NCBI GenBank assembly: GCA_001045525.1
Contig: LDWW01000009.1
Span: 1-64,000 of the forward strand
Reading direction: 5' to 3'
DNA: 64,000 nt
Source of the DNA: Chitinispirillum alkaliphilum
GTDB lineage: Bacteria; Fibrobacterota; Chitinivibrionia; Chitinivibrionales; Chitinispirillaceae
Within the stretch, counting starts at the first letter, position 1, and each line of letters opens with the position of its first letter. A model generated the notes under the pieces. It worked only from the letters and a program-made list of their open reading frames with translations, was not told the origin of the DNA and did not search any database. The position numbers were made by a program, and so were the translations under genes. This document shows, piece by piece, positions 1 through 64,000 of this stretch.

Positions 1-16
1 CCATTTATCGTATGGC

Positions 17-991
17 ATGTTAAGTTTGCTGCAATTGCATGACATTTTACTTGCTCCTCTTGCTCTATATGTATCAATATCGATATTGTTTCATAAGGAT
101 TCCTGGGGGTGGTGGAAAGCAATTATTCCATTTTATAATTATATTGTGTTATGTGATTATGCAGGGAAAAATAGTGTTGCATTTAAGTGTTTGTTCCTTT
201 TCTCGCAATTACTTCCTCTCGGGATTGGTTTTCAGCATGTATACGTTTACTCTTACACTACCAGCCTCTTTCTTATGATACCTGTTGTTTTCTGGACCCT
301 GATAGCGTTTAGTTTGGCGAATAAACACGATAAAGGAAGTATGTTTGCTTTAGGGTTGATATTTTTGCCACTGATATTTTTTCCATATCTGGCGCTCACT
401 GCTGATGCTCAAACTCAGATCGACGATGATTATTGTGATGATGACGGGGACAGTGATTTACGTCTTCTAAATATAAACCGTAAAAAATTCATGAAGCTCG
501 AACCACATATCCTTGAGGAAGGATCTTATTCAAAAATCGTTGGTGGGAAAATACATACAGATATAGGATATCTGATAATCGCTAGTATACCTTTGTGGAT
601 CCGCTGGGATGAACATTATATGTTCTTTGCTGATAAAGGTATCTTTTATTTGGTTACGCAATCATTTAAGGGTGTAATCTACAGCGAGTTTACCCCATAC
701 GAAAAGATACATACTCTGAATTTAGAAAAAACTACACTTACCAAGAAAATTGATATCTTTTATAAAAACGGTCTTGAGGAATCTTACGAGTGTTCAGGTA
801 CAAATTTTAATTCCAGAATCATACCATATTTAGATCAAATTCACAGGTGGGCGCCACATTTAAAGTTCGGGGGGAAGTGTATTCCTGAAAATATGAGTGA
901 CAAGCTTGCACCTTCTGTGCAATATGAGGAAAAAACAGCTTTAGTCAAAGAATCGTCTTCAACGGAGGAGTTCTTCCTGGAAGACCTGTGA
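17..991 (+). CDS. Membrane protein with N-terminal DUF5684-like hydrophobic region
   Basis: The first ~130 residues are hydrophobic with several probable membrane segments and contain a Gly-Trp-Trp-Lys-Ala-Ile-Ile-Pro-Phe-Tyr-Asn stretch, typical of DUF5684-type and related small membrane proteins of unknown role. An acidic linker (DDDYCDDDGDSD) follows, then a soluble ~170-residue C-terminal part resembling a PH-like/YcxB-type surface domain; that last comparison is only an impression. The frame is open to the left edge of the window, so the true start may lie upstream; the ATG at 17 is the first in frame. A strong hairpin follows the stop, so it is probably the last gene of its transcript. 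Confidence 0.6.
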   Translation: MLSLLQLHDILLAPLALYVSISILFHKDSWGWWKAIIPFYNYIVLCDYAGKNSVAFKCLFLFSQLLPLGIGFQHVYVYSYTTSLFLMIPVVFWTLIAFSLANKHDKGSMFALGLIFLPLIFFPYLALTADAQTQIDDDYCDDDGDSDLRLLNINRKKFMKLEPHILEEGSYSKIVGGKIHTDIGYLIIASIPLWIRWDEHYMFFADKGIFYLVTQSFKGVIYSEFTPYEKIHTLNLEKTTLTKKIDIFYKNGLEESYECSGTNFNSRIIPYLDQIHRWAPHLKFGGKCIPENMSDKLAPSVQYEEKTALVKESSSTEEFFLEDL

Positions 992-1034
992 TTTGTGTGT
1001 TTCTGATATATTGGCGATAAACAGATGCCAGCGG

Positions 1035-1086
1035 TTATCTGTACTTCGGCTTTATCCCTGAGTGCTGAAGTACAGATAAAGTTTTC
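1035..1086 (+). terminator. Hairpin terminator after the first gene
   Basis: A perfect 13-bp inverted repeat (TTATCTGTACTTC at 1035-1047, GAAGTACAGATAA at 1067-1079) can extend inward through a G-U and two G-C pairs. It is followed by AGTTTTCT. It lies between the membrane-protein stop and recC and fits an intrinsic terminator with a modest T-tract. Confidence 0.6.
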
Positions 1087-1226
1087 TGAGCAGGATAAAA
1101 ACACAATCCCGGAGTTCTGTTCGTGAGTGCAGTATACTATTTTTAAACAGGATACTCTGCAGCCTTTGATCTACTATACAAGTGTATGATCGAGGCAATG
1201 CGCACTCAAAGAAATACGGAATTCTG

Positions 1227-4200
1227 ATGCTTCACCTCACTTTTGCTCCATCAACACAATCCCTCGCAGAGCTTGCAGCTGATAAGCTCGCAGCAATATG
1301 GAGCGATCCTTTTAATCCACCAACGGTTATCGTCCCCAATCCGGCTGTTGAAAAATGGCTCCTCATGCGTTTGGTAACTTTTACCAAAATATCAGGGTGT
1401 GTGGCAAATCTAAAAATGCTAAGGCTTGAGCGGTTTTTGTGGAACACACTGAGTCCGGATGAGAACATGACCCTTATGGATGCAGAGCACCTCTGTCAAT
1501 TGGTTTGTTCACTGCTCGACAAACCACTACTTCAGGAAAAAATATTCACAAGTCTTAAAAACTATCTCTGCTCTTCTCAGAACGGATCAATAGATCCTGT
1601 CAAGAGAGTACAATTGTCAGGTGTTATTGCCCAGCAGTTCAGAGAATACGAGTATAACAGACCAAGTGTATGGGATGAAAAGCTGAACCGGTGGAAAATG
1701 GACGGTATTGATGCAACCTGGCTTAAGGGGAATTACTATTGCGGGGGAGATGCACATGAGGTTTGGCAGAGTGAACTTTACCGCCGGGTTTATGGGTTGG
1801 TTGAAAATGGCGGATCTGAAACAGACAATCGCTGTATTTCTCTTCCTCATCTCTACAGGTGGCGTAGGGAGAAAAGTCGGGGAGAAATGGATTGGTGTCA
1901 AACCAAAGGTGAAATTTTCATATTCGGAGTTTCAAAAATCAGCCATTTTCACCGCAACACCCTGGTTGAGATTTCTCAGGCAGAAAATGTAGAGATGCGG
2001 GTTTTTCTCACTAACCCCTGTGCTGAATTCTGGGAGGATGTCAATACCAGCCGTAACCGTAATAAAAGGCGTAAATGGAGCTGGAATTCTACTTCAAACG
2101 AAGCTGGTATCACTCCTATGCAATCGCGATTGTATAGTAAAGAAAATCTCGATGATGAACTGCCCCCGGAGCAGGGCCTGCTTAGACTCTGGGGTGAGGC
2201 AGGAAAGGAGAATGTTTTCCTCTGGTGCCCTCAGGCACAATGGAATTTCGAATATATACATCATGACAGTAACATGACAGAGCATAGGCCTCAAACAACA
2301 CTGGAATCTGTGAAAGAGTCCCTGCTATTACGCACTGCCACTCTGAGCGAACCAATTCGAGGATGGGGTGATGATTCTCTCTTTATACTCGCTTCACCTG
2401 ACAGGGGCCGGGAAATTGAAGAAATAAGAGAGCAGATCCTCGATATGGTTCATAGAGGGGAGGTGGAGCGACTAAATGAAATTGTCGTTTATCTGACTGA
2501 CCCTGCGGCTTATCTTGTTCATATCAACAGAGTATTTGGAGCTTGTGATACAGCTGATCCCACATATATTCCTTATACTATACTTGGAGCACCGGGTTCA
2601 GGAAGTCTCTTTGCCCAGGGAATGCGCAGCATGCTTGAGCTTATACGGGGACGCTTTGACCGGGCTGGCGTATTTGAGCTTCTGAGAAATCCGATTGTGC
2701 AGGTTACCTCTGACTTTACTCCCGAAAATGTTTCCGTGTGGGAAGTATGGGCAGAGAAACTTGGCATTTTCAGGGGCTACAACAGAGAACACCGAAAAAC
2801 GATGGGAGACAGGGGAGAAATGGTGAGTGATGCGCATACTTTTGAACTGGGTATCGCACGCATGCTGATAGGAAATCTTACTTCAGATCCTGTGGAACTT
2901 GATTACAAAATTGTGCCTGAAACATTCTCATCTCAACAGGTGTCTGTTGTTGTTCCCTTTACAGATTTTGATACTTCAGATGAAGATCTTCTCGAAAAAT
3001 TCTGTGCGGTAACAGAGGACCTTTTCAATGATATAAAGAATTTTTCCGATTGCAATAACGGTGAACTGGAAATTGAGTATGCTGTAGAGCTGATTAAAAA
3101 CCTTGTGTGGCGGTGGTTTGGTAGAATCGATAAACTGGAAAAAGGTGGGGGCGCTGAGGGCCGTGTACAAAAAGATTTTCTCGAATCTCTCGATATTATA
3201 CTCCTCCAGAAAACTACTGCTAACAGAGAAAATTTCCCGATTGAAGAATTTCTCAAAATGGTTGAGGCCTGTCTTCCTGATGAACTCTCATCATTTGGGA
3301 ACGCCTGGGTGGGTGGAGTCACTTTTGCACCGCTTCGTCCTGCAATGGTGCTTTCTCATAAAGTTGTAATCGTTGCAGGGTTGGATGCGGCTTTGTTTCC
3401 CGGTACATCTGAGAAGCCTGGGTGGGATCTTTTGTCAGGTAGGAGAATCATTGGGGATAGTGATCGGGTAAAAGACAATAGATTTGTATTTCTTGAACTG
3501 TTTCATGCGGCACAAAAAAAATTGGTGATGTCATTCAGATGTCGTAATATGCAGAAAGATGAGGAGCTGCAGCCTTCAAGTGTTGTTCTTGAATTTGAGG
3601 AGTATCTTAAGAATGCAATGGAGAACAATACTGACAAAAGCGCAAACGTAAATGTTGTTAGAGGGATTCCATGGGTGCTCCATGAGTCAATTAAAGAGAT
3701 GGTGTCAGCTGGACGTCTGCATGGAAGCTGGGATTGTACAGAGGTTGAGCTTGGCAAACTTGCCGCAAAGTACGAAAAAAACAGAGCTTTGCACCGCCAT
3801 GAGTTGGTGTGCAGAAAAGATGGTTCGCTTTTCAGTCCTGCTATAAAGAAAGAGTTCCATACCACATATCATGATCTTAAAAGGTTTATAACCAATCCCC
3901 TTGAATATCATCTGTATAAAACTCTGAATATTGATCTTGAAGAAGAGTCTGTGACGATGGGGGTGACAGATGAGCCCCTTGATTCTGGTAACCTTGCATT
4001 GGGCGGCATGCAACGGAATATCTGGATCAGGATTCTTGAAATGCTCTTTCCGAAAATCAGAGGAGCTGAAAATTCTAAAAAAGAAGAGTTTTCCCTTAAA
4101 GCAGAGCGTGTTGCAATTCAGATATATGATTATCACGCAGCTACTGGAGGAGCTCCCGAAGGGCTGCTTTATAAAAATGAGAAAAGGAAATTAACTGAGT

Positions 4201-4970
4201 GGGCAATTCAGTGTTGCGAAAAAACTCAGCAACTCCTGGAACTGTTTGACAATCATTACCTTGTAGTAAATACAGATTTTACCCTTGGAAGGAAAGGCCT
4301 TTCAGGGGACTTGACCATAAAGCTGGACGGGGAAAAAAGGTGCTTTGTTGAATGCCGGCATTCACTTGTGTTAATGCCCAGAGATCCTGCTGTCAACAGA
4401 GAAATCGGTATTTTAGCTGTTAAAAAAGAAGGCAATGTTACTGATAATCATGAATTGTGGCTTGCAGCAGTCCTTCAGCAGATCTTTAATAAGGGAAATG
4501 GTATATGCGACAGAATAAATCTTGTTCAGTTAAATCGGGATAAAATTTCTGTGTCTTGTGAGCAGACGTTAACGCCGGAATCCACATGTGATTCCTCAGA
4601 CAATGATGATGAATACCATGAACCTGCTGTTTTGGATGTTAAATGCTGGTTGAAGCGTATCCTCACCATGATGCTTATTGAGAAATGTTCACAGCATCTG
4701 CCCTTTGTAGCTGTAAGAGAAATAACAAAGAAAAGGAAAAATGACAATGCTCATTTCAGAGAACGGCTGAAAAGGATAAGTGTTGAAAGCATAGGGGAGA
4801 GAATTAACGGGAACTTCTCTTCATACAGGTGTTTTCTGGAAGCATACAAATTAACAGATGCTCTGGTTGCATTCAGTGAGATCAATGACAAAACGGAACA
4901 GAATAGAAAGCTTGCCCAGCTTGCAGCACAACTTTACGAACCGGTTCTCAAAAGGTCTTATTATGAATAG
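1227..4970 (+). CDS. recC: Exodeoxyribonuclease V gamma subunit RecC
   Basis: RecC is the Chi-scanning, inactive-helicase-like subunit of RecBCD, which processes double-strand DNA ends for RecA loading. The protein (about 1247 residues) has the RecC-typical opening (fold, then PNPAVEKWL near residue 45), a central region with a degenerate helicase fold, and a C-terminal nuclease-like part. The frame opens at a GTG at 1182, but the ATG at 1227 gives MLHLTFAPS, which matches where RecC proteins normally begin; neither start has a strong Shine-Dalgarno. It overlaps recB by 8 nt, and recD follows in the same operon, which makes the assignment firm. Confidence 0.93.
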   Translation: MLHLTFAPSTQSLAELAADKLAAIWSDPFNPPTVIVPNPAVEKWLLMRLVTFTKISGCVANLKMLRLERFLWNTLSPDENMTLMDAEHLCQLVCSLLDKPLLQEKIFTSLKNYLCSSQNGSIDPVKRVQLSGVIAQQFREYEYNRPSVWDEKLNRWKMDGIDATWLKGNYYCGGDAHEVWQSELYRRVYGLVENGGSETDNRCISLPHLYRWRREKSRGEMDWCQTKGEIFIFGVSKISHFHRNTLVEISQAENVEMRVFLTNPCAEFWEDVNTSRNRNKRRKWSWNSTSNEAGITPMQSRLYSKENLDDELPPEQGLLRLWGEAGKENVFLWCPQAQWNFEYIHHDSNMTEHRPQTTLESVKESLLLRTATLSEPIRGWGDDSLFILASPDRGREIEEIREQILDMVHRGEVERLNEIVVYLTDPAAYLVHINRVFGACDTADPTYIPYTILGAPGSGSLFAQGMRSMLELIRGRFDRAGVFELLRNPIVQVTSDFTPENVSVWEVWAEKLGIFRGYNREHRKTMGDRGEMVSDAHTFELGIARMLIGNLTSDPVELDYKIVPETFSSQQVSVVVPFTDFDTSDEDLLEKFCAVTEDLFNDIKNFSDCNNGELEIEYAVELIKNLVWRWFGRIDKLEKGGGAEGRVQKDFLESLDIILLQKTTANRENFPIEEFLKMVEACLPDELSSFGNAWVGGVTFAPLRPAMVLSHKVVIVAGLDAALFPGTSEKPGWDLLSGRRIIGDSDRVKDNRFVFLELFHAAQKKLVMSFRCRNMQKDEELQPSSVVLEFEEYLKNAMENNTDKSANVNVVRGIPWVLHESIKEMVSAGRLHGSWDCTEVELGKLAAKYEKNRALHRHELVCRKDGSLFSPAIKKEFHTTYHDLKRFITNPLEYHLYKTLNIDLEEESVTMGVTDEPLDSGNLALGGMQRNIWIRILEMLFPKIRGAENSKKEEFSLKAERVAIQIYDYHAATGGAPEGLLYKNEKRKLTEWAIQCCEKTQQLLELFDNHYLVVNTDFTLGRKGLSGDLTIKLDGEKRCFVECRHSLVLMPRDPAVNREIGILAVKKEGNVTDNHELWLAAVLQQIFNKGNGICDRINLVQLNRDKISVSCEQTLTPESTCDSSDNDDEYHEPAVLDVKCWLKRILTMMLIEKCSQHLPFVAVREITKKRKNDNAHFRERLKRISVESIGERINGNFSSYRCFLEAYKLTDALVAFSEINDKTEQNRKLAQLAAQLYEPVLKRSYYE

Positions 4971-7900
4971 TGCTGTTATCTTAACTGATGTATCTCAGAT
5001 TGATCTCGATCGTCATGGTGTTATTGAGGCTCACGCCGGTACGGGTAAGACCTACACCATTGTCAGACTAGTACTGCGAATTTTGGAACAGCCCCTAAGA
5101 GATGAACGCGGGTTGAGATTTGTTCACTTAAGTGAAATACTTCTTGTAACCTATACTGAAAAAGCCGCAGGAGAGCTTAAACTTCGTATTCGTGAAGGGT
5201 TGATGTCAAGAATAAATATTCTCAGGGAGCAGGGTGCTAAAGATTACAATATTATAGAGCATCTTGAATCTTGTCTCAATAACATGCATGAAGCATATAT
5301 CGGAACGATTCACTCTGTGTGTCTGAGGCTTCTCCGTAACATGCCGTTTGAAACCGGCATACAATTCAGCACGGAAATTGCTGATGACGAAGAGGGGTTG
5401 TGGAAAACTTTCAGAGAGATGATAAGAGAGGAGTGGCAGGACACCCAGAGTGACTTTCCATGGGCAATGGAACTGATTGAAATGTACGGATTTAAACTTG
5501 ACAGTGCTTATGACGGAAAAATTGTCGCTTTGGCAAAGGAACTGCTTGATCAGGGATATACAGTTTTAAACAGATGTAACTGTTTCGAGTCACTTGCTGA
5601 TGTAAAATCTTGGTTTGATCAATACAAAGCCAACTGTAATAGTTTGAAAGAAAAGTTGAAAGTTTTAATCAGCTCTGGGTTGCAGATACTAAATAATCCT
5701 GCCGGTTTGAATGAGAAAAGAGTAGCTTATCTTGAATCTACAGTAAACAGGTGGAAGAATTCTCTTGAAAAGGATCCCTTTTCACCGGAAGATGTCCTGT
5801 GTGCAAAATGGGTAAAGAAAAATTCCTGCTACAAATTAAAACCCGATTTAATGAAAAAAGAACTATATAATGTAAGTATAGGGAAAAAAAACCCGTTGGT
5901 GGAACCTTTTGCCGACCAGTTCTATCATTATGCCAAAGATAACGAATGGAAAGTTGTTTTAGAATTTCCCAACATTTCTAATATTTTGTCAAATACGCTC
6001 ATTTGCGACAGTGCAAAGTTACTTGCTGCACGATGGAACAGAAAAAAACAGTCCAACGGGCTTGTATCATATGGAGATATGCTTCGGTTAATGTTTCAGG
6101 CGGTGTCGCAAAAAAACAGTGCAGTTACTCAGAACCTTCGGGAAAGGCTGAGTTATGGGATAATTGACGAATTTCAGGATACAAGTCCTCTTCAATGGGA
6201 AATTTTCAGAACAGTTTTTACCAAAGGAGCCAGAGAAGAGTTGCCCGGATTATTTATTGTGGGTGACCCTAAACAGTCGATTTACTCATTTCAGGGTGCA
6301 GATGTTAATAGTTATCTGTCGGCTAAGAAAACTATTACAGAAATGAATGGAGTATTTTACAGTATAAAAGTCAACTACCGTTCTCTTCCTGAAATGATTA
6401 ACGGGTATAACGAGATTCTGTGCACCGATAGAGGTGCTGGTAATGAAAAATATGAGAAATCAGGGGCTGAAAGTACAGAGTTGATTTCAGATCCAAAAGA
6501 ATCAAATCCACAGCATAACGACGACTGGTTTTGTTTCGCTGCTGAAGATGAAAATGGGATATCGTATCCATCAGACCAGAGAGCATTGGCGCCGGAACGG
6601 GACTTGAGCGATCTTCGGGATAAACTACCATGTAAACCTGTACAGATCATGCCACTTGAAGGAAACAAAACTCAAAGATGCAGGCAATTCGCCGATCATA
6701 CAGCTATTGCAATTAAAGGGTTGAAAGGAAAAAGAATTGATATACCCGACGGTAAGGGGTGGAAGAACTTAACACTTGATTATAATCATTTTGCAGTTAT
6801 TGTGGAAGGGCACAGTCTTGCAGATCCTGTTATGGAGGAGTTTCGAAGGCAAGGGATTCCTGCGATAAAATACAAACTTGAAGGTGTTTTTCAATCACAA
6901 ATGTGCAGGGACTTACATGCAATTTTACGCGCTGTCCTTTATCGGGACGGAGAACCTTCCCCCAGACTTGCCGCTCTTCTTACCGGCTTTTTCAACTATC
7001 ATTATTCACTCATTGATCCGCAAAAAACACTTGAGCCTTGCTTTGATTCAAGGTGCAGCGGTGATGATCTTTGTATTACTCATGCACTTTCAGAGTGGGG
7101 ATATCTTGCTGACAGGAAAATGTGGACCCAGCTGTTCAGGAGTATCATGCTGCGCAGCGGAGTACGGGAGCGTTTTCTGAAGATTGCTGATGGTGAACGG
7201 CATATTTCCGATCTAAGACAAGTAACAGATTACTGTATTGAGTGGCTCTATGAGCACAATGCCCATCTCTCAGAATTGATTGAGCACCTTGGGAGTTTGT
7301 ACAGAAAAGAAACAAGCGTAGGGATGGACCGCAATATTCACCAGATTGCAACCCAAAAGTCAAGTGTGCAGATTCTCACTATGCACGCCTCCAAGGGACT
7401 TGAGTTTCCCGTGGTTTTTGTCCTGACATCAAAAACAAGGGCAAAAAGTGTTCCTGCAATCTCTTATATCGGTCCTGATAGCCGTCGCCATGTGATGCTT
7501 ACTGCTGAGGGGTATGGTGATGATGAAACAAAAAGAATATACGATCTGGCGGAAACGCAGAAAGAACAGGAACGTCGTCGTTTGCTCTATGTCGCAATGA
7601 CACGTCCATCGGCACTGCTGTTTTTGCCCGTTCACATGAACAGAATTATTAAAAGTAATAAAAAAATAGTCTGGGAAAACTGTATACCTGATTCTAAAGG
7701 GGCTGATACAGACCTTACACCAAGGCTTATCAATCTTATAAGAGAGGATAAGAGTGACTGTATAGAAATATTCAACCCTGAAGAATGGAACTTTCAGAAT
7801 ACTACAAAGGCTTCGGATATAAGGAGTGGTGCCCAAAAATGTGATTTGGTTTTTTCTTTGCAGAATATACCAAAAATTGACCTCCGATCTCTTGTAAGTC

Positions 7901-8361
7901 ACAAAACGAGCTATTCACAGTTGAGCCGAAATGTCGATTCTGACCGGGGAGTAGACAAAGGCGAAGAGGTCGGTGTGGTTGAAGTTATAAATTCACCAGA
8001 GCTGCTACCCACTGCTACTCCTGTTCTTCCCGGGGGAGCAGCAACAGGGGATGCTCTTCATGCTGCTGTCGAAGAGATATTTAACAAAGAAGACCTCATG
8101 AAATGTATTGAAAATAGTGATGAGCTGAAAGGGGTTGTTGGTAAGTATCTTGAACGCAATGGCGTACTGAAACGTATTTGGATACAAAATAAGAAAGAAA
8201 CTAAAGTTAAAATTGAAGAGATGGAAAAAAGAGCGATCACTTATGCTTCTGTATGCATAAAAACGCCCTATTGTCTGAAATCGGGCTTGACAAAGACAGA
8301 GGCGTTATTCTGGCCCATCTCAGCAAAAATTCTCGTGTTCCGGAGATGGAGTTTCTTCTAA
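4963..8361 (+). CDS. recB: RecB helicase part (exodeoxyribonuclease V beta subunit), frameshifted before the nuclease domain
   Basis: This is the superfamily 1 helicase part of RecB. Visible motifs: Walker A AHAGTGKT (residues 23-30), DEFQDT (~401), GDPKQSIYSFQGAD (~434), TMHASKGLEFP (~806) and RRLLYVAMTRP. The ATG at 4963 overlaps the recC stop and gives the usual RecB N-terminus; an open frame from 4858 lies inside recC and is not used. The frame leaves RecB homology near 8263 and ends in an unrelated tail (LTKTEALFWPISAKILVFRRWSFF). The missing nuclease domain continues in the -1 frame at 8253-8756. Adding one A to the run at 8259-8263 would restore one continuous RecB of about 1264 residues. 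Confidence 0.9.
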   Translation: MNSAVILTDVSQIDLDRHGVIEAHAGTGKTYTIVRLVLRILEQPLRDERGLRFVHLSEILLVTYTEKAAGELKLRIREGLMSRINILREQGAKDYNIIEHLESCLNNMHEAYIGTIHSVCLRLLRNMPFETGIQFSTEIADDEEGLWKTFREMIREEWQDTQSDFPWAMELIEMYGFKLDSAYDGKIVALAKELLDQGYTVLNRCNCFESLADVKSWFDQYKANCNSLKEKLKVLISSGLQILNNPAGLNEKRVAYLESTVNRWKNSLEKDPFSPEDVLCAKWVKKNSCYKLKPDLMKKELYNVSIGKKNPLVEPFADQFYHYAKDNEWKVVLEFPNISNILSNTLICDSAKLLAARWNRKKQSNGLVSYGDMLRLMFQAVSQKNSAVTQNLRERLSYGIIDEFQDTSPLQWEIFRTVFTKGAREELPGLFIVGDPKQSIYSFQGADVNSYLSAKKTITEMNGVFYSIKVNYRSLPEMINGYNEILCTDRGAGNEKYEKSGAESTELISDPKESNPQHNDDWFCFAAEDENGISYPSDQRALAPERDLSDLRDKLPCKPVQIMPLEGNKTQRCRQFADHTAIAIKGLKGKRIDIPDGKGWKNLTLDYNHFAVIVEGHSLADPVMEEFRRQGIPAIKYKLEGVFQSQMCRDLHAILRAVLYRDGEPSPRLAALLTGFFNYHYSLIDPQKTLEPCFDSRCSGDDLCITHALSEWGYLADRKMWTQLFRSIMLRSGVRERFLKIADGERHISDLRQVTDYCIEWLYEHNAHLSELIEHLGSLYRKETSVGMDRNIHQIATQKSSVQILTMHASKGLEFPVVFVLTSKTRAKSVPAISYIGPDSRRHVMLTAEGYGDDETKRIYDLAETQKEQERRRLLYVAMTRPSALLFLPVHMNRIIKSNKKIVWENCIPDSKGADTDLTPRLINLIREDKSDCIEIFNPEEWNFQNTTKASDIRSGAQKCDLVFSLQNIPKIDLRSLVSHKTSYSQLSRNVDSDRGVDKGEEVGVVEVINSPELLPTATPVLPGGAATGDALHAAVEEIFNKEDLMKCIENSDELKGVVGKYLERNGVLKRIWIQNKKETKVKIEEMEKRAITYASVCIKTPYCLKSGLTKTEALFWPISAKILVFRRWSFF

Positions 8362-8756
8362 GTTCTGAACCACACTGGGTAGGAGGCTTTATGGATCTTG
8401 TGTTCAGAATTCCACAGATCAATGCAGAGCATCCTTGGCGGTACTATGTGCTTGATTGGAAAAGTGATGTGCTGAAAAATTATGATCGTGATTCACTTGA
8501 AACTTGTATGGAGCAGCGCCATTACAATCTTCAGGCGAGAATCTATAGCCATGCTTTAGACAAGTATCTAAAAGGGATAGTGGGTGAAGCCTATATACCT
8601 CAACAGAACCTTGGGGGGGCAGTATATTTATTTCTTCGTGGTTTCAATGAGATTACTCTTGAAACACCATGCTTATTCAGAGGAGCAAGTCCGGAAGAAG
8701 ATGCTGCATATACAAAAGATCTGATTACTAAAATGGCCGGGAGCTCAGTATTATGA
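8253..8756 (+). CDS. recB: RecB C-terminal nuclease domain, separated from the helicase part by a frameshift
   Basis: This frame carries the RecB-family nuclease signature: PEMEFLL, then GGFMDLVF (catalytic Asp), YYVLDWKSD (catalytic Asp and Lys) and the QYNLQARIY-like helix (RHYNLQARIYSHAL). It is the direct continuation of the upstream RecB frame, shifted by one base at an A run. No ribosome binding site precedes the internal ATG at 8253, so separate translation is doubtful. It ends in an ATGA overlap with recD. It is either part of a broken recB or of an intact recB with a one-base sequence error; a free-standing nuclease subunit is less likely. Confidence 0.85.
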   Translation: MHKNALLSEIGLDKDRGVILAHLSKNSRVPEMEFLLSSEPHWVGGFMDLVFRIPQINAEHPWRYYVLDWKSDVLKNYDRDSLETCMEQRHYNLQARIYSHALDKYLKGIVGEAYIPQQNLGGAVYLFLRGFNEITLETPCLFRGASPEEDAAYTKDLITKMAGSSVL

Positions 8757-10885
8757 ATACAACTTCCTTTAAAGCCGATCAGGCCACTAATCACCACAGA
8801 CTCGACAACGAAATCCCTCTCCGTCTTTACGAGGTCGTTGAGAAGTACCTATTATGCACAGGGCAGATCGGAGCATTTCAAATAAGACAGGCTCGTATAC
8901 TCAGCCGCTCTGTAAAAGATAAAAATCTTATTGCAGACATGAGAGTCATTTTGCTTCTCAATCTTGTTTCTCTTAACAGAGGTGCTCCACGTGCCACAAG
9001 GGATTATCTGCTTGCCCCGTTCTTAAAAGAAAATCTTGAGCGTAGTATAAGTTTATATTCAGAGGAAAATCCTGATGCAGAATTACACTGGTGTTCAGTT
9101 GCAGGAGATCCGGATACTTTGACATATCTGGATTACCTGATCTCAACTGTGTATAGGGATCCTTCACTCTATTCACCTCTTGCGGGAGAATATCCAAATG
9201 ATGATAAAAATACTGTTATACTTCAGCATACAACTCCGCTTCTGATAGTAGACAGGGAAAGAAAGCTTATGGGTTTCTCCCGTTACTATTGCGCCGCCAT
9301 AAGTCTTCAGGATAGTCTTGAAAAGAGGTTGTCTTTAACATTAGAGAAAATGCCGGATCAGGCCCGTGCTGCAGAAATTATGAACACGGTTTTTGATACC
9401 AGGTCTATTCTTCCGACCGGACAAATGTTTCATTACAGGCAGGCTGCCGCTGCAGCTCTGGCATTACGTACACCGTTTCTCATTGTGTCTGGAGCCCCCG
9501 GGACAGGCAAAACACGCGTGGTGATACAGATTCTTCGTGTTCTGCTCTATGCGTATGAAGATATTATGCCGGATCGGGTTGTGCTTTGTGCCCCTACGGG
9601 ACGTGCTAAAGCAAGACTGGGAGAAAGTATCAGGGATGACATAAGGAGAATTGCAGAGTGCAATAGTGGGACACGTGATGCAGGACTGAGAAATTTGCAA
9701 TGCAAAACACTGCATTCCCTTCTTGGTATTTATGGTGATGGCAAGCAGCGATATAATCGTCACAATCCTCTTCCATATCAGGTAATAATTGTGGATGAAG
9801 CGAGTATGGTTGATCTCCATCTCTTTAGCTCTCTTATGGAAGCTGCTTCTGATGATTGTCATATAATTTTAGCCGGAGATATGCATCAGCTCCCCTCTGT
9901 GCATGCCGGGGCTGTACTTGGAGATCTGACTTCAGTATTTTCAAAATCTCCTTCTCATCCAACACTTACAAAGGAGTGTCTGGGCTGGGTTGAAAAAATT
10001 ACAGGTGATTGTATACTGGAAGGTGATGATAAAGCAAGTCGGGAATCTCTTGTAATGAACAACGATACAGCTGGGCCTTTGAGCGATCATACAATCATCC
10101 TGAATCATTCATACAGATCAAATTCAAGTATTGTCGAATTGAGCAGGTTAATAAATGGCGGAGACTACCATGGAACAAGGGATTTCCTCCTGTCTTCGGA
10201 GCATGGGGAGGTATCTCTAATGACCTGCAAAAAAAATGAATACATACAGGAGTGGGTTGAAAATTGGTACTGTGACTGGATCAAAGGTTTGCAGAACCTA
10301 AGAACGCTGCCACTTAGTTTCTTTTCTGGTAATGAAAATAGCAGAGACTCGCAACATCACTCTTTGATTAAGAATACAACTGGTGTGCTAGAAGCTTCTC
10401 GAATACTGACGCTCGCTAATCATGGCCCGACAGGCAGAAAGGCAATAAACCATCTTGCAGAAAATATTCTGGTAAAAAAATTAGGTAAGAAAACCGGGAG
10501 GTTTTTCCATGGCCAGCAGATTATGCTCTCCCATAATATTCATGACCTGTCACTTTTTAACGGCGATATGGGTATTGTTGTGGAAGCACCGAATGGTGTA
10601 TTGTACGCATTGTTCTGCAGAGCTGAGAGCTATTCAGTTTTTCCACTTAGCAGATTAACCGGAATAGAGCCGGCATTTGCAATGACCGTCCATAAATCTC
10701 AAGGGTCGGAATTTAAGGATGTGTTGTTGGTATTGCCTGAGTCAGAAACACCGCTTTTAACCCGACAGGTAATTTATACCGGGATTACAAGGGCTAAGAA
10801 CAGAATTGTTGTCCATGGAACAGAAGAAATGTTACGCCTCGCGATAGAACGGAGGGAAGATCGCCCCGGAGGTGTAGAGATTTAG
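8753..10885 (+). CDS. recD: Exodeoxyribonuclease V alpha subunit RecD
   Basis: RecD is the 5'-3' motor of RecBCD. The 710-residue protein has an N-terminal RecD domain, Walker A GAPGTGKT (about residues 246-253), Walker B IIVDEASMVD, motif III AGDMHQLPSVHAGAVLGDL, and a C-terminal UvrD-like part with AMTVHKSQGSEF and VIYTGITRAKNR. Its ATG overlaps the recB stop (ATGA), implying translational coupling. An insertion of about 60 residues between motifs III and IV (around LGWVEKITGD...NNDTAGPLSDH) is longer than in compact RecD proteins. A hairpin follows the stop, marking the end of the operon. Confidence 0.94.
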   Translation: MNTTSFKADQATNHHRLDNEIPLRLYEVVEKYLLCTGQIGAFQIRQARILSRSVKDKNLIADMRVILLLNLVSLNRGAPRATRDYLLAPFLKENLERSISLYSEENPDAELHWCSVAGDPDTLTYLDYLISTVYRDPSLYSPLAGEYPNDDKNTVILQHTTPLLIVDRERKLMGFSRYYCAAISLQDSLEKRLSLTLEKMPDQARAAEIMNTVFDTRSILPTGQMFHYRQAAAAALALRTPFLIVSGAPGTGKTRVVIQILRVLLYAYEDIMPDRVVLCAPTGRAKARLGESIRDDIRRIAECNSGTRDAGLRNLQCKTLHSLLGIYGDGKQRYNRHNPLPYQVIIVDEASMVDLHLFSSLMEAASDDCHIILAGDMHQLPSVHAGAVLGDLTSVFSKSPSHPTLTKECLGWVEKITGDCILEGDDKASRESLVMNNDTAGPLSDHTIILNHSYRSNSSIVELSRLINGGDYHGTRDFLLSSEHGEVSLMTCKKNEYIQEWVENWYCDWIKGLQNLRTLPLSFFSGNENSRDSQHHSLIKNTTGVLEASRILTLANHGPTGRKAINHLAENILVKKLGKKTGRFFHGQQIMLSHNIHDLSLFNGDMGIVVEAPNGVLYALFCRAESYSVFPLSRLTGIEPAFAMTVHKSQGSEFKDVLLVLPESETPLLTRQVIYTGITRAKNRIVVHGTEEMLRLAIERREDRPGGVEI

Positions 10886-10940
10886 CCAAGTTAACAGATC
10901 GTACCGGAGATAATTGAAAAAAAGTCAGGTTATAAACACA

Positions 10941-10970
10941 CCCTTCCTCCCGATGGTGATGGAGGAAGGG
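10941..10970. terminator. Hairpin between convergent recD and a secreted-protein gene
   Basis: A perfect 10-bp stem, CCCTTCCTCC (10941-10950) and GGAGGAAGGG (10961-10970), encloses a 10-nt loop. It sits between two convergent stop codons. There is no clear T-tract on either side, so it is terminator-like by position and structure only. Confidence 0.45.
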
Positions 10971-10977
10971 GAAAGGA

Positions 10978-11670
10978 TTAAAGGTCATCTCTGACTTGTA
11001 CAGATCTGAAAATATCCCAGATCTCCTCTTTTCCTCTTTCATAAATACTTGAGAATGTCCAGGCAAGGATTCTGTAGTTGATATCATCATGTTTGAAAAT
11101 GCCTGTTACATATGTAAGATCCAGTCCGGAGTATCTTCCTGAATATTCTTTTAGAATGAAATCAAAACCATTAATTTCCTTTCTTTTTTCTTCTCCATCT
11201 ATAGAATACTGCATTGCGGCTTTTTGCATTTTGATTACCAGGTTGTAGTAATCTTCATTGGGCATTCCTAAATGTTCAGCATTTATCAGAAAGTGGGTGG
11301 CCTGATTGACTGTTGATCCGTACACTAAAAAATGTTCATGGCCGGAATGGTTGACATCATATGACAAGTTGAAACTGCTCAGCTTTGCAGTATCTAAAGT
11401 CATACCGTTTTGGAAGAACCTTGAGTTTTGAAGTGTAGTTCTGTCTGAAATGGTTGAGCTGTAATCGTCATTAATTTCAAAGCTGACTAAATTACCAGGC
11501 TTAATTGTAATGTGACCATACTCGGTCTGCACTACTAAGCCGGAAGTGGTGGTAAAGGAGATGATTTTTCCCGTAATCTCTTTACCGCTGGAAAGAACTA
11601 TTCTATCTGCAAAGACAAATGCCGTGGTCAGGAGTAATGTTGTGTATACTATGAGAACTCGAGTTTTCAC
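10978..11670 (-). CDS. Secreted protein of unknown function
   Basis: An N-terminal signal peptide (MKTRVLIVYTTLLLTTAFVFA) precedes about 210 residues. The mature part opens with a short beta-rich segment (DRIVLSSGKEITGKIISF) of the kind found in SH3-like modules that read 'expression of a feature, G-x-I'. The rest is not recognised. The gene lies 19 nt downstream of the DUF2059-like lipoprotein on the same strand, so the two are probably cotranscribed. Its stop faces recD. Confidence 0.6.
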   Translation of the reverse strand: MKTRVLIVYTTLLLTTAFVFADRIVLSSGKEITGKIISFTTTSGLVVQTEYGHITIKPGNLVSFEINDDYSSTISDRTTLQNSRFFQNGMTLDTAKLSSFNLSYDVNHSGHEHFLVYGSTVNQATHFLINAEHLGMPNEDYYNLVIKMQKAAMQYSIDGEEKRKEINGFDFILKEYSGRYSGLDLTYVTGIFKHDDINYRILAWTFSSIYERGKEEIWDIFRSVQVRDDL

Positions 11671-11689
11671 TTTAAATCCCTTTCTTTCG

Positions 11690-12550
11690 TTACATTGTTA
11701 TCTCAACATCCAGCTCTTGATATAAAGAGTCAATCGCTTCTTCCACAAAACTTTCCATAGCAATTCGTAGAGTAGTGCTCCACCATATGGAGTGCTCAGA
11801 ATTATCATGCATGAAAATGTATCTAAATTCTTCATCTGAATAATTTCTTAGTAGGTATAAATATTGCATTGGACCAAACATTTCAATCAGAAAATCATAT
11901 AGTCGTTCAATATTAAGTAACTGTTCCTGAAATTCATGTTCGGTAAACCTAAATGGGTGATCGAGAAAACTGTTTGCGATGTGATAAGTAGCAATGTGTA
12001 TTTGTTTGTACAACCCTATCCAAAAAAGGTCACTCTCCCCAATATTTTGTGAAGATTCAATTACGAGGAATCTTTCCTGAGCAGCACTGTCAAGAGATGA
12101 AAACGGTATACTTGACTGTGCCAAAAGTATCTGAATTTCTGCTTCACACATGTTTTCCAAATGTTCCATAGTTTCTGTTAGTCTGATCCCAAGGGGAGAT
12201 CTCCAAAACCTTAGTTCTTTTTCCAGAAATTCTTGATTTTTGTCCTCATTCATAGAAGCAATGATTTTCTTCCTCGCTTTGGTTGGATCTAAATGAACCG
12301 TGAACTGCTCAGAAATGGCGTGAAAGGTATTTGAGTCAAGTAGTCCTTCAAAATTTGTTAAAATATTCATGGCTGTTTCATAAGGACTGCTATATGCAGC
12401 AACTATTAATGGGGACTCAACCATTACTGACATTTTCGATGAATACCTGCCAGTGCATGATAGCATCAGTGAAAAACATATTATTGATGTAAGGGAAAAA
12501 ATGCGGTGTAAAGGTTTGAAAAGTGGTGAATGGTCAGATACAAAACACAT
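11690..12550 (-). CDS. Putative lipoprotein with DUF2059-like region
   Basis: The N-terminus is hydrophobic and carries a lipobox-like LMLSC (about residues 28-32), so a lipoprotein is plausible. The middle (LTNFEGLLDSNTFHAISE... FWRSPLGIRLTETM) resembles the DUF2059 pattern of small secreted helical proteins, with the 'F-y-x-spxG' element before the last helices. The role of that family is unknown. The start at 12550 leaves an unusually long n-region; an internal start cannot be excluded. A second, clearer DUF2059 gene lies at 13380 on the other strand. Confidence 0.55.
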   Translation of the reverse strand: MCFVSDHSPLFKPLHRIFSLTSIICFSLMLSCTGRYSSKMSVMVESPLIVAAYSSPYETAMNILTNFEGLLDSNTFHAISEQFTVHLDPTKARKKIIASMNEDKNQEFLEKELRFWRSPLGIRLTETMEHLENMCEAEIQILLAQSSIPFSSLDSAAQERFLVIESSQNIGESDLFWIGLYKQIHIATYHIANSFLDHPFRFTEHEFQEQLLNIERLYDFLIEMFGPMQYLYLLRNYSDEEFRYIFMHDNSEHSIWWSTTLRIAMESFVEEAIDSLYQELDVEITM

Positions 12551-12766
12551 TTTTTCTCCCGGTGAAAGGGTTGCAGAGTTTTCTGTTAAGGTATATGTAA
12601 ATGTATGAAGGGAACAGGGCTGTTTAGACCGAATATTACAATATATACTTTGTTAAAACTAATGTGAGTAGTTTTGAAATAATTTTAATTTGCAACAGGT
12701 CTGGTAAATCTCTAATTCTTAACCCTTATGCATGTGATATATTGCTGGATATCATAACCATCACTA

Positions 12767-13186
12767 ATGATTTTGGGAGTGTGTATGGTACTGATTTTAA
12801 GTACTGTATTTTTCATAGATAACTTGCTTGGCTTTTTCGATCAAAGCATGGAGCAAAATACCATTAACACAACAAGGGATACGGTTATCATTTTCCTGGT
12901 ATTTATAATGACTAAAGCAATTAATACGGTTGTCATCAATGGGGTGCTTAGAAGTGGTGCTGATACTAAGTTCATACTCAAACTGGATGCGGGTTGCCAG
13001 TGGTTTGTGGGTATACCTTTAGGACTGCTTGGAGCTTTTGTATGGCAACTGCCCTTAAAATGGGTCTTTGCCTTGATTGGATGTGAAGAACTGGTGAAAA
13101 TCATAATATGTGTCGCACGCATGCATTCCCGTGCATGGATGAGAAATCTCATAGATTCGCCAGATGTTGAAATCGATCCGGTTTAA
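12767..13186 (+). pseudogene. C-terminal remnant of a MATE-family multidrug/Na+ antiporter
   Basis: About 139 residues with three hydrophobic segments match the last third of MATE transporters: KAINTVVINGVLRSGADTKF, then W..GIPLGLLGAFVWQLPLKWVF, then CEELVKIIICVARMHSRAWMRN. The preceding nine or so membrane segments are absent; upstream sequence to 12551 has stops in this frame and no recognisable homology. A functional transporter needs twelve segments, so this is a truncated relic. A start codon exists (ATG 12767), so a short membrane peptide might still be made. Confidence 0.75.
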
Positions 13187-13379
13187 GTAGACATATTTAC
13201 ACTGACCACCCTAAAAGGAATTACAGATTTCACTTAGGGTGCAATCTTCCGGGTATATAGTTTTTTCTCTACATTCGATTTACTGTTATTTTTTCTCACC
13301 ATCGACAATCATATATATTAATTCAAAATGTTGACTTAAAGAACTCTAAAACCGCAGTACTAAATTCAAAGGATTTGAT

Positions 13380-13838
13380 ATGAGTGTTTTGATTATGAAG
13401 AAATTGTACACTTTTGTTATGGTTGTAGTCATGGTTGGTTTTGTTAATGTTTCAGGGAATGAAATTTCAACTGAAAAGCAAGAGGATATAAGACGCCTCA
13501 TAAATATGGTAGGGTCTGGAGATATTGGATTACAGGTTATGGACCAATTGGTTGAAACATTTAAGCACAGTATGCCTCAGGTACCAGTGAGTTTTTGGGA
13601 GGGATTTATGGAAGAAATTGACACTGATATGCTAATTGAACTGACAGTGCCGATTTATGACAAATTTCTGTCTCACTCAGATATAAAGGATCTCATAGAG
13701 TTTTATGAAACCCCGGCAGGACGGCGTTTTATCGCAGCCCTTCCAGATATCACAAAGGAGTCAATGGAGGTAGGTCAGAAGTGGGGGGAAAAAATCGGTA
13801 TGAAGATTTTTTTAAGGCTTCAGGAAGAAGAGTTCTAA
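13380..13838 (+). CDS. DUF2059 domain-containing secreted protein
   Basis: 152 residues: signal peptide (hydrophobic up to about VNVSGN), then an all-helical DUF2059 domain with the typical sequence IYDKFLSHSDIKDLIEFYETPAGRRF. The family is widespread in Gram-negative bacteria with no established biochemical role. AAAGGA six bases upstream supports the ATG at 13380, although MKKLYTF at 13395 would make a more standard signal peptide. It follows the MATE remnant by about 190 nt and is followed by a weak hairpin. Confidence 0.75.
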   Translation: MSVLIMKKLYTFVMVVVMVGFVNVSGNEISTEKQEDIRRLINMVGSGDIGLQVMDQLVETFKHSMPQVPVSFWEGFMEEIDTDMLIELTVPIYDKFLSHSDIKDLIEFYETPAGRRFIAALPDITKESMEVGQKWGEKIGMKIFLRLQEEEF

Positions 13839-13860
13839 AGTAATCTTAGTATTAGCTCTC

Positions 13861-13900
13861 AGGTGGCAAAATACCTTGTCAATAAACTTGTCACCTTTTG
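13861..13900 (+). terminator. Weak hairpin after the DUF2059 gene
   Basis: AGGTGGCAA (13861-13869) pairs with TTGTCACCT (13888-13896) in eight of nine positions and is followed by TTTG. It is placed 22 nt after the stop codon. Confidence 0.4.
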
Positions 13901-13997
13901 AATAGTTGTTTGCAATAGGATTTTGAATTACGGCCAGAAAAGCCCACATCGTGTGGGCATAAAACATAAAGTTAAGAGATAGAATTGTGAGGAAATG

Positions 13998-14366
13998 ATG
14001 AAAAGAAACGAAGAAAATGAACAAGTTGAAAATTTCATACAAGATGTCCTTTTCATTGATGAAGAGAAAGGAGGTATTCTTAAAAAATTGCGTGTAATCG
14101 TTCAAAAGACTTGTCCTTCAGTCACTGAAGAAATTAAGTATGGAGGATTAGTTTTTAACATAGGTAAGGATTTACTTGGTGGAATTTTTTTTCGAAAGAA
14201 GCACATCTCACTTGAATTTAGTTATGGATATCTATTTCAGGATGCAGACAAATATTTAGAGGGCAGTGGTAAATTTAGAAGGCATTTAAAATTGTATAGC
14301 TTGAACGATATTTCCGGTAAAAAAGCTGATTATTACATAAAACAGGCATTTGGTAAGGACAATTAA
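13998..14366 (+). CDS. DUF1801 domain protein
   Basis: About 122 residues match the small DUF1801 family (YdhG-like fold): LRVIVQKTCPSVTEEIKYGGLVFNIGKDLLGGIFFRKKHISLEF, then a C-terminal SGKFRRHLKLYSLNDI. The biochemical role is not established. GAGGAA at 13989-13994 gives better spacing to the second of two adjacent ATGs (13998) than to the first (13995). The gene is 28 nt upstream of the VOC gene, so they probably form a two-gene operon. Confidence 0.75.
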   Translation: MKRNEENEQVENFIQDVLFIDEEKGGILKKLRVIVQKTCPSVTEEIKYGGLVFNIGKDLLGGIFFRKKHISLEFSYGYLFQDADKYLEGSGKFRRHLKLYSLNDISGKKADYYIKQAFGKDN

Positions 14367-14394
14367 CATAAAAACAGGAATAAGGAGAACCACT

Positions 14395-14775
14395 ATGAAG
14401 CTGAACTATGTGATTATTTATGTAGACAATGCTGTAAAGGCAACAGAATTTTATGAAAAGGCATTTGGTCTAAAGACAAAATTCATTCATGAATCGAATA
14501 TGTATGCAGAGATGATAAGCGGTGAAACAACTCTGGCATTCGCAAACAATGAAATGTTTAAGATGAATTTTGAAATGGAACCATTGAAGGGTTTAAAAAA
14601 TTGTTTTGAGATTGCGTTTTCAACAAATGATGTTAAAGAAGCTTTTGAAAGGGCAATTGCGAATGGAGCAAAAGAGCTAAAGAAACCTGAACAAAAACCT
14701 TGGGGGCAGACTGTTGCCTATGTTACTGATGATTTTGGAACAATAGTAGAGATTTGTACACCGATGGGTCAATAA
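14395..14775 (+). CDS. VOC (glyoxalase/bleomycin-resistance-type) family protein
   Basis: 126 residues form the VOC pattern of paired beta-alpha-beta-beta-beta modules: LNYVIIYVDNAVKATEFYEKAFGL at the start and WGQTVAYVTDDFGTIVEICTP at the end. The conserved Glu near the C-terminus (VEIC) could be a metal ligand. The substrate cannot be told. An excellent ribosome binding site (AAGGAG, 14382-14387) sets the start at 14395, not at the upstream in-frame codon at 14350. Confidence 0.82.
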   Translation: MKLNYVIIYVDNAVKATEFYEKAFGLKTKFIHESNMYAEMISGETTLAFANNEMFKMNFEMEPLKGLKNCFEIAFSTNDVKEAFERAIANGAKELKKPEQKPWGQTVAYVTDDFGTIVEICTPMGQ

Positions 14776-14842
14776 GAAAAGGTAGCAGGCCCGTCCATGT
14801 GCCTGAATATTATAGGCCGTGCTTAAAAATCCTACAGACAAA

Positions 14843-14911
14843 CAACAGCAAAAAAGCCAAAATGCCTGCCGCAGGCGCAACACAGGCACTTCGGCTGTTT
14901 TGCAAGCGTTG
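14843..14911. repeat. Long imperfect palindrome between convergent genes
   Basis: Nested pairings read CAAC / GCAAAA / AGCC / GCCTG on the left (14843-14868) and CAGGC / GGCT / TTTTGC / GTTG on the right (14883-14911), with symmetrical 5-nt internal loops. An alternative inner stem GCCTG-CCG-CAGGC exists at 14864-14876. It lies 67 nt after the VOC stop and 5 nt before the stop of the opposing channel gene. It may terminate transcription or be a dispersed repeat. Confidence 0.5.
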
Positions 14912-14915
14912 TAAT

Positions 14916-15983
14916 TTATTCTCCAAGATAGCGTCTTTTAATTCTGTTAAACTCACCCGATTCAATCAGGCTTAGAAGAATTCGGTTAATTTCCTGACGA
15001 AGAGGACTGTTGATTTGTAGTGCGATACCGTACTGCTGTTTTTCAAAAGTGTGTGGCAGAACTGATAATTTCCCTGAGTATTGGCGGTTAATTAGATAGG
15101 TTAGTATCGGTTCATCATATACTAATGCTTCAATTTCACCCTCCGCAAGTGCTATAAGAGCATCATTTACAGAATCGAACAATTGGGGGCGCATCCCTCT
15201 GTCAGAAAAGTAATCTGCACTGGTCGTATTGTAAACTGTACCCGTTTTAACCCTGTAAAGATCCTGTGGACCGCTTATCCCGTAATCTATAGCCGCTACC
15301 GTTAAAGTTGATGTTATTGCTGCTGTAAATGTGGATATAATTATTATTCCGGTAAACATCCAGATCAGGGCAATTATACGTCCCCCAACAGTAACCGGAG
15401 TCTTATCCCCATATCCAACAGTGGTCATTGTCACAGCAGACCACCATAAACCGGCACCAATACCCTTAAGGTGCTTTCCTCCGAACTGTTCATTATTCTG
15501 TTTTTTCTCAAACAGCCATATAAAAAAGCCTATAATGAAAAGCAGTATGGTCAAGGCCGCGAGAATCTGCAAAAATTGTAAGGACAGAAATATTCGTAAA
15601 GTCCGCCACCAGGCAGAGCCAGGTCTGGAGGGAACAGCTATTCCTAATCCGGTGTTGAAAAAGGAGTGAGAAAAATCAACAATATGTTCACGCTCACTTG
15701 TAATTGAAAATGCAGCAGCCCCGACTTGAAGCTTATCCTGCTGTATACCATTTAAAATTTCCTCCAGGGATCCTGGTACATACTGATAGCAAAGATTGAG
15801 CTCAGCCGCTATTTTCTCCCAAAGCTCAATGGTAATACCTGCCCAGTTTCCTTCATCGTCAAGCATTGCAAATGGAGGGATGTCCCGTGTGCCTACAAGA
15901 AGATCTGCTGAATATGAACTGTGGGTTAAGACAAGTAACATCAATATAGAAATTGACCAAATTATGATTTTTTTTGTTATCAA
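14916..15983 (-). CDS. Ionotropic glutamate receptor-like potassium channel (GluR0 type)
   Basis: 355 residues combine a ligand-binding domain with a two-segment potassium pore. Order: signal peptide (1-25); S1 half of a periplasmic amino-acid-binding fold (27-125) with ITSEREHIVDFS, whose Arg typically binds the ligand carboxylate; membrane helix (131-158); pore loop with selectivity filter TVGYGD (188-193); second helix (202-228); S2 half (238-350) with a conserved acidic residue in VYDEP. This layout is that of the prokaryotic receptor GluR0: amino-acid binding outside the membrane opens a K+ pore. The ligand is unknown. It stands alone, convergent with the VOC gene. Confidence 0.9.
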   Translation of the reverse strand: MITKKIIIWSISILMLLVLTHSSYSADLLVGTRDIPPFAMLDDEGNWAGITIELWEKIAAELNLCYQYVPGSLEEILNGIQQDKLQVGAAAFSITSEREHIVDFSHSFFNTGLGIAVPSRPGSAWWRTLRIFLSLQFLQILAALTILLFIIGFFIWLFEKKQNNEQFGGKHLKGIGAGLWWSAVTMTTVGYGDKTPVTVGGRIIALIWMFTGIIIISTFTAAITSTLTVAAIDYGISGPQDLYRVKTGTVYNTTSADYFSDRGMRPQLFDSVNDALIALAEGEIEALVYDEPILTYLINRQYSGKLSVLPHTFEKQQYGIALQINSPLRQEINRILLSLIESGEFNRIKRRYLGE

Positions 15984-16140
15984 AATTGTCAGGCTTTCAA
16001 CTTATAAAAAGGTTAATAAGATTACAATCTGAAAAAATAGCCATTTCCCGTTGTGATATCAACCTTACTTATAAGTAATACCGAAACTCATATTTTAATC
16101 CGTACATAGAATAAATTCTCTTCAGGTATAGAACCTATCC

Positions 16141-17823
16141 TCACATCGAGAGTTGTCTTATCCGGTCCCGGGCCACTCTGGCCCACCAGCTTTGAGGATT
16201 CTTTTCACAATACTTTTTGAAGGCGTCAAGTGCTTCACTTTTTTTCATGACCTTTGATGCTGTTTGGGCGTAATTGTAAAGTGCAAGAAGGTTGTCCGGA
16301 TGCCTTTGGACAAGTGCGGAAATCAATTCAAAAGATTTTTCAAATTTACCCTGCTGATGGTATAGAACGCTTCCAGTCCAGAGTGCATTTGTTTCACATT
16401 TTTCAATGTCTTTTGTTTTAAGTTCAATCTCCTGAAGCAGAGTTTTATAATCTGCGGTCGGTACTGCATATTGCTGAAGCTCCGGAGGGGTATAAATCTC
16501 GTTTTTGGGTGGAGCAATTTCATGCTCAAACCAGTTTTTTATATCTTTAGGTAATATTCTGTAACCCTTGTACTCAGAGGTCATCCAACCTATATAATCT
16601 TTAATCAGTTTTGTCCGTATCTGGAAAACTGAGCGTATACCTTTGAGTTCAGGAATCTGATTATAGGATGTTAAAAGCTTTTTCTCTTCATCAACATCCA
16701 GACGGTATTCGATTATACCGCATGCAATAGAGGCCATATGGTTGCCAGATGGGGATTTCAGGGGGACAATTAAAATGTTGTTTTTCCAGTCGTAAAGCGA
16801 ATTGCCGATTCCCGGTACTAAAAGAATGGAGGGCTTACCGAACATATTCACTCTGTCGTTATGAAAAATATGGGGGTCGAACTCAAGAATTCGGTTTATG
16901 CAGTCTGAAAGATTTTTGTTGTTTATAAACTTATCGCCATCTTTAAGTAAAGGCATGCTTTCTAAATGAAGACGCTTAGCTGATAACCTGGTCATATCCC
17001 GAATATATTCAATCTCCCGCCTGACTCTGTTTTCAAGTTCTATTGGAGATGTTTCCTGTGCCTTTTTCTCCAACTCTTTTAGATCCTCACTTAGCTTGGC
17101 TGTTGCATTTTCCAGATCAACAACTTTAGATAAGAGTCCCTCAAGACTTGAGCAGGCTTTCTTCAATTCCGATGAAATAGTTTTGTCGCGAATACTGTCA
17201 ATAACAGAATCGGCCTTCTTTAAATCTTTCTGAAGCTGATTTTCTCTTTTGCAGTGTTCCCTTTTTTGTTCTACTGTAAAGAACATTCCTCTTGAGATCG
17301 CTTTTTTGGATCTGATACTTTCATACAAGAGCTGATCAGTATTTTCTAACGCTTCAAGCTGCTTGTTTACAAATTTTTCATTCATTTCCAGATTTTTGGC
17401 CAGCATTTCTCTGCGGCTGTTTTGAATAACTTTTATTTCTCCCTGAACTTTCCTGATCTGGATTTCTGAAAGTTTGATATCACGGGTGAGCTGTCCTTTT
17501 TTGGCTCCTTCATTAATTTTAGCTATTAAATCCTTCAGCCAGCCAGACATAGTCTGGATTGTAATCCTGCTTTGAGAAAGATCATAATCTGATATCTCTG
17601 TTCTGGTCTTTTCCACATCCAAAAGTCCCGGGCACAGGCCATAGTCGATAAGATCAGATTCCTGTTCCAGAAAATCATCCAGATCTTTTCTCTGACGTAC
17701 AAGTTCCCCGGCTGAATCAGAAATATGGGACCAGTATGCAGAGCTAAGTTCTGAAATCACTTTTTGGTCCTGAGGGTCGTTTGAGAGTTGCGTAATTAGA
17801 ATTTTGTGCTTTTCTTTAAACAT
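16141..17823 (-). CDS. Coiled-coil protein with C-terminal TPR-like region
   Basis: 560 residues without a signal peptide. Residues ~30-290 are highly charged, helical and coiled-coil-like. A middle segment (~300-400) is globular and unrecognised (FGKPSILLVPGIGNSLYDWKNNILIVPLKSPSGNH). The C-terminus (~480-555) has TPR-like helices (GSVLYHQQGKFEKSFELISALVQRHPDNLLALYNYAQTA in outline). No family can be named. The gene is 49 nt downstream of the lipoprotein gene on the same strand, so cotranscription is likely. Confidence 0.6.
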   Translation of the reverse strand: MFKEKHKILITQLSNDPQDQKVISELSSAYWSHISDSAGELVRQRKDLDDFLEQESDLIDYGLCPGLLDVEKTRTEISDYDLSQSRITIQTMSGWLKDLIAKINEGAKKGQLTRDIKLSEIQIRKVQGEIKVIQNSRREMLAKNLEMNEKFVNKQLEALENTDQLLYESIRSKKAISRGMFFTVEQKREHCKRENQLQKDLKKADSVIDSIRDKTISSELKKACSSLEGLLSKVVDLENATAKLSEDLKELEKKAQETSPIELENRVRREIEYIRDMTRLSAKRLHLESMPLLKDGDKFINNKNLSDCINRILEFDPHIFHNDRVNMFGKPSILLVPGIGNSLYDWKNNILIVPLKSPSGNHMASIACGIIEYRLDVDEEKKLLTSYNQIPELKGIRSVFQIRTKLIKDYIGWMTSEYKGYRILPKDIKNWFEHEIAPPKNEIYTPPELQQYAVPTADYKTLLQEIELKTKDIEKCETNALWTGSVLYHQQGKFEKSFELISALVQRHPDNLLALYNYAQTASKVMKKSEALDAFKKYCEKNPQSWWARVARDRIRQLSM

Positions 17824-17872
17824 TTCAATCTCGATTGTTTGAAAAATGAATATCGGCTAAAGCCGGTCAACT

Positions 17873-18574
17873 CTACTGCGCTCGTACTGCTCTGATATGA
17901 TAATGCCCACCACTTGATCCCTGGATTGACTCCACCCTTAAAAAAATGGGCGGCTCCATGCCTGAGGGGATCTTGTAAAGATCTGTTGCATCCTGTGCTA
18001 CAGGTGGTAATGAAGTGCCTGCATTATCCAAAAGTGTTAACCTGCATATTACATCCTGGGTAAAGAAGAAAAACTTCAGTACTGTTGTGTCGGAAATTAT
18101 AAACCAATCAACATCACTGACATTATTGATTGTACCGGTGATATTTTCAAAAAGTGTATCTGCGGTGGCTAATGTATTGTTAGGTTCCTGCTCAACAGGA
18201 AATGTAAAGAAAACGACAGAATCTCTTCCCGGCTTATAAGCCTGTTCACTTTGAGTCGGTACAGATGTGCAGAACCTGACACTGTAGCGCCTGTTACCTT
18301 TAAGCACTTCTCCCATGTTTATCCTGGCTGTATCATTGGTTTTATTTATGCTGACACTATAACTGTAGTTTGGAGGAGAAAAGTCGAGACAAATATCAAA
18401 AGAGTCAAGTATCGGTTCTGAGAAATGTAATATCAGCTCACCATATGGCGAAATCGTATCTCCTGAATTTGCAAGAAGCAGCTGAGGCTTTCCAACCTCT
18501 GGCCCTTCAGGAATAATGCAGGAAAAGATAAAAAAAATGGCCAGTTCGAAAACAAGTTTTGCTTTTTTATACAT
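17873..18574 (-). CDS. Lipoprotein with Ig-like and PPC-like domains
   Basis: 233 residues. A lipobox-like FIFSC near residue 19 suggests lipidation. Residues ~30-130 look like a bacterial Ig-like (Big_5 type) domain (SGDTISPYGELILHFSEPI). Residues ~130-230 look like a pre-peptidase C-terminal beta-sandwich (EPNNTLATADTL ... DVDWFIISDT), a module found in secreted enzymes of FCB bacteria. No catalytic domain is present. Likely an outer-surface or periplasmic protein of unknown role, transcribed with the coiled-coil gene. Confidence 0.65.
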   Translation of the reverse strand: MYKKAKLVFELAIFFIFSCIIPEGPEVGKPQLLLANSGDTISPYGELILHFSEPILDSFDICLDFSPPNYSYSVSINKTNDTARINMGEVLKGNRRYSVRFCTSVPTQSEQAYKPGRDSVVFFTFPVEQEPNNTLATADTLFENITGTINNVSDVDWFIISDTTVLKFFFFTQDVICRLTLLDNAGTSLPPVAQDATDLYKIPSGMEPPIFLRVESIQGSSGGHYHIRAVRAQ

Positions 18575-20929
<2,355 letters not shown>

Positions 20930-20963
20930 ATCAGGCATTTTGGAGGAAAGGGAGAACTTTTAA

Positions 20964-21263
20964 TTATCTGTTTGGTTTTTTGATGTTTTTTTTAAGCTGT
21001 TTATACTCTTCGGCGGAGATTTCTCCCTTTGCGAACTGTTTATTAAGCACATCGAGCCTTGAACCCACCGAAGCCATACGTGATTGGGTGGCACCTTTTT
21101 TGATTATTCTGTACATAAGGTAAATGATTGCTACCACAATGGCAAACGCGAGAATAATAACCAAACCCCCAAGCCACCCAATTTGCCCCGTCTCCTGAAC
21201 CTGGGCGTAAGCTACAGTGAAAAACAAAAGAATTATTCCAAAAAAGGCTGTAGAATATTTCAT
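20964..21263 (-). CDS. Small membrane protein with SHOCT domain
   Basis: About 99 residues: signal-like hydrophobic N-terminus ending in VAYA, a second membrane helix (GGLVIILAFAIVVAIIYLMYR), and a C-terminal SHOCT motif (LDVLNKQFAKGEISAEEYKQLKKNI). SHOCT tails are thought to mediate oligomerisation of small membrane proteins; the specific role here is unknown. The frame extends upstream to 21317, but MKYSTAFFG at 21263 gives a proper signal sequence. Confidence 0.75.
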   Translation of the reverse strand: MKYSTAFFGIILLFFTVAYAQVQETGQIGWLGGLVIILAFAIVVAIIYLMYRIIKKGATQSRMASVGSRLDVLNKQFAKGEISAEEYKQLKKNIKKPNR

Positions 21264-21511
21264 AGATAACTTTCTTAGGTTCCCAGACCCCCTATTGTCT
21301 CTCTTTAAAAAGAGCAAAAAGAATGCCTCTTGTAGTTAATTCACAAAAATTAGATGAACTCCTGAAATCTCCAAACTCCTGAGCGGTCAAACTCAAAAGT
21401 AACAAAACTGATCCAACCTTAGGGTGTAAGATCTATTTTATATCAAAATCCTGTCCTTTCATTTTTTCCAAGCATTTATAGTTAAATTCTCTGCTTTCAG
21501 GTATTACAATC

Positions 21512-23773
21512 ATGAATAATAATCTTTCGATATCCGAAAAAATATCAAACAGTAAAATTTTCAAAAGAACTAAAAAAAGAGGATTGGAGTCAGCTCTAAC
21601 AGCGATTGCCTTTTTCTCGACACCGCTGTTCTTTATCTCCTCTAATCTGTTTTTAAATAATACTCAGGAATTCTCGGTTTCCAAGAGTGCTGTTATGACA
21701 CTCCTGGTGCCGCTTACAGTTTTGCTGACTTCGTTTTTGATAGCAGTTTTGATGATAATCCCTGGCAAAATATACAGGGGCTTGGCGGTTTTCTGTGTCG
21801 CTTTGGCTTTTCTGTTTTGGTTGCAGGGAAATATACTCGTGTGGAATTACGGCGTTCTTGATGGAAGACAGATTGATTGGGGTGGGAAATGGTTCTTGGG
21901 ACTCATTGATCTCTCTGTTTGGTTTGCAGTGCTCTCTGTTGCCTTCATTTTCAGAAAACAACTGGGAAAAAGGCTCCTGTTTATTTCTGTTGTTGTTATT
22001 TTGATCCAGTCAGTTGCATTATACACTGAATCAGGAAAACAAAGCGGGGAAATATCCGCTCATTCATACAGCTTGTCTGATTCTAAGAAATTTCTCTTTT
22101 CCGAACAGAAAAACATTATTCTTCTTATACTTGACGCCTTTCAGGCTGATGTAATGCAGGAGATTCTCTGCTACAGGCCTGAATACAAAGAAGTGTTTGA
22201 AGATTTTATCTTTTATAGAAATGCTGCATCTGCATATTCCAAAACGTACGCTACCATTCCGCTTTTCCTTACAGGGGAGTGGTATGAAAATCAGACACCC
22301 ATACAAAGTTTTTTAAGGGAAAGTTTTTCAAACTCCTCCATAACAAGTGAGATGATGAACGATGGATGGAGAGTGGACCTGTTTCCGTGGATACCGAGAA
22401 CTATTTACTTCTCTGAAGCTGTCGCTTCCAATATCGTACCACAGATATCCTTTTCCGAAAAGATAGAACAGGCGGGGCGGCTTTTAGATCTCTCTCTCTT
22501 CAGAACCGTACCCCAGATTTTCAAACCTTTCTTTCTCAATAATTATCAGTGGCGAATTACACCGGTAGTTCGAAATGGAATAACTGCTTTTCAAAACAGA
22601 GAAGAGTCTGCAAGGCGAAATCCACATCCTCATCCTGCGATTGATTTTGTTCAAAGACTTTCTGATCAGGCAAGTGCAGATCTTTCTGAACCATCTTTCA
22701 AAATGTATCATCTTGGTGTTCCGCATGAGCCTTTTTTGCTTAACGAAGAGCTTGAAATGGAGCGGCTTTCATCATGCAGGGAAGGGTTTGTCCGTCACTC
22801 AATTGCTTCTCTTGAGGTTGCAAGACGGGTAATCGAAAAACTGAAAAATCTTGAAATTTACGATCAGTCAATGATACTTGTCGTTTCGGATCATGGCGGG
22901 GGAGAGTATCGTTCAGGTATCAATTATTCAAATGTAATATCCCAATTGGGTGAGCCTTTACGGGTTTCCGGGCAGATACCAGACAAGCATCTGGAGTCTG
23001 CATTGCCCCTGATAATGATCAAACCCTTTAACTCACGTGGGCCCTTTGAAATATCAGATGCACCGGTTTCGCTGGAAGATATCGCGCATACAATTTTGAA
23101 AAGTGCAGGGCTGCAATCTGATGTCAGAGGAAGAAACATATTCGATATAGACGTTTCGGAAGACCGCGTGAGACGCTATATGTTTTATGAATTCAGGGGT
23201 TGGGACAGAAATTACCTTCCGGCAATGACAGAGTATACATTGTCCGGACATAGCTGGTTACCTCAGAACTGGAAAGCTACGGGAAGGGTGTTCGATCCTG
23301 CAGAGGCGGAACCGGCTAGGGTGATCGATATACCTTTAGAGCGCTATAAATTTGGGCAGGTATTAAACTTCAAAGGTGCCGCACCGTCAAGACCCTACTT
23401 GTCGGAGGGGTGGTGTGAACCGGAAATGTATGGTACCTGGTCGAGAGCTGAGTATGCAAATATAGATCTTCCACTACACCACTCTCCGGAAAGATGTGTG
23501 AGTGCGTCATTTCATTTTAATGCTTTTACTGCCGGGGATTTGTTTAAATCTCAGACCGTGGAATTATATCTGTTTGGAGAAAAACTGACAGAATGGCAAG
23601 TGTGTTCAAGGCCAGCTTGGTACAGGGTTACTATTCCTGAGTCGATCATCAAAGGCAGAGATACACTGGAATTTACTTTTGTTTTTCCGGATGCAGCTTC
23701 ACCTGCAGATCACAGAATTGGAATGGACACAAGAAATCTTGGCGTATCTCTTTCAAAAATGGTTTTGAAGTGA
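21512..23773 (+). CDS. Membrane-anchored sulfatase/phosphoglycerol-transferase-fold enzyme
   Basis: 753 residues. Four to five membrane segments occupy residues ~28-175. The alkaline-phosphatase-fold domain follows: metal-binding Asp in IILLILDAFQAD (~203), candidate nucleophile Thr in SKTYATIPLFLTG, and the C-terminal metal site VVSDHGGGEY (~459). The layout resembles LtaS/MdoB-like enzymes that move phosphoglycerol or phosphoethanolamine groups onto envelope glycans; the substrate is inferred, not shown. A C-terminal extension of ~190 residues looks like a beta-sandwich and is unusual for these enzymes. No operon partner on its strand. Confidence 0.75.
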   Translation: MNNNLSISEKISNSKIFKRTKKRGLESALTAIAFFSTPLFFISSNLFLNNTQEFSVSKSAVMTLLVPLTVLLTSFLIAVLMIIPGKIYRGLAVFCVALAFLFWLQGNILVWNYGVLDGRQIDWGGKWFLGLIDLSVWFAVLSVAFIFRKQLGKRLLFISVVVILIQSVALYTESGKQSGEISAHSYSLSDSKKFLFSEQKNIILLILDAFQADVMQEILCYRPEYKEVFEDFIFYRNAASAYSKTYATIPLFLTGEWYENQTPIQSFLRESFSNSSITSEMMNDGWRVDLFPWIPRTIYFSEAVASNIVPQISFSEKIEQAGRLLDLSLFRTVPQIFKPFFLNNYQWRITPVVRNGITAFQNREESARRNPHPHPAIDFVQRLSDQASADLSEPSFKMYHLGVPHEPFLLNEELEMERLSSCREGFVRHSIASLEVARRVIEKLKNLEIYDQSMILVVSDHGGGEYRSGINYSNVISQLGEPLRVSGQIPDKHLESALPLIMIKPFNSRGPFEISDAPVSLEDIAHTILKSAGLQSDVRGRNIFDIDVSEDRVRRYMFYEFRGWDRNYLPAMTEYTLSGHSWLPQNWKATGRVFDPAEAEPARVIDIPLERYKFGQVLNFKGAAPSRPYLSEGWCEPEMYGTWSRAEYANIDLPLHHSPERCVSASFHFNAFTAGDLFKSQTVELYLFGEKLTEWQVCSRPAWYRVTIPESIIKGRDTLEFTFVFPDAASPADHRIGMDTRNLGVSLSKMVLK

Positions 23774-23834
23774 CCTGTCGGGTTGAATTGGAAACACCTG
23801 CAAAAAATGTTTTGTCAACAATTGCTGAGGGCTT

Positions 23835-24248
23835 TTAGAACTTCAGGTTAATACTCCTGAGGTCTGAAAGAACTTTTTTAAGTTCTTCCTTAATTATCTC
23901 TGCTTTTTGTATTACCTGGTTGTTATTCTGTTGTTCAGAAATTTTTCCGGTTGGTTTTGACGGAATTTCGGTGTGGTGTGTATCTGAGAGCTTCTTTTTG
24001 GCTCCGGGGATGGTGAATTTTTCTTTGTAGAGAAGGTCCTTTATATACTTTATCAGTTCGATATCTTTTTCTCTGTAAGCTCTGTTGCCGGCTCTGTTTT
24101 TTTTGGGTCTTAGCTGAGGGAATTCACTTTCCCAGTATCTCAGAACATGAGCCTCCAGGCCGGTGATCTTGCATACTTCGCTTATGGAGTAGTAGATTTT
24201 CCTAAGGGGCAGTAATTCCTGCTGTGTGCAATCATTTTCATGACTCAT
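23835..24248 (-). CDS. MerR-family transcriptional regulator
   Basis: 137 residues. The N-terminal winged helix-turn-helix is clear: KIYYSISEVCKITGLEAHVLRYWESEFPQLRPKK with NRAYREKDIELIKYI. The short C-terminus lacks Cys clusters typical of metal sensors. Homologues of this short type often sit beside housekeeping genes. It is 16 nt downstream of gpsA, in the order der-gpsA-merR, suggesting one transcript. Confidence 0.88.
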   Translation of the reverse strand: MSHENDCTQQELLPLRKIYYSISEVCKITGLEAHVLRYWESEFPQLRPKKNRAGNRAYREKDIELIKYIKDLLYKEKFTIPGAKKKLSDTHHTEIPSKPTGKISEQQNNNQVIQKAEIIKEELKKVLSDLRSINLKF

Positions 24249-24264
24249 AACTATTCCTTTGTAG

Positions 24265-25284
24265 TTATCCCCACCACTCCGACTTGGACTCTCTCATCAT
24301 AAGATCCCTTACCGCTTCCTTTGCAGGTTTGTTTTCAAAAAGGACCTTGTAAACCTCTGTGGTAATTGGCATTTCTATGTTCATCTTTATTGACAGTTCA
24401 TAGACAGATCTTGTAGTCTCAACTCCTTCTGCTACCATGGTCATGTGTTCAAGAGCCTGCTGGAGATTATAGCCTTTTGCAATAAGTTCACCCATTTGCC
24501 GGTTTCTGCTGTGTTGGCTGATGCAGGTGGTAATGAGGTCACCGATGCCGGCAAGACCGCTGAACGTTGAATCTTTTGCTCCCATCGATCTCCCTAAACG
24601 CATCATTTCTGCGATGCCTCTGGTCATCAGTGCACCTTTGGTGTTGTCACCAAACCCCATTCCGTCACTGCTGCCCGCAGCAATTGCAATCACATTTTTT
24701 ACACTGGCGGCAAGCTCGACCCCGCGCATGTCATCATTTGTGTAGATGCGAAAAGTTGGAGTGGAGAACTGTTCCTGCACCAAAAGGGCAAGATCATTGT
24801 TTTCTGATGCCGCAACTACAGTGGTGGGGATATCGCGTGAGACTTCCTCTGCATGGCTTGGCCCTGAAAGAACTGCAATTCTTTGTGCATCCAGATTTGG
24901 AATCACATCCATCACCACATCGGTCATTAACTGGAGTGTTCTGTTTTCAATTCCTTTGGAAGCTATTATCCAGCCCTTTATTTTGTCCAGTGATTCGGGT
25001 TGAACCACCTTAACGATACTTTCCAGTGTTGAACGCATTGTCTGGGAGGGAACTACACAAAGCACAAGTTCTGCCATGTTTACGGCGGTATCTATAGTAT
25101 TGACAACTTCTATCTCCTGAGGGATTTTCACTCCGGGAAGTTTGGATGGAAGCTCTCTTCGGGTTTGAAGGAATTCTGCAGCATCGCTGTCATATTCCCA
25201 CATGCAGATTCTGTGACCTCTTTTGTGAAGCAGTACGGACAAAGCAATGGCCCAGCTGCCTGCTCCAAGTATCCCTATATTCAC
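24265..25284 (-). CDS. gpsA: NAD(P)H-dependent glycerol-3-phosphate dehydrogenase GpsA
   Basis: GpsA reduces dihydroxyacetone phosphate to sn-glycerol-3-phosphate, the backbone of bacterial phospholipids. 339 residues, normal length. The Rossmann motif GAGSWAIAL begins at residue 6; the catalytic Lys lies in ELAASVKNVIAIAAG; KGALMTRGIAEM and the FSGLAGIGDLITTC stretch are conserved. It lies 21 nt downstream of der. It is notable beside the sn-glycerol-1-phosphate dehydrogenase-like gene at 42613, which would make the opposite enantiomer. Confidence 0.97.
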   Translation of the reverse strand: MNIGILGAGSWAIALSVLLHKRGHRICMWEYDSDAAEFLQTRRELPSKLPGVKIPQEIEVVNTIDTAVNMAELVLCVVPSQTMRSTLESIVKVVQPESLDKIKGWIIASKGIENRTLQLMTDVVMDVIPNLDAQRIAVLSGPSHAEEVSRDIPTTVVAASENNDLALLVQEQFSTPTFRIYTNDDMRGVELAASVKNVIAIAAGSSDGMGFGDNTKGALMTRGIAEMMRLGRSMGAKDSTFSGLAGIGDLITTCISQHSRNRQMGELIAKGYNLQQALEHMTMVAEGVETTRSVYELSIKMNIEMPITTEVYKVLFENKPAKEAVRDLMMRESKSEWWG

Positions 25285-25305
25285 AATGTCCTCCTACGGT
25301 TAGAT

Positions 25306-26664
25306 TTACTGCTGTAAATTTTCTGTTTGTTTTGATCTTGATACCGGTTTGAATTCCAGCACAACCGGGCATCCTCTGAAATCGTATGTTTCATGTATCT
25401 TGTTTGCTAAATATCTGACATAAGAATCGGCAATCTGCTGGGGGAAAGTCACGAAAAATCTAAACAGTGGAAAGGTCGCCTGGGCCTGCTTCGCACCCAG
25501 AAATCTTACCACCTTTCCAGGGGTGACAGGGTGTGGATGCACTCTTGTCCAATCAAAAACCAGATTTTCAAATTCCGACCCTGGCACACGATTACTCATT
25601 CGTTCCCTGATTTTTAAAACTTCTTCCAGTACAGAGTTAACTCTTTTCCCACTCAGCGCCGAAACAGAAATCATAGGGATATATTTAAGCTCCTTGTACA
25701 TCGAGCGCGATTCCTGGACAAGGGTATCGAAAGTACGGTGATCTTTTTCCATTATGTCCCATTTATTCCACACCAGAAGAACACCTTTTCGTTTCTCATA
25801 AATTCGCTTCAGAATCCGAAGATCCTGAATCCCTATACCCTGGGTTACATCTATGACCAGTAGACAGATGTCACATCGCTCTATACTGTCAAGCGCACGG
25901 AGGTTCGAATAATATTCGACATCTTTTTTCACATGGGACTTTTTACGTAAACCGGCGGTGTCAATGATTACAAGCGGGGTATCTTTATAGATCATCTCCG
26001 AGTCGACAGCGTCTCTTGTGGTGCCTGCAACGGAATCCACGATCATGCGGTTTTCATTGAGCAGTTTGTTTACCAGTGAAGATTTGCCGGCATTTGGACG
26101 ACCGGTAATAGCAACTTTCAGAATACTCTCAGTTGATTTGGATGTTTCTTTTGTTCCCGTGGTTTGAGCAAGTTTGACTGCATTGTCAAGCAGGTCTGCA
26201 ACTCCCTGTCCGTGAATGGCGGAAACTGCCAAGGGGTCGCCAAGGCCAAGGGATCTGTATGTGTTAATCTCATATTGAACTTTGGAAGACTCCGCTTTGT
26301 TTACTGCTACCATCGTTTTCTCAGGGCAGTTCCGTCTTAACTGCTTTGCGATAAGCAGATCAAGATCTGTCACTCCGGTACCTGCTTCAACTACAAATAT
26401 CACTACAGCAGATTCCTTTATCGCTATCTCTACCTGTGAATGTATGGCTTCAGGGATGGCGCTGTGATCATTGGGAACCATTCCCCCTGTATCAGCGAGA
26501 ATAAAATTCTGGCCGTTCCACACTGCTTCAATGTAGTTGCGGTCTCTGGTAACTCCGGGTAAATCATCAACCACGGCGATCCGTTTGCCGACTATTCTGT
26601 TAAAAAGGCTGGATTTACCCACATTGGGTCTTCCGATTATGGATATTACTGGTGCTTCGGGCAA
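25306..26664 (-). CDS. der: Ribosome-associated GTPase Der (EngA)
   Basis: Der is a tandem GTPase needed for 50S subunit assembly. Two G domains are visible with P-loops GRPNVGKSS and GRPNAGKSS, switch motifs DTGG and DTAG, and NKWD/NKAE specificity motifs; a KH-like domain ends the protein. The open frame starts with GTG at 26685, but an AGGAGG lies inside it and is correctly spaced for a TTG at 26664 (then Pro-Glu-Ala-Pro-Val), so I place the start there (452 residues). First gene of the der-gpsA-merR group. Confidence 0.95.
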   Translation of the reverse strand: MPEAPVISIIGRPNVGKSSLFNRIVGKRIAVVDDLPGVTRDRNYIEAVWNGQNFILADTGGMVPNDHSAIPEAIHSQVEIAIKESAVVIFVVEAGTGVTDLDLLIAKQLRRNCPEKTMVAVNKAESSKVQYEINTYRSLGLGDPLAVSAIHGQGVADLLDNAVKLAQTTGTKETSKSTESILKVAITGRPNAGKSSLVNKLLNENRMIVDSVAGTTRDAVDSEMIYKDTPLVIIDTAGLRKKSHVKKDVEYYSNLRALDSIERCDICLLVIDVTQGIGIQDLRILKRIYEKRKGVLLVWNKWDIMEKDHRTFDTLVQESRSMYKELKYIPMISVSALSGKRVNSVLEEVLKIRERMSNRVPGSEFENLVFDWTRVHPHPVTPGKVVRFLGAKQAQATFPLFRFFVTFPQQIADSYVRYLANKIHETYDFRGCPVVLEFKPVSRSKQTENLQQ

Positions 26665-26778
26665 ATATGACCTCCTGTGTGTCACATTGTAAGTTACCTT
26701 ATTTTTAAGGTACTGTCAATAATTAGGTTACGATATATAATTAATAGAATTGTTTATCACGGTTTATTTAATGAATAT

Positions 26779-26837
26779 GTGTCATTTTTATTCCTGTTTT
26801 CCTGAAAACAGGAAAATAGGTTATGAATTAGTGACAC
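26779..26837. promoter_or_regulatory. Nested dyads upstream of the activase operon
   Basis: A perfect 11-bp inverted repeat (TTCCTGTTTTC, 26791-26801; GAAAACAGGAA, 26804-26814) has a 2-nt centre. It is flanked by the outer half-sites GTGTCA (26779-26784) and TGACAC (26832-26837). The 2-nt spacing favours a protein-binding site over an RNA hairpin. It lies between der and the activase operon, so either could be regulated. Confidence 0.4.
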
Positions 26838-26895
26838 GATCCCCTTTTTTTCCTGTTCCGGGCTGTGGCACAGATTTTGATACTACTGCTCAGGC

Positions 26896-27810
26896 ATGAA
26901 AATAGGAATACCTAAAGCACTCGGCTATTATTACTATTCGCCATTCTGGAAAAGATTCCTTTCGGAGCTTGACTGCACTGTCATTGAGAGTGAGTCGAGT
27001 ACAAGAAAGATCCTTCAGGATGGGTGCGCAATTTCTCCAAGCGAAGCATGTCTTCCTCTTAAAAGTTTCATGGGGCATGTGATAAACCTCATCGATAAGG
27101 TGGATGCACTGTTTATACCAAGAATGGTGTGTCTTCAGAAAAAACCCCAGGTGCGCCTGGGGTGCCCAAAATATATCGCCTTGCCTGACATGGTAAAAGC
27201 ATTTCTTCCGGCGGTGAAAACTGTTTCACCTAATCTTGACTACAGAAAGTGCTCTCAACAGGATTCTTTCGTTCAGTCTGCACAGGAAATGGGCTTTTCG
27301 CGAAAGAACGGTCTGAAAGCATACAAAGCTGCGCTCGAACAATCATCATCTCAAATGAATCTCACCCAATTCCCTTCAATCGAAAATGAGGAACAGTTAA
27401 CAATTGCGGTGCTTGGGCATGCATACCTGGTACACGATTCTTTTCTTAGTCTCAACATTTTAAACCGGCTCAAATCTTTGGGTTGCAGGGTTTTGGACTT
27501 CTCAGCCCATGGAAGCAGTGGGAGTCTGAAAACTCAAAGAAAACCTGTGTCGTGGTACTTTGAGGAGGATATTCTTCTTTCGGCGGAAAAACTACTCGCA
27601 AGTTCACACATCGATGGTATTGTGTACCTTTTGAGTTTTGGATGCGGAGCCGGATCAATCACCTCTGAGATAATGAGGCTGGAGTTAAGCAGTCCCGATA
27701 CTGTACCTGTGATGCGGGTGATAGTTGATGAACACACAGGGGAAGCTGGGTTTAATACCCGTTTGGAATCTTATGTTGATATGCTGCGTATGGGAAAAGA
27801 GGTTAAATGA
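26896..27810 (+). CDS. DUF2229 protein, 2-hydroxyacyl-CoA dehydratase-activase related
   Basis: 304 residues match the DUF2229 type found in large CoA-enzyme activases: MKIGIPKALGYYYYSPFW, SPSEACLPLKSFMGHV, and LGHAYLVHDSF. Conserved cysteines (CAISPSEACLP, VCLQKK, CPKYIALP) suggest iron-sulfur or redox chemistry. In many anaerobes this segment is one part of a single protein of over 1000 residues; here it is a separate gene overlapping the next by 4 nt. Function of the family is unknown. Confidence 0.78.
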   Translation: MKIGIPKALGYYYYSPFWKRFLSELDCTVIESESSTRKILQDGCAISPSEACLPLKSFMGHVINLIDKVDALFIPRMVCLQKKPQVRLGCPKYIALPDMVKAFLPAVKTVSPNLDYRKCSQQDSFVQSAQEMGFSRKNGLKAYKAALEQSSSQMNLTQFPSIENEEQLTIAVLGHAYLVHDSFLSLNILNRLKSLGCRVLDFSAHGSSGSLKTQRKPVSWYFEEDILLSAEKLLASSHIDGIVYLLSFGCGAGSITSEIMRLELSSPDTVPVMRVIVDEHTGEAGFNTRLESYVDMLRMGKEVK

Positions 27811-28943
27811 AAGTTGGTTTTGAACACATGGGTCTTATTCACATCCCGTTGACTGCGCTTTTGGAGGAGGTGGGGCTTGAGGTGGTTCTTGGGCCTGTGT
27901 CAAATAGAAAAACATTGGAAATAGGTGCCAGGCATTCTCCGGAAATGGTGTGCCTGCCCTTTAAAGTCACATTGGGAAACATGATCCAATCTCTGGAAAA
28001 CGGGGCCGACACACTCCTTTTCGTAGGTTCCGGGGATTGGTCCTGCAGATTTGGATACTACGGAAGAGTGCAGTGCTCGATTTTACGAAACCTCGGTTAT
28101 GATTTCAGGTCAATTTTTATAAGCAGAGAGGAGCCGGGGATTATACTCAAAGAAATTGTGGATGCAAACGGAAAAAGTATTCTGAGGGCCGTAGGCAGTG
28201 CAATAAGAGGGTTCAAAGCCGCCTGGCTTAAATCCAAACAAATCGAGAAAATAGAATCCCGTTCCAGAAAAATCCGTGCAGTGGAAAAAAGGGATGGCAC
28301 TACCGATAAGATCGCGCGGGAGCTTCTTAACAGAGTAAGGGATGTCAGTTCTGTGAGGGAACTCAAAAAACTGAATCACACTATCGACAGGGAGTTTAAC
28401 GCCATAGAGTGTGACAAAGAGCGCACGCCGGTAAGGGTGCTTATAGTAGGGGAGTCGTATTGTGTTATAGAACCATTGGTGAATTTTAATCTGATTGAAT
28501 ACCTTGGACATTCCGGAGTGGTGGCTGAGCCGTTTTTAACCTCTCACAGATGGCTTTTTCGCCACGCTTTGAGGATTGATGACAATAAAATGCTCAAAAC
28601 ACGCAAAGCGGTGAAAAAGGCTTCAAAAATATGGTCCTACGGTACCGGTGGCGAAGATCAGGTGAGTATAGGGTTTACTCTGGAGGCCAAAAGGCTTGGC
28701 TTTGATGGAGTAATTCATCTGATGCCATTTGGGTGTATGCCGGAAACTGCAGCTCTCGCCGTGTTCGAGTCCATATCAAAAACCAGAGAAATACCCATTT
28801 TGAATATCTCGCTTGATGAGCACAGTGGTTTAACGGGGGTTTGTACCCGTATCGAGGCGTTCATCGATATGCTGGAAAGACAACAATCAAAGCCTAAAAC
28901 CAATGCAGGAGGAAAGAAAAGTGCGCTTTTACGCAGGTGTTGA
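27807..28943 (+). CDS. 2-hydroxyacyl-CoA dehydratase (HgdB/D-component) related protein
   Basis: 378 residues. The N-terminal part (SPEMVCLPFKVTLGNMIQSLENGADTLLF, GDWSCRFGYYGRV) and C-terminal HLMPFGCMPETAALAVFESI are typical of HgdB-like proteins that bind a [4Fe-4S] cluster. Cysteines in VCLPF, SCRFGYY and FGCMPE are the probable ligands. The start ATG overlaps the upstream stop (ATGA), and the end overlaps the activase gene by 23 nt, implying coupled synthesis. Without a recognised partner dehydratase subunit it may serve a different substrate. Confidence 0.78.
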   Translation: MKVGFEHMGLIHIPLTALLEEVGLEVVLGPVSNRKTLEIGARHSPEMVCLPFKVTLGNMIQSLENGADTLLFVGSGDWSCRFGYYGRVQCSILRNLGYDFRSIFISREEPGIILKEIVDANGKSILRAVGSAIRGFKAAWLKSKQIEKIESRSRKIRAVEKRDGTTDKIARELLNRVRDVSSVRELKKLNHTIDREFNAIECDKERTPVRVLIVGESYCVIEPLVNFNLIEYLGHSGVVAEPFLTSHRWLFRHALRIDDNKMLKTRKAVKKASKIWSYGTGGEDQVSIGFTLEAKRLGFDGVIHLMPFGCMPETAALAVFESISKTREIPILNISLDEHSGLTGVCTRIEAFIDMLERQQSKPKTNAGGKKSALLRRC

Positions 28944-29862
28944 TGTCGGCTCGATTTCTGCCAAGGGAGTCATAATCGATGAAGATAAAAATGTTATCGC
29001 CAGCTGTTACAAGAGAACCCAGGGGCGTCCGGTTGAGTCTATAAAAGAGGTTCTGGCAGAAATCAGCAGTAAGCTTCCTGCCAATGCTGTTGTTGCCGGG
29101 TGTGGAACAACGGGCTCTGCCCGTATGCTTGCAGGTGCAATGCTTGGAGCTGATGTGGTCAAAAACGAGATTGTGGCACACGCTGTTGCCGCAGCTCAGT
29201 TCCATCCTGATGCCAAAACCATCATCGAAATCGGAGGGCAGGACTCTAAACTGATCATACTTCAAAACCGTATTCCCGTCGATTTTGCCATGAACACCGT
29301 ATGTGCTGCTGGAACAGGTTCTTTTCTTGACCATCAGGCGGTGCGGTTGGGTGTAGCGATTGAAAAATTTGGTGATCTTGCTCTGAAGGCGAAAAACAGG
29401 GTGCACATAGCCTCACGCTGCACCGTTTTTGCTGAGAGCGATATGATTCATAAAACTCAGCTTGGAGTCGAGCGAAATGATATTATCGGGGGGCTATGCA
29501 ATGCGGTTGTAAGAAATTACCTTAACACAGTAGGCAAAGGGAAAGATTTCAATCCTCAGGTTCTTTTTCAGGGTGGGGTCGCTGCAAATATAGGTGTCAG
29601 GAAAGCTTTTGAAGCTGCGCTTGGTACAGAGCTGGTTGTTCCTGAGCACTTTCTGGTGATGGGTGCCGCTGGAGCCGCAATTTTAGCCACCAAGGCCCAA
29701 AAAAGCAATTCCTCTTTTATTGGTTTCGACAAGTGTATTGATATGAAATTTGAATCGAAAGGTTTTGAGTGCAGTGATTGTGCAAACCAGTGCGAAATTG
29801 TTCAGGCCTGCAGGGAGAACGTAACAGTTGCAATGTACGGGAGCCGGTGCGGGAAATATTAG
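28921..29862 (+). CDS. Acyl-CoA dehydratase activase (BadF/BadG/HgdC-type ATPase)
   Basis: 313 residues of the ASKHA ATPase fold: YAGVDVGSISAKGVIID (phosphate 1), IIEIGGQDSKLI (phosphate 2), and the cluster-binding cysteines in NTVCAAGTGSFLDHQ and ASRCTVFAESD. These activases use ATP to inject an electron into 2-hydroxyacyl-CoA dehydratases or benzoyl-CoA reductases. A Cys-rich tail (CSDCANQCEIVQAC) extends past the usual HgdC end. GCAGGAGG at 28905-28912 supports the GTG at 28921 over the in-frame ATG at 28903, which lies on the ribosome site itself. Confidence 0.88.
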   Translation: MRFYAGVDVGSISAKGVIIDEDKNVIASCYKRTQGRPVESIKEVLAEISSKLPANAVVAGCGTTGSARMLAGAMLGADVVKNEIVAHAVAAAQFHPDAKTIIEIGGQDSKLIILQNRIPVDFAMNTVCAAGTGSFLDHQAVRLGVAIEKFGDLALKAKNRVHIASRCTVFAESDMIHKTQLGVERNDIIGGLCNAVVRNYLNTVGKGKDFNPQVLFQGGVAANIGVRKAFEAALGTELVVPEHFLVMGAAGAAILATKAQKSNSSFIGFDKCIDMKFESKGFECSDCANQCEIVQACRENVTVAMYGSRCGKY

Positions 29863-30240
29863 TTTTTTCTTCCAAAACGCAGGACTTGCGCCTCTCTTTT
29901 CGGTGTCAGAGGTGGCAAAAACTATTGTGTTGTCGTATCATAAAGGAACTGCACATTCCTTAAAAAACACATCAAGAAGTCACGGTTTTTGCAATTAGCA
30001 GTATCAGGATAATTTATTTTTTCGGAACCCGATTTTTAGGCGCCTTCTGTTTTTCTCTCCCCTCTTCTAATATTTTCACAAAAATAGCAGCTTAAAGAAA
30101 GAATATTTGCACCTCAGGATCGAAATATGAACTCATAGAACAAAATGCGTTTGCATAACAGATATAGAAATATGTATCTTCCTTTATCGCTCAAAATGGC
30201 AGAGCAACCGCATAGTTGAATACTGTCCAGGGGATCTCAT
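29863..30240. other. Intergenic region before the response regulator
   Basis: 378 bases with no coding homology. A GGGGATCTC near 30231 probably serves as the ribosome binding site of the receiver gene. No clear terminator for the activase operon, and no repeat or RNA gene, was seen. Confidence 0.35.
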
Positions 30241-30651
30241 ATGGACGATCAAAAAGAAAACAGAATATTGCTGGTCGATGATGAGCCTGGGATACGCAAA
30301 ATTTTACGCTTGTTCCTGGAACTTGAAGGGTTTGAGGTTTTCGAGGCCGTTACCGCTAATCAGGCACTTTCTATAATTAAAAGCGAGAAGCCGGATCTGG
30401 TTATCCTTGATGTTATTCTTTGTGGGCAGACTGGATTTGATGCCTGCGAGACAATAAAACGAGACCCCGAAACAAAAGATACCATAGTGTTTCTTTTTAC
30501 TGCTCTGAATCAGGACCACGATCATCGTGAGGGGCAACGTGTAGGGTGCGATATGTACCTCACAAAACCGCAGAACCCAAAGGACATTGTTGATAAGGTT
30601 AAAGAGCATCTGAAGATTAAGAGGGAAAAACTTAAATCTGATTATGTTTGA
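30241..30651 (+). CDS. Single-domain response regulator (receiver)
   Basis: 136 residues, one CheY-like receiver: acidic pair in LLVDDEP, phospho-acceptor Asp in LVILDVIL (about residue 57), Thr in FLFTAL and Lys in YLTKPQ. There is no output domain, so it probably acts by protein contact or in a phosphorelay. No histidine kinase is adjacent; the nearest is the PocR kinase at 58207. The gene is 59 nt upstream of secD but is unlikely to be linked in function. Confidence 0.9.
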   Translation: MDDQKENRILLVDDEPGIRKILRLFLELEGFEVFEAVTANQALSIIKSEKPDLVILDVILCGQTGFDACETIKRDPETKDTIVFLFTALNQDHDHREGQRVGCDMYLTKPQNPKDIVDKVKEHLKIKREKLKSDYV

Positions 30652-30710
30652 CAATTAAATGTTTGCAATGATATCCCATCAAGGTATATCAGAAAGGTAT
30701 TTACAACATC

Positions 30711-32354
30711 ATGAAAAAAAACAAGCTGTTACGCATTGGTATTCTGGTTGCCGTAGTAGTGAGTTCTATCGTTTTCCTCATACCTACCTTCCAATACTAT
30801 TCCAAAACACCTGAAATGCAGCAAGCCTTCAGACAGGAGAATCCACAGTTATTCCAAAGAATCCTTAATCTTGGCCTGGATCTTCAGGGGGGAATGCGTT
30901 TAGTACTGGAAGTGGAGAAACAGGGTGATGAGGACAGGGATGTACTTGACCGGGCTTATGCTATTATTGAGAATCGTGTAAACGAACTGGGTCTTGCAGA
31001 ACCTACTATTCAGAAGCAGGGAAGTGACAGGATCATTGTTGAGCTCCCCGGTTTAACTGATGTCGATGCCGCCAAGGCGATTATCGGTACTACTGCTCAG
31101 CTGGAGTTTAAAATGCTCAGGGATGCAGCACAACTCCAGAGGGCTATCGGTGTTATTGATAATGCAGTTGCAGGCATAGAAGAGAGCGAAGCCGCTGAAG
31201 CTGAAGAGGATACCTCAGCAGAACAAAGACAACAGCAGGAACTTGCAGATGAGCTGTTTGGTACTGCTGAGGACAGTGATGAAGAGGCTGAAGAGCCAAG
31301 AGAGTCCTTCAGAGATCTTCTGGTTGCAATGGGGGAGCAGGTTGCGGTTCGTTTGGATCATGTCGGTCGTGTGAATGAGATCCTTTCCCGCCCTGAGGTA
31401 CGTAATGCTCTGGATCGCGCGGGGCTTTCAGACAATTCTTTCCTCTGGGGTCATAGTGTGATCAACGATGGAAACAGAGAATTTCGTAATCTTTACTATG
31501 TCAGAAGCTATCCGGAAATGAGAGGTGATGTCATAAGAGATGCACGGGCTTCACTCAATCATCAGGGTATGAGAGCCGGGGCTGCAATTGTGAATCTTGA
31601 GATGAACGCTCAGGGTGCACGCACGTTCTCATCTGTTACTGAAAAAAACACCAATAAAATCATGGCTATAGTGCTTGATAATACTGTGTACTCTGCACCG
31701 CGGATAAACGAAAGAATAAGCGGAGGAAGAGCACAGATTACAGGAAACTTCACTCTTGAAGAAGCCAATCAGCTTGCTATCATTCTCAGGGCTGGTGCAC
31801 TTCCCTCACCTGTGGAATTTATCGAAGAGCGGGTCGTTGGACCATCACTTGGGCAGGACTCCATCGAAAAAGGTGTGATGGCAGGTGTTGTTGGAGCCGC
31901 TCTTGTTGTACTCTTTATTCTTGGGTACTATAAACTCAGTGGTGTTATTGCTATCATTGCGCTTGCAATAAATATGTTGATTGTGCTTGCTGTAATGGCT
32001 GGATTTGGAGCAACCCTTACTCTTCCTGGTATTGCCGGGCTGATACTTCTTATCGGTATGGCGGTTGATGCCAACGTGATTATTTTCGAGCGAATCAGGG
32101 AAGAAATCGCACTTGGCAAAACAGTAAGAAGTGCAATTGACTCCGGTTACTCCAGTGCTTTTGTAACCGTTATGGATGCAAATCTGACAACCCTTATTAC
32201 TGCGTTGATTCTTTTCTGGCAAGGATCCGGTCCTATTCGAGGATTTGCCATAACTTTAATTTTCGGTATTATCGCATCCCTGTTTACAGCACTGTTTGTC
32301 TCCAGGGTAATGATGGATCTGTTCTTTCAGAAAAAATCAAAAATCAGTATATAA
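30711..32354 (+). CDS. secD: Protein translocase subunit SecD
   Basis: SecD works with SecF to drive late steps of Sec-dependent export using the proton or sodium gradient. 547 residues: first membrane helix at residues ~8-25, a large periplasmic P1 region (LGLDLQGGMRLVLEV), the ARTFSSVTEKNTNKIMAIVLDN head segment, then five helices (GMAVDANVIIFERIREE between TM4 and TM5). A Glu/Asp/Ala-rich low-complexity insertion occupies about residues 152-200 of the periplasmic domain. secF follows 22 nt downstream. Confidence 0.97.
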   Translation: MKKNKLLRIGILVAVVVSSIVFLIPTFQYYSKTPEMQQAFRQENPQLFQRILNLGLDLQGGMRLVLEVEKQGDEDRDVLDRAYAIIENRVNELGLAEPTIQKQGSDRIIVELPGLTDVDAAKAIIGTTAQLEFKMLRDAAQLQRAIGVIDNAVAGIEESEAAEAEEDTSAEQRQQQELADELFGTAEDSDEEAEEPRESFRDLLVAMGEQVAVRLDHVGRVNEILSRPEVRNALDRAGLSDNSFLWGHSVINDGNREFRNLYYVRSYPEMRGDVIRDARASLNHQGMRAGAAIVNLEMNAQGARTFSSVTEKNTNKIMAIVLDNTVYSAPRINERISGGRAQITGNFTLEEANQLAIILRAGALPSPVEFIEERVVGPSLGQDSIEKGVMAGVVGAALVVLFILGYYKLSGVIAIIALAINMLIVLAVMAGFGATLTLPGIAGLILLIGMAVDANVIIFERIREEIALGKTVRSAIDSGYSSAFVTVMDANLTTLITALILFWQGSGPIRGFAITLIFGIIASLFTALFVSRVMMDLFFQKKSKISI

Positions 32355-32376
32355 CTTTTAATGAGGAAAGCAGAAG

Positions 32377-33288
32377 ATGCAATTTTTAAAGAAATCCAAT
32401 TTTAATATCTTAGGCCACGCGAAAATAGCAATCACTATTTCTCTGGCTATCATTGCCGTAACACTGGTCTCCTTTTTCTATCCCGGATTTAATCTCTCTA
32501 TCGATTTTGCCGGGGGAACACTGGTACAAATGAAATTTGAGGAACCTGTACAACAGGATATCGCTACTATCAGAGAGCTGGTTAATGACCTGGGGTTTGG
32601 CCAGGCTGAAATCAGAACCATCGGATTTGAGCAGGATAACGAGATTCAGATTACTGTTAAAGCTCAGATGGAAGGTTCTGGTATTTCTGATGAGATTAGA
32701 AATACTCTGACTGAAAACTATTCCCAAAACCCTTTTGAGGTTCGCAGGGAAGAATCTGTAGGTATGAGAATCGGGGGCGAATTCAGAAGAAATACTATCA
32801 TTGCAGTATTGGTAGCTCTTCTGGCCATCCTGATATACGTGGGCTTTAGATTCAGTCTGCCTTTCGGTGTCGCCTCTGTTGTGCCACTGTTTCATGATGT
32901 GCTGATAACATTGGGGATTTTCACAATTTTTGGAATGGAATTATCCCTCTCGTTTTTTGCCGCCCTGCTTACCGTGGTGGGATATTCGCTCAATGACACT
33001 ATCGTTATACTGGACCGTGTCAGAGAGAATATTAAAAAATCAGGACGTGGCAAAGACTTTAAAGAATTGATCAATTCAAGTATCAATCAGACTCTGTCAC
33101 GAACCATCATAACTTCTATCACTACACTCTTTGTTGTAACGTCACTTTACATTCTCGGAAGTGAGATTATTAGGGACTTCGCGCTTGTGCTGCTTATAGG
33201 AGTGATTGTAGGTACATACTCAACACTCTTCGTAGCGAGTCCGGTGCTGGTGTGGTGGAACAAAAAATGGCCGATTTTGAAGAAGTAA
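32377..33288 (+). CDS. secF: Protein translocase subunit SecF
   Basis: 303 residues with six membrane segments. The start FNILGHAKIAITISLAI and the SIDFAGGTLVQMKFEEP segment are typical, as are the later GYSLNDTIVILDRVRENIKK and SINQTLSRTIITSITTL. It completes the SecDF pair begun 22 nt upstream. A strong terminator hairpin follows at 33313. Confidence 0.97.
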   Translation: MQFLKKSNFNILGHAKIAITISLAIIAVTLVSFFYPGFNLSIDFAGGTLVQMKFEEPVQQDIATIRELVNDLGFGQAEIRTIGFEQDNEIQITVKAQMEGSGISDEIRNTLTENYSQNPFEVRREESVGMRIGGEFRRNTIIAVLVALLAILIYVGFRFSLPFGVASVVPLFHDVLITLGIFTIFGMELSLSFFAALLTVVGYSLNDTIVILDRVRENIKKSGRGKDFKELINSSINQTLSRTIITSITTLFVVTSLYILGSEIIRDFALVLLIGVIVGTYSTLFVASPVLVWWNKKWPILKK

Positions 33289-33312
33289 ACTGATAGTTAT
33301 TCAGTTATCTTG

Positions 33313-33352
33313 AAAAGGGGTGGAGTGCAATAAGCATATCCACCCCTTTTTA
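33313..33352. terminator. Bidirectional terminator after secF
   Basis: AAAAGGGGTGGA (from 33313) pairs with TCCACCCCTTTT (to 33350), loop of 14 nt, with T-rich sequence at the 3' side on both strands. The stop codon of the opposing gene (33350-33352) lies inside its T-tract. Confidence 0.85.
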
Positions 33353-34201
33353 ATTGAAGTATTCCAATGAGATCCCTTTGGACCATCCCAGATAGGTGTG
33401 GTTTACTATGCCTGCTGTTGCACTGAAGGGGCGGGGCTCGTAAATAACTGCGATGCTGAGAAGTGTTGGGTTGCCCGCTGCTGCGAAGGATATCCCGATC
33501 TCAGGCGTAAAACGATACTCCTCACCGATAATAAGCCGTAGCGGTTTATCATACCCCGGCCTCACTTCAAAAATTATCCCCTGGGACCCAAATCGGTTCG
33601 GAACAGAATGCAACCCGGATTGTATTCGGAAATCGTTTCGCCTGTAGCGATTACTGGAATAGATAATCTGTGGGGGGATGCTTAGAGAAAAAAATACATG
33701 ATTGAACATCGCCTGAAGGGTTCCGCCAATACTGCTGAGGATTCGGAAGTCCCCAATCGAAGGCACACCATATCTCAACGCTCTAAACTCCACACTCCCA
33801 CTTATCCTTCCCTGCAAATACCCCGTCGAGAGAAATATGTCCTGTTCCTGATAATACCCACTGGCATCAAAAAAGCTCAGCGCAGCTTTGCAGGTGAATT
33901 TGTTACCGGAAAAAAAACCACCCAGAATGGTTCTGTAGGGGGTGCTCGCCATGTTTGTTGCCTTGTCAAAATATGTTGCAGTTGCAAAGCTTAAACCTGC
34001 CCTGAGTGTATCTCTGTAATATGCTGCAGGACTCCACCCCTGTCTTCCTCCGGGACCATCGGACTGGTTTATCGAGCCAAGGTTCCCCATAGAATATCCT
34101 ATGGGGAAAGGTTCGTGAATCTGTGCCGTGATTGGAAGCAAGAATATTGAAAGGACAAAAACTATAAAAATCGCTATGAGGTGGGTTGCTTTCATCGCCA
34201 A
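33350..34201 (-). CDS. Putative outer-membrane beta-barrel protein
   Basis: 283 residues with a signal peptide (hydrophobic to LLPITAQ). The rest is rich in alternating polar/hydrophobic aromatic strands with Gly and Tyr/Phe (SFATATYFDKATNMAS, CKAALSFFDASGYYQ, FRALRYGVPSIGDFR), suggesting an outer-membrane barrel, perhaps of the PorV/PorQ type seen in FCB bacteria. The family is not certain. It overlaps the upstream lamin-tail gene by 10 nt, so the two are coupled. Confidence 0.6.
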   Translation of the reverse strand: MAMKATHLIAIFIVFVLSIFLLPITAQIHEPFPIGYSMGNLGSINQSDGPGGRQGWSPAAYYRDTLRAGLSFATATYFDKATNMASTPYRTILGGFFSGNKFTCKAALSFFDASGYYQEQDIFLSTGYLQGRISGSVEFRALRYGVPSIGDFRILSSIGGTLQAMFNHVFFSLSIPPQIIYSSNRYRRNDFRIQSGLHSVPNRFGSQGIIFEVRPGYDKPLRLIIGEEYRFTPEIGISFAAAGNPTLLSIAVIYEPRPFSATAGIVNHTYLGWSKGISLEYFN

Positions 34202-35007
34202 AGCACTCCCATTTTTCGGACATAGGTTTTACGCCCATCTTTACAGGTGAATTCTGCAACAACAAAAAAAGGTCCTGAATTGACTAAATTACCCCTGCGG
34301 CAACGTCCATCCCACAAAATTGTACCATCACTTGCGGGGAGTGAAACCAGCTCTTTGCCATCAAAACTATAGAGTATAATATTCAAACTTACCTTTTGTC
34401 CGTAACTGGGGATGATAGCAAGGAAATCATCCACACCATCTCCGTTAGGCTTGAATGGTATTGGACCAATGCTGATAGAGCTATTCTGTGTGAAACTGTT
34501 TACTGATCTGTTTGGTAGTCCCGGGGATGGGGGATGAGCAAGGGTCCAGGAGTCAGATTCTGTACCGCTGCACTCTATACATATTCTCTCTACAGACTGA
34601 ATGCTCCATCCGGTAAACCATGATGAACTGTACATAACGTAATCGGATAATTCTCCTCTGTTATTCAAAATCGATACTGTGTCATTGTGATTATTAAGGG
34701 ATAGCCATCTTGGAGGTTGCTCAATGGTTTTCAGAAGGGGGTATTTTCTTTTCAGAAGAGTCTGGGAGCGGGTAAATACAAGAAATTTACCGGGGTCAAT
34801 TATCAGGATTGAGTCTGAGAATGAGGCCGTGTCCATCCCGGTGGAAAATGACCAATCTTTTAGATTAATCTGATTTGTAGAGATGTTCTTGATTTCGAAC
34901 CATTCCGGTTGATCGATTCTTCCTCTGGGAAAGATTTCTGTGATTATAATATCACCTGCAGAGGTTTCAAAAATGGCACAGAATATCATTATGAGAAAAA
35001 AGAACAT
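34192..35007 (-). CDS. Secreted lamin-tail-domain protein with FlgD-like C-terminal domain
   Basis: 271 residues: signal peptide (to about TSAG), then a lamin-tail (LTD) domain with DIIITEIFPRGRIDQPEWFEIKN, NLKDWSF and PGKFLVFTRS. A C-terminal Ig-like segment (PFKPNGDGVDDFLAI ... GTILWDGRCRRG) resembles FlgD-like or surface-sorting domains of FCB bacteria. It is probably surface-exposed or periplasmic. It overlaps the beta-barrel gene, suggesting the pair acts together at the outer membrane. Confidence 0.72.
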   Translation of the reverse strand: MFFFLIMIFCAIFETSAGDIIITEIFPRGRIDQPEWFEIKNISTNQINLKDWSFSTGMDTASFSDSILIIDPGKFLVFTRSQTLLKRKYPLLKTIEQPPRWLSLNNHNDTVSILNNRGELSDYVMYSSSWFTGWSIQSVERICIECSGTESDSWTLAHPPSPGLPNRSVNSFTQNSSISIGPIPFKPNGDGVDDFLAIIPSYGQKVSLNIILYSFDGKELVSLPASDGTILWDGRCRRGNLVNSGPFFVVAEFTCKDGRKTYVRKMGVLWR

Positions 35008-35162
35008 CTGTTTACCCTTTAAATTGATTGCAGAATGTAAATCTTAAAAAGTGATGCTCTAAAATGCAACAATTATGCCATACGCTGACAATTGGGTGTG
35101 TGGGAGGTGCTTGTTATGTTTTGTTTCTGGAAATGCGAGAGGGAAAGCTCTAAATTGTGCTG

Positions 35163-36032
35163 CTACAGTCCTCGAAGCCATTCTGGTTTCAGAGCTGTTC
35201 TGCGTTGTAGTGCGGCATCTATTTGTTTCAATGCATCCTCTTTACCATTGGGTAAACGGATATTGAGTGGAAGGTAATTTGAGGCGTGGTTTGCGAAAAA
35301 CAACCCCTTGGAGAGATTCGTGTACTGAAGCATTTCTCTGAGCTCTTCCAATAATTCAAAGGGAGTAGGTAAAGAAAATTCGCCACACACAAATTGTTCA
35401 TGAAGCACTGTGCCTTGGTGGGGTATAATAGTCAGGGCTCCAGTATAATTGGGGTCTATGTCTGAAAGCGCTTCTCCTGTGAAACGGGCATGTTCTTTTG
35501 ACCGGGATACGCCCCCTGCTCCAAGCAGAACTGTTAGGAATATTTTTATCCCAGCTTCCTTAACCCTTTTGGCTTGTTTCACGATCTCAGATGATTTTCC
35601 CCACTTTTTTAATCTCTCCAGAGTCCGGTCATCTCCTGACTCGAGCCCCATATGAATAACTTTTAACCCTGCATTGCGAAGTTCTCTAAGTTCTTCATCA
35701 CTTTTTGTGCTTATGCTCTTTGCATTCGCATAACTTCCGATACGTTTTACTGCGGGAAGCATGGTATGAATCATATCAAAAATTTCTGTAAGGCGGGTTT
35801 GGGGCAGGATAAGAGCATCGCCATCACAAAGGAAAAGTCTGCTGCGTTTATCATTAAAGGAGGACAAACTGGCTAAATCAGATTTTATTTGCTCGTTGCT
35901 CCTGATGGTGAAAGGGATTTCCTTGTATGCCGGGCAAAATGTGCACTTATTATAGGAACAGCCCTTAGTGACTCTCAGTAGTATGCTGTCTGCTTCGCTT
36001 GGTGGCCGGATAGGTGGGTGATCTGAATTCAT
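35163..36032 (-). CDS. Radical SAM family protein
   Basis: 289 residues. The cluster-binding motif is GCSYNKCTFC (Cys25, Cys30, Cys33), a C-x4-C-x2-C spacing used by one subgroup of radical SAM proteins. Further typical parts: RLFLCDGDALILP, LKVIHMGLESGDDRTLERLKKWGK and an ILTVLLGAGG-like strand. No B12-binding or other extra domain. The substrate is unknown; neighbours give no hint. Confidence 0.87.
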   Translation of the reverse strand: MNSDHPPIRPPSEADSILLRVTKGCSYNKCTFCPAYKEIPFTIRSNEQIKSDLASLSSFNDKRSRLFLCDGDALILPQTRLTEIFDMIHTMLPAVKRIGSYANAKSISTKSDEELRELRNAGLKVIHMGLESGDDRTLERLKKWGKSSEIVKQAKRVKEAGIKIFLTVLLGAGGVSRSKEHARFTGEALSDIDPNYTGALTIIPHQGTVLHEQFVCGEFSLPTPFELLEELREMLQYTNLSKGLFFANHASNYLPLNIRLPNGKEDALKQIDAALQRRTALKPEWLRGL

Positions 36033-36680
36033 GGGTCTTAGGATAGGGGTTTTAAGATTTTAAAAAAAAAGCTTTGCCTGTGTCCAATTTCTTGAGCTCT
36101 TCATGAAAGAATGGTTGTTCCCTCAAACAGCAGTTTCTCCACCCATGTTGTTGTGGCGGCTTGAATCCACAGCCTGAAGCAGAATTCCCAGAAGAAAGGT
36201 GTTAGTCAAGAAATTATGGTAACACACAAGCAAAGCTGTATGTATAAATATACTTTAATTTTTTGTGTTTTGTTGAGAGTATTGGAAAATTTTGCAATTA
36301 TTCAGCCCTCATTGATCAAATCACTAATAAATTCGGCGTCTGCGATTCATCATCTGAAATGAATATGTACTCTGTATTAGTGTTCTGAATAGCTTTATTG
36401 TGGCATAAAGTTATTTTTTAAATTTTTTATTAGATAATGAGCAAAAAGTCTGGTTCTGTTAATCAAGAATACTTCTTTCTGAAAATCTGCTGACTCAGAG
36501 ATAAAACTCTTCCCGATATTGGCAGTACTCCATATATCTTTGGTTAAATATACTAAATGGCACTTAACAAAATACATGAGTTGACAATGTTGGTTTCAAT
36601 CACTAAATGTATAGCGCAAGGTGTTTGGAAAAAGTATTTTTATTGATTTTACAACTGAAAATGATATAAAGGATATGCTA
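36033..36680. other. AT-rich intergenic region upstream of the envelope operon
   Basis: 648 bases between divergent genes. It is AT-rich and has no long open frame with homology, no clear hairpin and no RNA gene that I recognise. Promoters for the radical SAM gene and for the envelope operon should lie here. AAAGGA at 36668-36673 serves the CsgG-like gene. Confidence 0.4.
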
Positions 36681-37337
36681 ATGCGACCACTCATAGTTGC
36701 CATCTGTATGCTATCGGTACTTTCAGTGGGATTGTGTGCACAGGATGTGTCAAATGTCTCACTTGCAGTCAGTGATCTTGTGCCACTGGGGGTTACAGAT
36801 CATGAAGCGGCCATTATTTCTGAGCAACTCCGCATAGAACTGATGAAAACACCAATGATTCAGCTCATAGAGCGCACTCAAATGGAGGAAATTCTCAAAG
36901 AACAGGGATTTCAGCAGCTTGGGTGTACAAATAACGCATGTGCTGTAGAGGTCGGGCAGTTGCTTGGAGTCAGAAAAATTGTTGTTGGCAGTATTGGAAC
37001 TGCCGGTAGTTACACGCTTGTGACAGCCAGGATAATTGATGTGTCTACCGGAAAGGTAATAGTAAGTGAATCGGTACGCGACAGGGGAGGAATAGACGGG
37101 ATGCTCAACCGGGGGGTGCAGGAAATTTCCCGGCTAATAAATGTCGCACTGTTTCCTGAACTTGAAGAAGAAAACACAGATGCCCCAAAAAAGAACACTC
37201 GCCTGAGACGAGCACTTGTCTGGGGTGGCACCGGAGCTGTGGTTGTTGGTGCTGGAGTGGCCGCGCTGCTTCTCAGCGGTGAAAATGGTCATGATGATGT
37301 CTCAAACGTTCCTAATACAAGGATCGATCTGCCATGA
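36681..37337 (+). CDS. CsgG/LpoB-like periplasmic protein
   Basis: 218 residues with a signal peptide (MRPLIVAICMLSVLSVGLCAQD). The core (VSDLVPLGVTDHEAAIISEQLRIELMKT, LIERTQMEEILKEQGFQ, GQLLGVRKIVVGSIG) has the alpha/beta pattern of the CsgG and LpoB families, which organise outer-membrane secretion pores or activate cell-wall synthases. A hydrophobic helix (ALVWGGTGAVVVGAGVAALLL) lies near the C-terminus. AAAGGA at 36668 fits the ATG at 36681 better than earlier starts. It overlaps the FISUMP lipoprotein gene by 4 nt. Confidence 0.75.
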   Translation: MRPLIVAICMLSVLSVGLCAQDVSNVSLAVSDLVPLGVTDHEAAIISEQLRIELMKTPMIQLIERTQMEEILKEQGFQQLGCTNNACAVEVGQLLGVRKIVVGSIGTAGSYTLVTARIIDVSTGKVIVSESVRDRGGIDGMLNRGVQEISRLINVALFPELEEENTDAPKKNTRLRRALVWGGTGAVVVGAGVAALLLSGENGHDDVSNVPNTRIDLP

Positions 37338-40300
37338 AAAAAATACTATCAGTTCTTCCGCTTCTGTTTATGGTTGCATTGATCATGTGCGACGACCCCG
37401 GCAGGTCTGTTTCCCACTCGGGAAGATACCCTGTATTTGTTTCGGTAAATGCAACTCCCGTTGAAAATGCCACCTACAAGCTAACCATTACCGCACCGAA
37501 TATGGAGCAGATTGGCCCCGATTCCTATGCCTCGGGTCAAACAATCGAAATTTATGTCCCTGAAGGACTAAACCGTCAATTTCACCTTAAAAGGTATGAT
37601 GAAAACAATGTTTTGATTGATACCGGTTCATTATTCAGGGATATTGGCCCTGGATTAAACGAAATTTCTGATGAAACAGTTTTGATCAATATGGTAAGTG
37701 CTCTTGAAAAACCTGTAATCAGTCAGAATCCCAAAGAAAAAACCAAATATGTAGGTGAGTCTGTCACATTTTCGGTCACCGCAGAGGGCAAATACCTCAC
37801 TTATCAATGGCAAAAAGATGGTGAAAACATTAGTGATGCCACATCCTCCACTCTTACCATTGAAAATGTGGAATTGTCTCATGGCGGAAGCTATCAATGT
37901 GTTGTAAGAAATTCCGCCGGTTCGGTCACCAGTAGTCCTGCTATGCTTTATGTTGTCCATTATAAGTTTGAGCTTGAGAAGGATAATCTTACAATACCAC
38001 TCCTTTATCCTCAGGAAATTCCGTTTGTTTTTGGAAACAACTCATTCTCTCAGATACAGCCAGACCCCAAACTTGCAGCCATTATAGATACAAATCTGTT
38101 CTGGAACAGGCCTGACACCTTTATTACCATTCTGCCCCTGACACTAAAATCCCCTGATTCTGATTACGGAGATCAGATTGATTTCCCGGAAAAATTTACC
38201 ATTACAGCCATCGCGCCAGACGATGGAGAATATCCGGTCGAGCCCACAATTACTTTTTTCAATCCGTTCACCATTTTACAGCCTCAGTATAGAGAATTTG
38301 GTTCTGAAATTGAGTTGAGAATCGGGACAATAAGTGATACCCTCCCTTTGGGGAAGGACCTTACTGTTGAATGGATAAAACACGGTTCGCAACCTGAGAC
38401 ATTACCTGTTTCAGCCCCTTTTCGGGTAATATTGTCTGATATATCTGAAGTTTCTGTCAGTGCGGTGGTATTTGATGCTAAAGGACGCTCAGCTGATCCT
38501 GTGGGGACTCTTATCGAACCAACTGTACACTATCCGACAATTAATATTGTGGATCATTCAGAAGAATACAACATTATAAGCCAGGATGGTCAATTTACAC
38601 TTGATTTGGAAGCTCAAACCATGTCTTCTGTTGCGACTGTAGACTCTCTCTTCTACATTTTAACAGATGATACTACCGAGGTTTCCCTTGGACAAGATGG
38701 CAGGTATACATTTACATATTCCATGGCTGATACCGGTACAACTGTTCTGAGTATATATGTCAAAGACAGCCGCGGGTTAATTTCCAAGCCAACTACAGTG
38801 CAGCTGATCTATCATTATAAGCTGCATACAGTTCTTTTTGATTGGAGATATGAAGGTCCCAACAGCACAGTTGACACAGTTTTAGTACCCGATGCGCACA
38901 AAATTTTAGACACGCCGGCTTCTCCCGAAAGAGTGGAGTATGAGTTTGCGGGATGGTACAGAGATACAGGATATCAGACTCCATGGGTAATTTCTGAAAA
39001 TGAGGTCAGAGAGGATATAACTCTTTATGCCAGGTGGGAAAGGAAAAAGTATTCTGTAACTTTCGACACAGATAGCGGCAGCGCAATTAAATCTCAGACT
39101 GTGGAACATGGAAAGTATGTAGCCAGACCGGAAACAGATCCTCAAAGAGATGGATTTCGCTTTGGTGGATGGTTTACCACAAGAAACCTGAATACAGAGT
39201 TTATGTTTGATGAGACGGCTATTACCAGAGACCGCACAGTATATGCAAAATGGATCAGGGTGCATTCTGTAACTTACGATGTTAATGATGGGAGAGGTGT
39301 CGGTCCGGTCTCTGGGGAACCGCCGGTTGATGAGAACCTGTACCAGAATAGCGAAACCGTTACGGTCCTCAGCGGAAATGCGTTGTCAAGAACGGGTTAC
39401 CGCTTTGAAGGATGGAACACTCAGGCAAACGGCAGTGGCATCCCACGAAAACAGGACGAGGTTTTTACGATGGGTTCAGCTGATATTATCCTGTATGCAC
39501 AATGGAAACCTGTTACCTACACTATTACCTATTACTATAATGATAACAGACAAAGAGTGAAAGAGACTACCTATACCATCGAAGATACTCTCGAAATAGA
39601 GCCAAATACTCTGACCAGATCTGATTACACTTTCAAGGGATGGTATTTCGATGAAGATTTAACCGATTCTGCAATAATAATTTCCGGGCGGGTGGGCGAC
39701 TTTGATCTGCATGCGGGAGGATGGCGCTGGAATAGAACCTTTACTGATGGAGATCGCAATGTCTACGCAACTGTTCGTATCGGAGATCAGATCTGGACAG
39801 TTGAAAACCTCAGAACTACCAGCTACATCTGCGGAACAGAAATATCTCATGTTGAAGACAGTGCCCAATGGATTAACCTTGATAATGAACCAGCCTATTG
39901 TTTTTTCGACAACACAAAAAAGGAAGATCTAAAAAGGAAATATGGGGCACTGTACAACGGGTGGGTTGTTGCGGACAGTAATTCCAAATCACTGGCAAAT
40001 GATGGCTGGCGGGTTGCATCGGAAGAGGACTGGAACAATCTGGCACAATACCTGGGCGGCTATAATGTTGCTGGACATGCGATGAAATCAGAATCCGGAT
40101 GGTTATGGTCTCCGGGCCCTGGACAATGGTCCGGATCTAATGGCAGCAATGAGAGTGGCTGGGCAGGATTTCCGGGGGGGTATCGAATGAAATCATTTTT
40201 TATTCACAATGCCTATGCAAGGATAGGGTACATGGGGTTTTGGTGGAGCGCAATAACAGATTTTGAGGAACCCGCAGCACAATTTGTTAGGCTTGAATCG

Positions 40301-40390
40301 AATAACTCGCATTTAAACACCGGTTTAATGCCCATTAATGCAGGTCTCTCCATCAGGCTTATCAGGGATGTGGATGATATTCATTATTGA
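37334..40390 (+). CDS. Large surface lipoprotein: Ig domain, InlB-type repeats, C-terminal FISUMP domain
   Basis: 1018 residues. Signal peptide with lipobox ALIMC. An I-set-like Ig domain spans ~126-205 (YQWQKDGENI ... GGSYQCVVRN). Other beta-rich segments follow to ~490. Four InlB B-type (Listeria-Bacteroides) repeats span ~495-790, each ending near F.GWY or F.GWN and LYA.W. A FISUMP-like domain (Fibrobacter succinogenes major paralogous domain) spans ~805-1013: IGDQIWTVENLRT, NGW, DGWRVASEEDWNNL, GFWWSA. Probably an adhesin or surface scaffold. Coupled to the CsgG-like gene by ATGA overlap. Confidence 0.88.
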   Translation: MKKILSVLPLLFMVALIMCDDPGRSVSHSGRYPVFVSVNATPVENATYKLTITAPNMEQIGPDSYASGQTIEIYVPEGLNRQFHLKRYDENNVLIDTGSLFRDIGPGLNEISDETVLINMVSALEKPVISQNPKEKTKYVGESVTFSVTAEGKYLTYQWQKDGENISDATSSTLTIENVELSHGGSYQCVVRNSAGSVTSSPAMLYVVHYKFELEKDNLTIPLLYPQEIPFVFGNNSFSQIQPDPKLAAIIDTNLFWNRPDTFITILPLTLKSPDSDYGDQIDFPEKFTITAIAPDDGEYPVEPTITFFNPFTILQPQYREFGSEIELRIGTISDTLPLGKDLTVEWIKHGSQPETLPVSAPFRVILSDISEVSVSAVVFDAKGRSADPVGTLIEPTVHYPTINIVDHSEEYNIISQDGQFTLDLEAQTMSSVATVDSLFYILTDDTTEVSLGQDGRYTFTYSMADTGTTVLSIYVKDSRGLISKPTTVQLIYHYKLHTVLFDWRYEGPNSTVDTVLVPDAHKILDTPASPERVEYEFAGWYRDTGYQTPWVISENEVREDITLYARWERKKYSVTFDTDSGSAIKSQTVEHGKYVARPETDPQRDGFRFGGWFTTRNLNTEFMFDETAITRDRTVYAKWIRVHSVTYDVNDGRGVGPVSGEPPVDENLYQNSETVTVLSGNALSRTGYRFEGWNTQANGSGIPRKQDEVFTMGSADIILYAQWKPVTYTITYYYNDNRQRVKETTYTIEDTLEIEPNTLTRSDYTFKGWYFDEDLTDSAIIISGRVGDFDLHAGGWRWNRTFTDGDRNVYATVRIGDQIWTVENLRTTSYICGTEISHVEDSAQWINLDNEPAYCFFDNTKKEDLKRKYGALYNGWVVADSNSKSLANDGWRVASEEDWNNLAQYLGGYNVAGHAMKSESGWLWSPGPGQWSGSNGSNESGWAGFPGGYRMKSFFIHNAYARIGYMGFWWSAITDFEEPAAQFVRLESNNSHLNTGLMPINAGLSIRLIRDVDDIHY

Positions 40391-40492
40391 TTTTAAATTA
40401 ATGTATATTGCATAATCACTACAGTAACTTACAACCAGTAACTCTTACAGGGCCGGAAACTTGAGATTCATCCATAGGCAGGGATTTTTAGA

Positions 40493-40891
40493 ATGATTAG
40501 ACTCTCAAAAATACTGTTACTCGCAGCTTCAGCGCTGTTTTTATACTCCTGTGGGGGTAGCGGTCAATTCCTGGTTCAAAAAAGCTCCCTCTCTCAGACA
40601 TCGCTTCTTAAGCAGGAGTGTGTCCAAAGAAATATTGTAGGAGAAGAGATCCGGGTCGCTGACTCCCTGTTCTCAGAGGCACAAAAACTTATGGCCAGAA
40701 AAAGACACGAAGAGGCTTTCCTCATCTCTGAAATGGCCGGGGCAAGATATCGACTCGCCCTTGCAAAGCTGTACAAAGAGGAAAGCAACAAAACCTATCA
40801 TCAGGCTTGGGACAGGAAAAAATCAGCAGAAGAAAAAGTGCAGACCTATCGGCAGAAACTTGAAGAGATGAGGGCTTCGAGAGGACCATGA
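40493..40891 (+). CDS. DUF4398-like lipoprotein
   Basis: 132 residues. Lipobox ALFLYSCGG near residue 20, then a helical stretch with DSLFSEAQKLMARKRHEEAFLISEMAGARYRLALAKL, of the DUF4398 pattern often encoded beside OmpA genes. Probably an outer-membrane lipoprotein. Its stop overlaps the OmpA gene (ATGATGA region), so they are translationally coupled. Confidence 0.68.
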   Translation: MIRLSKILLLAASALFLYSCGGSGQFLVQKSSLSQTSLLKQECVQRNIVGEEIRVADSLFSEAQKLMARKRHEEAFLISEMAGARYRLALAKLYKEESNKTYHQAWDRKKSAEEKVQTYRQKLEEMRASRGP

Positions 40892-41862
40892 TGAAACGTA
40901 AAGCAGCTACTATTGCATTTCTCCTGTTGTTCGGGCATTTTTTCTTTTTATCAGCACAGAACACCCGGGATAATGAGGCGGATTATTCAGAGTCAAAACC
41001 CTCTGAGGAACACCATACCACACCGGGAAGACCACTGAGCAGATTGGAGCTTCTTGATAGGTTTTCTTTCAAACTGGATTCTCTCAAACACCAAATAAGC
41101 AGCGGAGGAAATTGTCCGCCGCTGCATCTTTTCAACCGTGCCTCTTCATCCGTTGAAACTGCAAAAGAGCTGTACCGCAAAAATCCGGATGACTCAAAAG
41201 CTGCCTCTGTATTTGATATTTGCTCTGTTCTGACCCAGGCTGCGGTTCTTGAAATGGAAGCCGAACTCTATCTCTATAAAGCGGAAATAATGAATAAACA
41301 GCAGGATTTACTATATGCAGAGCTTCACAATATTCATAAGGCAAAAAATCTGCTCCATAGAAGTTATGCTGTTTTGCTTGAAGAGAAACTTGACATCAGT
41401 CACCAAACCCTTGAAAAAGAACGGGAAAAAGCGAGGGCGATGATGGAGGAAGCCCAATCACGGTTTTCTGAGCTGCAAAGTGAGTTGATTAATGTAAGTG
41501 AGGATGCCAGAGGTACAATCATCTCAATGTCTGATATCCTCTTTGATATAGGCAAGGCAACCCTCAAACCTGAATTGAAAACCAGCCTGGCAAGGATTGC
41601 AGGAATTCTGATCGTGTACAGAGATATACAGGTGTTGGTAGAAGGGCATACTGATAATGTCGGTTCAAATGATTTTAATATGAGACTCTCCAGACAAAGA
41701 GCTGACAATGTCAAAAATTTCCTTATCGGGCAGGGAGTCTGTTCCGGAAGGTTAAGCTCAGAGGGGTATGGATTTCACCGCCCGGTAGGAGATAACAGTA
41801 CTGAGGACGGAAGACGGCAAAATCGCAGAGTGGATCTTGTAATTCAGGACTCAAGACTTTAG
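40888..41862 (+). CDS. OmpA-family peptidoglycan-binding protein
   Basis: 324 residues: signal peptide (hydrophobic up to FFLSAQ), a helical middle region (~60-205) with long charged helices, and a C-terminal OmpA-like domain (~215-320): ISMSDILFDIGKATLKPE, VLVEGHTDNVGSNDFNMRLSRQRADNVKNFL in outline, and the usual NRRVDL ending. The domain binds diaminopimelate-containing peptidoglycan. Together with the lipoprotein upstream it likely links the surface lipoprotein system to the cell wall; that link is inference. Confidence 0.9.
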   Translation: MMKRKAATIAFLLLFGHFFFLSAQNTRDNEADYSESKPSEEHHTTPGRPLSRLELLDRFSFKLDSLKHQISSGGNCPPLHLFNRASSSVETAKELYRKNPDDSKAASVFDICSVLTQAAVLEMEAELYLYKAEIMNKQQDLLYAELHNIHKAKNLLHRSYAVLLEEKLDISHQTLEKEREKARAMMEEAQSRFSELQSELINVSEDARGTIISMSDILFDIGKATLKPELKTSLARIAGILIVYRDIQVLVEGHTDNVGSNDFNMRLSRQRADNVKNFLIGQGVCSGRLSSEGYGFHRPVGDNSTEDGRRQNRRVDLVIQDSRL

Positions 41863-41902
41863 CTGCAAAACTGTGATACCTACCTGTTTTCAAAACAAAC
41901 TT

Positions 41903-42571
41903 ATGAAAAGTTATTTAGTTAAAAAAGCATCAAGGCTTCCCGGTGCTGATGAAGATTGGGAGAATGATTTCTGGAGCAATGCTAATACTGCCGAGATTGC
42001 AAGCTTTCGACCTGAAAGCAGTGATCATTATCCCCGCACTCTGGTAAAGCTTGCTTATACAGAAAAACATATTACAGGTATATTTTGCGTAAATGATCGC
42101 TATGTTCGATGTGTGCACACAAGGTATATGGATCCTGTCTATACCGATTCATGTGTAGAGTTTTTCATTAAACCAAACCGGGGTCATGGATATTTTAACT
42201 TTGAATTCAACTGTGGTGGCGCATTTCTGTCAAGTTATATCGTTGACCCTGCCAGAACTTCAGAGGGTTTCAGGGACTATAAAGTGATCCCCTGGTCCCA
42301 CGGTGAGAATGTGAAAGTATTTCCTTCAATGCCCCCGCGTGTTGATCCTGAAATTGTTGGGGCTGTAACCTGGCAGATTCAATTCATTATACCCTTTTCA
42401 TTTTTTGAGCACTATTCCGGTAAGCTTGAGATAGCTTCAGGTATGCAGTGGAGTGGTAATTTTTATAAATGTGGGGATGCCACCTCGCATCCTCACTGGG
42501 CTTCATGGTCACCGGTTAAGGAGCTGAACTTCCATATGCCTGAATGCTTTGGACGCATAGAGTTTGAGTAA
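41903..42571 (+). CDS. CBM9-like carbohydrate-binding protein
   Basis: 222 residues of the beta-sandwich type seen in CBM9-like proteins: DEDWENDFWSNANTAEIASF at the start, ITGIFCVNDRYVRC, YTDSCVEFFIKPN and HWASWSPV near the end. No signal peptide, which is common among free-standing CBM9-like proteins. The frame opens at GTG 41873, but ATG at 41903 gives the usual beginning. Forty bases after ompA, probably the last gene of the operon. Confidence 0.7.
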   Translation: MKSYLVKKASRLPGADEDWENDFWSNANTAEIASFRPESSDHYPRTLVKLAYTEKHITGIFCVNDRYVRCVHTRYMDPVYTDSCVEFFIKPNRGHGYFNFEFNCGGAFLSSYIVDPARTSEGFRDYKVIPWSHGENVKVFPSMPPRVDPEIVGAVTWQIQFIIPFSFFEHYSGKLEIASGMQWSGNFYKCGDATSHPHWASWSPVKELNFHMPECFGRIEFE

Positions 42572-42612
42572 ACTGTATCAACTGGCTATCGGCCAAAATT
42601 TCCACTTAAGTG

Positions 42613-43662
42613 TCATTTAACGAACTGGGCAAAATAAGAATCGGTGTTTACAAAGTCAATCAGCTTTTTTAGCTTGTGTTTATCAGAGATGATAGTGTAA
42701 TAGTTATCCTTTACACCTGGTGCGTACTTGATAGCTTCAATGAAATCATCTTTACTAAGTGGCTTTTTTGAGACCCTTTCAACAAACCCAGTCTCCTCAA
42801 GTACTTTTTTTATCGTTTTATGCTCGGGATTTTCCTGCAACCAGCTTATTGCATAGGTAGCGATCCCCACCTGTATGCCATGGAGTGAGGGGGTTTTTGC
42901 AACAGTGTCATAGGCGTGAGAAATGAGATGTTCGCTTCCGCTGGCAGGGCGACTTGATCCGCTTACTTCCATGGCAACACCGCTCATAACGAGGCAGCCA
43001 CAGATCAGCCTTAAAAACTCCAGGTCTTTGATATTCTTGTGTTTGTAGTTTACCATGATGTCAACTGCGTTTGTGGAGATAAGTACAGCAAAATCATTTA
43101 CCGGCTCCTGATTCACTCTGTAGGCCAGTTTCCAATCATACACAGCAGTGTATTTTGAAATAAGATCTCCAATGCCTGAGAAGGTATAAAATTCCGGTGA
43201 TTTACGGATAGTTTCTGTATCGATCACAACTCCGAATGGGATTTTTGCCTTCTGGCTTTTCCTTTTGCCCTTAATTACAAGTGATGCTCCGGGAGATGCA
43301 AACCCATCATTTGAAATTGAGGTGGGAACGCTGATAATGGGCAGTTGAAGAATAAAAGCTGCGTACTTGCAGTGATCTATAACTTTACCCCCTCCGATTG
43401 CTACTATGGCCTGAACGTTGGTGGGCAGTGAGAATGCATTTTTTATTACATCCTCCACATCATTGGTTCCGATTGTATCTTCGTAAACCACCTGAATCTC
43501 AGAAGAATCGAATGAGATTGCGAGCTGCTGGCTGAAGAGTTCTTTTAGGCCTGTTCCGTAAAACAATGCAACGCGCGTGAATTGCTCTTTCCTGAGGTAC
43601 TTGCCTAACTTATACATCGCATTGGGTTTTATCCGCAGAAGCGTAGGTATTAAAATTTCCAT
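42613..43662 (-). CDS. sn-Glycerol-1-phosphate dehydrogenase-like enzyme (EgsA/AraM family)
   Basis: 349 residues of the iron/zinc-dependent dehydrogenase superfamily. The dinucleotide region VAIGGGKVIDHCKYAAF, the PTSISNDGFASPGAS block and the metal-binding SGSEHLISHAYD and HGIQVGI histidines follow the G1PDH pattern more closely than that of glycerol dehydrogenase or fermentative alcohol dehydrogenases. G1PDH makes sn-glycerol-1-phosphate from dihydroxyacetone phosphate, the archaeal lipid backbone; bacterial members (AraM) also exist. It is 5 nt downstream of a HAD phosphatase. Confidence 0.82.
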   Translation of the reverse strand: MEILIPTLLRIKPNAMYKLGKYLRKEQFTRVALFYGTGLKELFSQQLAISFDSSEIQVVYEDTIGTNDVEDVIKNAFSLPTNVQAIVAIGGGKVIDHCKYAAFILQLPIISVPTSISNDGFASPGASLVIKGKRKSQKAKIPFGVVIDTETIRKSPEFYTFSGIGDLISKYTAVYDWKLAYRVNQEPVNDFAVLISTNAVDIMVNYKHKNIKDLEFLRLICGCLVMSGVAMEVSGSSRPASGSEHLISHAYDTVAKTPSLHGIQVGIATYAISWLQENPEHKTIKKVLEETGFVERVSKKPLSKDDFIEAIKYAPGVKDNYYTIISDKHKLKKLIDFVNTDSYFAQFVK

Positions 43663-43667
43663 TGTGG

Positions 43668-44444
43668 TCAGTCCAGTTGATCGAGTTCTATTTCTTTGAT
43701 TGAATCAAAAATATAGTCCGGTTTGTAGGGAAACATTGTGGAAGTGTCCTTGTGACTGACTCCTGAGAGCACAAGACAGGTTTTCATTCCAGCTTCCATT
43801 CCCGCAACGATGTCGGTATCCATTCGGTCTCCGATCATCAATGTTTCGCTTCCGATGGCACCAAGCTGTTTAAGCGCAATAGTCATCATTAGTGAATTAG
43901 GTTTACCTATTATATAGGGCTTTTTACCGGTTGCTATCTCTATTGAAGCAAGAATACTGCCGCAGGCGGGCTCGAACCCATCCTCCATTGGGTCTATAAC
44001 ATCGGGATTGGTTCCAATAAATTTCGCACCACCCATAATAAGGCTGATTGCTTTTCTGAGCATATCAAAATTAAACGATTTTGTCTTGCCCACAACTACA
44101 TAATCGGGGTTGTTCTCTGTTATGGAGAATCCAGCTTTGTACAGTTCATTTATAAGACCACCGCCTCCTATGACATAGGCTGTGCCGGCAGGCTGTTGCT
44201 CGTGGAGGAAATCAGCTGTCGCCATTGCAGAGGTGATGAAATTGGATTCATCAATCCCTTCAAAACCCATAATCTCAAGTTTCCTTTTAAGATCAAGGGG
44301 GGTTTGTTCTGAATTGTTGGTAAGAAAAAGAAATGGTGTGCCGGAAGAGATCAGTCTGTTTATAAAATCTTTTGCTCCGGGGACAACTGATTTGCCCCTG
44401 TAAATAACTCCGTCCATATCAGAAATTATATTCTTTATCGCCAT
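43668..44444 (-). CDS. HAD-superfamily IIA phosphatase (NagD-like)
   Basis: About 258 residues. HAD motif I DMDGVIYRG at the start (nucleophile and acid Asp), motif II TNNS, motif III Lys in IIGKPN, motif IV GDRMDTDI. The IIA cap layout resembles NagD and glycerol-phosphate phosphatases. The open frame starts at 44486, but AAGGAAAAG fits the ATG at 44444 (MAIKNIISD). It is directly coupled to the G1PDH-like gene, so a glycerol-phosphate or similar substrate is a reasonable inference. Confidence 0.85.
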   Translation of the reverse strand: MAIKNIISDMDGVIYRGKSVVPGAKDFINRLISSGTPFLFLTNNSEQTPLDLKRKLEIMGFEGIDESNFITSAMATADFLHEQQPAGTAYVIGGGGLINELYKAGFSITENNPDYVVVGKTKSFNFDMLRKAISLIMGGAKFIGTNPDVIDPMEDGFEPACGSILASIEIATGKKPYIIGKPNSLMMTIALKQLGAIGSETLMIGDRMDTDIVAGMEAGMKTCLVLSGVSHKDTSTMFPYKPDYIFDSIKEIELDQLD

Positions 44445-44589
44445 AACTTTCTTTTCCTTGTAATTTTTGTTTATCTCAGGAAACATATTAGTAAAAATAA
44501 GATCTTTGCAGGTTTATGTATAGGTTTTTCTACATGGATCAGGAAATAGAAAAGTTGTTACGGTTTGCTTGTTGTGAGTGGGGAGTAAA

Positions 44590-45813
44590 TCAGATTCCCG
44601 ATCCGCCCCTGCGTTTCTTACTGAAGGAAGAAAGCAGAATTTCATCAAGCCGAAATATCTTCTCCGGAGAATCTGCACTGATGAAAAAGCAATTCCTGTA
44701 GGGTTGAACGGAACTGTGGTTGTAAACTCTAAGCGGGGTAACAAGAAGGATCCCCTCTTTTGATTCCAAAGAAAAGTTAAACTCACCAAGTTTGCTGCTG
44801 AAAGTTTCATAGCTATCCGGCAGTGGCATCATTTTCCTGCTGGCGAATCTTAAAAAGCAGTACTTTTCAGGACATAGTTTATCCTGAAGTGAGCGGGCAA
44901 TGTCACTGACCACATGCCGGGCATTGATTTCAACAACGGGGGAGAGTTGGATCTGGCCATTGTTATCCAGGTATGTATATGAGTCAATTCCAACCGGCCC
45001 GAAATACCCGGCCTTCAAGATTCCCGGCACAAGTGCTTTGATACAGTCTGAGATTGTACTGAGGTGGGAATCAGAAAAGGAGGTTTCAACTGGAGGGAGA
45101 AGTGCTCCGTTGAATGTGCCGTACCTGTTTACTATACACCTGATATGTCTGAGATCTGAATATGAACCATCCGGCTCAATATTGATACTGCTGGAAGTAT
45201 CTGTAAGCCTGTTTCGCCATGGCTCTATAACTGCTGCGCTGTTCTCAAGGTATCCGAATATGCTTTTCTGGTTTATATCTACATCTTTTTTGCTCTTAAG
45301 GTGTATGAATCCAAATCCGCTGCTTCCAAAGTTTGGTTTTATTACCAGGGGGAATGAATTTTCCAGCACTGAAAGTGCATGCTTCAAGTCAGCCCTGGTT
45401 TGTACAAAATAGGAATCGGTATCGCCATAGGGGATACTGTTTGATATGGTACTGAGGAATTCTCTTGAATTGACATATCTTACAGATGGAATTGACGGGT
45501 GTGGTGAAATATCACCAAGCCTGCGGGACAGCTCTGCTGTTTCTTCATCCCATCCCCAGGGTAAAAGCCGGAGATTACTTTCATTTGTTTTGTCGCTGAA
45601 GGGAACCGGCAGATTAAGACCTGCAGTTTGCAGATAACAGAAATGCTCATCGGGAAGCTGTGTTTTCAGAAGTATAAAATCTTCCTCTGTTCCCAGAGGA
45701 AGAAAAAGTGCAGTCATCTCATCTGCCGCACTCCTGATTGCGGCAGATTTAAAAGAGCCCGGAACTAAATCGAAAAGCGCATTGAAATAGAGCAGCCTTG
45801 TATGTTTGCTCAT
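44590..45813 (-). CDS. ATP-grasp superfamily protein
   Basis: 407 residues. The ATP-grasp core shows at LVIKPNFGSSGFGFI (about 156-170), which binds ATP phosphates, and GYFGPVGIDSYTY ... VVEINARH for Mg2+ and ligand binding. ATP-grasp enzymes join a carboxylate to an amine or thiol through an acyl phosphate. The N-terminal ~150 residues and the substrate are not recognised. It lies 9 nt downstream of valS and 145 nt upstream of the HAD gene. Confidence 0.72.
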   Translation of the reverse strand: MSKHTRLLYFNALFDLVPGSFKSAAIRSAADEMTALFLPLGTEEDFILLKTQLPDEHFCYLQTAGLNLPVPFSDKTNESNLRLLPWGWDEETAELSRRLGDISPHPSIPSVRYVNSREFLSTISNSIPYGDTDSYFVQTRADLKHALSVLENSFPLVIKPNFGSSGFGFIHLKSKKDVDINQKSIFGYLENSAAVIEPWRNRLTDTSSSINIEPDGSYSDLRHIRCIVNRYGTFNGALLPPVETSFSDSHLSTISDCIKALVPGILKAGYFGPVGIDSYTYLDNNGQIQLSPVVEINARHVVSDIARSLQDKLCPEKYCFLRFASRKMMPLPDSYETFSSKLGEFNFSLESKEGILLVTPLRVYNHSSVQPYRNCFFISADSPEKIFRLDEILLSSFSKKRRGGSGI

Positions 45814-45822
45814 AATTTCCGC

Positions 45823-48492
45823 TTAGGATGCGTTCTCATAGAGATCGGAAAGACTCCTTTGGAGCTTCTCAAGATTAAGCAGCAGCCCATCCAGTTTTTC
45901 TCTCTCCTTTTGCACAACAGCTTCGGGGGCCCTTGATACAAAATTCTCATTTTCAAGCTTACCCTTTGTTCCGCGGATCATGGATTCCATTTTTGAAATT
46001 TCTTTCTGCAATCGCTCTATTTCAACATTTCTGTCAATCAAACCTTCAAGGCTCAGAAAAATCTGATTACCCATGACAACGGCAGATCCTGAAAATCCGG
46101 GTTTGGAACCATCGATGTCTATAACGGTTTCTGACAATTTAGCAAATTGATTAATGAGAGACTGCTGGGACATCAGCCACTTCTGATTTTTTTCATTTGA
46201 AGGAATAATAACCGCACTGCCGACTTTATCGGGAGGAATATTGTTCTCAGACCGTATGGTTCTAAGGGCAGTAATAACCTCTTTCAAAAGTTTGAAATCA
46301 TTCTCCAGCTGATCGTCAATTCTGCTTTTCTCAGCCTGGGGGTATGAGGCAGTCATAATTGATTCTGCATCCGTTACACCCTCAAAAGAGATATTCTCCT
46401 TCATGTGTGACCATATTTCCTCTGTAAGAAAGGGCATTACAGGATGAAGCAGCTTAAGTACTGATGCAAGAACATACCCCGCCACCGCCAGGGCGTCTTC
46501 CCTTCTCTGAGGGTTTTCTGTCTGGTAAAGGTCGGCCTTTTTTGCTTCAACATACCAGTCACAGAATTCATGCCAGGTGAAATCATATATAAGATGACAA
46601 GCCTCATTAAACCTGAAAGTATTTATGGCATCATTCATACCCGTGGTCAGGTGTTGGAGTTTGCTTAGAATCCAAAGGTCTTCAGCTTTGAGATTTTCGT
46701 TTGGAGGCAGAGATTTAAAAGACACTGCAGATTCAATATTGCTGAGAAGAAATCTGGAGGCATTCCAGAGTTTATTGGCAAAGTTTCTCCCTATATCAAA
46801 GGTGTCTTTGCCAAGAAATACATCGGCCCCCTGAGCTGTAATCATTATCATCGAAAACCTGAGCGCGTCTGCTCCGTAAACGGGAATGATCTCAAGCGGA
46901 TCAATAGAATTGCCCAGAGATTTACTCATTTTCTTTCCGCTTTTGTCTCTGACTGTGCCGTGAAGAATTACATCGGTAAATGGGATTTCCCCTGTAAAAT
47001 GAAGGCCGGCCATAATCATTCGCGCAACCCAGAAGAAAAGAATCTCCGGAGCTGTTGCGAGTGTATCGGTAGGGTAGAACTTCTTCATTGTCTCATTTTC
47101 TTCAGGCCACCCCATAGTGGAAAATGGCCACAGCCATGAAGAAAACCAGGTATCAAGCACATCCTCGTCCTGCTTTAGGGAAGATGAGCCACAGGATGGA
47201 CAAGCCGAAGGGTCAAATTCATCAACTATCGTCTCCCCGCACTCACAGTACCACACAGGTATTCTGTGCCCCCACCATATTTGTCTTGAAATACACCAGT
47301 CGCGGATATTTTCCATCCATTCAACATAAGTTTTCTTCCATCTTTGCGGATAGAACTGAACTTTACCCTCAAGTGCCACTTTCAGTGCAGGCTCGGCCAG
47401 AGGCTTCATTTTTACAAACCACTGATCTGAGTAGTAGGGTTCAACAACTGTATGACAACGGTAGCAGTGACCAACTGAATGTGCGTGGTCCTCTATACTC
47501 TCAACTAAACCCATCTCAGTAAGCTCTTCAACGATTGCCTTGCGTGCGGCAAACCGATCCATACCCTTGTACTTGTCAGGCACCGGACCTGTCATATGCC
47601 CGGTTTCATCCATCACAACAACTGGCTCCAATGAGTGACGCTGTCCCATTCCAAAGTCATTTGGATCATGTGCGGGGGTTACTTTAACTGCTCCGGTACC
47701 AAATTCCTTGTCGACAAAATCATCCTTTATGATCGGGATTTCTCTGTTAACCAGGGGTAATAAGATCTTTTTGTCCAGGACTTCAGTATAACGCTCATCA
47801 CTGGGATTGACCGCAACAGCTGTATCACCAAGCATAGTTTCAGGTCTTGTGGTTGCAACTATTACATACCCTGAGCCATCGGCATAGGGATAGCGGAAAT
47901 GGTACAATTTACCATTTAAATCCCTGTGCTCCGCTTCTTCATCACTGAGAGCGGTCTGACACCTCGGGCACCAGTTGATAATATATTTGCCACGGTAAAT
48001 AAGACCTTCCCTGTACAACTGCACAAATACTTTGCGAACAGCAACCGAAAGGCCTTCATCCATTGTGAATCTCTCGCGCTGCCAGTCGCATGAAGATCCA
48101 AGCTTTTTAAGCTGAGCGGTGATTGTGGCATGATGCTCATCTTTCCACTTCCACACTTCCCGAATAAACTCCTCACGCCCAAGGTCATGACGATTTTTGC
48201 CCTGAGATGAGAGACTCCGTTCAACCACATTCTGTGTTGCGATTCCTGCGTGATCAGTACCCGGCATCCACATAGACTCATATCCACACATCCGCTTGTA
48301 GCGGATAAGGATATCCTGAATAGTGTTATTCAGTGCGTGTCCCATATGTAAAACACCGGTTACATTCGGTGGTGGTATGACTATCGAGTAAGGGGGCTTA
48401 GCTGATTTTTCATCTGCATGAAAATACCCTTTTTTGCTCCAGGTTCTGTACCACTTGTCTTCAACAATCGAGGGATTATACTGTTTTTCCAT
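45823..48492 (-). CDS. valS: Valyl-tRNA synthetase
   Basis: Charges tRNA-Val. 889 residues: class I signature HMGHA (HIGH variant), large editing domain (CP1), zinc-like Cys pairs (CECGETIVDEFDPSACPSC), KMSKSLGNS, anticodon-binding domain and a C-terminal coiled coil (~820-885) typical of ValS. The open frame reaches 48558, but MEKQYNPSIVEDKWY at 48492 is the conventional start. First gene of a minus-strand group with the ATP-grasp gene. Confidence 0.97.
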   Translation of the reverse strand: MEKQYNPSIVEDKWYRTWSKKGYFHADEKSAKPPYSIVIPPPNVTGVLHMGHALNNTIQDILIRYKRMCGYESMWMPGTDHAGIATQNVVERSLSSQGKNRHDLGREEFIREVWKWKDEHHATITAQLKKLGSSCDWQRERFTMDEGLSVAVRKVFVQLYREGLIYRGKYIINWCPRCQTALSDEEAEHRDLNGKLYHFRYPYADGSGYVIVATTRPETMLGDTAVAVNPSDERYTEVLDKKILLPLVNREIPIIKDDFVDKEFGTGAVKVTPAHDPNDFGMGQRHSLEPVVVMDETGHMTGPVPDKYKGMDRFAARKAIVEELTEMGLVESIEDHAHSVGHCYRCHTVVEPYYSDQWFVKMKPLAEPALKVALEGKVQFYPQRWKKTYVEWMENIRDWCISRQIWWGHRIPVWYCECGETIVDEFDPSACPSCGSSSLKQDEDVLDTWFSSWLWPFSTMGWPEENETMKKFYPTDTLATAPEILFFWVARMIMAGLHFTGEIPFTDVILHGTVRDKSGKKMSKSLGNSIDPLEIIPVYGADALRFSMIMITAQGADVFLGKDTFDIGRNFANKLWNASRFLLSNIESAVSFKSLPPNENLKAEDLWILSKLQHLTTGMNDAINTFRFNEACHLIYDFTWHEFCDWYVEAKKADLYQTENPQRREDALAVAGYVLASVLKLLHPVMPFLTEEIWSHMKENISFEGVTDAESIMTASYPQAEKSRIDDQLENDFKLLKEVITALRTIRSENNIPPDKVGSAVIIPSNEKNQKWLMSQQSLINQFAKLSETVIDIDGSKPGFSGSAVVMGNQIFLSLEGLIDRNVEIERLQKEISKMESMIRGTKGKLENENFVSRAPEAVVQKEREKLDGLLLNLEKLQRSLSDLYENAS

Positions 48493-48889
48493 AGATTCTT
48501 TCTCTGCAACGACTATGTTATGTTTTAGTTTATTCTGTCTGAAAATAAGATCAATCAATATACGTATTGAAATCAGTTTAATTACATTGTCCGGTTATGT
48601 TTCAAACTTCTGCAAAAAATTTTAGGAAAGGTTTGGGCAAACTTTTTTGTTGTCGTAAAGCCAACAGGGGATAACTTGCTCTCCTGATACAAATACGCTG
48701 AAGTTTGAATGTTTATAAATATACAATCTGAACGAAGAATAATTTGAGTTATTAGTAACTGTTTAAATGAAAGCAGGTTGTGAAACTTGTGAATAATTAA
48801 TCTTTTTTTGCAGATGACCGGTGCCAATATTGTAATTTTAAGGTTGAGATAGACAATTTTGCCCAATTAATTTTCACCAGGAGGTAAAT
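48493..48889. other. Divergent promoter region between valS and ferredoxin
   Basis: 397 AT-rich bases between divergent genes, no recognisable coding. A 94-codon minus-strand frame (48582-48866) has no homology I recognise. A strong AGGAGG at 48879-48884 serves the ferredoxin gene. No T-box or tRNA-like leader for valS was seen. Confidence 0.35.
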
Positions 48890-49060
48890 ATGGCCCATAA
48901 AATCGATGATTCCTGCCTTGCTTGTGGTTCTTGTCTTCCGGAATGTCCGGTTGAAGCTATTGAAGAGGGAGATCCTATTTATAGCATAAATTCTGAAAAA
49001 TGTTCAGATTGCGGTGCTTGTGTTGATTCATGCCCCACAGATGCTATTTCTGCAGCATAA
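48890..49060 (+). CDS. 2[4Fe-4S] ferredoxin
   Basis: 56 residues beginning MAHKIDDSCLACGSCLPECP, with a second cluster motif CSDCGACVDSCP. Both CxxCxxCxxxCP motifs are complete, typical of clostridial-type low-potential ferredoxins. It carries electrons between anaerobic oxidoreductases; a link to the dehydratase activase at 28921 is possible but not shown. AGGAGG six bases upstream. A strong terminator follows 30 nt after the stop. Confidence 0.95.
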   Translation: MAHKIDDSCLACGSCLPECPVEAIEEGDPIYSINSEKCSDCGACVDSCPTDAISAA

Positions 49061-49089
49061 GACACCACAGCGCTTGACAGAGAATTTCA

Positions 49090-49111
49090 GGGCCCCTCAG
49101 GGCCCTTTTTT
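49090..49111 (+). terminator. Terminator after ferredoxin
   Basis: GGGCCC (49090-49095 region) pairs with GGGCCC (49100-49105 region) around a CTCA loop and is followed by TTTTTTAT. A compact intrinsic terminator. Confidence 0.85.
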
Positions 49112-49121
49112 ATTATCCAAG

Positions 49122-49607
49122 CTAAAAACAACACTTCTTGAATTTCTTGCCGCTACCGCATGGGCATGGGTCATTGCGGTTCACTTTTTCTTCTGTTCTG
49201 ATAAATGGCTTAGCAGGATGAACCGTTCCATCAAGATAGACCCATTTTCCATTAATCTTCTCAAATGTTCCGGTTTCGTGAAGTGACTTATTTATCCTGT
49301 TTTCAGTGAAATTGGCAATAAACTCAACTTTTCCTTTCGAATCTTCCGGGCCACCCTTTTCTGTGGAGACTATTTCGAGGCCGTGCCATTGAGAATTTTC
49401 AGACCAGCTTTTTATTGCCCTCTCATCACACTCCTCATGCCTGTCGGGGTGGGTGGAGCTCAGGATAAACTTAACTGCGCCCGTAGCATATGCACTATAT
49501 CGGGCTCTCATTAATTGTTCCGCTGTTTGAGCCGTGCTTATCTCACTTATAATTGGTTCACAGCAATCTTTATAGGCTTGTCCTGATCCGCAGGGACACT
49601 GTTCCAT
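49122..49607 (-). CDS. YchJ-family protein with two SEC-C motifs
   Basis: 161 residues. Both ends carry the SEC-C zinc-binding motif: [13 protein letters not shown] at the N-terminus and [13 protein letters not shown] at the C-terminus. The middle is an NTF2-like fold ([27 protein letters not shown]). This is the YchJ layout; function unproven. Stop 11 nt from the ferredoxin terminator; a monocistronic gene. Confidence 0.88.
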
Positions 49608-49998
49608 ATGCCTCCTCTTTGATTTTTCTCTATTTGTGAATGAACCTGATCGTACGCTTCAGAAGGGGAAAAATATTTTATGTGAATCGAAAAATCGAAT
49701 TTTGACAACAATTTAGTTTTGGTTAGTATGGCAGAGTCTCCGACAACTGGTTTCTCTGATACTCAGCGGAATGATTATCTGTAGCTATAGATTGAAGGGG
49801 AGAGATCATTAAGCAGTACTCATTTAAACAAGGGTTGTACAGTTGTGGTCCATACTACGGTCAAAGCATTTGCAACAGGTCAAAGTTTTTGCTGAAAGTA
49901 TATGCAAACCCATACGGTTTTGAAAAAGAAGTGCTGATATAGGAGCACTTCTTATAAAAATTGGCAGTTTAAACTACGAATTTGCTTATTGGTGTTAA
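49608..49998. other. Intergenic region upstream of the YchJ gene
   Basis: 391 bases between the YchJ gene start and the stop of the next minus-strand gene. It should hold the YchJ promoter. Apart from the terminator hairpin at 49926-49953, nothing is recognisable. Confidence 0.35.
49926..49953 (-). terminator. Terminator of the 49999-50748 gene
   Basis: AAGAAGTGCT (49926-49935) and AGCACTTCTT (49944-49953) form a 10-bp stem with an 8-nt loop. Read on the minus strand the stem ends in a TTTTTC run (49921-49926 region). Confidence 0.6.
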
Positions 49999-50748
49999 TC
50001 AATTTACTATAATATTATCCACTGTAATCACAGTTTCAATTGTCCCGTATTTGTATATCTGATATAGGAAATCAAAACCCCCTATGTGCATGAATTCAGC
50101 AGCGGACTCCGGACATTGCTGCAAAAGCTGCTCGTATTGATTAACAATCTCAGAAACATACTCATGCTCATCAGGTTCGAGAGAAAAATCGATGATCGAC
50201 ATAACAGTTTGGTATGGGAATTTGTATCTCCTGTTTACACGCCTGTAATCTGAGTATTCGATCTTTAGATTAAGTTTGCGGGAATCATTTATATCCAACT
50301 CTACACTTCTCAAAAGCAGGTCTTTGGTATCAATAAGCATTCTGATAAAATTAGAATCATCCATTTCTATTTCAAGATGATACATTTCTGCTCCGGAAAA
50401 TTGTTTTATGCCTGAGAATACGGCCGATTCCTTTATTTCTTCAAAGTCTTCAAAAAGCTGCTCGTATATAAAGAGGAATAACCCCAGTTCTTCGGCAAAA
50501 AAATCTTCTGTCAGAGGTTCAGATTCTGCATCAAGTATCATCAGGCCGTTCATTTCGGTTTTCGTTGCGTGTACTGTTGCAATATTGGTAGAAATCTGAA
50601 GTTTGTCGATTCGACTGATACTCCTGCTGTAGTTTGCTTTGATTCTGTCCAGTATTTCAGCTGCTTTGTTTTCTGCAAAAGCATTATTGTTTATGAATAC
50701 AAACAGAAAAATGATCGCAAAAACTCGAATTGATCTTTGAGCACCCAA
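49999..50748 (-). CDS. Secreted protein with LolA-like character
   Basis: 249 residues: signal peptide (hydrophobic to NNNAFA), then a beta-rich region: EILDRIKANYSRSISRIDKLQIS at the front and YSDYRRVNRRYKFPYQTVMS later, a pattern of outer-membrane lipoprotein-sorting (LolA/LolB-like) and related periplasmic folds. Homology is weak and the function unknown. It is alone, preceded by the transposase relic. Confidence 0.6.
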   Translation of the reverse strand: MGAQRSIRVFAIIFLFVFINNNAFAENKAAEILDRIKANYSRSISRIDKLQISTNIATVHATKTEMNGLMILDAESEPLTEDFFAEELGLFLFIYEQLFEDFEEIKESAVFSGIKQFSGAEMYHLEIEMDDSNFIRMLIDTKDLLLRSVELDINDSRKLNLKIEYSDYRRVNRRYKFPYQTVMSIIDFSLEPDEHEYVSEIVNQYEQLLQQCPESAAEFMHIGGFDFLYQIYKYGTIETVITVDNIIVN

Positions 50749-50789
50749 TTGACAATCCCTCCGTAAAAAGGTTATTGTGTCGTTAAAAC

Positions 50790-51330
50790 TTGAAAGACAA
50801 GCTTTTCTTTTATCGTAAATTATATGGACAATTACATATCAATATAAATTCAGGGGTGTTTTCTACAAAGATGATAAAGGAAATCCTCTCACTGTGGAGG
50901 TGCAAACCCCTGTTGTTATCACCCATTCCTAAATTGATTGAAAGCTTTTTACGAAGTACCACTTCACAACGTTTTCAAAAAGGACCGCTGGTCTAATAAT
51001 CATTACTTTGATTGGAATGTTTTTCACCACTGCGGAAATGCACATCGATAAATGTATGGCCCCCAGTTAATCTGAAGTGGCAGGAACCCGAGGGCCTTTT
51101 TGTATGTCATCCTTGCAGCCCTCCCGCACCTTTGTATATTTGTTGATAAGTGTTATCGTATCCAGATTCAGCCTCATAACTGAGGGCTTATACTGTTTGA
51201 GGCGCCAAAGGAAAAGTTTGTTCAGTATTGTCCTAGCGGTAACAGTAAGCTTAAACCACCCCGGGGCTGAAAGGGTACCGTCGGTAATTTCAATACCATG
51301 AATCTTGCACTCTTTACAGTCAAAAACTTA
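50790..51330 (-). pseudogene. Degenerate DDE transposase remnant (IS1380/IS4-like)
   Basis: Read on the minus strand, the sequence gives RLNLDTITLINKYTK, then VREGCKDDIQKGPRVP, a stop, then after a frame change DVHFRSGEKHSNQSNDY and later EDFLYHLCRKHP. These follow the order of DDE transposases in which the catalytic Asp region (LD), the KG.. block and FR.G.KHSN occur. There are several stops and at least one frameshift, so it is inactive. No terminal inverted repeats could be recognised; the edges are approximate. Confidence 0.55.
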
Positions 51331-51479
51331 TCTTCATTCCATTCACCTTTTGAGTGTCTGTTTTTGACTCCGTATTATAAGCTTTATCACCTATAATCAA
51401 TTGCACAAACGGCTCAAAGGAGGTTGTTTTTATGTCAAATTATCGTTCGATTCGGGTAAACTAAACTCAGGAGAGTGAT

Positions 51480-52193
51480 ATGGAACAAGGAATTGAAAAA
51501 CAGTGTTATGAGAATCAAAAGCTAACAAAAGTACTGAAATTCATTACAACGTCCCTAAATAAAGATCTTAAAATCTTTAAAATTATTGCAATTATATCAG
51601 GACTTCTGGGCTTATCAGCAACAATCCTTTTTGCTCTTAAAGTGCAATCTTCATTTATGTATTATCTGTCGTCAGCAGAATTTATCGAAAATGCAATCAT
51701 AATAGCGCTGATGACACTTCTGCCTGGAAGCATTTTGTTGTTCCTGAAAAAAAGAGCAGGTAGTATTCTTATTCAGTTAACTTCAGGATTTATTATTATA
51801 TCAATATTCTTAGTTTACTTTCTTTATACTTTATTTGGCATGACATCAAGTTATGCACCTTTCACCGATAAGGCATTCTGGTTTTTGATACAAACTGTGT
51901 TAGCTGTACTTCTGGGAGTCCTGCCATTCTTATGCATTCTGTCTTTGAGGAAAACAAACCGAGTGTGGCAGGCACAGGAAGAGCTAAAGAAGTCAATGGG
52001 ACAAATCAGGTCATCGGATCCCAGAGAACGTATTTTGGCAATGGAAGACATTTCGCATCAATTAGAAATTAATCTCAAGGCTAAAAATATAAGCAAAAGA
52101 TTTCTTAAGTCAATGGCTGATGACCCCGATGAAAATGTAGCATCGAGGGCGAATAAACTGCATGAATCGGTCGATGATTTTAATTTGATCTAA
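51480..52193 (+). CDS. Membrane protein of unknown function
   Basis: 237 residues. Four hydrophobic segments lie at about 40-60, 75-95, 100-125 and 140-160 (IIAIISGLLGLSATILFAL, ALMTLLPGSILLFL, SGFIIISIFLVYFLYTLFG, VLAVLLGVLPFLCIL). The remaining C-terminal ~75 residues are helical and charged. No family recognised. AGGAGAG (51472-51478) supports the ATG at 51480. Confidence 0.65.
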   Translation: MEQGIEKQCYENQKLTKVLKFITTSLNKDLKIFKIIAIISGLLGLSATILFALKVQSSFMYYLSSAEFIENAIIIALMTLLPGSILLFLKKRAGSILIQLTSGFIIISIFLVYFLYTLFGMTSSYAPFTDKAFWFLIQTVLAVLLGVLPFLCILSLRKTNRVWQAQEELKKSMGQIRSSDPRERILAMEDISHQLEINLKAKNISKRFLKSMADDPDENVASRANKLHESVDDFNLI

Positions 52194-52369
52194 AGATTTG
52201 ATCCCTATACGTGTATTGCATTGTAACTATACAAGGCATTGAAGCGAAATAGATACTATATACATAAAGATAGAATTGGGGCTATTCTGGTTTAAGTATG
52301 GAAAGTTTTAAGAAGGAGTGTTGGCACCCAAGGCTTATGTTAACACTAAAAAGCTAAGGGATAGAAATA

Positions 52370-52800
52370 TATTCCGGGCGCCTGCCGCGGACAGTTCGGC
52401 CAGTCTCACTGTAAACTTACCGGGCCTCCTTCCGGCTTCCCGATGGAAATCGGGATACCTCCTCGGTCTCACGTTTTTAGTGCTAAGAAGACCCCGCTTT
52501 TTGAGGGACTGCAGGTGGATAATAGGAATTGTCCACCTGCAGTCCTCCCTGGCGCACTTGCTCAGTGACATAATTCGAAACACCCCAAGAGAAGAATACA
52601 CTGATATATTTCGCTGTGCATGAAACAAGCCGCCCGGGCAAAACGCGCAAGGTTGGACGAAGGGGACACTTTCCTAAGTGTCAGTGCGCTCAAAGGGCGG
52701 AGTCCTCGCAGCCCTATAAACATTCGTACCGAGGAGGCACGACGAGCCCGTAGGAGAACCGACCCGAGTCTTCGAAGGGTTGCGCCAGAGTATTATTCCT
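52370..52800. other. GC-rich non-coding island with nested inverted repeats
   Basis: About 430 bases markedly richer in G+C than both flanks. It contains a perfect 14-bp hairpin (GGACTGCAGGTGGA 52506-52519; TCCACCTGCAGTCC 52532-52545), a 7-bp hairpin (TCCCGAT/ATCGGGA, 52438-52455) and another (GACACTT/AAGTGTC, 52665-52682). Overlapping open frames on both strands show no protein homology that I recognise. It may be a structured RNA, a non-autonomous element or a remnant of transferred DNA. Flanking bases 52194-52369 and 52801-53130 are AT-rich and show nothing. Confidence 0.45.
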
Positions 52801-53130
52801 CTATATCATAATTGTTTTTATTTACAATGTAAAAACAATCCTCTCAAACCACAGCAACTCCGACAACCCCATCACCGCAGTCCTTCCAAATACGTCTGGT
52901 GAAATTGACACGCTTCTTTCACCGGTAAGGGTTTCTGCCAAGTTAGATCTATTTGAGCAAAAACACATGAGACATTGTCAAAAAAAATTGCTGATTCAAG
53001 ATTTCTGAACAGCAGTACGATTCTATAATCGACCGAGTAAATAATATCGGCAGTGAATCATTATTGATATGGTATGGGTGATTACTGTTTTGTTCCTTAC
53101 GAGAATAATATTTAGGTTTATAAACGCTGG

Positions 53131-53985
53131 TTATTCAGAGGCCTCTTGCTGCAATCCATACAGCATAACGATCTCATCGGGCCAAAGCGTCTCATCTGTA
53201 GTCTCCAATATCAATGGAACTTCCTCAAAGTATTGATGGTTCATTATGAATCTGAATGGCTCTAAACCAAGCAAGCCTCTGCCTATGTTGTCGTGTCTAT
53301 CAACTCGGCTTCCCAGTTTTGTTTTACTGTCATTGAGGTGAGCGCCCCGTATATATTCTTTGCCAATAGTTGCTGTAAGATTATTCATAACAGAATCAAA
53401 CGCAGACTTTTCCCGAATGTCGTAACCAGCAGCAAAGATGTGGCAGGTATCGATGCATACACCAATTCTTGAGCGGTCCTCTATCTTGTCGATTATTTCT
53501 GCAAAATGTTCAAAACGGTAGCCAACATTTGTACCCTGACCCGCTGTGGTTTCCAGAACTATGCCAACTTTCCGGGTCTTTGATAAAACAAAATTGATAG
53601 ATTCAGCTATAATTGCAAGACATTCGCTTTCGCTTACAAGTCCAAGATGGCTTCCGGGGTGGATGTTGAGCCATGGAAGCCCAAGCAATTCGCACCTGTT
53701 CACTTCATCAAGCAATGCCCCCAGTGACTTTTGGCGAATGAGCTTATCGGGCTGTCCGATATTTATAAGATAACCACAGTGAGGGAGCACCTGATGTGCC
53801 TGATACCCACACTTTTCCATGTTTTTATAAAATGCATCTATTTTCTGTTTTTCGAGCGGTTTCGCTTCCCATCTGCGCTGGTTCTTTGTAAACAGCCCAA
53901 ATCCGCTGGCATTCACTGCACGGGCGTTGAGAGGAGCATTTTGCACACCACCGGTAGTATGTACATGGGGTCCGATTATTTTCAT
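53131..53985 (-). CDS. nfo: Deoxyribonuclease IV (endonuclease IV)
   Basis: Nfo cuts DNA at abasic sites in base excision repair. 284 residues, the normal size. TIM-barrel with three-zinc ligands visible: the HTTGG start, HPGSH, LETTAGQGTNVG, CIDTCHIFAAGYD, HLNDSK and the RHDNIGRG end, all in order. Start MKIIGPHVHT is close to the usual position. Alone on its strand with no operon partner. Confidence 0.96.
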   Translation of the reverse strand: MKIIGPHVHTTGGVQNAPLNARAVNASGFGLFTKNQRRWEAKPLEKQKIDAFYKNMEKCGYQAHQVLPHCGYLINIGQPDKLIRQKSLGALLDEVNRCELLGLPWLNIHPGSHLGLVSESECLAIIAESINFVLSKTRKVGIVLETTAGQGTNVGYRFEHFAEIIDKIEDRSRIGVCIDTCHIFAAGYDIREKSAFDSVMNNLTATIGKEYIRGAHLNDSKTKLGSRVDRHDNIGRGLLGLEPFRFIMNHQYFEEVPLILETTDETLWPDEIVMLYGLQQEASE

Positions 53986-54181
53986 TTCAGCCTCCGGTTG
54001 GAATAGTGAATCTTATAGATTTTGAAAATAAACAAAACAGTGCGTTTTTGAAAGAGCATTTTTTTTCAATAGCATTAATGAAAAGCGGCTAATTTGGTAT
54101 ATATGGTGCGGATAATACTTTAGAGAGTATGATGTCGGTTATTTTTATTTAAAGAGTTGATGAAGAAATGGCAGGGGGTTA

Positions 54182-54214
54182 ACCTGTTTCTGAATGTAAG
54201 ATTCAGAAACAGGT
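54182..54214. terminator. Perfect hairpin after the PAC2 gene
   Basis: ACCTGTTTCTGAAT (54182-54195) and ATTCAGAAACAGGT (54201-54214) form a 14-bp perfect stem with a 5-nt loop, 9 nt after the PAC2 stop. There is no T-tract on the minus strand, so termination is inferred from position; it could also protect the 3' end. Confidence 0.5.
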
Positions 54215-54222
54215 AGTGAAAA

Positions 54223-55173
54223 TCACTCTTCTTTGAAGAGGTCGAGGAATCTTTTTTCATAGAGGTCGAAAATGCCCCATTTATCAAGTTCCTGTTTGAG
54301 CTCACTTGCCTGATCTTTATTTTTACTTTTTGCAACCTCGCGGAACAGATGTTCAATTTTTTTCATGACAAACTCCGGAACCTTATCTTCCTTTTCCTCA
54401 CTGGGTGTGGGTTCAGGAAAAGCTCCCGGAATCATTTCATCTTCTCCCTCGATCATATTTGGAAACACCTGACGCAGCCTCTCTTCTATCTCCTCATAAT
54501 TCTCATCATAAGAATCGGCTTCCGCCTGAAGATCTTCTGTGGGGATATCAAGGTTAGCAATATCGGCAAGGGTTTTTACGATGGCCAGGGATGCTTTTGG
54601 GTAGGGCAGGCCAGTAGCATAAGAGGGGATGGTAGCCATAATACATGCCGCTTCGATCTTTTGAGAAGCTGCGATTCCAAGAAGGATACCGTTTGGGCCA
54701 CTGATAAACCCTTCCGGCATCGGCTCAACCCCCTGAAGAGTGAGTTTGTTTATGAGTTTTTTATTGTTTGCGGCAAAAAAAACTCTCGGCTCTGATTTGT
54801 AGCTCATAGGGAAGGGGAATGCCGCAGCGGTGAAAACCCTTTTGGCTTTGGTTTTATGCACTACATCCAAAACTGCCTGGGTCACAGTCATGGCATCAGC
54901 GCCACCGAGCTGCATTGTACTTTCAAAAATAACCACATCGGGGTTGTGGTGCTCAAGAAAGAGGCTTTTTGGGATTTCAGGGAAACGGGCTAAACCACCT
55001 TCTACCACAACTTCCTCAGGAGTATAAAAAGGTGACATGTCAAGCTCTGCAAAAAGATGAGCGTCAACCTTCTGACGGATATACTCCATCGCCTTTAGAC
55101 CCACATCACCCATGCCGGGCCAGCCCGCAAATACCAAAGGCGGGGTACTGAAATCAAATGCACCTTTTGCCAT
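54223..55173 (-). CDS. PAC2-family protein
   Basis: 316 residues. PAC2 (proteasome assembly chaperone 2) fold is visible: PPLVFAGWPGMGDVGLKAMEYI at the start, VVIFESTMQLGG, and VEPMPEGFISGPNGILLGIA. Bacterial and archaeal members have no settled role. The C-terminus (~240-316) is acidic and helical. The open frame begins at 55206, but GGGGGGATT suits the ATG at 55173 (MAKGAFDF). It is divergent from msrA. Confidence 0.85.
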   Translation of the reverse strand: MAKGAFDFSTPPLVFAGWPGMGDVGLKAMEYIRQKVDAHLFAELDMSPFYTPEEVVVEGGLARFPEIPKSLFLEHHNPDVVIFESTMQLGGADAMTVTQAVLDVVHKTKAKRVFTAAAFPFPMSYKSEPRVFFAANNKKLINKLTLQGVEPMPEGFISGPNGILLGIAASQKIEAACIMATIPSYATGLPYPKASLAIVKTLADIANLDIPTEDLQAEADSYDENYEEIEERLRQVFPNMIEGEDEMIPGAFPEPTPSEEKEDKVPEFVMKKIEHLFREVAKSKNKDQASELKQELDKWGIFDLYEKRFLDLFKEE

Positions 55174-55270
55174 AATCCCCCCTCGCCAGATTAAATATCG
55201 GTTCAAGTAAAAAATTTTTACTCACACACAAACACTCTCTCTTTCAAGAGAAAAGCAAAAACCATTCCAT

Positions 55271-55280
55271 CCCCCCCCCC
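55271..55280. repeat. Poly-C tract between PAC2 and msrA
   Basis: Ten consecutive C bases followed by GGAG, in the divergent promoter region. Such tracts can slip and alter promoter spacing, but they also sequence poorly. Confidence 0.7.
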
Positions 55281-55358
55281 GGAGACTGTTCCGCTTAGGT
55301 AATATGAAACCCTCCAAAGACGTATTTCTATTATATACAAACAGGGGAGGGGGTAAAA

Positions 55359-55899
55359 ATGGAAAATCATCTGGAAAAAGCAACTTTCGCAGGAGGGTGC
55401 TTCTGGTGCATGCAACCACCCTTTGATAACCTGCCCGGTGTAGTGAAGACAACTGTAGGGTATACAGGGGGAAATGTTCCAAATCCCTCCTACCGTGAAG
55501 TATCATCGGGGGATACAGGGCACAGGGAAGCTATCGAGATCATTTTCGATCCAGCAAAAGTAAGCTACGAGACCCTTTTGGATATCTTCTGGAGGCAAAT
55601 CGATCCAACTGATCCAGAAGGCCAGTTCGCGGACAGGGGAACACAGTACAAAACTGCAATCTTCTATCACAACCAGCAACAGAAACATACCGCAATTCAG
55701 TCGAAAGAAAAACTGAACAGTTCAGGGATGTATAATAAACCAGTCGTTACTGACATCCTCCCTGCCACGGTGTTTTTCCCCGCCGAAGAACCACATCAGA
55801 AATACGGGAGAAAAAAACCCTCTGCATTACAATCTGTACAAAAAAGGCTCCGGCAGAGAGGACTATATCAACAGAGAACAAAGGAGAAAAGATCAATGA
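55359..55899 (+). CDS. msrA: Peptide methionine-S-oxide reductase MsrA, broken by one extra base
   Basis: MsrA reduces methionine-S-sulfoxide in proteins. The active site GGCFWC (about 12-17) and [12 protein letters not shown] and [13 protein letters not shown] are intact. At 55811-55817 a run of seven A shifts the frame: with six A the protein continues [18 protein letters not shown] and ends at TGA 55897-55899 (179 residues), overlapping the msrB ATG. As given, the frame instead runs on into msrB, giving an artificial 326-residue fusion. The catalytic Cys lies before the shift. Confidence 0.88.
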
Positions 55900-56339
55900 A
55901 GAAATACGGTAAACCATCAGCCAACGAATTAAAGGAGAAGCTCGATCCCGTGCAATACAGGGTAACTCAGGAAAATGGAACTGAACCACCGTTTAAAAAT
56001 CCTTTTTGGGATAATCATCGGGATGGCATATACGTGGATGTTGTCAGCGGAGAGCCCCTTTTCTCTTCAAAAGATAAATTTGACTCCAAAACAGGATGGC
56101 CAAGTTTTATAAAACCTCTGGAATCTGATAATATTACAAGGAAGCAGGATACCTCACATGGGATGAACCGCACAGAGGTAAGAAGTAAACATGGAGACTC
56201 ACATCTGGGCCACCTGTTTCCCGACGGACCACCTCCTACCGGTCAGCGCTACTGTATTAATTCTGCTGCGTTGAGATTTATCCCGGCAGAAAAACTTGAA
56301 GAGGAGGGTTACGGGGAGTACAAATTACTATTTTCTTAG
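55896..56339 (+). CDS. msrB: Peptide methionine-R-oxide reductase MsrB
   Basis: MsrB reduces methionine-R-sulfoxide. 147 residues: start [46 protein letters not shown] with the catalytic Cys in RYCINS. The structural zinc Cys pairs of some MsrB proteins are absent. AGGAG at about 55882 supports the ATG at 55896, which overlaps the msrA stop (ATGA). Coupled translation of two separate enzymes was probably the original arrangement. Confidence 0.92.
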
Positions 56340-56398
56340 TTCTTTGATAATTCGTACAAAACTGACAGCCCTTTTCTTGTGTTCTGGGGAGTTTATTG

Positions 56399-57274
56399 AT
56401 GAAAAGAGTGCTTCTTGTAGGTGCATCCGGGTTTCTTGGGCAGCATATCTGTTACCTTTCACTAAAGAGCGATAAACAAATTTGGGGTACATTCTGTACC
56501 AATACCCCTTTTGTTAAGGGTGTGCATTACGTGAAACTGGACCTGTGCAATCCAGAGCATATGGAACTGCTGATCAGCCATGTATTACCCGATACCGTTG
56601 TGTTCTGTGCCGCAGTTTCATCGCCTGAAGTGTGCGAGAAAGATCCCGGTTTGACCGACTGGATTAATCGGGATGCCCCGCTCAACACCGCAAGAATATG
56701 TGCAAAGGAAAATATCCGCTTCATTTTTACTTCAAGTGATCTTGTTTTCGATGGATCGGGGGCTCCGTACCGGGAAACTGATCCTGTTTCGCCTGTTAAT
56801 GCTTATGGACGGCAGAAAGCCGAAGCTGAAAAACAGATCCTCTGTGCCTGTCCGGATGCGCTCGTATGCAGAATGCCACTAATGTATGGCACATTTTCAG
56901 AATCAAAAAATTTCACCTCAGCTATGATACGGGCCATTAAGGAAAAAAAAACCGTCTCTCTTTTTTATGATGAATACCGGACTCCAATAAGCGCCATTTC
57001 TGCGGCAGATTTCTTATTGAATACGCCTGACCACATCAAGGGAATCCTTCACCTGGGAGGCAAACAGCGGATCAGCAGGTATGATTTTGGAGTTTTGACC
57101 GCGAAAATATTTGGATTAGACCGTTCTTTTATAAAACCTGTGTCTCAGAGCGAGATCACAACAACGGCCAGAAGACCAGCGGATGTTTCACTGAGCAGTG
57201 AAAAAGCATATGCAATTGGTTTTTCGCCGGGTTTGATTGAAGATGAATTGCTGAAAATGGCAGGAAAAATTTGA
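56399..57274 (+). CDS. RmlD-like NAD(P)-dependent sugar-nucleotide reductase/epimerase
   Basis: 291 residues of the extended SDR type: Rossmann GASGFLGQHI, SSDLVFDGSGAPY, and YGRQKAEAE with the catalytic Tyr-x3-Lys. The order resembles dTDP-4-dehydrorhamnose reductase (RmlD). No other rhamnose-pathway genes are near, so the substrate is inferred at best. GGGGAG spaced about 9 nt fits the ATG at 56399; the codon before is an in-frame TTG. A terminator follows. Confidence 0.82.
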   Translation: MKRVLLVGASGFLGQHICYLSLKSDKQIWGTFCTNTPFVKGVHYVKLDLCNPEHMELLISHVLPDTVVFCAAVSSPEVCEKDPGLTDWINRDAPLNTARICAKENIRFIFTSSDLVFDGSGAPYRETDPVSPVNAYGRQKAEAEKQILCACPDALVCRMPLMYGTFSESKNFTSAMIRAIKEKKTVSLFYDEYRTPISAISAADFLLNTPDHIKGILHLGGKQRISRYDFGVLTAKIFGLDRSFIKPVSQSEITTTARRPADVSLSSEKAYAIGFSPGLIEDELLKMAGKI

Positions 57275-57290
57275 TACAGAATAGATTACC

Positions 57291-57330
57291 CCAAAAAAAA
57301 GGGACGCTTTTCAGTGTCCCTTTTTTGCTG
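57291..57330. terminator. Bidirectional terminator between the RmlD-like gene and pal
   Basis: AAAAAAGGGAC (57295-57305) and GTCCCTTTTTT (57316-57326) form the stem with T-rich flank on both strands. It serves two convergent genes. Confidence 0.88.
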
Positions 57331-57345
57331 CTATTGCAATTTGGT

Positions 57346-57876
57346 TTACTTCGCAAGAATAGTCCACTCAACTCTTCTGTTACGGCCATGGCAGTCATCA
57401 TCTGCACCGCAATTGGTCCGGACTGGCTTTTCTTTACCATAAGAGGTGATTTCGATTCTGTCCGCAGAGATACCATAAGAAGCAAAGTAGTCTCTGATTG
57501 AGCGTGCACGATTTTCACCTAATCCCATGTTGTACTGTGAAGACCCTCTTTCGTCAGTGTGACCTTCTGCACGAAGTCTGATCTGAGAATGCTCTCTCAT
57601 AAGAGAAGCGATTCTTTCAAGTGTACGAATTGTTTCAGGTGTAAGATCCGCCTTGTCAAAATCAAAGTACACTGGGTTGAGAACGCCTCGCAGCAGGGCA
57701 CCTACATCTACCGGTGGTGGTGGAGGAGGTGGAGGAGGTGGTTCCGGTTCCGGCTGACGTTGAGGTGGTGGAGGTTCGGGAATTGTCTCTATTTCCGTTA
57801 CTCCTCTGTTACAGCCTGTCAGTGCCAAACTCATGACAAACATAATTAAAGTGATACTACCCAAAAATCTGCTCAT
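57346..57876 (-). CDS. pal: Peptidoglycan-associated lipoprotein Pal
   Basis: 176 residues: signal peptide with lipobox LALTGC, a Pro/Glu-rich linker (about residues 32-54, with ten consecutive prolines), and a C-terminal OmpA-like domain: FDFDKADLTPET, GHTDERGSSQYN and GRNRRVEW. Pal anchors the outer membrane to peptidoglycan. No tol genes lie in the window. The linker codons form a GGT/GGA-type microsatellite on the plus strand. Confidence 0.9.
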   Translation of the reverse strand: MSRFLGSITLIMFVMSLALTGCNRGVTEIETIPEPPPPQRQPEPEPPPPPPPPPPVDVGALLRGVLNPVYFDFDKADLTPETIRTLERIASLMREHSQIRLRAEGHTDERGSSQYNMGLGENRARSIRDYFASYGISADRIEITSYGKEKPVRTNCGADDDCHGRNRRVEWTILAK

Positions 57877-58206
57877 TTAATACCCCCACACCCTTAGTGT
57901 TGAAAGAAACAAAAACCGTTTTTTGCAGGTTAACTTTTTATGATTGTATGAAATATATTATGTGAATACAGATGTGAGCAAGTTTTCATAAAGCTAAATT
58001 TTTTGCTCTTTTGCCCTCTCATAGGAAGCTTTTTTCTCAAATCTGAACTCTCCATAAATATATCATATAAAATCTTTGTTTGCTAAAATTCTTCCTTTAA
58101 ATCTCTTTTTTTTATCATATTCCTAACGTATATTGATTTTACATTTCTTAAAGCTCCCGTTATTTGTTGCAATCTATACATATGCTCTCTCAAAAGATGA
58201 AAAAAT
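57877..58206. other. Divergent promoter region between pal and the PocR kinase
   Basis: 330 AT-rich bases. Nothing recognisable beyond likely promoters for both genes. Confidence 0.35.
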
Positions 58207-60582
58207 ATGGACGATCTGATACAAGGAAACTCCTATTCTCTTTCAGATTCGGAATCCGGCAGGAATTCTTCAACAGAGAATTTTTCACCTGAGGGCTCAC
58301 CTGGAGATTCCATTCCCTACGGCATTTGGAAAACCGACCCCAATGGAAAATTCCTCTATGTAAGCGAAACATTCCTGAAATTATTAAACTGTACACTGCA
58401 ACAATTCAATGATAAATGCTGGTTTAGGCTGCTTGAGGAAAACGGCTCATACCTTCAAACCTGGAATAATTGCATCAGGGCTGAGGATGAGTGGCGTGCA
58501 GAGCTCCGCATAAACACCCTCAACGGAATCCAGCGAAGAATTTTGAGTGTCGGAAAACCTTTATTTAATGAAGCCGGGGGAGTAATTGAGTGGTCAGGGT
58601 TGAATATAGACATAACTGATTGCTGCCAAAACGAAGATCTCAACAAAATAAAGTGGTTGCTGGCAGAAAAACATCGTCCTTTCCACACATTCGCAGCTTC
58701 AATCCCCTCTTATGGGGATTTAACAGAATATAACACTGATGGTCTTATACTTCACTCTCTGGGAAAAGAGATTCTAACAGGGATAATAAGCGACTTTTTG
58801 GATCTGCTTGATACGGTTGCCATGGTTTATGAACAAAATGGCGACTATGCTCAGCATATCATCAGCTCTCCATGGTGTAAATACCTCAATGAGGCATCCA
58901 GAAGTAATTGCGGAAAATGCAGTAATGACAAGGCGATTAAAAGTGGTAAATGGCTTTGTCATGAATCTTGTTATTCATTGGCAAAACAGGTTTTAAAGAG
59001 CGGAGAGCCGGTTAATCAAAAGTGTGCCGGGGGTGTAGAGCTGTTTATTGTCCCGATTAAGGCTGATTCCCATATCGTTGGCGCTCTTGTGATGGGGTAT
59101 GGGGATCCACCCCGCAACCCCCATGTTTTGGATTCAATATCAAGGCTTTACAATGTAGAATACGAAACGTTGTATTCCTTATCGATGCAGTATCAGTCCA
59201 GACCCACTTATATAATCGAGGTGGCAAAAAGGAGATTGTTTTTCAGCTCTCGGCTGATAGGGTCGATGATTGAGAGAAAAATTTCAGAAAACGCTCTAAA
59301 AGCCGCATATCTTGAAATTGAGCAAAGAGTAGAGCATAGAACAACTGAGCTGAAGAAATCCTGTGAGTGTCTGGCCAAAGAAAAGCAGGAGAGAGTAAAG
59401 GCTGAGCAGGAGTTATACCAGAAGCATATCGCTTTGGAATCGGTATACTCCATTGCAACCAGTGTTTCTAAAGACCCTGAAGATCTCTACGAAAAAGTTA
59501 CTTCCGGAATTTCCACCATACTTCAGATTCCCTATACCTCTATGGCAATCGTGAGCCAAAATCAATTCAGTGTTGTGAGCGAGTTTTTCAGGGGGGAGAA
59601 AAAAAGGACCTACTCGGTGCCACAAAATGCCAATCCCTGTGGAATCGTTTTTCAGCAGCAGAAATCTGTGCAGTTAAGTGGGGATCTTAAAAGTGAATAC
59701 CCCGAATTTGCGCACTGTTTGAACGATATGAAATCTTACATTGGGGTACAGATCAGGGGAAACAGTGGGCAATTACTGGCTGTTATATGTGCAATGGATG
59801 CAGAAAACAGGGTGTTTACCGAATATGAGTTTCAGCAGATAGAGATTTTCTCCAGATTTGCAGCACGGGAGATTGAGCAAACCATCCTCGAAAACCAACT
59901 CCTTCAGAATCAGGAGATGAAAATGCTGGGTCAGCTCACCTCCGGTGTTGCTCATGAAGTAAGAAATCCCCTTAACGGGATACTTGCCATTACAGAGGCT
60001 CTGGACTCAGAACTTGGAGGAAGTGAACAGTACCGGCCATATATCGACCATATAAAAAACCAGGTACTAAGACTCTCTGCGCTTATGAGAGACCTTTTAG
60101 ATCTGGGAAGACCAATCGAGAAAAGTAATATGATAGTAACTCCGGTAATAGAGACACTCCTGAACTCCGTGCGCTCATGGCGACACTCCTCAAAGTATAA
60201 GGAACACAAACTTATTGAGCAATTCAGTGACGAAACCCGCAATGCCCGGTTTGTGGCTGATCCGGTTAAAATGCAGCAGGTGTTTATAAATCTTATAGAA
60301 AATGCCTGCAGTCACAGCTCCTCACAATCACCCGTTACCATAATAGCAGAGCGATCGGATAATTATATCCTGATAAGAATTGTTGACAGGGGAACAGGAA
60401 TTGCACCTGAGCATGAGAATAGATTATTTGACCCCTTTTTCACAACCCGTAAGGGCGGAACCGGTCTGGGGCTTGGTATAGTGAAGCGAATTGTAGAGAA
60501 CCACGGAGGGAGAATCAAACTGGGAAATAACGATGAATTTTCCGGATGCACTGCGGAGCTTAGATTTGAACTCGCAGAGTAA
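58207..60582 (+). CDS. Hybrid-input sensor histidine kinase (PAS, PocR, GAF, HisKA, HATPase)
   Basis: 791 residues, no membrane segment. PAS at ~35-140 (PYGIWKTDPNGKFLYVSE). PocR domain at ~175-340: WCKYLNEASRSNCGKCSNDKA, and later CHESCYSLAKQV, GGVELFIVPIK, matching the Cys-rich PocR pattern thought to sense small hydrocarbons or metabolites. Coiled coil ~355-400; GAF ~405-565; HisKA with GVAHEVRNPLNG (His ~582); HATPase with NLIENACSH, DRGTGIAP, GGTGLGLGIVKR. No response regulator is next to it. A terminator follows. Confidence 0.92.
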   Translation: MDDLIQGNSYSLSDSESGRNSSTENFSPEGSPGDSIPYGIWKTDPNGKFLYVSETFLKLLNCTLQQFNDKCWFRLLEENGSYLQTWNNCIRAEDEWRAELRINTLNGIQRRILSVGKPLFNEAGGVIEWSGLNIDITDCCQNEDLNKIKWLLAEKHRPFHTFAASIPSYGDLTEYNTDGLILHSLGKEILTGIISDFLDLLDTVAMVYEQNGDYAQHIISSPWCKYLNEASRSNCGKCSNDKAIKSGKWLCHESCYSLAKQVLKSGEPVNQKCAGGVELFIVPIKADSHIVGALVMGYGDPPRNPHVLDSISRLYNVEYETLYSLSMQYQSRPTYIIEVAKRRLFFSSRLIGSMIERKISENALKAAYLEIEQRVEHRTTELKKSCECLAKEKQERVKAEQELYQKHIALESVYSIATSVSKDPEDLYEKVTSGISTILQIPYTSMAIVSQNQFSVVSEFFRGEKKRTYSVPQNANPCGIVFQQQKSVQLSGDLKSEYPEFAHCLNDMKSYIGVQIRGNSGQLLAVICAMDAENRVFTEYEFQQIEIFSRFAAREIEQTILENQLLQNQEMKMLGQLTSGVAHEVRNPLNGILAITEALDSELGGSEQYRPYIDHIKNQVLRLSALMRDLLDLGRPIEKSNMIVTPVIETLLNSVRSWRHSSKYKEHKLIEQFSDETRNARFVADPVKMQQVFINLIENACSHSSSQSPVTIIAERSDNYILIRIVDRGTGIAPEHENRLFDPFFTTRKGGTGLGLGIVKRIVENHGGRIKLGNNDEFSGCTAELRFELAE

Positions 60583-60745
60583 CAGCTGAGAACCAGTGTG
60601 AGGTAATCAGGAGTAAGTCTGATAAAATAGGCTAATAATAATTAATAATCAGATTGGGAAGAAAATACTAAGGCCTGATGAGCAATAGGGATTGATCTTC
60701 AAACAATTGATAGGTGAGACTAAATAACCATAAGCAGGTCGGGGT

Positions 60746-60772
60746 TTGGGGCTGAAGGCCCCAATTGTTTTT
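60746..60772 (+). terminator. Terminator after the sensor kinase
   Basis: TTGGGGC (60746-60752) and GCCCCAA (60758-60764) enclose a 5-nt loop, followed by TTGTTTTT. Confidence 0.75.
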
Positions 60773-60889
60773 GAAACAGCGCTTCTTAGCGCTGGATTCT
60801 TAAAAGTAATGAAACTCAAACACTCTCTTATGCATATATAATTGCCGGAGTAATAAGTATTGGCCGGTATCAGGAAATGAGGAAATGGT

Positions 60890-60918
60890 AAAAAAAGCCC
60901 GGGTTTAAAACCCGGGCT
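60890..60918 (-). terminator. Terminator of the DUF2267 gene
   Basis: AGCCCGGGTTT (60896-60906) pairs with AAACCCGGGCT (60908-60918). Read on the minus strand it is followed by TTTTTT, so it ends the DUF2267 transcript. Confidence 0.85.
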
Positions 60919-60949
60919 AGACCCGCTCTGACAGGTGAAGATTTTAGAG

Positions 60950-61375
60950 CTATTTCCAAAGTTCCTGAAGCTCTTTTGGCATCATTCCGGTAATATCTTC
61001 GATTTCTCCTTCTGTGATCTTGTGTTTTAGCACCTTAAAGACAGCCTTGGTCATTTGATCAGTTTCAAGCTCCCCGTCACCGCGGTAATTGTGTTTGATA
61101 CGGTTCAGGAAGTCTTCCATGTGACGGTCTTTGATGGGGTTTTTTGAGGGTCTCCACTCATCGTAGTAGATGCCTCTGACCAGCATAGGCAGTTGAGCAC
61201 CCAGATCGGCAGCCTCATCGATGGTGAGCCGGTCTCGTAGGGTGTGCAGAACAGCTCTTAAGACTCCATATGCCCTTCTGCGGCTGTCGATATTAAGCTC
61301 TTCCATAATTTCTTTTAGCCAAATATTGGCTTTCTGCACAGATGTGTCGAAACTCTCAAGTCCAGTCATGGTCAT
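60950..61375 (-). CDS. DUF2267 domain protein
   Basis: 141 residues, all-helical. MTMTGLESFDTSVQKANIWLKEIMEEL, RRRAYGVLRAVLHTLRDRLTIDEAADLGAQLPMLVRGIYYDEWRP and LPKELQELW-like ends are characteristic of DUF2267, a family of unknown role linked to stress-related genes in some bacteria. The frame extends to 61486, but AAGGAG spaced eight bases fits the ATG at 61375 (or 61369). Downstream of nrnA on the same strand. Confidence 0.85.
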   Translation of the reverse strand: MTMTGLESFDTSVQKANIWLKEIMEELNIDSRRRAYGVLRAVLHTLRDRLTIDEAADLGAQLPMLVRGIYYDEWRPSKNPIKDRHMEDFLNRIKHNYRGDGELETDQMTKAVFKVLKHKITEGEIEDITGMMPKELQELWK

Positions 61376-61454
61376 ATTGTGCACTCCTTTTTGTATTGCT
61401 GATTGCCCTTTAAGGAAAAGAGGATCAAAAACAGTGCCACCCCCTTTCTGCGCA

Positions 61455-62591
61455 CTATGAAAACATCTCGTAGAAATCTCTCTCATTCAATTGGGGTATT
61501 TGACTTTGCCCGTCTTTAGATACTCTGGAACTTTCCTTTGGATCTGCTTTTCTGAAATTCACCGGAACCAACTTTCTGGCCCACTCCTCTCTTTTCACCT
61601 CCTTATAATTATTGAGAAATTTAGCAGAGGCTTTAATGATTTTTTGTCTGTTTCCTCTACTGTCCCTAATTCTGCAGCCTGCGGCACTTGTGTGCCCTCC
61701 TCCCCCAAACTGTTTGGCCAGAGCAGACACATCAAGCCCATCCTTTGATCTGAAACTCACCCTTAAGTCCCCATCTTTGTTTTGTCTGAACAGAACCGCA
61801 AGCTTAACTCCATGTATTGAGCGGATCTTCTCAATCACCGGATCCCCGTGTGACTCCTTTGCCCCGGCTTTGAAAAAATCCCTTCTGCGCAGAGAGGAAA
61901 TGGCGAGTGCGCCATCCTGAAGAAATCTGCACCTGGCTAAACACAATCCCCCAAGAATTTCGGTTTCCCTGCAGTTTACCCAGTAAACAGATTCTGTTAT
62001 TTTCGAAAAATCGATACCCGTGCAGAGCAAATCTGCACAGATTTCAAAAGTTTGACTGCGCAGCTCTGGAAGACGAAATGAGTTTGTCTCCACAATTACT
62101 GAGGTCAGGATATTTTGGGCAATCTGCTTGTCGATTTCAACCCCTAATTCATCCAAAACAAAATACACCAGCTCCCCGGCAGAGGAAGCCCGTTCATCTA
62201 TTAAGGATATATCCGCAAATGAGTTTCGGTTACTGTGGTGGTCAATTTCAATAACCTCTGTGGCCCTGTCAAATACACCACCCAAATCATCAAGCATGCC
62301 GTAACTGCCACAATCAACGGCAATTGCAAGATCAACGACACCATATAGTGAATTCTGAATAAATTCAATGCCGGGGAGATCCCTGTAGCGGGGAGGGATC
62401 TCCTCTGAGCAGAGCATATAAACACGTTTGCCCAGTTTTTTGAGGCCGAGGCCAAGGGAAAGCAATGACCCTAATGAATCCCCGTCGGGGTTTCTGTGAC
62501 CGCAGATCGCAATACTCTCTGCCCTATCTATGCTTTCTGATATTTCTGAAATAGATTGTCTGCTCCAAATACGATCTGCTATGGTAAACAT
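61455..62591 (-). CDS. DHH-family phosphoesterase, NrnA-like oligoribonuclease/pAp phosphatase
   Basis: 378 residues. DHH motifs: GHRNPDGDSLGSLLSL, AVDCGS, EIDHHSNRNSF. A C-terminal DHHA1 domain has LRVSFRSKDGLDVSALAKQFGGGGHTSAAGCRI. NrnA degrades very short RNAs and removes 3' phosphate from pAp. Two internal segments (EETEILGG...ALAISSL) fit the family. Upstream of the DUF2267 gene by about 80 nt. Confidence 0.9.
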   Translation of the reverse strand: MFTIADRIWSRQSISEISESIDRAESIAICGHRNPDGDSLGSLLSLGLGLKKLGKRVYMLCSEEIPPRYRDLPGIEFIQNSLYGVVDLAIAVDCGSYGMLDDLGGVFDRATEVIEIDHHSNRNSFADISLIDERASSAGELVYFVLDELGVEIDKQIAQNILTSVIVETNSFRLPELRSQTFEICADLLCTGIDFSKITESVYWVNCRETEILGGLCLARCRFLQDGALAISSLRRRDFFKAGAKESHGDPVIEKIRSIHGVKLAVLFRQNKDGDLRVSFRSKDGLDVSALAKQFGGGGHTSAAGCRIRDSRGNRQKIIKASAKFLNNYKEVKREEWARKLVPVNFRKADPKESSRVSKDGQSQIPQLNERDFYEMFS

Positions 62592-62807
62592 GGTATGCTC
62601 CCGGCATTCTTGATGGTATAGTGTGTGTGGTGTTGGACACTTTTAACCCCTGGCCCATATTCGGGATAAAGCAAAATCGGGACCACCTCCCCGGTTACCC
62701 CGCACCAACCTGTGTGTCAGAAAACTGAGGCCTGTTCATTTTCCTTTTCTCAGATTGGGAATAGTGGGGAAAAATTGGGAACATGATCGAAATGAAGTAA
62801 CCTTTTA

Positions 62808-63449
62808 CTACCAGAACCTCACAAGGGCGTAAATATAAGCAACCGCTTCGCCTGTCACATGTCTGAAGCCATAACTTGATTCCCACCAGTTCTTATCCTC
62901 TCTGCCTACTGAAATAATTCCAAGACTGAAATTTCCCCCAAGTGCGCGCCTGAACAATAAATGACTTCTCCTGGAATGGGCATCATAGGCACAGAGGTCA
63001 AAAGAACCTAAACCTGAATCTAAATCCGCCCCCGAAAGTGCTTCTCTCAGTGCTAAGGCTGAAGTGTAGGTTCTGTCCCTGTCTGCAGATTCTGCACTTA
63101 TGGGCATAATCAAACTATCCGCCACGCCCATCTGCTTAAGTGTTGCTGCACCAAGTATTGCATAGGTACCGAAACCGGAGAGGTAATTGCCCCGGTCAAT
63201 AGTACCGCCCGTCACGATTAACAGCTTGTAATCTCCTTCCAGAAAAATCCGGGCAGCTTCCTCAAGAGCATAGTCCGGGAGCCACCCCTCCACTATTAAC
63301 CCATCCCCATCAATGTTTGCCGTTGGGGAGAGAAATGGGTGCAAACCAATAAGCAAACCCCAGAATACGGATATTAAGACCAAAAGGATAAAAAGCCATC
63401 CGGACAATGTCGGTACACGAACCGTTTTGAACTTAAACAGCTGAATCAT
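62808..63449 (-). CDS. DUF218 (SanA/YdcF-like) membrane protein
   Basis: 213 residues: N-terminal membrane helix (GWLFILLVLISVFWGLLIGL), then a DUF218 region: DGLIVEGWLPDYALEEAARIF, LLIVTGGTIDRGNYLSG, and DAHSRRSHLLFRRALG. These proteins are linked to envelope integrity in enterobacteria. A second DUF218-type gene starts divergently at 63697. Confidence 0.75.
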   Translation of the reverse strand: MIQLFKFKTVRVPTLSGWLFILLVLISVFWGLLIGLHPFLSPTANIDGDGLIVEGWLPDYALEEAARIFLEGDYKLLIVTGGTIDRGNYLSGFGTYAILGAATLKQMGVADSLIMPISAESADRDRTYTSALALREALSGADLDSGLGSFDLCAYDAHSRRSHLLFRRALGGNFSLGIISVGREDKNWWESSYGFRHVTGEAVAYIYALVRFW

Positions 63450-63696
63450 CTTGTCCCTTTCATATTATAAGTACATTTGTACCGGTACTGTTTTTTCTGA
63501 GGTAAAAGAGCAAGGCAGCCAGGGTGGCGCGCTATATTCTGTTAATTGCAGTGATCGTTTTGTGTATTACAGGTCTGAGATGCTCAATTCTCATTCCAAT
63601 AATCGAAAAAAAAATATAAACCTTACTGCTTCTGCTCTTTTTGCCAAATAGTAATTTTCAAATAAAGATACTAAAGAAAATTCACAGGTATGGAAA

Positions 63697-64000
63697 ATGA
63701 CTATTCTTATTAAATTCATCTCTCTTCCTCTCTACCCCTTGGGGCTTGTTATTACAATTCTTCTGGCAGCACTGCTTCTTCCCGCCGGATTCACAAAGCT
63801 CAGGCGCACCCTTTCTGTGGTGGCAGTCGTAATGCTCTATTTGTTTTCAACCCCTCCTGTATCAAGGCTTTTGGTGAGAGGGCTTGAAAACAGATATGAA
63901 CAGCGTCTCCCCCGCGAGGGGAAAAATCTGCCGATTGTAGTGCTTGGGGGAGGCGGTTCCCCTCTTTTTTCAACTGACCACTACCCGGAGATAAACCAGG
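63697..64000 (+). CDS. ElyC/YdcF-type DUF218 protein, cut by the window end
   Basis: Open from ATG 63697 to the window edge with no stop; 101 residues visible. Two membrane segments (FISLPLYPLGLVITILLAALLL and VVAVVMLYLF), then GLENRYEQRLP and PIVVLGGGGSPL, the start of the DUF218 catalytic-like domain, as in ElyC. ElyC acts in envelope biogenesis in E. coli. The C-terminus lies outside the window. Confidence 0.8.
   Translation, partial: MTILIKFISLPLYPLGLVITILLAALLLPAGFTKLRRTLSVVAVVMLYLFSTPPVSRLLVRGLENRYEQRLPREGKNLPIVVLGGGGSPLFSTDHYPEINQ

Follow-up and report, generated by a model that had tools for sequence, protein, structure and literature searches.

A dehydrogenase–phosphatase gene pair in Chitinispirillum alkaliphilum as a possible fermentative route to glycerol via sn-glycerol-1-phosphate

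Genes at the locus

The DNA analysed here (the window) comprises 64,000 nucleotides of Chitinispirillum alkaliphilum, namely positions 1 to 64,000 of LDWW01000009.1, which is contig 9 of an assembly (GCA_001045525.1) of 4,434,773 bases in 160 contigs; the published genome of strain ACht6-1 is described with 160 contigs, 4.43 Mbp and 42.9% GC (PMC4814513). The GC content is 42.2% in the window and 44% in other stretches of the genome. As the initial annotation had proposed, the window encodes an enzyme resembling sn-glycerol-1-phosphate (G1P) dehydrogenases next to a HAD-IIA phosphatase: both open reading frames are present, the phosphatase lies upstream in the direction of transcription, and the two are separated by 5 bp (Table 1). 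The presence of gpsA, whose product makes the other enantiomer, in the same genome was likewise borne out.

Table 1. Features of the window discussed in the text
Feature	Position	Strand	Basis of assignment
G1P-dehydrogenase-like enzyme, Fe-ADH_2 fold, 349 aa	42613..43662	-	PRK00843 (1.2e-72), Pfam PF13685, solved relatives, tree, motif table, model (pLDDT 95)
NagD-like HAD-IIA phosphatase, 258 aa	43668..44444	-	TIGR01460 above cut-off; sequence and fold likeness to NagD and other HAD-IIA phosphatases
Conserved 407-aa protein, no Pfam domain, same direction, upstream of the HAD gene	44590..45813	-	Order kept in two relatives (G005, G004)
Valyl-tRNA synthetase (valS), start of the same-direction run	45823..48558	-	Named by sequence and valS match in relatives; synteny
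gpsA, NAD(P)H-dependent sn-glycerol-3-phosphate dehydrogenase (other enantiomer)	24265..25284	-	PRK00094, 414 bits

The longest open reading frame of the phosphatase spans 43668-44486; the start was placed at the ATG at 44444, as in the initial annotation, because almost every related protein starts there or only slightly away from it. The complete order valS, 407-aa gene, HAD gene and dehydrogenase gene is kept in the two relatives named in Table 1, and elsewhere the pair alone is kept. The 407-aa protein, which is possibly a member of the same operon, gave weak ATP-grasp-like matches and is 39-46% identical to its counterparts in these two relatives, where it also lies between valS and the HAD gene. 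Scans of the locus for consensus promoters and terminators returned no more matches than shuffled sequences did, i.e. chance level, and no arabinose genes adjoin the pair. A protein with a Fibrobacter succinogenes major domain is encoded in the window as well. The surface lipoprotein-like open reading frame of 1018 aa at 37334-40390 combines an Ig domain, Listeria-Bacteroides repeats and a Fibrobacter major domain.

The dehydrogenase

The dehydrogenase scored 244.8 bits with the archaeal G1P dehydrogenase (G1PDH) model PRK00843, which is under the curated cut-off of 413, and 55 bits with the glycerol dehydrogenase (GldA) model, whose cut-off is 336. Its closest solved relative is PDB 3ce9 (44-45% identity), with MjG1PDH second (30-38%), and its predicted structure likewise resembled 3ce9 most (TM-score 0.95), then MjG1PDH, the G1PDH 5fb3 and AraM, and then GldA. 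According to the motif table, D166, H245, H249 and H261 are kept together with an SSRPASGSEH motif, and D166, H249, H261 and this motif are invariant or near-invariant within the clade of the enzyme; from the alignment and family knowledge we take D166, H249 and H261 to be metal ligands. GldA possesses a GFESGGLAAAH-type motif where the dehydrogenase has SRPASGSEH. The residue following H261 is Ile in the dehydrogenase, Glu in archaeal EgsA and GldA, and Ala in AraM.

In phylogenetic trees, the enzyme fell into a bacterial clade (support 100/99) apart from AraM (99/97), GldA (100/100) and two archaeal references; as the latter are both partial, we make no claim on the deeper branching order. 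It is neither GldA, AraM nor archaeal EgsA, but a member of a third G1PDH-like clade, which is bacterial and centres on 3ce9. A placement among glycerol dehydrogenases, which the initial annotation had named as a refutation of its reading, was ruled out by models, motif and tree. The suggested AraM-type identity was also ruled out by the tree, in which Bacillus AraM (9h4x) and its relatives form their own clade, although the adjacency of HAD-IIA and G1PDH genes resembles AraL-AraM of B. subtilis. Nor does the enzyme group with archaeal EgsA. A search of the literature found no enzyme assay for the 3ce9-type clade. Other families of Fibrobacterota carry two further kinds of G1PDH-like proteins: L104 and L105 form a group sister to the clade of the dehydrogenase, and L106-L108 (435-440 aa) group with AraM.

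The phosphatase

The phosphatase exceeds the cut-off of the HAD-IIA subfamily (TIGR01460, 162.8 versus 100.15 bits), and its catalytic motifs DMDG, TNNS, GKPN and GDRMDTD are invariant among relatives. With the NagD equivalog model PRK10444 it reached 274 bits, which is under the cut-off of 368, so that by this measure the predicted enzyme is NagD-like and not NagD proper. HAD-IIA enzymes are promiscuous, NagD itself being a nucleotide phosphatase, and known glycerol-phosphate phosphatases fall within this subclass.

The family name of the dehydrogenase may also be misleading. The enzyme might act on another small ketone or aldehyde, such as glycolaldehyde, dihydroxyacetone or a sugar derivative, which the phosphatase would free from a phosphorylated precursor. 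For instance, the G1PDH annotation of one protein from a halophile conceals a glycolaldehyde reductase, whose pathway also uses a HAD phosphatase (PMC9700705). Furthermore, HAD-IIA and MtnX-like enzymes accept a wide range of phosphorylated substrates, and the clade of the dehydrogenase differs from EgsA at position 263. However, the enzyme from the halophile shares only 22.5% identity with true G1PDH, whereas the C. alkaliphilum enzyme retains SRPASGSEH and an identity of 30-38% to MjG1PDH; moreover, the glycolaldehyde reductase model gave it 28 bits, as compared to 245 from that of G1PDH. We therefore regard such an alternative substrate as rather unlikely.

Conservation of the gene pair

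Gene neighbourhoods were compared for 80 relatives from named genomes outside the phylum (the best 80 of some 600 or more matches, hence the closest relatives and not a random sample) and for 19 matches in Fibrobacterota. Clustering of the neighbours yielded two dominant groups, both solely at position -1: NagD-like HAD-IIA proteins, and a 220-aa family that corresponds to MtnX-like HAD-IB (TIGR01489). According to profile searches of all open reading frames, the gene immediately preceding the dehydrogenase, in the same orientation, encodes a HAD phosphatase in 63 of the clade's 89 non-redundant informative loci, and no such HAD occurs elsewhere in the flanks of any of them; the remaining 26, among them most Lachnospiraceae, have no HAD neighbour. 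Gaps between the two genes mostly lie between -62 and +98 bp; where the overlap seems larger, as in a few loci, the starts of open reading frames had been over-extended. The slot is filled by HAD-IIA in the Fibrobacterota/Spirochaetota lineage and by MtnX-like HAD-IB in the other phosphatase-bearing lineages. On the tree, the type of phosphatase changes once among the phosphatase-bearing rows, and presence or absence changes 13 times. The phosphatase at this position has thus been replaced by a member of a different subclass, and the maintenance of a different phosphatase class in the same slot argues for functional coupling.

Across 168 genomes of Fibrobacterota (presence defined by at least 50% identity for the dehydrogenase and at least 66% for the HAD-IIA orthologue), each gene was found in 14: 13 genomes have both, one the dehydrogenase alone and one the HAD alone. 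Fisher tests gave p values of 2e-17 over genomes and 3e-10 over genera, which overstate independence because the genomes are related. At the genus level, the same 11 genera possess both genes, and one genome (G029) keeps both on different contigs. The pairing is not due to chance, since it is found again in relatives from many phyla and since within Fibrobacterota the two genes occur together; the functional coupling proposed in the initial annotation is thus supported.

Could the phosphatase serve as a guard, which clears by-product G1P or stray sugar phosphates and thereby spares lipids or metabolism? Such a detoxifying role was proposed for AraL, a HAD-IIA phosphatase of low specificity (PMC3207120), and misincorporation can occur as PlsY and PlsC accept G1P (PMC13400652). 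This would, however, leave unexplained why a G1P-making enzyme is retained at all, and why the neighbourhood is strictly one-to-one; furthermore, no PlsY (PF02660), which catalyses the promiscuous step, was detected in the C. alkaliphilum genome. A guard function is, in our estimation, very improbable.

Several other arrangements were encountered along the way. Outside the clade, AraM-type enzymes are also paired with HAD phosphatases: Rubrobacter (L145 1073-5041) has a dihydroxyacetone kinase, a HAD-IIA and an AraM-type gene in a row, and Acidiphilium (L147 2650-6347) an AraM-type gene, a HAD-IIB and glpD. In both, the pairing possibly serves the catabolism of glycerol or sugars. In a member of the Caenarcaniphilales (L014 3273-4319), the clade G1PDH gene is preceded at 7 bp by gpsA in place of a phosphatase, such that dehydrogenases forming either enantiomer adjoin each other. 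On a plasmid of Streptomyces fungicidicus (L143 4231-6789), a distant G1PDH-like gene is situated between a gene of the phosphocholine-cytidylyltransferase family and a CDP-alcohol phosphatidyltransferase, which suggests activation of G1P to a CDP-alcohol. A CDP-alcohol or capsule route was set aside for the clade itself, as no such recurrent neighbour was seen among its loci.

Relation to archaeal-type lipid genes

The initial annotation had also raised the possibility that the dehydrogenase is part of an archaeal-type lipid pathway. The corresponding genes do exist in the genome: GGGPS (225 bits, cut-off 162), a DGGGPS-like UbiA (under its equivalog cut-offs) and a GG reductase above its cut-off. 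However, an archaeal-lipid gene cluster at the locus of the pair was dismissed, as no lipid gene lies nearby and GGGPS follows alaS on another contig (contig 5, 105466-106134; L005 1441-2202). The start of GGGPS lies inside the end of alaS, overlapping its stop, i.e. in an alaS operon. The DGGGPS-like gene is on contig 20 (69996-70832; L006 1444-2280), between lspA/rluD and a cobS-like gene, and is conserved at more than 40% in most relatives of the order and at about 30% elsewhere in the phylum. A single run on the minus strand of contig 3 (about 156944-161212; L157 3445-7713) contains two tandem UbiA genes, a TPR-like secreted protein and a geranylgeranyl-reductase-family protein, and is possibly a second cluster for isoprenoid lipids or quinones, separate from the DGGGPS-like gene.

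Taken as a pathway, these genes would allow the dehydrogenase to supply G1P for ether lipids of archaeal type, with GGGPS and the DGGGPS-like UbiA adding the chains, GG reductase saturating them, and the HAD phosphatase being a side activity. Their co-occurrence in Chitinispirillum and Chitinivibrio is not new, as the three lipid genes were noted together already in 2019 (PMC6431249). The lipid pathway of the FCB group was published in 2020, and there GGGPS and DGGGPS of Cloacimonetes, which were without G1PDH, gave archaeol lipids in E. coli (PMC7852524). Nevertheless, the distribution of the genes speaks against this role. Within the 168 genomes of the phylum, GGGPS occurs in 157, UbiA in 155 and the dehydrogenase in only 14; GGGPS and UbiA were found in all 41 genera, and presence of the dehydrogenase does not track GGGPS (p 0.6). 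Among clade-carrying genomes, 47 of 50 have no GGGPS over the cut-off, the exceptions being two Fibrobacterota (L010, L015) and one Domibacillus, and the dehydrogenase-phosphatase module is therefore independent of GGGPS. In addition, the genes of this putative pathway are scattered over three contigs, and a dedicated phosphatase would drain G1P. The membrane lipids reported for C. alkaliphilum are ornithine lipid, phosphoglycerol and ester fatty acids; the published polar-lipid analysis reports no isoprenoid glycerol ethers and lists two lipid species as unidentified. Owing to the decoupling of the clade from GGGPS inside and outside the phylum, the lipid reading is not favoured, and we consider it unlikely.

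A combination of both functions would place G1P at a branch point, from which the dehydrogenase supplies glycerol formation by the phosphatase and also, by way of GGGPS, the DGGGPS-like UbiA and GG reductase, ether lipids of archaeal type. The phosphatase would then act as a valve. If true, C. alkaliphilum, a bacterium available in culture, would have a mixed membrane with lipids of both handednesses. We judge this quite improbable.

A putative route to glycerol

C. alkaliphilum ACht6-1 excretes acetate, glycerol, ethanol and formate in decreasing amounts, glycerol thus being a main fermentation product, and Chitinivibrio alkaliphilus excretes glycerol likewise (PMC4814513). F. succinogenes, on the other hand, makes acetate, succinate and formate but no glycerol (Table 2 of PMC4814513). 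Where the same genome paper describes central metabolism, it assigns genes to the formation of acetate, formate, ethanol and H2, and none to that of glycerol (PMC4814513). The two glycerol-producing genera, Chitinispirillum and Chitinivibrio, are the ones with the G1PDH, and a large family of Fibrobacter-like genomes (f9), which presumably includes Fibrobacter, is without the dehydrogenase-phosphatase pair. Profile searches of the C. alkaliphilum genome, whose controls were positive in other bacteria, detected neither GlpK nor a MIP channel. Moreover, the dehydrogenase is the sole strong member of the Fe-ADH_2 family in this genome, and a GldA route to glycerol therefore appears to be missing.

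We infer from these observations a two-step route, including its substrate, chirality, direction and flux. In the first step, the dehydrogenase would reduce DHAP with NAD(P)H to G1P; in the second, the adjoining phosphatase would irreversibly remove the phosphate, yielding glycerol and Pi. The pair would thereby re-oxidise NADH and serve as a fermentative electron sink in this strict fermenter, and might be the source of the excreted glycerol, which would leave the cell since there is neither a glycerol kinase nor a MIP-type glycerol channel to take it back. The release of glycerol by the phosphatase, already envisaged in the initial annotation, is a likely outcome.

Several lines of evidence converge on this route: the intact G1PDH signature and metal ligands of an enzyme far from GldA, the HAD gene directly upstream and nowhere else in the flanks, the change of phosphatase class within the same slot, the similar pairings outside the clade, the joint presence of both genes in the phylum, the excretion of glycerol by C. 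alkaliphilum and Chitinivibrio but not by F. succinogenes, and the missing kinase and channel. On the other side stand the score of the dehydrogenase below the PRK00843 cut-off and the Ile after H261, the clade loci that have no HAD neighbour, and the promiscuity of HAD-IIA enzymes. Furthermore, gpsA together with another phosphatase could provide glycerol as an alternative source, and the glycerol-producing species number only two. On balance, we hold the glycerol route to be probable, with considerable room for doubt.

If correct, the pair would account for glycerol as a fermentation product in Chitinispirillum and Chitinivibrio, and it would establish a pathway by which bacteria form glycerol via the “archaeal” enantiomer. 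Bacterial G1PDH genes are counted as evidence in the debate on the divergence of bacterial and archaeal membranes. Should most of them sit in a phosphatase-coupled glycerol route, their presence would say little about lipids. Both enzymes are small and predicted to be soluble, and the glycerol producer itself is available as a culture.

Comparison with known systems

The enzyme families involved are known, and their pairing is known only from AraL-AraM; in the open-access literature, we found neither a description of the pathway nor a paper linking G1PDH with a glycerol-1-phosphatase. The nearest solved protein, 3ce9 from C. acetobutylicum (NP_348253.1), belongs to the same clade as the dehydrogenase, and its deposited name “glycerol dehydrogenase” is unsupported, as this clade goes with the G1PDHs and not with GldA. 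Archaeal EgsA, represented by MjG1PDH (4rgq), shares the fold, the metal ligands and the SNDG and SRPASGSEH motifs, but forms a separate clade with Glu where the C. alkaliphilum clade has Ile or Leu after the ligand His. Unlike EgsA, the C. alkaliphilum enzyme has a phosphatase as its genomic partner instead of lipid genes.

In B. subtilis, AraL precedes AraM (PMC3207120), the position of araM being taken from the name of the operon. The pair described here has the same order, phosphatase then G1PDH, with a phosphatase of the same HAD-IIA subclass. In contrast, AraM is Ni-dependent, lies in a separate clade and is encoded in an arabinose operon of a genome with PcrB.

Regarding the phosphatase, Rv1692 and mammalian PGP share its HAD-IIA subclass and fold and hydrolyse glycerol phosphate, but at about 28-29% identity and with the opposite enantiomer; we know of no dehydrogenase partner for either. 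The logic of the proposed route is comparable to that of yeast GPD1/GPP1 and other DHAP routes, in which DHAP is converted to a glycerol phosphate that is subsequently dephosphorylated. While these routes operate with unrelated dehydrogenases and sn-glycerol-3-phosphate, the C. alkaliphilum pair would follow the same two steps through the opposite enantiomer.
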